From a virus, in the IMG/VR virus record IMGVR_UViG_3300025769_000955, positions 1 through 21,995 of that record: a stretch of DNA of 21,995 bases; one strand, given 5' to 3'. This document shows, piece by piece, positions 1 to 21,995 of the stretch. The notes under the pieces are model-generated. The model saw only the letters and a program-made list of their open reading frames with translations. It did not search any database and was not told the DNA's origin. The position numbers and the translations under genes were made by a program. Each line of letters starts with the position of its first letter. Position 1 is the stretch's first letter.

Positions 1-21
1 CTCATTTTAAGCGAGCATCAA

Positions 22-62
22 CCCCCCAGTGCTAGACTGCTTAGTGGGGGGTATTTTTTTTT
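22..62 (+). terminator. Rho-independent terminator, plus strand
   Basis: A perfect 7-bp GC stem (CCCCCCA at 22-28 with TGGGGGG at 45-51) can extend inward through CTA/TAG. It is followed directly by a T-rich run (52-62). The T-run is on the plus-strand side only, so it ends a plus-strand unit coming from beyond the left edge. The far side of the hairpin is not T-rich, so it is a poor terminator for the leftward late operon. Confidence 0.85.
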
Positions 63-76
63 ATTAACTAAGGATA

Positions 77-133
77 GAACAATAAAAAAGACAATCTGCA
101 CAATAAAAACCCTTAAATCTGCACAATGAAAAC
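77..133. repeat. Phased direct repeats upstream of DnaA-like gene (candidate operator or origin sites)
   Basis: Two near-identical 18-mers lie at 93-110 and 116-133 (AATCTGCACAATAAAAAC and AATCTGCACAATGAAAAC, one mismatch). A partial third copy (GAACAATAAAAAAG) is at 77-90. The shared CAAT cores start at 80, 101 and 124, so spacing is 21 and 23 bp, about two helical turns. The core ATCTGCACA matches the DnaA box TTATNCACA at 6 of 8 fixed positions. The repeats are the only notable content of the gap between the terminator and the gene at 170. Binding by a regulator or by the DnaA-like protein itself is inference. Confidence 0.5.
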
Positions 134-169
134 ACCAATGCCAATAACAATTAAAAAAGAAGGATACAA

Positions 170-508
170 ATGGTCATAGCAGATTACATCATTGAGCACG
201 TAGCCGAAGAAACAGGCATCACTAAAAAATTGATAAAGAGCAAGTATCGGCACCAAGAAATAGTAGATGCGAAGCAAGTTATAGTGTTCGCACTGAGCGA
301 GCTTGGATTTACGCAAAAATTTATTGCGAAACAGTTAAAATACCGAGACCACACCACTGTGAACCACTTAATAAACCGAAGATGCTTCAATTCGCACGAG
401 AATCGCCTGAGAGCCACGCAAGCTGTAAAGGCATACTTAGATATGGCTTTGCTCGTGAACTCTTGTATAAAGCGAGATTTGGAGCGAAAAATTTCTGAGG
501 AGGGCTAA
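170..508 (+). CDS. Stand-alone DnaA domain IV-like DNA-binding protein
   Basis: This 112-residue protein resembles the C-terminal DNA-binding domain of the replication initiator DnaA. The diagnostic part is YRDHTTVNHL at about residues 58-67, which matches the DHTTV signature of the domain IV helix-turn-helix. It is preceded by helical sequence with DAKQVIVFALSELGFTQKFIA, as in DnaA, where a helix with an R/K-x-x-A pattern comes before the recognition helix. No AAA+ ATPase domain is present, so it cannot unwind an origin as DnaA does. In phages such proteins are plausible transcription regulators or replication accessory factors; which applies here is unknown. The ATG has a strong Shine-Dalgarno (GAAGGA, 159-164). 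The next gene starts 3 nt after its stop. DnaA-box-like repeats lie 40-75 bp upstream. Confidence 0.75.
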   Translation: MVIADYIIEHVAEETGITKKLIKSKYRHQEIVDAKQVIVFALSELGFTQKFIAKQLKYRDHTTVNHLINRRCFNSHENRLRATQAVKAYLDMALLVNSCIKRDLERKISEEG

Positions 509-511
509 TTT

Positions 512-724
512 ATGGAGATTATAGCAGTTTTGTCCTTATCTATTACAACTGGCTACATCGGCTACATTTTTGGCTCTAGCATGAAACAAATAGAAGCCTC
601 AGAGAAGTCAATCACTGAGGCATTTAAGGAAGGATACATAAAAGGGTATTTTGATGGACACGCTAATGCCACCAAAAAAGAAAAGCCCTACTTTGAGGAC
701 TTTCCAGAGATGGGTATAAACTAG
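512..724 (+). CDS. Small single-pass membrane protein of unknown function
   Basis: This 70-residue protein begins with a hydrophobic segment (about residues 2-22, rich in I, L, G and Y) long enough to span the inner membrane once. A mostly charged, helical tail follows, containing a GYIKGYFDG motif and an acidic C-terminus. A short N-terminal anchor with a soluble tail is common among small phage early proteins, but I do not recognise the family. It lies 3 nt after the DnaA-like gene, with a Shine-Dalgarno (GAGGAGGG, 496-503) inside the end of that gene, so the two are probably co-transcribed and translationally coupled. Its TAG stop lies in a CTAG shared with the stop of the convergent gene at 721-834. 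Confidence 0.65.
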   Translation: MEIIAVLSLSITTGYIGYIFGSSMKQIEASEKSITEAFKEGYIKGYFDGHANATKKEKPYFEDFPEMGIN

Positions 725-834
725 CCTTTCTTACTACGACCAGTCTTTTTCATAAAAGCCATTCTTCCGTTCTGGGCGTTTGGCTTTTTCTTTTTGTTTG
801 GGTCAGACTTCTTCGACTTGTTCTGGTACATCAT
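721..834 (-). CDS. 37-residue lysine-rich basic peptide
   Basis: This short ORF encodes a strongly basic peptide: K and R make up about 40 percent of residues, with clusters NKSKKSD, PNKKKKPN and a KKTGRSKKG end. There are few hydrophobic residues and no membrane segment. It may bind nucleic acid or phosphate, but no family is recognised. It begins with two adjacent ATG codons (834 and 831) inside the 3' end of the upstream small gene, overlapping it by 32 nt in another frame. It is the last gene of the leftward cluster. Its TAG stop is the reverse complement of the plus-strand gene's stop in the same CTAG (721-724). The fit into the otherwise empty space before the convergent gene argues that it is real, but its size leaves doubt. 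Confidence 0.55.
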   Translation of the reverse strand: MMYQNKSKKSDPNKKKKPNAQNGRMAFMKKTGRSKKG

Positions 835-949
835 CTTGTTGATTTTCTATTGCGTTTTTGTACCCTTGAATCAAGAATACGGTTTCGTTCAATTGCATTT
901 CGAGTTTAGCTTTAAAGGCTTCTAACTCTTCTATTCGTTGTTCGTTCAT
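803..949 (-). CDS. 48-residue predicted coiled-coil protein
   Basis: This is a short, highly charged, helix-favouring protein: about 35 residues of heptad-like sequence (IEELEAFKAKLEMQLNETV) and an acidic tail. The end of the helix, YKNAIENQQD, resembles YKVRIENEQD in the 44-residue protein at 6319-6453. The two may be paralogs or share a fold. Both follow fibre genes, so a role as fibre assembly chaperone or trimerisation helper is possible but not demonstrated. The start is preceded by GCGAGCAA, part of a 13-nt sequence found also before the chaperone gene at 15506. Its last 32 nt overlap the basic peptide gene in another frame. Confidence 0.65.
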   Translation of the reverse strand: MNEQRIEELEAFKAKLEMQLNETVFLIQGYKNAIENQQDDVPEQVEEV

Positions 950-992
950 ACGTGTTTGCTCGCTTTATGTTTAAGGTTATGACCAAATATAA

Positions 993-1298
993 CTACCAAG
1001 CCAATCCTTTCAAAGTCGCAGGATTCTTTTTTGCTTCGATTTGTGCCGTTATACTTGATTCAACATCTTCTTCGCCTACTTCAGCTTTAACCCAACCAAG
1101 AACGATTTCTTCGGTTAAGTCATCAAAAGCGATGTAATCTTCTGAAGATGGTTCAGGTTGGAAAGAGCAAGAACCGTACCGTCTGCCTGAATAAGATAAA
1201 TCTTCTACCGTTTCGGTATGAGAGCAATCCCAATGTGCCGTTACAACTCCTTTGTCAGAGTCGTTGGTGTATTCTAGTGTGTTAATTTTCCAGTTCAT
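993..1298 (-). CDS. Small conserved phage protein, unknown function (fibre-region accessory)
   Basis: This 101-residue protein starts MNWKINTLEY and has a beta-rich N-terminal half (VVTAHWDCSHTETV, then an aromatic and glycine-rich stretch). An acidic segment follows with IVLGWVKAEVGEEDVESSI, and it ends in a helix, IEAKKNPATLKG. This layout (beta strands on 'W...AHW', then 'DDLTE..VLGWVK' and 'IEA.KNP' near the end) matches a small protein family I have often seen near tail fibre genes in environmental phages. I know no experimental function. Its ATG overlaps the upstream stop by one base (TAATG at 1300-1296), so translation is probably coupled. A virion or fibre-accessory role is inferred from position. 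Confidence 0.65.
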   Translation of the reverse strand: MNWKINTLEYTNDSDKGVVTAHWDCSHTETVEDLSYSGRRYGSCSFQPEPSSEDYIAFDDLTEEIVLGWVKAEVGEEDVESSITAQIEAKKNPATLKGLAW

Positions 1299-1531
1299 TA
1301 TTCTGAGTCAGAGTTAAAGTTTGAGCGAATATCGTCAGTCCAGTAAGCGTTGCAAACGTCTTGAACGCTTTGTGGTAAGTATGAAATATCATCGTTTGGT
1401 TTTACAATACTTCTATGGTGTGATTGCGAAATAATTTCACCATCATCTAGTACCTTCGTTGTTTTACGAAGTTGTACTACGCCCGATTCTAGGACTTCTA
1501 TTTTTGAATATGATTCTTGTTTTTCTAACAT
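1298..1531 (-). CDS. Small phage protein, unknown function (fibre-region accessory)
   Basis: This 77-residue protein has an N-terminal beta segment (IEVLESGVVQLRKTTKVLDDGEIIS), then a histidine-containing strand SHHRSIVKPNDD and a short C-terminal helix with WTDDIRSNF. The pattern 'leader strand, DDGE..S..HHR..V.P.DD, then V...WTDD' recurs in small proteins next to fibre genes of marine and other phages. Its biochemical role is not known to me. It directly follows the 432-residue fibre gene and overlaps the next gene by one base, so the three form one translation-coupled block. There is no Shine-Dalgarno; the leader is AATAAAATT. Confidence 0.6.
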   Translation of the reverse strand: MLEKQESYSKIEVLESGVVQLRKTTKVLDDGEIISQSHHRSIVKPNDDISYLPQSVQDVCNAYWTDDIRSNFNSDSE

Positions 1532-1543
1532 AATTTTATTGGT

Positions 1544-2842
1544 TTATGATGCAGTATATACTATTGATAAATAAAATAATCCGCTTGTATTTGTAAGGTT
1601 GTTGTATCTATAAACAGTAGTACTATTTGATAATTCAATAGCAGTTCCTGCTCCACTTGAATTAAACCCTGAAGGAGTGGGTGAAGAATCCATTAAACTA
1701 GATTGACCCATATCTATTTGCCCTAAAATTATAGAATCAGCGCTAGCATTAAAAGGAAGATTTAAATTTATAACGCTTGCATCTGTGTTATCTATACTAG
1801 ATACATTAATTACATATTCAGCCTGCACTAATCTGCCTATCTTAGTGTATTTAGCCGATTGGCTAGTATATGATACAGTAACACTATCAAAAGATGGCGT
1901 AAAAGTACCTTCCTCGTAATCGTCTAAAGCGTTGGCAGTTGCCGTATCTCCATTGAAGGTTATTCCACCGCTTGAGAGAATACGCATACGTTCGGTAAAA
2001 CTTGCACCAGTCCATTGGCTAAATGTAAGGTAAGTACTATTTGAAGTCCCCCCTGCTAATATGCGTTGCTCTGCACCTGCACCCATAGACAAAGAATAAC
2101 CATCATTTATTCTTACACTACCATTAACGTGTAGCGCCCTATCAGGCGTAACCCCAATCCCCACGTTACCGCTTGAGTCAATGCGTATACGTTCTTGGGC
2201 GTTGGTTCGGAACGCAAAAGCATTGTTATCGTGTTCATAGCTAATAAGACCAACGTTACTATCTGCTGAATCTCCAAAATTTATATAGGTATCTGAACCA
2301 TCTCCAGTTTCTATCTGAATACCTACATTCCCAGTTGTTCTTTTAATGTGTAATTCTGAAGATGGACTTGTTTCTCCAATCCCAAGACGTGCCGTGCTTG
2401 CATCCCAATAAAAGGCTTCGTTTGTGGAAGTATCTCGGAAGGATATATCGCCACTACTTTTAACCCTTAGTCTTTCAGTAGAACTTGTAGATGTTCCAGT
2501 TGCAAACGCTAAATAACTTGGTGCGCCACCCGCATTTTCTCCGCCAAATCTTATTTCACTATTAACATTTGCATTTGCTTCCGAATACTGAGAACCAATA
2601 CTAACATAATTACCCGCAACTGTTGTTCCCGAATAAAGGTTAATCGCTCTTTCATTTGTATTTACGGCAGTTTTTATACCAATCTTATTTGCTGGTGCAT
2701 CTGTATTGATACCAACCGCAGTTAAAGCCGTACCCTTTCCATTTTCCAATCGCCCACTTGTAGGATTTGCATCGTCTGCATCCTTGATTGTTACAAGGCT
2801 TTGGTATGAATCTTTTAATTGTTTACCAGTAAGTGTTGCCAT
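1544..2842 (-). CDS. Tail fibre protein with repeated SSG(N)VGIG motifs
   Basis: This 432-residue protein has a fibre-like composition: many S, T, G and N, few cysteines. The N-terminal 50 residues (TGKQLKDSYQSLVTIKDAD) resemble virion-attachment segments of phage fibres. The shaft contains recurring units: ERLRVKSSGDISF (about 123-135), ERIRIDSSGNVGIG (217-230) and ERMRILSSGGITF (284-296), along with GIGETSPSSELHI and GIGVTPDRALHV. Such repeats are typical of trimeric beta-structured fibres. A C-terminal module begins at DDYEEGTFTPSF (about 307) and contains SAKYTKIGRLVQAEY, a common fibre tip domain. No S74 intramolecular chaperone is visible. It probably binds the host surface. A 98-nt gap separates it from the upstream gene, the longest gap in the fibre region. 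Confidence 0.82.
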   Translation of the reverse strand: MATLTGKQLKDSYQSLVTIKDADDANPTSGRLENGKGTALTAVGINTDAPANKIGIKTAVNTNERAINLYSGTTVAGNYVSIGSQYSEANANVNSEIRFGGENAGGAPSYLAFATGTSTSSTERLRVKSSGDISFRDTSTNEAFYWDASTARLGIGETSPSSELHIKRTTGNVGIQIETGDGSDTYINFGDSADSNVGLISYEHDNNAFAFRTNAQERIRIDSSGNVGIGVTPDRALHVNGSVRINDGYSLSMGAGAEQRILAGGTSNSTYLTFSQWTGASFTERMRILSSGGITFNGDTATANALDDYEEGTFTPSFDSVTVSYTSQSAKYTKIGRLVQAEYVINVSSIDNTDASVINLNLPFNASADSIILGQIDMGQSSLMDSSPTPSGFNSSGAGTAIELSNSTTVYRYNNLTNTSGLFYLSIVYTAS

Positions 2843-2940
2843 AATTTAGTGCTTGTCAAAATACATTGTTGATTGATTCCAAATTTGATTCGAGCGTGAT
2901 AAAACACCCCATCTGATATGTGATATATACGTAAAAAAAC

Positions 2941-3276
2941 TCAAGCCCAAACCCTGCTAGGAGAGTTAGGATACACTTGCTCTACATTCGTGAAGGTAGG
3001 TAACTCTACATCGCCTAATACTCGAATGTTTAGGTGTACCCCATCTATAAACGTAGGTGCTTGTAGTTCGTTGCCTTCTTCATCATACGTGCCTGCTACA
3101 TCTACAATAGTACCCACATACGAACAAGCGTGTGTTACTTCCGTAGTGAAATACGTTTTAGCAGGTACTTCGTTTCCTTCTTCGTCTGTATAGGCTTCTA
3201 TTGTACGAACAAAGGGTTCGCCTAGTTCGTTGAAGAAATCTTCTTTGGTTGGTGCTTTTAGGTATATGTCGGTCAT
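2941..3276 (-). CDS. Small virion or tail protein, unknown function
   Basis: This 111-residue acidic protein starts MTDIYLKAPTKEDFF and contains two similar segments, AYTDEEGNEVPAKTYF and TYDEEGNELQAPTFI, that look like duplicated beta hairpins with a DEEGNE turn. It ends with VYPNSPSRVWA, an aromatic-rich tail typical of small phage tail proteins whose C-terminus packs on a partner. No enzyme motif is seen. Its ATG overlaps the stop of the 891-residue fibre gene (ATGA at 3276-3273), suggesting coupled translation and possibly a structural or assembly partnership with that fibre. Function is not assigned. Confidence 0.65.
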   Translation of the reverse strand: MTDIYLKAPTKEDFFNELGEPFVRTIEAYTDEEGNEVPAKTYFTTEVTHACSYVGTIVDVAGTYDEEGNELQAPTFIDGVHLNIRVLGDVELPTFTNVEQVYPNSPSRVWA

Positions 3277-5948
3277 TGGGTAAGTTTTTTAAGTTCGTTG
3301 TCAGATAATCGTCTTGGGAAGTAAATAAGTTTTTTTATAGAACCATCTAAATATGTATCAGTATGTAAGTGATAGCCTATTTGAAGCTTGTTGATTCCTA
3401 TACCCGTTAAATCAAATGGAAATGTAGTGTCATTTGCTACCGTTCCCCCATTAATAATACCACTATTTGCCGTTGCATCAATTACTTCAGCACCCTTAAC
3501 AAAATCGGCAAAAGTAAATGTTCCTAATAATAGACCACCAGTACCATTTCCACCTACATTACCACGAATATATGCTTCGTTTGTTCCGCTTGTTTCAAGG
3601 TTAATTGACGTAAAATCTATACCAGGATTAGCCGTACTATCTTTTAGGACAAAAGGTGCTTTGTAGTTACTAGTGCTACCGTCAGGGTCGTTTGTCCTTG
3701 CATTGAAAAACATTGTACCCGAATCGTCATTGTAAAAGTCAGTAAACGCAGTACCACTTATATTACAAACATCAGCGCTTCTTACTTTTGTTGCCGTAGT
3801 ATAAGAATCAGCGCTTCTTGTGGTAGATGCCGTTGTGGTTGGGATGTAGCTTGTAGGTTGGCTTTGTTGTTCTACTTGCACACCCCACACAAACACATTG
3901 GCATTCGTTTGACCTGTATAATTAGAATTTTGTGTTGCATTAGGGTTGTTGTTGGTAAAATATAAGAAAAGACGAGCCGCATCTGAATCGTTTGCCGATG
4001 CCGTTGCCGTTATGCTTATTCTTTTCCAATCTTCAAAATCTTCTATTTTTGCACTATCAAGTCCTGAGCCAATATCGGTTACAACATTAGTAGTGATATT
4101 AAAGTTAGCATAAACGCTACTACCAAATCCACCACTTCCCCATCCTAATTGCATAATGTCAGGTGCGTTTGCTCCATCACCTTTTTTTACAAATACGCTC
4201 ATTGTCCAAGTTTCACCAATCGCAACGGCTTGGGCATGAGAAGATTGACCACCGAACCAATGACTTCCAGTATCGGTAGTTTCAGATACAAGATAAGAAT
4301 TTGTACCACCTTTCGGGTCTATTTCTGTATCTGCCGTTACAGTTGTTCTACTCGTAATCCAATACGTTGTGTTATCTAAATCTTCACTAGCTTTTGCATA
4401 ATTCACACTTTCATCTTCCAACAATAACCCTGCTTCTAACCATTCCCCACCAATGTATTTATGGTCGGTTCTTGCTACGTCAGTTGATGCCGTAGATAGT
4501 ACCCCACTTGCGTTAAAGAACGTTGCCGTACTTGCTCTACTTGTAAAGGAATGTTCCGTTGGGAAGTAGCTTGTAGCTTGTGAGTCTTCTTCTAATTGCG
4601 CACCCCAAGCATAAACCGTTGCAGTCTGTTGATTACTTCCTAAACTTCGTAGAGTTAAAGGTCTTGATGCCGTAGAACTTGATACTGTTTCGGTAACTAC
4701 ACATTTTTGCCATTCTGTTGTAAGCGTAAAAGAAGTAAAGGAAATGCCGTTTGCGTGTCTTATATTAATTATTTCACCACCACTATCTCCTTTTAAATAA
4801 ATCTGTGATGTATAAGTATTTCCCAATGTAACTGATGTAGTGTTAGAACTTAATTGTGAACGGTCTGAACTTGTAGTGCCACCTGCATCAAAAAAAATCT
4901 TGTCAGCCGAAGCCGTTCCATCAGGTGCGATTGCTTGATTAACTGTAACTACTGGGCTAGTACCTGCTCCTATACCTGCACCATTCCAATTAGTAGAAAA
5001 ATCTTCACTACTTGTAATCAAGTTTTCAGCACTTCCTTCTAGTAACAAGCCTGCTTCTGTTAGTACATCATCAACATATACATACGTATCAGAACGAGCC
5101 ACATCAACCGAAGCCGTTTGGATTAGTCCATTACTACCTAGAAAGGTTGCAACACTATCTCTATCGTCAAAGGTTGGTATCGTAGGAATGTAGGAAGTTG
5201 AGAATGAACCTACTTCCATCTGCGCACCCCATATAAGAATACCACTTTCGCCATCTCCAGTATAACTTACAGTATTATCTGTTGGTGTGCCTGCAATATA
5301 TGCTGCCTGAAGACCAACGCCCGATTGCGTTCTTGTAATAGAACATCTATACCATCCATTTCCATAATCTTCTATTTTTGCAGTAGAAGTAGCACCAATC
5401 GTTCCTAATTCACCCGTTGAAAGATTAAACCAAGAACTGTCAGTACTTCCAAAAAAAGCATTTATTCGTAAAAAATTATATCCATTGGCTTTTGCAAAAA
5501 TAGAAAAAGTATAGGTTACGCCACTTGATAGCACATATGATTGCCTAATACTAGGTGAAAAATCACCCGAAGGGCTTACCCAAGCATCAGCACTAGCCGT
5601 TCCATTGGGTGAAATACCTTTATTTATTTCTATTGTAGCATCTGTAAATATATAATTATTTGTTGAAAAATCTTCGCTTGCCTTGTGTATATTAGTCCTA
5701 CTTTCTTCTATCAGCAATCCCTCGTGAACCCCTGCACTAGAATAGTTTGGTCTTGCTTGTCCTGCCGTAGCTTCTTGAATAAGTCCATTCGCATCTACAT
5801 ACGTACCTACTGAAGCACGTGAAAAGGTTGCTCCCACACTAGCTAAGTGCGAAGTCATATCCGCAGGCGTTGGTTGCGAATCAAACTGAAGGTTTAATGA
5901 TGGTCTAACGCTTGGGAAATTACTCATAAGATGAATCGGTAAGGACAT
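3273..5948 (-). CDS. Receptor-binding fibre or spike with three tandem jelly-roll-like modules and a terminal lectin-like domain
   Basis: This 891-residue protein is built from three repeats of about 200-230 residues (roughly 40-255, 265-464 and 472-704). Each starts with a header (TF..A.G....A..DVAR...Y, then EGLLIEES or AGLLLE, then ASEDFS). A beta-sandwich-like segment with conserved W and F follows, and each unit closes with WGAQ.E..S..TSYIPT, as in GAQMEVGSFSTSYIPT, GAQLEEDSQATSYFPT and GVQVEQQSQPTSYIPT. The last 180 residues (about 710-891) resemble a concanavalin-like lectin domain and end GSIKKLIYFPRRLSDNELKKL, a familiar C-terminal strand in phage fibres. Carbohydrate binding is inferred from fold type, not shown. 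The ATG follows the upstream stop directly (TAAATG). Confidence 0.8.
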   Translation of the reverse strand: MSLPIHLMSNFPSVRPSLNLQFDSQPTPADMTSHLASVGATFSRASVGTYVDANGLIQEATAGQARPNYSSAGVHEGLLIEESRTNIHKASEDFSTNNYIFTDATIEINKGISPNGTASADAWVSPSGDFSPSIRQSYVLSSGVTYTFSIFAKANGYNFLRINAFFGSTDSSWFNLSTGELGTIGATSTAKIEDYGNGWYRCSITRTQSGVGLQAAYIAGTPTDNTVSYTGDGESGILIWGAQMEVGSFSTSYIPTIPTFDDRDSVATFLGSNGLIQTASVDVARSDTYVYVDDVLTEAGLLLEGSAENLITSSEDFSTNWNGAGIGAGTSPVVTVNQAIAPDGTASADKIFFDAGGTTSSDRSQLSSNTTSVTLGNTYTSQIYLKGDSGGEIINIRHANGISFTSFTLTTEWQKCVVTETVSSSTASRPLTLRSLGSNQQTATVYAWGAQLEEDSQATSYFPTEHSFTSRASTATFFNASGVLSTASTDVARTDHKYIGGEWLEAGLLLEDESVNYAKASEDLDNTTYWITSRTTVTADTEIDPKGGTNSYLVSETTDTGSHWFGGQSSHAQAVAIGETWTMSVFVKKGDGANAPDIMQLGWGSGGFGSSVYANFNITTNVVTDIGSGLDSAKIEDFEDWKRISITATASANDSDAARLFLYFTNNNPNATQNSNYTGQTNANVFVWGVQVEQQSQPTSYIPTTTASTTRSADSYTTATKVRSADVCNISGTAFTDFYNDDSGTMFFNARTNDPDGSTSNYKAPFVLKDSTANPGIDFTSINLETSGTNEAYIRGNVGGNGTGGLLLGTFTFADFVKGAEVIDATANSGIINGGTVANDTTFPFDLTGIGINKLQIGYHLHTDTYLDGSIKKLIYFPRRLSDNELKKLTQ

Positions 5949-6281
5949 TTAATCTAATATATCAACAAGTAGGAATTTAACGGTTCTTTCAGACGCTTCA
6001 TTGGATGCACCCTTAACACGAACCTTGTTCACGTCTTTGAATACATCAGCAGGAAGGGAATGCTTGCCATCCGCTACTGATACAGAAAACTTAGTTCCAA
6101 ACGTATCATAGATGTTAAGCCACGTTCCATCCACTTCTACTTGTAGGTCAAATGACGTGTTCGTGTACGTGCCTTCTAGTACGAGACTTCCCATTTCAAA
6201 GGCTTTGTTGCTACGGTTAAATTCTACCGCCCCAGAGACGCTTGCTCCAGAGGCTATGGTTGTTACTTCTAGTTTAGGCAT
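5949..6281 (-). CDS. Small beta-rich virion protein
   Basis: This 110-residue protein begins MPKLEVTTIASGASVSGAV and is predicted to be a small beta sandwich. It has alternating strands such as MGSLVLEGTYTNTSFDLQVEVDGTWLNIYD, a PADVFKDVNKVRVKG segment and a hydrophobic C-terminus. Proteins with this order (TTIASGA..S....F, then 'F.V..DG.....YD..G', then 'VRVK' strand) are frequent next to fibre genes in environmental phages and are thought to be structural, but the precise role is not known to me. It sits between the 44-residue coiled-coil gene and the 891-residue fibre, with its stop abutting the fibre start. It may be an adaptor attaching that fibre to the tail; that is inference. Confidence 0.65.
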   Translation of the reverse strand: MPKLEVTTIASGASVSGAVEFNRSNKAFEMGSLVLEGTYTNTSFDLQVEVDGTWLNIYDTFGTKFSVSVADGKHSLPADVFKDVNKVRVKGASNEASERTVKFLLVDILD

Positions 6282-6318
6282 GGTCTTATTTTTTTTGGGT
6301 TATAACCTCAGAAGAATA

Positions 6319-6453
6319 CTAATTGTCTTGTTCGTTTTCAATACGAACTTTATAATTTTGTATAATCTGCTGGATGAGGGCGTGCGCCTCATAGTTAACA
6401 TTGAGCTTTCTAAGGTCGTTCTGTATTGCTTCGAGTAATTCTAGTTGTGTCAT
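6319..6453 (-). CDS. 44-residue predicted coiled-coil protein
   Basis: This short protein is almost entirely helical by composition, starting MTQLELLEAIQNDL and ending YKVRIENEQDN. It has heptad-like leucines and isoleucines. Its ATG overlaps the stop of the giant fibre gene (ATGA, 6453-6450), which strongly supports translation by coupling. The C-terminal YK..IEN.QD is shared with the 48-residue protein at 803-949, which also lies in the fibre region. Small coiled-coil proteins encoded next to fibres can act as trimerisation chaperones, such as T4 gp57A. That role is only a hypothesis here. No signal peptide or membrane segment is seen. Confidence 0.7.
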   Translation of the reverse strand: MTQLELLEAIQNDLRKLNVNYEAHALIQQIIQNYKVRIENEQDN

Positions 6454-9400
6454 AATGATACTTTTAGGTTGCCGCTTGAGTCCCTATATAGTTGACCACT
6501 TATAGAAGGGTCGCTATCAGGTAAGTTTTTTAAGAATATCTGTCCGCTTAATTCGTTTTTAGTCCTAGTGAATTGTGCATACTGTAAATCGTTATTCTGT
6601 ATAAATACACCATCTAAGCTAACCCTAGTTACGCTAGGGAAGGAATCTACATCTATAAGCGTTGTTTGAAATTGTGGGTCATCCGCTGGGTCTGCATCTA
6701 CACTTTGAGCCGATACTTGCACCTTAAAGTATTCGTTGCCGTAAGTATGATAACTAAAGGTAACAGTATCGCTATTAAATTCATCCGTGCCATTAAATAG
6801 TTCGCTTATTACAGTACTACCGACTTGAGTGTACGTACCACCACTAGTAGAAGAACTTAATAGCCTAACTTCAAACTGAAAATTATCGTCAGCGTCTAAA
6901 CTTGATATATCTATCAACTGTGCCGTTACCTTAACCCTTATAGAATCTCCATTTGTTACTTGAAATGAAGAAGTCGTGTAAGAAGCGTCTTTATCAAAAG
7001 CGTTATTAGTAGTATCGTTTATTTCACTTGTAGGCGATACAGTGGGCGCACCATTATTTACATCTATCTGAGTTCTTACCCTGTTAGCATCTTCTAGCTG
7101 AATTAACTCATTCGCTGAATCAATCTTAATACCACCGCTTGCATCCGTTGCATCTAAGGTAAAAGTATCAAAGTTTATTTTTGCAATACCGCCCGCTTCG
7201 TTTACCTCAATAAAGTTAGAAGTATTACCACCCACCCTAAATAAGTACCCACTATTAGCAGAAGTATCTACATCGGTTATATGTCCTAAGTAATTATCTG
7301 AATCAAAGAACAAGCCCGCAAACTGCAACGTGTCTGAATACGTTACCGAACTAGTATAGTCTGAATTTTGACTACTGTAATTATTAGTAAGTCGTATATC
7401 TCCAGTATCTAAATTAAATAATTCGGCATTTATATTTAAGCCACTAGAATTTAGTCGTATATAATTACTTGCGTCAATGTACCCTTTAAATTCGCCTGCT
7501 CCAGTCGCTATAAAACCCGAATCGGTATTTGTTACCGTAATGGTATCAACGTTGCTTCCTAGAGCAATTTTGGCTTCTGTTCCTGCATCTTGGTTTGGGT
7601 CTCCTATCAGTACAATATCATTACTTTGAAAGTCAAAGAAATCAGCACGTAACGTAATAGCCGATTCATCTCCAGTTGCATCTAGTCTGGCACTCGCCAC
7701 TTTACCATCAGCACCCACTTTTAAAGTAATCTGTCCACTTAAAAATTGAATACCTGCGAATGTACTTTGGTCGGCTAGATATATGTCGATAAGGTCTTGA
7801 CGTAATTCTGCTACACTAGCAGCTAAATCCGTTTCATCGCCTATCTTAATATTAAATGCACCTGTGTCTGTATTGAAGCTAAGATTGTTATTAGCGTCAC
7901 CAATCTTAAATTCATTAGCTGTGAGTTGAGCGCCAACGGTTGAGCCATCTTTAAAAAATATACCACTATCTGTTATAAGGACGTGTTCATTAGCGTTTTC
8001 ACCAGCAAAAAATCCAAACGTTTGACTGCTAAGGCTCGAATACCCATTCAAATCTCCAAATGCAACCCTAGTGTTATCAACGTCTTGTAACTCGCTAAAA
8101 TCTGTTACACCCGTTTGCAGGCGCATTATCAGATTATCTTCTGACGCATCTACGTTTCTATACATTACGTTTTGTCTAGCAGTATCCCCTATATGACCAT
8201 ACGCAACAATAATATTTCCTTGTTCTACTTGAGACAAATCACCGCTAGTAACAGTAACCTGTAAAACATTACCACTAACAACCGCATCTACTTCACCGTA
8301 CACAGATGTTACTGACCCTGAGTTTATATCAACTTCCTGAATAATCCATAGGTCTCCAGCCTGAAAAGATGTAGCAGGACTACCAACATTGTCTATGGTT
8401 ATTGTTTTTGGGCTAGAAGCGTTATCTACAGATTCAACACGACCATTCGCTATACTTAAAATTTCAGAACCGCCTATCGTGCTAATTTGTTTCGCTATAA
8501 ACTCATATACCCTAAGCGCACCACGTACTCGTAATTCTTCTAGTTCTGCCGAGCCGTCTGCCTTTATGCGCCAGTTTGTACCTGCCCACCCTTCAACAAA
8601 TCCATCGTCTGCTAAATTTGCTTGAGTTGTTAGGTTGCCCTGCAAGTTCATTGTGCTATTAAAGTCAGCCTCACCAGTCAAGGTTAGAGAGCCACCTACC
8701 GAAGCGTTATTCGTAACAGATAAAGTATCAAAGATTACACCATCCGTAGTTTGAACATCTTGGTTCATAGCGTATAGCTCATTATCGCCTTGACCAGTAT
8801 TCAATGTAGGAGCGTCTAGTGTTCCCGATATGGTAGTATTACCAGTTACGTTTAACGTGCCACCTACTGTCGTGTTTCCACTTACATCTAATGTGCTTAG
8901 TGTAGTTGCTCCAGTTACATCTAGCGTACCGCCTACCGTTGCGTTAGTTCCTACATCTAGCGTAGTGCCTATCGTTGCACTTGTTCCTACTTCTAAGTAG
9001 GTATCTGCTTTAAGATAGCTTCCTGCGTGAATATGTTGGTCTGCATTGATACCATTATCAACGTCTAAACTCGTTCCAATAAATACTGGGTTATTAAACT
9101 TTTCACTAGGGTCAGCATCCCACTCTAATGTACTTACGTTCCAAGTGATACTTGTTGTATCTATTTCATCCGTAATAATTACGCCTGTACTTGTAAGACC
9201 ATCAAACGTTGGGGAGTCCGAAGTCTGCACGTCCTGATTCATCGCATACAACTCATTCGCACCTTGTCCAGTATCTACTGTACTAAACGTAACCGCATCG
9301 GTTGTACGGACGTTTTGGTTCATAGCATAGAGTTCGTTGTCTCCTTGACCAGTATTTATTGTGCTGAACGTAACTGCATCTCCTGTCCCCAACGCTTGCT

Positions 9401-10244
9401 CATCACCATCAGGAAACAATTGCCCTTTCTCTACTTTATTGTCTTGTAGAGATTCAATCTCAAGGTGGTTTTCTATAACGTCACTACGAAGCTCAACGTA
9501 ATCACTATAATCAGTATATTTATTCTCATCAATAGGCGTAACCCTAATAAAGATTTCACCGACACTAGCACTGCTGTACACGACATAAGCTATAGGTAAG
9601 GCTATGTCTCCAGCGGATTGAGATGGTTCTGTGTTCTGAAACGCTCCAGCTACCGTAGTAGAAACCCAAAGGATGTCGCCATTACTAAACGTGCTTGTAT
9701 TTATTTGGCGTAACTTACCAAACTTAATAACCTTACCATCAGCGCCATTGGCTATGTTTTCAGCAGCGACACCTAATACACGCTTAGCAGCAACGGTTCC
9801 ATCCGCTATCATTTTCGTTACAAGAATACGACCGCTAGCACCAACGGTTCCTGAAGCGTAGACCACCTCACCTTTGTCTATCTGAGTGCCTGTTTGGTTC
9901 TTGACGTGTATCTCTACTTTTTGACCTAGTTCTATGCTTTCGCCATTAGTAACGAGACTCAACGTTTCTTCGTCTGAGTTCCAGTACAAGGTTCCCTGCG
10001 TCTCGCTACCTGTCTCTGTATAGGTAGTATCAAAGATGGCGGTGTCTAGGGTAATGTGCGTAAACGGAGCAGTGGTCGGTACATTATCAAAGTCTTCACG
10101 CAACAATGGAAACCCACCTTGCGTAGCTCCGTCATGAACGACTACGGTATCTTTGGTTAAGTCAACCGTAAGTTCCGCTACAGCACCAGTAAACGTGCTG
10201 TGTTCTACGGTTGTGCCACGTCTGCGTTTTACTTCCGTTGCCAT
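6450..10244 (-). CDS. Giant tail fibre with Mtd-type N-terminal domain
   Basis: This 1264-residue protein begins with KRRRGTTVEHSTFTGA, then ELTVD and VVVHDGATQGGFPL (residues 5-48). This matches the N-terminal domain of the Bordetella phage BPP-1 major tropism determinant (Mtd), a virion attachment module. Residues 100-235 form a beta-rich segment (VEIHVKNQTG...GEIFIRVTP). Repeated NTGQGDNELYAMNQDVQT units occur at about 296-315, 323-342 and 481-500. A run of GTLDVTGNTTV-like decapeptides at about 390-480 suggests a beta-solenoid. The centre (GSAELEELRVRGALRVYEFI, about 564-583) resembles central regions of large siphovirus tip fibres. The C-terminal half is beta-rich with no catalytic motif. 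It lies downstream of the tail hub, where the main receptor-binding or tail-tip fibre gene is expected. No C-type lectin variable region is seen. Confidence 0.82.
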   Translation of the reverse strand: MATEVKRRRGTTVEHSTFTGAVAELTVDLTKDTVVVHDGATQGGFPLLREDFDNVPTTAPFTHITLDTAIFDTTYTETGSETQGTLYWNSDEETLSLVTNGESIELGQKVEIHVKNQTGTQIDKGEVVYASGTVGASGRILVTKMIADGTVAAKRVLGVAAENIANGADGKVIKFGKLRQINTSTFSNGDILWVSTTVAGAFQNTEPSQSAGDIALPIAYVVYSSASVGEIFIRVTPIDENKYTDYSDYVELRSDVIENHLEIESLQDNKVEKGQLFPDGDEQALGTGDAVTFSTINTGQGDNELYAMNQNVRTTDAVTFSTVDTGQGANELYAMNQDVQTSDSPTFDGLTSTGVIITDEIDTTSITWNVSTLEWDADPSEKFNNPVFIGTSLDVDNGINADQHIHAGSYLKADTYLEVGTSATIGTTLDVGTNATVGGTLDVTGATTLSTLDVSGNTTVGGTLNVTGNTTISGTLDAPTLNTGQGDNELYAMNQDVQTTDGVIFDTLSVTNNASVGGSLTLTGEADFNSTMNLQGNLTTQANLADDGFVEGWAGTNWRIKADGSAELEELRVRGALRVYEFIAKQISTIGGSEILSIANGRVESVDNASSPKTITIDNVGSPATSFQAGDLWIIQEVDINSGSVTSVYGEVDAVVSGNVLQVTVTSGDLSQVEQGNIIVAYGHIGDTARQNVMYRNVDASEDNLIMRLQTGVTDFSELQDVDNTRVAFGDLNGYSSLSSQTFGFFAGENANEHVLITDSGIFFKDGSTVGAQLTANEFKIGDANNNLSFNTDTGAFNIKIGDETDLAASVAELRQDLIDIYLADQSTFAGIQFLSGQITLKVGADGKVASARLDATGDESAITLRADFFDFQSNDIVLIGDPNQDAGTEAKIALGSNVDTITVTNTDSGFIATGAGEFKGYIDASNYIRLNSSGLNINAELFNLDTGDIRLTNNYSSQNSDYTSSVTYSDTLQFAGLFFDSDNYLGHITDVDTSANSGYLFRVGGNTSNFIEVNEAGGIAKINFDTFTLDATDASGGIKIDSANELIQLEDANRVRTQIDVNNGAPTVSPTSEINDTTNNAFDKDASYTTSSFQVTNGDSIRVKVTAQLIDISSLDADDNFQFEVRLLSSSTSGGTYTQVGSTVISELFNGTDEFNSDTVTFSYHTYGNEYFKVQVSAQSVDADPADDPQFQTTLIDVDSFPSVTRVSLDGVFIQNNDLQYAQFTRTKNELSGQIFLKNLPDSDPSISGQLYRDSSGNLKVSL

Positions 10245-10249
10245 ATACG

Positions 10250-10741
10250 TTATACGCTAGGTGCTTCCAGATACGCTGGAATACTGGTTAATATTTCCTG
10301 CCCTATAAGAGTTATACTAGATGAACCTCTACCTATTTGGTTGGTATATGCGGTTCTGTACGTTGCAGCGTCAGGCACTACCTTGACCCAGTTAGTGTCG
10401 TCAAAAGATACTTCTATGTAGCTATCACCGTCTGTAACGAGAGCATCTACTAAGTCTGTAAGGAGCGCTCCTATGGTACTAGACGTTTGACTTTGACCGA
10501 ACAATGTTCTTTTTGCGGTAGAGTCCAGAAGTTTACCCCAATCTAGGTTAACGGTAATTCTAAATCCACGCAGATTATGCCTCAAGCTACCATCTATAGC
10601 CTCATCAAAGGCTGAGCCGTAATTAACCTGACCAAGTTCCGATACAGCGCTGTTTATGATAAACTCATACTTCCAATCGTTAGCTGTATCATAATCCTTC
10701 TGTCGTATATAGATATTAGTAATTTTAGATGATAGAGCCAT
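10250..10741 (-). CDS. Tail tip protein, paralog of the adjacent upstream gene
   Basis: This 163-residue protein shares the central block GSAFDEAIDGSLRHNLRGF (about 42-60) with GSTFDEAIDGTLRSNVRGI in the upstream 170-residue protein. Both also share a similar N-terminal strand pattern, so the two genes arose by duplication. It is predicted to be a beta-sandwich with an extended loop, and has no transmembrane segment or enzyme motif. Its position between hub and giant fibre suggests a distal tail or fibre-adaptor role. The ATG lies within the upstream gene (17-nt overlap) and its stop is 5 nt before the giant fibre start. Family membership beyond the paralogy is unknown to me. Confidence 0.7.
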   Translation of the reverse strand: MALSSKITNIYIRQKDYDTANDWKYEFIINSAVSELGQVNYGSAFDEAIDGSLRHNLRGFRITVNLDWGKLLDSTAKRTLFGQSQTSSTIGALLTDLVDALVTDGDSYIEVSFDDTNWVKVVPDAATYRTAYTNQIGRGSSSITLIGQEILTSIPAYLEAPSV

Positions 10742-11237
10742 AATCTAATTGTACGGTTACTGATTCTGTTATGAGCCTATAGTCTCTGGCTTCGGTGACG
10801 GACTCGGTAATGAACCGCCAATCTTCAAAGTCTATTATAATGTCCACGTCACCCTCAGTGCTTCTAAATACTAGCTTGGGAATAAACAGACCATGCTGAT
10901 TAGCGTATTGAACTCTATGTTCGAATCCATCGTCTAAAACTACACGAAATACATTATCAGTATCAATACCGATATATATGAACTCTGCACCATTGATTAG
11001 GTCGGTGGCTATATTGTTACACACCGAGCGATATACATCTGGAGTCGTACACAACTGATAGGAAAGCTCGGCTTTGCGCCTTATACCTCTGACGTTGCTC
11101 CGTAACGTCCCATCTATTGCTTCATCGAATGTTGACCCCCAATACTGGAGTTCATCGCTCTCCGTGTAATTTTGGATGGTTAGCGTCTGTGTACCGCCCG
11201 AATCAGTGATGACTACTATGTCGGTGAGTTTAGCCAA
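10725..11237 (-). CDS. Tail tip protein with C-terminal short repeats, paralog of the downstream gene
   Basis: This 170-residue protein has an N-terminal beta region, then GSTFDEAIDGTLRSNVRGI (about 34-52), matching the downstream 163-residue protein. The C-terminal 32 residues contain a degenerate tandem repeat: EDWRFITESVTEA, RDYRLITESVTVQ and a truncated LDYGSII. Such DYG-type repeats at C-termini may be extended, surface-exposed attachment segments. The paralog lacks this tail. The start overlaps the upstream hub-like gene by 8 nt and its end overlaps the paralog by 17 nt, so the tip genes are tightly coupled. Role inferred as distal tail or baseplate component. Confidence 0.7.
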   Translation of the reverse strand: MAKLTDIVVITDSGGTQTLTIQNYTESDELQYWGSTFDEAIDGTLRSNVRGIRRKAELSYQLCTTPDVYRSVCNNIATDLINGAEFIYIGIDTDNVFRVVLDDGFEHRVQYANQHGLFIPKLVFRSTEGDVDIIIDFEDWRFITESVTEARDYRLITESVTVQLDYGSII

Positions 11238-12492
11238 TAATATACCCTTCGCCCTTTATCGTGTCGGACTCTAGGTCATACTCCAAATAGGATGGGCGTA
11301 CTTTTTTGCTATTAATAGTAGGGTGTATATCAGAATCAAACTGAATGAACTGATAGGGTTTGAGTGTGCTTATACCAAATATCTCGAAGTCAACAGAATA
11401 CGAAGACGTAATGCCTAAGCTCTTTTTATAAGAGTCACGAGCGTCATCGGATATATCGTCCATATCGGATTGAGACAAGGCACTAGCCCCTGTCGTTGCT
11501 AACTCCCACTTTTGAGGCGACTCCGTAATATCGAAAAATGCAGTGTGCATATCAGGAACAAAGTAGTTAATGGATATGTCTTGTGCGCCTGTAGCATCTA
11601 TCTCTTCAGTCTCAGACGTGCTTATTTGAGCGCCATCTATGTTGTCTTGAATAGCAAAGACACTATCAAAGTTTCTTACGTGCCTATCATTGAACGATAC
11701 ACCAAAAGACTTCAGGTCTGACGAACCTATTTGTGCATAGTAATCAGAATTGGATGTACTAGCAAAGTTTCTGCGTACATAAAAAGAATAACCCATCATA
11801 GCTCCTACAACAGCGCCTTCAACGATAGATAACTTCAGAACAACGTCTTGCCCTTCTGCATACGTATTCACGTACTGACTATCAAAGATTAAGTAGCGAG
11901 TAGTGGTCGGTGTAGGTATTGATGTAATATTAGACTTGGTAACGCTAGAAAAGTGCCCTAATATTTTAAGTGTAGGGCTTGATCCTTGCGCTTCTAAGAA
12001 CGCAGTAATTACATCGGTTGAAACGATTAGCCCGTCATCTGCGTTTGTTTCTCCGCTTGTCTCGTAGCTAGAAATGTCGTAATTCGTAACTTGTACATTA
12101 TATCTTAACGCTGCTTGAGCCTTGATACTTATTTTTCTGGCTTGCCAATCATATTCACAAGAAGATTTAGTAGTAATAAAGTAGTCGGTTCCTGATGGAG
12201 TCGTTATTTGCACTTGTATGGTGTCGCCCAACCCAAGAGCGTTTATATACGTAAACAAGCTATTCCCATTGCCTAGCTCATCAAACACCTCTAAAGATAC
12301 CTCTGATAGGTTCGTGCGGAACTCAGTAATGTCATCAACCTCTTCTTGTACGTCAAAGTCCTGAGATATTTTAGGCATAGTAGCCATTTTCATGGTGGTA
12401 GTCACATCACTGGTATGCGTCATGTTTATCTGTGCCGAGAACGTACCGAACTGTCTAGCTACGTTTCCTGTGTTTACCGTTAGGGTTGCCAT
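11230..12492 (-). CDS. Tail hub or baseplate-like protein
   Basis: This 420-residue protein is encoded directly after the tape measure gene, the usual site for distal tail and hub proteins in siphoviruses. The N-terminal 170 residues contain beta strands and the motif FDELGNGNSLFTYINALGLG, then DTIQVQITTPSGTDYFI. The C-terminal region (about 360-420) has FEIFGISTLKPYQFIQFDSDIHPTI and a closing SYLEYDLESDTIKGEGYIIG. This resembles the end of hub proteins where a late beta barrel packs in the gp27-like ring. No peptidase or lysozyme catalytic motif is visible. It would form the tip of the tube and the platform for the fibres. The family assignment is tentative; distal tail protein is the alternative. 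It ends in an 8-nt overlap with the next tip gene. Confidence 0.6.
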   Translation of the reverse strand: MATLTVNTGNVARQFGTFSAQINMTHTSDVTTTMKMATMPKISQDFDVQEEVDDITEFRTNLSEVSLEVFDELGNGNSLFTYINALGLGDTIQVQITTPSGTDYFITTKSSCEYDWQARKISIKAQAALRYNVQVTNYDISSYETSGETNADDGLIVSTDVITAFLEAQGSSPTLKILGHFSSVTKSNITSIPTPTTTRYLIFDSQYVNTYAEGQDVVLKLSIVEGAVVGAMMGYSFYVRRNFASTSNSDYYAQIGSSDLKSFGVSFNDRHVRNFDSVFAIQDNIDGAQISTSETEEIDATGAQDISINYFVPDMHTAFFDITESPQKWELATTGASALSQSDMDDISDDARDSYKKSLGITSSYSVDFEIFGISTLKPYQFIQFDSDIHPTINSKKVRPSYLEYDLESDTIKGEGYIIG

Positions 12493-12495
12493 GCG

Positions 12496-14904
12496 TTATA
12501 CCCTCACTTGTTTGTTGGCAAGCTCCCTGTTTCCTTTGTTTACGGCTACAGCTAATCCTGCTCGGTCTATTTTAACGTCAACGGTTGGTGCTGCTTGACC
12601 AGAGCGAGCTGCATTTGGTAAAAAACTTATTTGCTGTGTAGGCTGTTGAATATTAGTTGCTTGAGAAGAGACAGGGGAAACAGCAGAAGTACCTCCCCCA
12701 ACACCACCACCAGCTCCTGCACCACCGCCTCCACCACCTAAATTTGTGCTTCTAATAGCAGCTACACGAGCAAGACCTTGAGCAATGGCTATACCAGCAG
12801 CTACTTTACCACGAATAGGTGAATCAGGTGTTGGCACTGGTAAAAACTGAGATTCAAAAGCCTTTTGAGCTGCAAAGTACGTAGAGATTAACGCTTCTGC
12901 TATGGCTATTTCTTTACTTTCTCCAAAAACACTTTGTAATAGTTGAGATGCGGCTTGCGCTCCTTGAATACCAAGTTCTCTAGCTGCTTGTTTAGCTTTC
13001 TCAGCTAACTCAACTTCTTTTGCAGCTTTTTTATCAGCATCTATCTCCCTATTAATCTCATTTAGACGAGCGCTTACTCCATCCTTTGTAATCTGAGTTA
13101 AGGCATCTTGTTGTTCTTTTGCTTGATCTCGTAAAAGTTCGTCTTCACCAACAATGTCTATATTAAACGGGTCAAAGTCACCTGTTAAGTCTTGCAGCGT
13201 CATTTCCTCAGCAATACCTTCTCTAATAGCTTTTATCCTAGCTTGTTGGGTCTCTATTTGAGATCGTAATCTTCTTCTGTCTTCCTCTAGTGTTACTTGA
13301 CTAAATGCTTGCTGTAACGTCTTAAGCTTTTCTTGTTCTGCAGCTAAAGAGCCAGCGAATGGTTCATCAAGCGTTGCGTCCATGTCAGCCTTTATGTTAG
13401 CCATTGCTGTAGCTATATAAGACTCTAACTTAGACATATCCTCTTGAATGACTACGTCTTCAGGTATGATATTTTCTACTACAGGCTTATCAGGCGGAAA
13501 TAAATCTTCAAGGGATGATAGCTCATCCTTTAAGAAATTTATTTGAGTTGCAATTTCTTCTGGACTGTCTAATCCTAGTTTTTTTAGTATGTTTATATCT
13601 TCAGCCGCAATACCAGCATCTAATTGAGCGCTAGCATCTCTAAGAGCTGATATATTATCTTTTATGATGTCAGCTTGCATTTCTAATGCGCTTGAACTAT
13701 CAAATAAACCAGCATTAAATCTGTTAATTAAAATGTCTGATGACTGAGCAATTTCATTTCTAAACCTACCTAAAGGAGTTAATCTAATTAACTCTTTTTG
13801 AGCGCCTAACTTTTCATTTATTTCTTCAATGGCTTTATCAAGAGGTTTAACTCCTGTTTTAAGCAGAGATTTATGTTCTTCTCTAAAATCAGTTAACGAC
13901 CTTTTAGCGTCCGTTTCTGCATACGATGAATACGCTTTTGTTTGGTCTAAAAGTTTTTCTTCTTCTGATTCTAAGTCAGAAACAATATCTCTAAGCATTT
14001 CAAGCTGTTCAAGCTCAGATTGCATTTGGTCTATGCCTAAGAAGTCTTGATCTGAGGCTTCTCTTAGGGATGCTACGTCTTTAGCAAACTCTTTAAACGC
14101 ATCAGCAGTAGCTTTTGTTTTATTACCAAACTTAGTGAGCAAAGAAGTAGCAACCATAACGGCAACGTTTACCGCAAGTATAGCACCCCCCACACCTGTA
14201 AATGAAGCTCCTAACGCCTTTAACGCACTCATCGTACTACCAGTTCTTGTTCTAAGGGTTCCAAACATCTCAGCGTTAAATGCGATGTTGTTACCAATGG
14301 CTCGCATACCCTGAGCAAAACCTTGACTGAATTGAGTAGCATCCTGAGCTAAGTCACCAAACCCAAATAATGTTTGGTTAGCAATAGCAAATTCCTTGTT
14401 AGAACCTTGAAAGCCTTTTTGGCTTCTGTTAACTTGTTGGTTAAATTGCTGAAGCGTACTGTTTGCTCTTGTTATAGCAGATGCTGTATTGGTAGCTTGT
14501 CTAGCTAAAGCCTCTTGAGACGTAGCATTTCTTTTTGTACTAACAGATGCTTGAGTCATTTCATTAGAAAGACTATCTAAAGCAATCGTTTCTTGCTGTA
14601 GCCTTTTAACAGCGTCTTGAACAGATTTATCGTGAAGCTGGTTAGTTTGAAGCGCTCTTTTTACTATAGCTTCATCCCTTCTTACCGCAGCAGTTTTTTG
14701 TTTAGATTGACTTACAAACTGCTTAGTGCTTTTAGAGACTTTCTGATTAGTTCCTTTGAGTTTATCTAGCTGAGATTCTAATCTCTCAATTTTCTCGGTA
14801 AGCTTCGTAACTTCTCCAGTAGTACTCGCATCAACTATATTTTTAAGACCAGCAATAGACGCTTGATCTATTTTTAATTCTACGTCATATATAAGCTTTG
14901 GCAT
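12496..14904 (-). CDS. Tape measure protein
   Basis: This 802-residue protein has the classic layout of a siphovirus tape measure protein. A long N-terminal coiled-coil region (about 25-160) is rich in K, E, Q and S. A hydrophobic segment (about 229-258, GASFTGVGGAILAVNVAVMVA) may insert into the host membrane during DNA delivery. Central charged helices run to about 650. A hydrophobic, alanine-rich C-terminal region follows (FGESKEIAIAEALI at 660 onward), typical of tape measure C-termini. A glycine-rich stretch (723-738) and a polar tail close it. At the usual 1.5 angstrom per residue it implies a tail near 120 nm. It lies 9 nt after the frameshifted chaperone gene, as expected for this family. 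Confidence 0.93.
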   Translation of the reverse strand: MPKLIYDVELKIDQASIAGLKNIVDASTTGEVTKLTEKIERLESQLDKLKGTNQKVSKSTKQFVSQSKQKTAAVRRDEAIVKRALQTNQLHDKSVQDAVKRLQQETIALDSLSNEMTQASVSTKRNATSQEALARQATNTASAITRANSTLQQFNQQVNRSQKGFQGSNKEFAIANQTLFGFGDLAQDATQFSQGFAQGMRAIGNNIAFNAEMFGTLRTRTGSTMSALKALGASFTGVGGAILAVNVAVMVATSLLTKFGNKTKATADAFKEFAKDVASLREASDQDFLGIDQMQSELEQLEMLRDIVSDLESEEEKLLDQTKAYSSYAETDAKRSLTDFREEHKSLLKTGVKPLDKAIEEINEKLGAQKELIRLTPLGRFRNEIAQSSDILINRFNAGLFDSSSALEMQADIIKDNISALRDASAQLDAGIAAEDINILKKLGLDSPEEIATQINFLKDELSSLEDLFPPDKPVVENIIPEDVVIQEDMSKLESYIATAMANIKADMDATLDEPFAGSLAAEQEKLKTLQQAFSQVTLEEDRRRLRSQIETQQARIKAIREGIAEEMTLQDLTGDFDPFNIDIVGEDELLRDQAKEQQDALTQITKDGVSARLNEINREIDADKKAAKEVELAEKAKQAARELGIQGAQAASQLLQSVFGESKEIAIAEALISTYFAAQKAFESQFLPVPTPDSPIRGKVAAGIAIAQGLARVAAIRSTNLGGGGGGAGAGGGVGGGTSAVSPVSSQATNIQQPTQQISFLPNAARSGQAAPTVDVKIDRAGLAVAVNKGNRELANKQVRV

Positions 14905-14913
14905 GAGCTACTA

Positions 14914-15159
14914 CTATTTATCTGATGGTCTGTGGTAAGCCTCACGAGCCATCATAGCTTTGGTTATGTCTTCTATGGAACACTCGGCTACAAGTTTTTC
15001 CGCTCGCAATGGATCGAAACTGGCAAGTACATAACAGTAGTATGTGTATGCACCGCCAATTTCAACCACTAGGTCATTAGGTGCGAGCAAGTCTAATGAC
15101 TCTAAAGTACTCCGACTCCATTGGAGGGTACTTGTCGCCTGTTCGTAAAAAAATCCCAC
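14914..15159 (-). CDS. Tail assembly chaperone, frameshift-expressed C-terminal part (lambda GT-like)
   Basis: This reading frame encodes about 77 residues downstream of a run of seven T on the minus strand (15153-15147). It overlaps the 3' end of the 134-residue chaperone gene in the -1 frame and ends just before the tape measure gene. That is the layout of the lambda G/GT chaperone pair. The only early start in the frame is a GTG at 15159 with no visible ribosome binding site, so it is unlikely to be an independent gene. A -1 shift at GAT TTT TTT joins residue 120 of the upstream protein to YEQATSTLQW..., giving a fusion of 197 residues. The fused tail domain probably binds tail tube protein while the G part binds the tape measure. 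Confidence 0.75.
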   Translation of the reverse strand: MGFFYEQATSTLQWSRSTLESLDLLAPNDLVVEIGGAYTYYCYVLASFDPLRAEKLVAECSIEDITKAMMAREAYHRPSDK

Positions 15160-15506
15160 GCTTCCTCAAGCGTGCCAAGCTCCAAGTCATCCGACTTCCA
15201 AGTGTCATCGCTAATCTTTTTGTCTAGCTTCATGCAGTGCTGCGCTGTGTATTGGCAATACTTAGCACGAAACTCTTCGTCAAAACGCCATGCGTTTAGT
15301 GCATCAACATCTTCCATCGTATAATCATCAACAGATATTTCCTCTGTCTTTGTTAACTTTTTATGCAACTTCGGATGGTTTTCTTTATACCAGTTTAAAA
15401 GCATATTTCTACGCTCTTCGACTACCTTATCAAAACGAATAGGGGTCGGCTTTACTTCAAACCGAACCCCCATAAATTCGCCTGTTATTTTTGTTATACG
15501 TCCCAT
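15102..15506 (-). CDS. Tail assembly chaperone, short form (lambda G-like)
   Basis: This 134-residue helix-rich, charged protein is encoded between the tail tube genes and the tape measure gene, the canonical place for the tail assembly chaperone. It contains FDKVVEERRNMLLNWYKEN and a middle acidic region (DYTMEDVDALNAWRFDEEF). By analogy with lambda gpG it would coat the tape measure protein and keep it soluble until tube assembly; it is not in the mature tail. A slippery TTTTTTT at 15153-15147, 14 codons before its stop, allows part of the ribosomes to enter the -1 frame and make the longer form. The start is an ATG 4 nt after the 13-nt sequence ATAAAGCGAGCAA. Sequence similarity to known chaperones is weak; the call rests on position and frameshift layout. 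Confidence 0.75.
   Translation of the reverse strand: MGRITKITGEFMGVRFEVKPTPIRFDKVVEERRNMLLNWYKENHPKLHKKLTKTEEISVDDYTMEDVDALNAWRFDEEFRAKYCQYTAQHCMKLDKKISDDTWKSDDLELGTLEEAWDFFTNRRQVPSNGVGVL
15105..15153 (-). promoter_or_regulatory. Programmed -1 ribosomal frameshift signal (slippery heptamer and downstream hairpin)
   Basis: On the minus strand the heptamer T TTT TTT (15153-15147) sits in the correct register (GAT TTT TTT ACG) for tandem -1 slippage. Thirteen nt later (15133-15105) AAGTAC pairs with GTACTT, enclosing CTCC/GGAG. An alternative is a 9-bp stem with a 2-nt bulge. The -1 frame is open for 77 codons; the zero frame stops 14 codons after the slip. Confidence 0.75.
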
Positions 15507-15530
15507 AAATTGCTCGCTTTATTTATGTGG

Positions 15531-16394
15531 TTATGTGTTGAACTCTACAAACTCATAATCAGTAGAAAGTTGCAGAGTTGGATTCTGGAATTTAACAGTG
15601 TCTGTGCTTCCGATTTCAATAGATACTCTTACGTATTCACAAGCTGCTACAAGGGTTTTGCTTACTTGAGTAGTACCCGTTCCGCTTATAGCTGTAGTGG
15701 CTTGTACGCCCGTAGTAGAACCTGTGTCATCATAACACTGAATACCAATAAGAGCGTTACTAGCAGAGTCTTCAGTTACATCAATGCTGAATGTTAGGCT
15801 TTTGGCTGGGAACGGAAAGTGTATGTCTCGATACATGGTTCCGCTACCAACGCTTGCATCCGTAAGCGTCTGAACTCCTGATGTAAAATCTAGCGTCTCA
15901 ACGGTATCTGTCCACCCTGCTGCTAAGTCAGTAGTAGAACCCTCTTGCCAACCATACAAGGCTAATCCATTCTTACAGTAGGACATCTCTGCTGTGTGCT
16001 TACCCGTAGTGGAATCGTATCCACCTTTGGCTTCACGTAAACTAGAGAATCGGAAGGACATATTGTCCTCGAATCCCTTGTTTATTTGCAGGGTTCCTTC
16101 CATCTGAAGAATGGAGTCGTCTAATCCATATCCAGTGAACACTAGGTTGGTTTGAGCTTGTGCCCAATCAAACAACTGCGCTTTAGCGGATTGGCTATAT
16201 ACCCCAGTAACGGTGATGTTATAGTTTTTGCTAGTGATTATCTCACGGTTATTCTCAATGACCTGTGTGTTAGGTTCAATGCTAATAACTTGGCGAGACG
16301 CTTCAGCCGCACCTTCCTGAACAACAGAAAACAATAATGTTTCTGTAAGGTCAGAAGTATTAACCAAAGCTAGTTTGCTTAGTTGCGTAGGCAT
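15531..16394 (-). CDS. Major tail tube protein with C-terminal extension
   Basis: This 287-residue protein has an N-terminal part (about 1-130) related to the upstream 139-residue protein. Both contain the pattern EP.T..(I/V)E.NREI..S (IEPNTQVIENNREI at 39-52 here). Residues about 165-278 form an extra beta-rich domain (LDFTSGVQTLTDASVG, FPFPAKSLTFSIDV, CEYVRVSIEIGSTD) that looks like a small jelly roll, as in decorated tail tube proteins carrying an Ig- or carbohydrate-binding-like C-terminal domain. The tube domain would polymerise into the non-contractile tail tube and the extension would decorate its outside. It is encoded immediately upstream of the chaperone genes, the usual place for the major tail protein. 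Which of the two related proteins is the main tube subunit cannot be decided from sequence. Confidence 0.72.
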   Translation of the reverse strand: MPTQLSKLALVNTSDLTETLLFSVVQEGAAEASRQVISIEPNTQVIENNREIITSKNYNITVTGVYSQSAKAQLFDWAQAQTNLVFTGYGLDDSILQMEGTLQINKGFEDNMSFRFSSLREAKGGYDSTTGKHTAEMSYCKNGLALYGWQEGSTTDLAAGWTDTVETLDFTSGVQTLTDASVGSGTMYRDIHFPFPAKSLTFSIDVTEDSASNALIGIQCYDDTGSTTGVQATTAISGTGTTQVSKTLVAACEYVRVSIEIGSTDTVKFQNPTLQLSTDYEFVEFNT

Positions 16395-16421
16395 GATTCG
16401 TTACCAGTTAGAGTGTTAGGA

Positions 16422-16841
16422 TTAGGCGGTTGCTACAACCATAGCTACTTCACCGTCTACGTCAGACGCTTGAGCAACTAAAACAGTCTCTAAACGACCA
16501 TTATCAAATGCGTGATGTCCTTGAATGTAAGTAAGCTCAGTAGTAAGGTCGTGTGAACCACTCTTACCATTCAATCTGATTTTACCTTCCGTTGGAAGTG
16601 TACCATCCGTAGAAACGTAAGCGCTGTCTAGGATTGCTCCACCACCATCAAAAGCAGTGTTTTTAGAGCGAATAACGATACGACCAGTATAAGACTCGTA
16701 TATCTCACGATTGTCTTCTACGTTTACTGTATCAGGCTCTAGTGTTACTTCTACACCATCTACGGTGATGTTGCTGATTACACCCTGTGATGAACCACCA
16801 CTATTGAGGATTTCAGCAGATTCAAATATTAACTTTGCCAT
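16422..16841 (-). CDS. Tail tube protein (short paralog)
   Basis: This 139-residue protein is beta-rich and starts MAKLIFESAEILNSGG. Its core LEPDTVNVEDNREIYESYTGRIVIRS (34-59) aligns with IEPNTQVIENNREI in the neighbouring 287-residue protein, so the pair are paralogs sharing the tail tube fold. Its length fits a single-domain tube subunit without the decorating domain. It lies between the tail terminator candidate and the longer paralog. It could be the main tube subunit, with the longer form at a specialised ring, or the reverse. The leader is A-rich (AACACAAAAAACA) with no Shine-Dalgarno, consistent with strong expression in Bacteroidota. Confidence 0.72.
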   Translation of the reverse strand: MAKLIFESAEILNSGGSSQGVISNITVDGVEVTLEPDTVNVEDNREIYESYTGRIVIRSKNTAFDGGGAILDSAYVSTDGTLPTEGKIRLNGKSGSHDLTTELTYIQGHHAFDNGRLETVLVAQASDVDGEVAMVVATA

Positions 16842-16858
16842 TGTTTTTTGTGTTTAGT

Positions 16859-17314
16859 TTAGGATATTTGGATTATACTTTCAAAATTCACTGTGGTAGA
16901 TAAGTAGCCGTCTTGTTCTTCTACTGAATCTACGCCAGTAACTGTGAGCGTCCACAAGTCACTGTTAATGTCTGATGCTGTCGTATCCGTTGCCCAATCA
17001 AATAGCTGATCTGTAATCTCTAACATTCTATCGTATCTCGCTTCTTTAATAGAATGGCTATCAGATTGCTCAATGTACACTATCGCTTGAAACTGTTGAT
17101 TAAGCTCACTAGGTTTTTCGTCATTCAATAAGTAATCTGTATTTGCACCTAGCAATCTAAAAACAACAACTTCATTTTTAATGTCTGAACGTTGGATAAT
17201 ATCGAAAGAATCACCACTATATTTCAATACCTTTTCAACGGTACTTCTCGCATCCGTAGAAGAATAACTACTAAAGTTAGATACGTACCCACTAAGTATT
17301 GCGTTTCTATCCAA
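16859..17314 (-). CDS. Tail terminator or tail completion protein
   Basis: This 151-residue protein is encoded just before the tail tube genes and after the neck gene, where siphoviruses carry the tail terminator. It is mixed alpha/beta: an N-terminal helix with MDRNAILSGYVSNF, strands such as NEVVVFRLL, FQAIVYIEQSD and LWTLTVTGVDSV, a central helix (IKEARYDRMLEITDQLFDWAT), and a final strand with YLSTTVNFESII. A long helix packed on a sheet with a closing 'TT(V/I).F...' strand is the usual pattern for this family (lambda gpU type). It would cap the tube after it reaches full length and form the head-side tail interface. No Shine-Dalgarno is seen; the start overlaps the previous gene by 8 nt. 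Confidence 0.65.
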   Translation of the reverse strand: MDRNAILSGYVSNFSSYSSTDARSTVEKVLKYSGDSFDIIQRSDIKNEVVVFRLLGANTDYLLNDEKPSELNQQFQAIVYIEQSDSHSIKEARYDRMLEITDQLFDWATDTTASDINSDLWTLTVTGVDSVEEQDGYLSTTVNFESIIQIS

Positions 17315-17816
17315 GTCTAGTCACCTTTGCTTTAGCTCTTAACGTTCTTGGTTTATTGAGCATAGTTTCTAATATCTGACTTGTTTTTTGAACAAGTTTA
17401 CCTGCTGGAGATCCTGATAAGTTAGAGTCAGATTCGTTGGGAAATTGTCTTCTTTGATATTTAGCTGTGCCATCTTCATGAGTAATCATATAGTTATAAA
17501 CATTTGCAGGATATTCAAACTTAATTGCAGGGCTAGAGTTGATTACACCATATCTTGAATTAAGCTCTGTGTAAGCTTTGCCTGTATAATTAAAATCAGC
17601 TATATTTTTCTTGCCACGCTTTAATTTCTTGTTAATGTACTTTTTGTTAGTAAGTTTCACTCTAGGGCTACCATTAGGATCCATTCCAGATTTATTTAGT
17701 CTATCAATGGTAGATTCGTATTCCTTCTGTATTTGCATAACGGCATTTTTCATGTCGTTAGACCTAGCAGAGGTCATTTTTTGAATGTCTTTATATATAG
17801 CTTCGCCCAGTGTCAT
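17307..17816 (-). CDS. Neck protein, HK97 gp10-like (head-tail joining)
   Basis: This 169-residue protein lies between a head-tail adaptor candidate and the tail terminator candidate, the usual slot for the HK97 gp10-type tail completion or neck protein. The N-terminal helix (IQKMTSARSNDMKNAVMQIQ, then KEYESTIDRLNK) is followed by a lysine-rich stretch (KKYINKKLKRGKK), a central strand region (FEYPANVYNYMITHEDGTAKY) and a basic C-terminus (NKPRTLRAKAKVTRLG). The segment 'Y.Y.ITHEDGTA.Y.RRQFP' near residue 110 is reminiscent of gp10-family proteins, where a ring subunit carries an exposed loop. The role is inferred mostly from gene order. It overlaps the next gene by 8 nt and starts 2 nt after the previous stop. 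Confidence 0.6.
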   Translation of the reverse strand: MTLGEAIYKDIQKMTSARSNDMKNAVMQIQKEYESTIDRLNKSGMDPNGSPRVKLTNKKYINKKLKRGKKNIADFNYTGKAYTELNSRYGVINSSPAIKFEYPANVYNYMITHEDGTAKYQRRQFPNESDSNLSGSPAGKLVQKTSQILETMLNKPRTLRAKAKVTRLG

Positions 17817-17817
17817 A

Positions 17818-18273
17818 TCAATATAAACTCATGAATCTAACTCTAGGGGTAGTCTTTGGTTTCGCTAATAAACCACTTAGTCTTCTGAGGTTTGCAGGCA
17901 AATATTGATTATACATTTGATAGTACTTACCAGCTTTCTGAAATGAAAAACTATCTTGATGGGTTGCGTCTTGAGCAAACCACAACTCTAAAAATTTGTA
18001 GGAAAGAATATCTACTAACAAGTCCTCTGTGTCGATGGCATATATAGCATCAAGTAACGCTACTTCTGTGCTATACGTCTCATCATTTATATATTCTCTT
18101 AGTTGCTCTAGTATATCCGTTTTAAGGAGCTTAACCGCCTTATCTAATATTAAGTTATCCTTCTCTGATAGATTGAGCGCTGTAGTGCCTCCTGTGACGT
18201 TAACGCCCTTAAACGTCAACTCTTCTAGCGCATCAATGTCGTCTCTCGTAAGGGTTAAGCTACTAAATGCCAT
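17818..18273 (-). CDS. Head-tail adaptor / connector protein
   Basis: This 151-residue, mostly helical protein follows the capsid gene and the small membrane protein gene, where the adaptor (HK97 gp6 or SPP1 gp15 type) is normally encoded. The N-terminus begins with TRDDIDALEELTF and continues into a long helix with LILDKAVKLLKTDILEQLREY. A second helical block contains LLVDILSYKFLELWFAQDA and KAGKYYQMYNQYLPANLRRL. The C-terminus is basic and extended (KPKTTPRVRFMSLY), suited to contacting the portal ring. It would form the ring between portal and neck. No catalytic motif is present. The leader has no Shine-Dalgarno but is AT-rich (AAAGAAAATAATT). Alternative assignment: another connector type. 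Confidence 0.62.
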   Translation of the reverse strand: MAFSSLTLTRDDIDALEELTFKGVNVTGGTTALNLSEKDNLILDKAVKLLKTDILEQLREYINDETYSTEVALLDAIYAIDTEDLLVDILSYKFLELWFAQDATHQDSFSFQKAGKYYQMYNQYLPANLRRLSGLLAKPKTTPRVRFMSLY

Positions 18274-18275
18274 AA

Positions 18276-18479
18276 TTATTTTCTTTTTATTTGTTCGTGT
18301 TTAATTCGCTGCCATTCTCCATACCATTTAGTAGTCATATACCCCAAAGTAACCAAACCGATAAGCAAGGACACACCAGCAGATACTTGATTAAGAGTAA
18401 GGCTTGAAAGCAAACCAACAGTTCCTATTACTGCTTTATAGTCCATAATCTCGTCTATGTTTATCACGTTACTGTTCAT
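18276..18479 (-). CDS. Small membrane protein, holin candidate
   Basis: This 67-residue protein has a polar N-terminus (about 1-14), one or two hydrophobic segments (about 15-30, AVIGTVGLLSSL; and 34-52, GVSLLIGLVTLGYM), and a basic C-terminal tail with KWYGEWQRIKHEQIKRK. Small size, membrane segments and a charged C-terminus fit class II holins, which form lysis lesions. However, no endolysin gene is adjacent, and it sits in the head module between capsid and connector genes. It could instead be a membrane anchor or morphogenesis factor. Its start is 5 nt downstream of the terminator T-run after the capsid gene, so it needs read-through or its own promoter. Confidence 0.45.
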   Translation of the reverse strand: MNSNVINIDEIMDYKAVIGTVGLLSSLTLNQVSAGVSLLIGLVTLGYMTTKWYGEWQRIKHEQIKRK

Positions 18480-18483
18480 GGCT

Positions 18484-18524
18484 TAAAAAAAGGGGGCAGT
18501 TACCATAATGGTAACCACTCCCCT
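18484..18524 (-). terminator. Rho-independent terminator after the major capsid gene
   Basis: Reading leftward from the capsid stop (18547-18545), the minus strand has GGGG, then GTTACC-ATTAT-GGTAAC (perfect 6-bp arms, extendable to 8 bp with the loop shrinking to one base) and CCCCC. It is followed at once by seven T (18491-18485). It is a clear intrinsic terminator or attenuator that would reduce transcription of neck and tail genes relative to capsid. The next ATG starts at 18479. Confidence 0.88.
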
Positions 18525-18544
18525 CTCAATTAGTTTACTAGGGC

Positions 18545-19738
18545 TTACGCCTTAGCTACATTACCACGAATGTAACGTCCACCTAAGTCTGGTCGGAATA
18601 CCTTAACTCCGTATAATACTTCGATAAGGATGTCAGCGCCTGACTTGGTTTCTTCTACAGTCAACGTGTAGTTTACGTTGTTCATTGGCTCGAAACCAGC
18701 AGCTCTACGAACGCCTGAACCTGAACCGCTATCCACTGAAGGCATTACAGCAGTTACTAAGGCAAGGGCAGATGGGTCGTAGAAGAACTGCTCACGTCCA
18801 GTGTCACCAGAAGCAATATCAACTGGGTTGATAGTTGCGTTGTTAGCAACAGCTTTACGTAATGGCTCTTTAAGAGTCAATACACTAGCAGTTTGGCTTT
18901 CTACAGTGTAGAAGTCATCAGTGCCTTTAGCGGAACCGAAAGTAACGATGTCACCCTCAGCTAAAGATACAGTTGCAGCACCGCCAGCACCATTGTCAAT
19001 GGTTAACTCAGTTTGCCCGATAGCTTCGTCAGCAGCTAATGTAGCGTTAGTTACTGTAGCAGCAGTGTGGCTAGAACCTTGATTGTCTACGAAGAAGTCG
19101 AAACCATACGCACGAGCCATAGCTCCACCTAACTGAATACCAGCATCTCCACGAGTGTTAGCTTGTTGGAAGATGTTTAGGGTAGTCAAGTCTTTTTCTA
19201 CGAATGGGTCAATAACCATCATTAGGTTATCCGTAGTGAACTTACGAGAAGCCATAATTCTACGAGCTTCTGCAAGGTCATTGTCGTCCATTACAGTAGA
19301 GTCAGTGTTGTTGTCAGCGAAAGCTACTTCAAAAGACTTACGAGCTTCTACTTTTACGTCAGCATTGATCTGGTCAATAAGCTGGTGTAGTCTTGGTACA
19401 AAGTGCTGTTGTACTAAGTCAGGAAGCGCAAACTTTTGGTCAGCTTTGTCGATGCTGAAACCAGTGTAGTAGTGCTTGTTGATGGTTAACGTCTCTTCAC
19501 TAGCATCAGGAGTACCTAGAGAGTAGCTACCTGAGTAAGAGGAAGGAGAGCCAGTAGGCTTTACTGCACGAGTGATATTTACAGACTTGTTACGAGATGC
19601 AACGAGTCCTTCGATAGATGCGCCAGCTACGTTAGTAACGGCTTTGGATACCATTGGTCGGTCTGGATATTGGTTAGCTAGTGCAACCTCAACAAACGCC
19701 TCTGGCTCATAGATGGAAAAATTACTATTAATTGCCAT
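18545..19738 (-). CDS. Major capsid protein, P22 coat-like with inserted domain
   Basis: This 397-residue protein has the architecture of the P22 coat protein (gp5). An N-terminal arm and long helix come first (EAFVEVALANQYPDRPMVSKAV, about 13-34). The body follows (ADVKVEARKSFEVAFA at about 126-141, and TTDNLMMVIDPFVEKDL). Next is an inserted beta-rich domain at about 222-308 (TELTIDNGAGGAATVSLAEGDIVTFGSA), equivalent in position to the P22 I-domain. The C-terminal segment ADILIEVLYGVKVFRPDLGGRYIRG (about 368-392) resembles the P22 ending ALWYGVNATRPEAIGVGL. HK97-fold coat proteins build the icosahedral shell, and the insertion may stabilise the monomer. The gene follows the scaffold gene and is closed by a strong terminator. 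It has no Shine-Dalgarno (TTTATAAAGAC leader). Confidence 0.85.
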   Translation of the reverse strand: MAINSNFSIYEPEAFVEVALANQYPDRPMVSKAVTNVAGASIEGLVASRNKSVNITRAVKPTGSPSSYSGSYSLGTPDASEETLTINKHYYTGFSIDKADQKFALPDLVQQHFVPRLHQLIDQINADVKVEARKSFEVAFADNNTDSTVMDDNDLAEARRIMASRKFTTDNLMMVIDPFVEKDLTTLNIFQQANTRGDAGIQLGGAMARAYGFDFFVDNQGSSHTAATVTNATLAADEAIGQTELTIDNGAGGAATVSLAEGDIVTFGSAKGTDDFYTVESQTASVLTLKEPLRKAVANNATINPVDIASGDTGREQFFYDPSALALVTAVMPSVDSGSGSGVRRAAGFEPMNNVNYTLTVEETKSGADILIEVLYGVKVFRPDLGGRYIRGNVAKA

Positions 19739-19840
19739 GTCTTTATAAAAGTTAAATTAAATGTTGGATTATATTTAGCTTTTGGGTCGCTGTGACCAGA
19801 ACATGACAATTAAGGTTTTGCCTAACCATAAAAGATGGAT
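19739..19840 (-). other. Intergenic leader upstream of the major capsid gene
   Basis: This 102-nt gap separates scaffold and capsid genes. It holds a TATAAT (19773-19768 on the minus strand) with TGGTCA 19 bp upstream, and a short GGTC/GACC hairpin. A capsid-boosting promoter would make sense, but the spacing is poor and Bacteroidota promoters usually look different. I treat it as undetermined. Confidence 0.3.
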
Positions 19841-20578
19841 TTACGCTTGTTCAGCCCAACCGCCTGCAGCTCTAGAAGCAGCAAATAGCTCCTCAGCCTT
19901 AGCACGATCTGCTGGGTTAGTCGAGCGTACAAGTTTTTGAAACTCTGCTCGGCTAGGTCTTTCACTAGAAGGAGTACCACCAGTTGCTCCTCCTGCGCCC
20001 ACTTTCTTGGGCTTCGCAAATTGTTTAGCAAACTCTACTAGAGAGTTGGCTATAGATTTTCTGTTTCCTTGTTGGTCTAGGTCAGGCACACCATTTTTAA
20101 CGGCATAAAACTCACCATTAGACTCTTCAATTTCATATTCATTATAAAACAGTTGCTCGATATAATCAGTCTTTAGTGTTAATTCATTGTCTTGTTGTAA
20201 GGCATTGAACGCACCACTAAACTCGCTGTCGATTCTGTTTTGCATTTGAGTCATTTGTAACTGCTCTTTAGCAGACTCAGCTTCTTGCTGATATTGTTGC
20301 AATAATTCACGCAACTTTTCAGACTCTCCCTTATCCTCTTGTTTAGGAGTTAGAGTTTGCTGAATGCGTGAAAAAGCATCATCTAACGACTCAACTTGAT
20401 CCCCCAGTAATTCAGAGAACTTACTAACAACATCTTTTTCAACCTTGTTTTTTCCTTCGTTGTATGCGCCCCGAAAGAACTTGTCTTTGTCGAACTCTGG
20501 TTGCTGTTGTGTTTGAGAAGTTGTCTCTTCTGTTGTTGACTCAGGAGCGTCAACGGACTCTATGTTTTCTTCACTCAT
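19841..20578 (-). CDS. Scaffolding protein
   Basis: This 245-residue acidic, glutamine-rich, helical protein is encoded between portal and major capsid genes, the usual location of the scaffold. An unstructured acidic N-terminus (about 1-28, SEENIESVDAPESTTEETTS) leads into DKDKFFRGAYNEGKNKVEKD, long coiled-coil segments (about 60-125, LRELLQQYQQEAESAKEQL) and a central region with GAFNALQQDNELTLK. A flexible glycine and serine linker (about 195-207, VGAGGATGG) separates a short helical C-terminus (SRAEFQKLVRSTNPADRAKAEELFAAS), which could be the coat-binding hook as in P22 gp8. It would guide procapsid assembly and leave before packaging. No protease motif is seen. The start lies 16 nt after the portal stop. 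Confidence 0.82.
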   Translation of the reverse strand: MSEENIESVDAPESTTEETTSQTQQQPEFDKDKFFRGAYNEGKNKVEKDVVSKFSELLGDQVESLDDAFSRIQQTLTPKQEDKGESEKLRELLQQYQQEAESAKEQLQMTQMQNRIDSEFSGAFNALQQDNELTLKTDYIEQLFYNEYEIEESNGEFYAVKNGVPDLDQQGNRKSIANSLVEFAKQFAKPKKVGAGGATGGTPSSERPSRAEFQKLVRSTNPADRAKAEELFAASRAAGGWAEQA

Positions 20579-20594
20579 AATAGTTATAAGTTAG

Positions 20595-21995
20595 TTATTG
20601 CTCGCTATTTAAATCAATACCAAGTTCTGCTTGGCGTTGAAGCTCTTCTTGTGGTAATATATCAATAAGATTTTTAAGATCACCACTAGTTTTTGGAATA
20701 CCAAATTCATCGAAGTGTTGCATGACGCTCACTATGTCTTCTTGAGGCATGGATCGCTTTCTCATGTATTCCGCAGTTAGTTTCTTGAGTAGTGGTAAAG
20801 GCAATACGTGATATTGCATACCCTCTGTAATGTCTGAGAATATTTCGGCAGCACTAGACAAGTCATAGTGTTTAGAGTAGGTGACGTGATAATCCGTTGG
20901 GTCTTCGTCACGAACCTTAGCCATTCTTTTCAGTACTTGCATTTCCACCATTTCCATGTCCATAGCCGTAGATGCTAATAGCCCTTGTTCCTCTACATTG
21001 TCGAACCTCTTAGCGGAACCAGATACATTACTTTTAACAATGGACTTATCTCGAACCTGAGCCATAGAAAAGATAAGCGACATCAAATCACCAAAAATTA
21101 CGTCCCTGAGGTGTTGAAGTCCAGACATATCCGCTTGATACAGCATATTGTTGGGTATTTGTTGGTCATCAGGAATAATGATAGCCATACCTACACCCTC
21201 TTTAATCGTGCGAGAGTCGTACTGATCATCATCAGCGACACCAGCTAAAGACCGAACAATGGAATCGGTAAGCACAGGAATAGGGTGACCGAACAACTCA
21301 GAACCTTTCTTTAGGTCATAGAACAACTCTGAGGCTGCAAGGTACATACCCTTTAACGAATATCTACGAGGTTTGCCCACAATGAACGAACTGTTAGCAT
21401 CGGTTTGACCTTTTAACAGGGTAGCTGGAACTTCACCAAACGGATTAGGTATCTCTAATGTCTTTTTCTTGAGTCCGTTTTCTTCTATATACACACAAAT
21501 GTATTCAGGAGTATATGCCGTCCACTTATGCTTCTTAACATTTTGTATGTCATAATACATTTGACGAGTTACAAGCAGTGTTAGTATGCCTTGTTTTACT
21601 TCAAAGTTCCATATCTCGTGCGGTCTAACCACAAAGTTATAAGGAACAACATTACCATTATTGTCGGTTACAGGGCTGCCGTCACCATCCATCATTAGAT
21701 CCGTAACAACCGCACCAAAACCTAACACTTCTTTTACGAATAGAACCTTGTCTCTATAGAACTCAGTAATGGAACAACCAGCATCATCAAAGTTGGATTC
21801 TTTGTACATCCAAAACTCTTTGTTCTCAGGGTAATTTCTATTAACGTTGTTTTCGTCATATATCCGCTGTTGAGCTGAGAAGAATTTTTGCTCCAAAGGA
21901 AACAGTTTCATTCTCCCAAGTCGCTCCCTGTATTCGTCATCACTCTCTATGGTAGACTGAGCAATGATATAGGACTTATCAGAGAATACGGTACT
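20595..21995 (-). CDS. Portal protein, 5' end beyond the window
   Basis: This reading frame stays open past the first in-frame ATG (21911) to the right edge. The extra 28 codons give protein-like sequence (AQSTIESDDEYRERLGR), so the true start lies outside and at least 466 residues are visible. The length, predominantly alpha/beta content and position just before scaffold and capsid genes identify it as the portal, the dodecameric ring through which DNA enters. Recognisable segments are the strand-rich body (PYNFVVRPHEIWNFEVKQGILTLLV), a middle region with GMAIIIPDDQQIPN, and a helical stem-crown region (AEIFSDITEGMQYHVLPLPL, then LKKLTAEYMRKRSMPQEDIV). The C-terminus is acidic (ELGIDLNSEQ). 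The related terminase genes should lie further right. Confidence 0.8.
   Translation of the reverse strand, partial: STVFSDKSYIIAQSTIESDDEYRERLGRMKLFPLEQKFFSAQQRIYDENNVNRNYPENKEFWMYKESNFDDAGCSITEFYRDKVLFVKEVLGFGAVVTDLMMDGDGSPVTDNNGNVVPYNFVVRPHEIWNFEVKQGILTLLVTRQMYYDIQNVKKHKWTAYTPEYICVYIEENGLKKKTLEIPNPFGEVPATLLKGQTDANSSFIVGKPRRYSLKGMYLAASELFYDLKKGSELFGHPIPVLTDSIVRSLAGVADDDQYDSRTIKEGVGMAIIIPDDQQIPNNMLYQADMSGLQHLRDVIFGDLMSLIFSMAQVRDKSIVKSNVSGSAKRFDNVEEQGLLASTAMDMEMVEMQVLKRMAKVRDEDPTDYHVTYSKHYDLSSAAEIFSDITEGMQYHVLPLPLLKKLTAEYMRKRSMPQEDIVSVMQHFDEFGIPKTSGDLKNLIDILPQEELQRQAELGIDLNSEQ

Follow-up and report, generated by a model that had tools for sequence, protein, structure and literature searches.

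What might a phage do with a protein that consists of the DNA-reading domain of the bacterial replication initiator DnaA and little else? The question is raised by a 21,995-base IMG/VR phage fragment, referred to here over its whole length as the window, in which the other long ORFs with family matches lie on the minus strand and make up a virion module (portal, P22-type coat protein and tape measure). A gene at 170-508 on the plus strand encodes a 112-aa protein, here called DnaA-IV, for which Bac_DnaA_C is the sole Pfam match (PF08299, 3.8e-14, residues 5-69), with a score of 52.9 bits against a curated cut-off of 31.5; the NCBIfam DnaA models reach 33.5 bits against a cut-off of 343.9. The AAA+ ATPase domain III and the N-terminal domain of the DnaA initiator are absent from the 112 residues, which comprise domain IV only, and the in-group relatives, from a group of environmental phages, are 112-116 aa long where complete and also without the ATPase domain. 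The original prediction of a stand-alone protein of this length with the DHTTV signature (residues 60-64) and no ATPase domain is therefore correct. Searches of genome contigs with DnaA-IV and with the portal gave no match, and the matches in the phage collection are distant only. The terminase large subunit of some relatives (L023, G006 32,332-34,678) is apparently split over two ORFs, which in G006 flank an extra ORF of HNH/GIY-YIG-like type.

The fold agrees with the family assignment. A PDB search with a profile of 23 relatives retrieves DnaA chains only (the single sequence gives only noise), and the AlphaFold2 model (pLDDT 90.5) matches DnaA domain IV over about 90 residues with Z scores of 12.4 for 1j1v, 12.5 for 3pvp and 13.2 for 1l8q, the last being a structure without box DNA, unlike the box-bound domain IV structures compared; the next unrelated fold has a Z score of 6.3. 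The structural match that had been anticipated is thus found, and in the model the C-terminal helix (73-111) is longer than in DnaA domain IV. The equivalents of E. coli R399, D433, H434 and T436 are invariant among the 23 relatives, down to 32% identity, corresponding in the window's protein to R27 and to D60, H61 and T63 of the D60-H61-T62-T63 stretch (D433-T436). The equivalent of Q408 is kept in 22 of the 23, that of T435 is T or S and that of R407 is K or R, compared with a mean column conservation of 63% for the set. These conserved positions are among the residues by which E. coli DnaA reads its box (PMC5742627, PMC7561715), where R399 and the 434-451 helix read the TTA and TnCACA of the box (PMC5742627). 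Judged from sequence and model, the protein is a genuine DnaA domain IV. In two loci, L154 and L160, the box-contacting D is replaced by N (KNHTT) and exact boxes are absent, possibly reflecting a change in specificity; the L154 promoters carry TCATTCACA and TAATTCACA. Covariation of D-to-N at residue 60 with loss of the exact box was not retained as a rule, as it comprises these two cases only and the D-type loci L002, L101 and L096 are also without an exact box.

The original prediction placed DnaA-box-like sites in a set of repeats just upstream of the gene, and part of this description stands. Two exact 18-bp copies of AATCTGCACAATRAAAAC are present on the plus strand at 93-110 and 116-133, with a spacing of 23 bp, and are the only matches in the window when up to three mismatches are allowed (0.03 expected); each contains ATCTGCACA, a weak likeness to the perfect DnaA box TTATNCACA that agrees with it at six of eight specified positions. 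The supposed partial third copy is an A-rich tail (about 78-90) and unconvincing, and exact TTWTNCACA occurs zero times in the whole window. No promoter is assignable inside the repeat pair, where the distance between TTGACT and a -10-like hexamer is 22 bp instead of 17. The further expectation that related phages would keep the repeats along with the gene fails: relatives keeping DnaA-IV are mostly without them (e.g., L004, L009-L011, L029, L030 and L032), and the pair precedes other genes in the phages G020, G022 and G017. A DnaA-IV gene was not detected in these three, nor do they share the group's replication or capsid genes, except for matches in G022 and G017 that are short or weak. This distribution weakens the case for the repeats as main DnaA-IV operators, and the two ATCTGCACA copies are probably not the sites through which the protein chiefly acts.

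The ATCTGCACA pair is a separate module, preceding accessory genes (MKTPMQ... in G006) and an HTH gene in G020, G022, L056 and L065. The ATGAAAACACCAATGC at the end of the second copy in the window has the appearance of an accessory gene's start fused to the DnaA-IV ribosome-binding site, with its final ATG resembling a start-codon remnant of the MKTPMQ... gene that is intact in G006. Small accessory genes lie between the DnaA-IV promoter and the gene in G006 (L022) at 18,800-20,800, an insertion hot spot, and paralogous MKTPMQ... genes there are preceded by the ATCTGCACA pair. A leader of the form TTGACT-ACAATCTGCACA...TAAAATCTGCACA in L063, L065 and L066 is common to unrelated phages, with a start codon close after the second repeat in a leaderless-like arrangement. 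A secondary role for the repeats is possible, because the first copy in L019-L021 is a full box, TTATGCACA.

The promoter sites of the gene fall outside the window, whose first base lies some 29 bp beyond the actual promoter, on its downstream side. They are visible in relatives and in L002, a near-identical copy (2 mismatches over a 3,287 bp overlap) that reaches 1,345 bp further upstream. The promoter, TTGACT-N17-TAGATT (-35 TTGCAT in L002), sits right where the upstream gene ends, and in relatives a perfect DnaA box abuts the -10 in one orientation (TAGATT followed directly by GTGGATAA) or the other (TAGATT followed directly by TATCCACA or TATACACA), is placed 3 bp further downstream (TAGATT-AAG-TTATGCACA in L156), or sits in the spacer (L168 and L172), with spacer sites also in promoters of the form TTGACT/A-N17-TATACT. 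As position and orientation vary among relatives, the site has turned over while a box was retained. The own-promoter site of L002 is TTATATACA, with one mismatch, and one-mismatch sites occupy the same spot in the exceptions L002, L101, L096, L154 and L160. In L174, DnaA-IV is missing, the promoter and the downstream partner ORF are kept, and the box is degenerate (TTATTTACA), a single case that fits the phage protein as ligand. The partner ORF, which encodes an apparently membrane-anchored protein of 70 aa and lies directly 3′ of DnaA-IV in the window (512-724, plus strand), follows DnaA-IV in relatives and persists in L174 without it.

In part of the group, the window included, a terminator lies between promoter and gene. 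The window has a terminator-like hairpin, CCCCCC...GGGGGG followed by a T-run (21-62, plus strand), recognized from the sequence and from the fold of the L002 leader. That leader (L002:1306-1406, window about -40 to 61) comprises the promoter, two hairpins and the terminator, with a fold z of -3.47, and is a candidate for a short transcript between promoter and DnaA-IV, possibly an attenuator or a small RNA.

A protein-first search, blind to the box, yielded 48 loci; an exact TTATNCACA lies no more than 600 bp upstream in 33 of them and about 2 kb upstream in another, G006, where inserted genes separate the two. The 14 misses comprise 4 in-group loci with one-mismatch or no exact sites, 6 other phages, and 4 loci without an own promoter (L105-L108), as DnaA-IV follows the endolysin gene there. 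A helicase-anchored search, blind to both gene and box, covered 65 loci and 685 kb, and 84 of the 103 exact TTATNCACA in these loci are in promoter-like spans, whereas 100 permuted motifs averaged 1.98 of 36.5 (one control reaching 36). This comparison carries no formal probability, because related loci do not give independent counts and the promoter pattern was chosen once the first cases had been seen. A reversed-pattern control gave 7 hits versus 14, and the raw number of boxes is therefore weak evidence, with their placement carrying the argument.

Both a box at the DnaA-IV gene and a second one elsewhere are present in 20 of the 27 loci that cover both flanks. The near-complete relatives G006, G009, G023 and G024 have exactly two TTATNCACA each, both of the form TTATCCACA and both in promoters, one of them at the DnaA-IV gene. 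The other takes one of two places: the promoter of the leftward replication operon (TTGSAT-N16-TAAATT followed directly by TATCCACA), upstream of the genes for a DUF3799 nuclease and for the DnaB-type helicase, or the spacer of a consensus opposite-arm promoter (TTGACA-N17-TATACT), the latter being the arrangement of a second subgroup. In many relatives this second box is near the O-type initiator gene. The opposite-arm site is kept in L105-L108; a second exact box in these loci is within a coding region and was excluded from the operators. For the window, the second site falls outside the record.

The placement of the boxes suggests how the protein could function. Repressors act at positions such as those of the boxes, over the -10/start region or within the spacer, and the good -35 and -10 elements need no activator, for which reason a repressor is favored. 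We consider it probable, with real room for doubt, that DnaA-IV is an autoregulated repressor with DnaA boxes as operators at its own promoter and usually at one early promoter. Such a small phage transcription regulator, composed of DnaA domain IV and a C-terminal helix, would bind its own promoter at boxes that cover the -10/start region or lie between the -35 and -10 elements. In most relatives it would also bind one more early promoter, which drives either the replication operon or the opposite arm next to the O-type initiator gene. The bound protein would block RNA polymerase and thereby repress, and the outcome would be a negatively autoregulated brake on early and replication genes. The autoregulatory circuit of the original prediction would then survive in outline, acting via perfect promoter boxes and not via the repeats. 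Beyond the computed family, fold, conservation of DNA-reading residues and promoter placement and retention of boxes in relatives, the repressor reading supposes that the phage protein, and not only host DnaA, binds the boxes, that binding represses, and that the one-mismatch box of the window's lineage (TTATATACA in L002) still works. Several points count against it: host DnaA should recognize the same sequence, the window's lineage is without an exact box at its own promoter, the terminator separates promoter from gene in part of the group, a single 9-bp site suits binding as a monomer, and G035 (L096/L176) keeps the contact residues, yet has no exact box in 12.5 kb.

The main rival, rather unlikely, is that host DnaA is itself the main ligand. 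The boxes in early promoters would then sense the replication state of the host, and DnaA-IV would lift or reset control by host DnaA, either in competition with it or as an anti-repressor. The boxes have the canonical host consensus, TTATCCACA, and E. coli DnaA uses boxes to repress its own promoter as well as others (PMC5835720) and acts at lambda promoters and ori-lambda (PMC8203912, PMC3985674), but box and gene travel together in the group, the sole gene-missing locus has a degenerate box, and near-complete relatives have only about two boxes. DnaA-IV could also be a decoy of the host initiator, the two proteins contesting the same boxes such that one protein represses phage early promoters and blocks host oriC; this is unlikely but, if true, would tie the replication programme of the phage to the DnaA level of its host. 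A takeover of the host, in which DnaA-IV occupies the boxes of host oriC and dnaA and stops host initiation while the phage boxes just limit its own expression, is consistent with the retained box-reading residues and with known phage and prophage proteins that inhibit DnaA (lambda P, YfdR; PMC4776307). However, takeover alone leaves the second box of the phage, in the replication or opposite-arm promoter, unaccounted for, and we regard this reading as very unlikely.

Recruitment of RNA polymerase by DnaA-IV to early or lysis promoters has a precedent in GafY, a DnaA domain IV homologue that activates GTA promoters and contacts sigma-70 (PMC9632790, PMC11150451), but appears highly improbable here, where the boxes overlap the -10/+1 or the spacer of promoters whose near-consensus -35 and -10 need no activator; GafY binding is far upstream of a degenerate -35. 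A phage origin using DnaA, at the repeats or at the boxes, which the original prediction had raised, is scarcely credible. The position of the second box near the O-type initiator gene in many relatives would favor it, but the boxes are single and within promoters, near-complete relatives have an O-type initiator and a DnaB-type helicase of their own, and the repeats also occur in unrelated phages. The clustered boxes and unwinding element of a DnaA-dependent origin were not found, with zero exact boxes in the window and mostly isolated single boxes in relatives, and the origin was rejected for lack of a box array and the presence of a phage-encoded initiator.

The repressor reading has several counterparts among known systems. 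GafY, the GTA activator of Caulobacter crescentus, is the nearest characterized relative, and a phage regulator of the DnaA-IV type is already a known kind. Like DnaA-IV, GafY and the N-terminal domain of Rhodobacter capsulatus GafA, which is DnaA-like (PMC9638019), are small phage-derived regulators with a DnaA domain IV-like DNA-binding domain, and GafY and GafA bind their own promoter and others (PMC9632790, PMC11150451, PMC9638019). GafY differs in that it is an activator that works with IHF and binds far upstream, the papers not describing its sites as DnaA boxes, whereas the putative sites of the phage protein are canonical boxes overlapping the promoter core, and GafA has E at the R399 position, whereas phage DnaA-IV keeps R399 and DHTT. 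The GafZ/GafA C-terminal partner carries DUF6456, and the 70-aa ORF next to DnaA-IV is without a Pfam match. Autoregulation at E. coli dnaA and mioC is similar in that domain IV acts on promoter DnaA boxes in negative autoregulation (PMC5835720), as is predicted for the phage case, but the phage-encoded protein is without an AAA+ domain or ATP switch and no initiator function is expected of it. Host DnaA at lambda pR/pO and ori-lambda likewise involves boxes near phage early and replication promoters (PMC3985674, PMC8203912), although the host protein acts there and no domain IV is encoded by the phage. Lambda P, YfdR and B. subtilis SirA share a possible effect on host DnaA function, but they bind the DnaA protein, and none of them is a DnaA domain IV (PMC4776307). 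The open-licence papers searched yielded no description of such a phage DnaA-IV/box regulator. What would be new relative to these systems is the combination of intact box-reading residues with canonical boxes, placed as putative operators where a repressor would act, and with a regulon of about two sites. A replication-initiator domain would have been taken over as a phage transcription regulator with the host DNA code kept, the operator and the host regulatory site being the same sequence, and because the regulon is so small, at about two sites per genome, direct tests of binding, of repression and of competition with the host protein are feasible.
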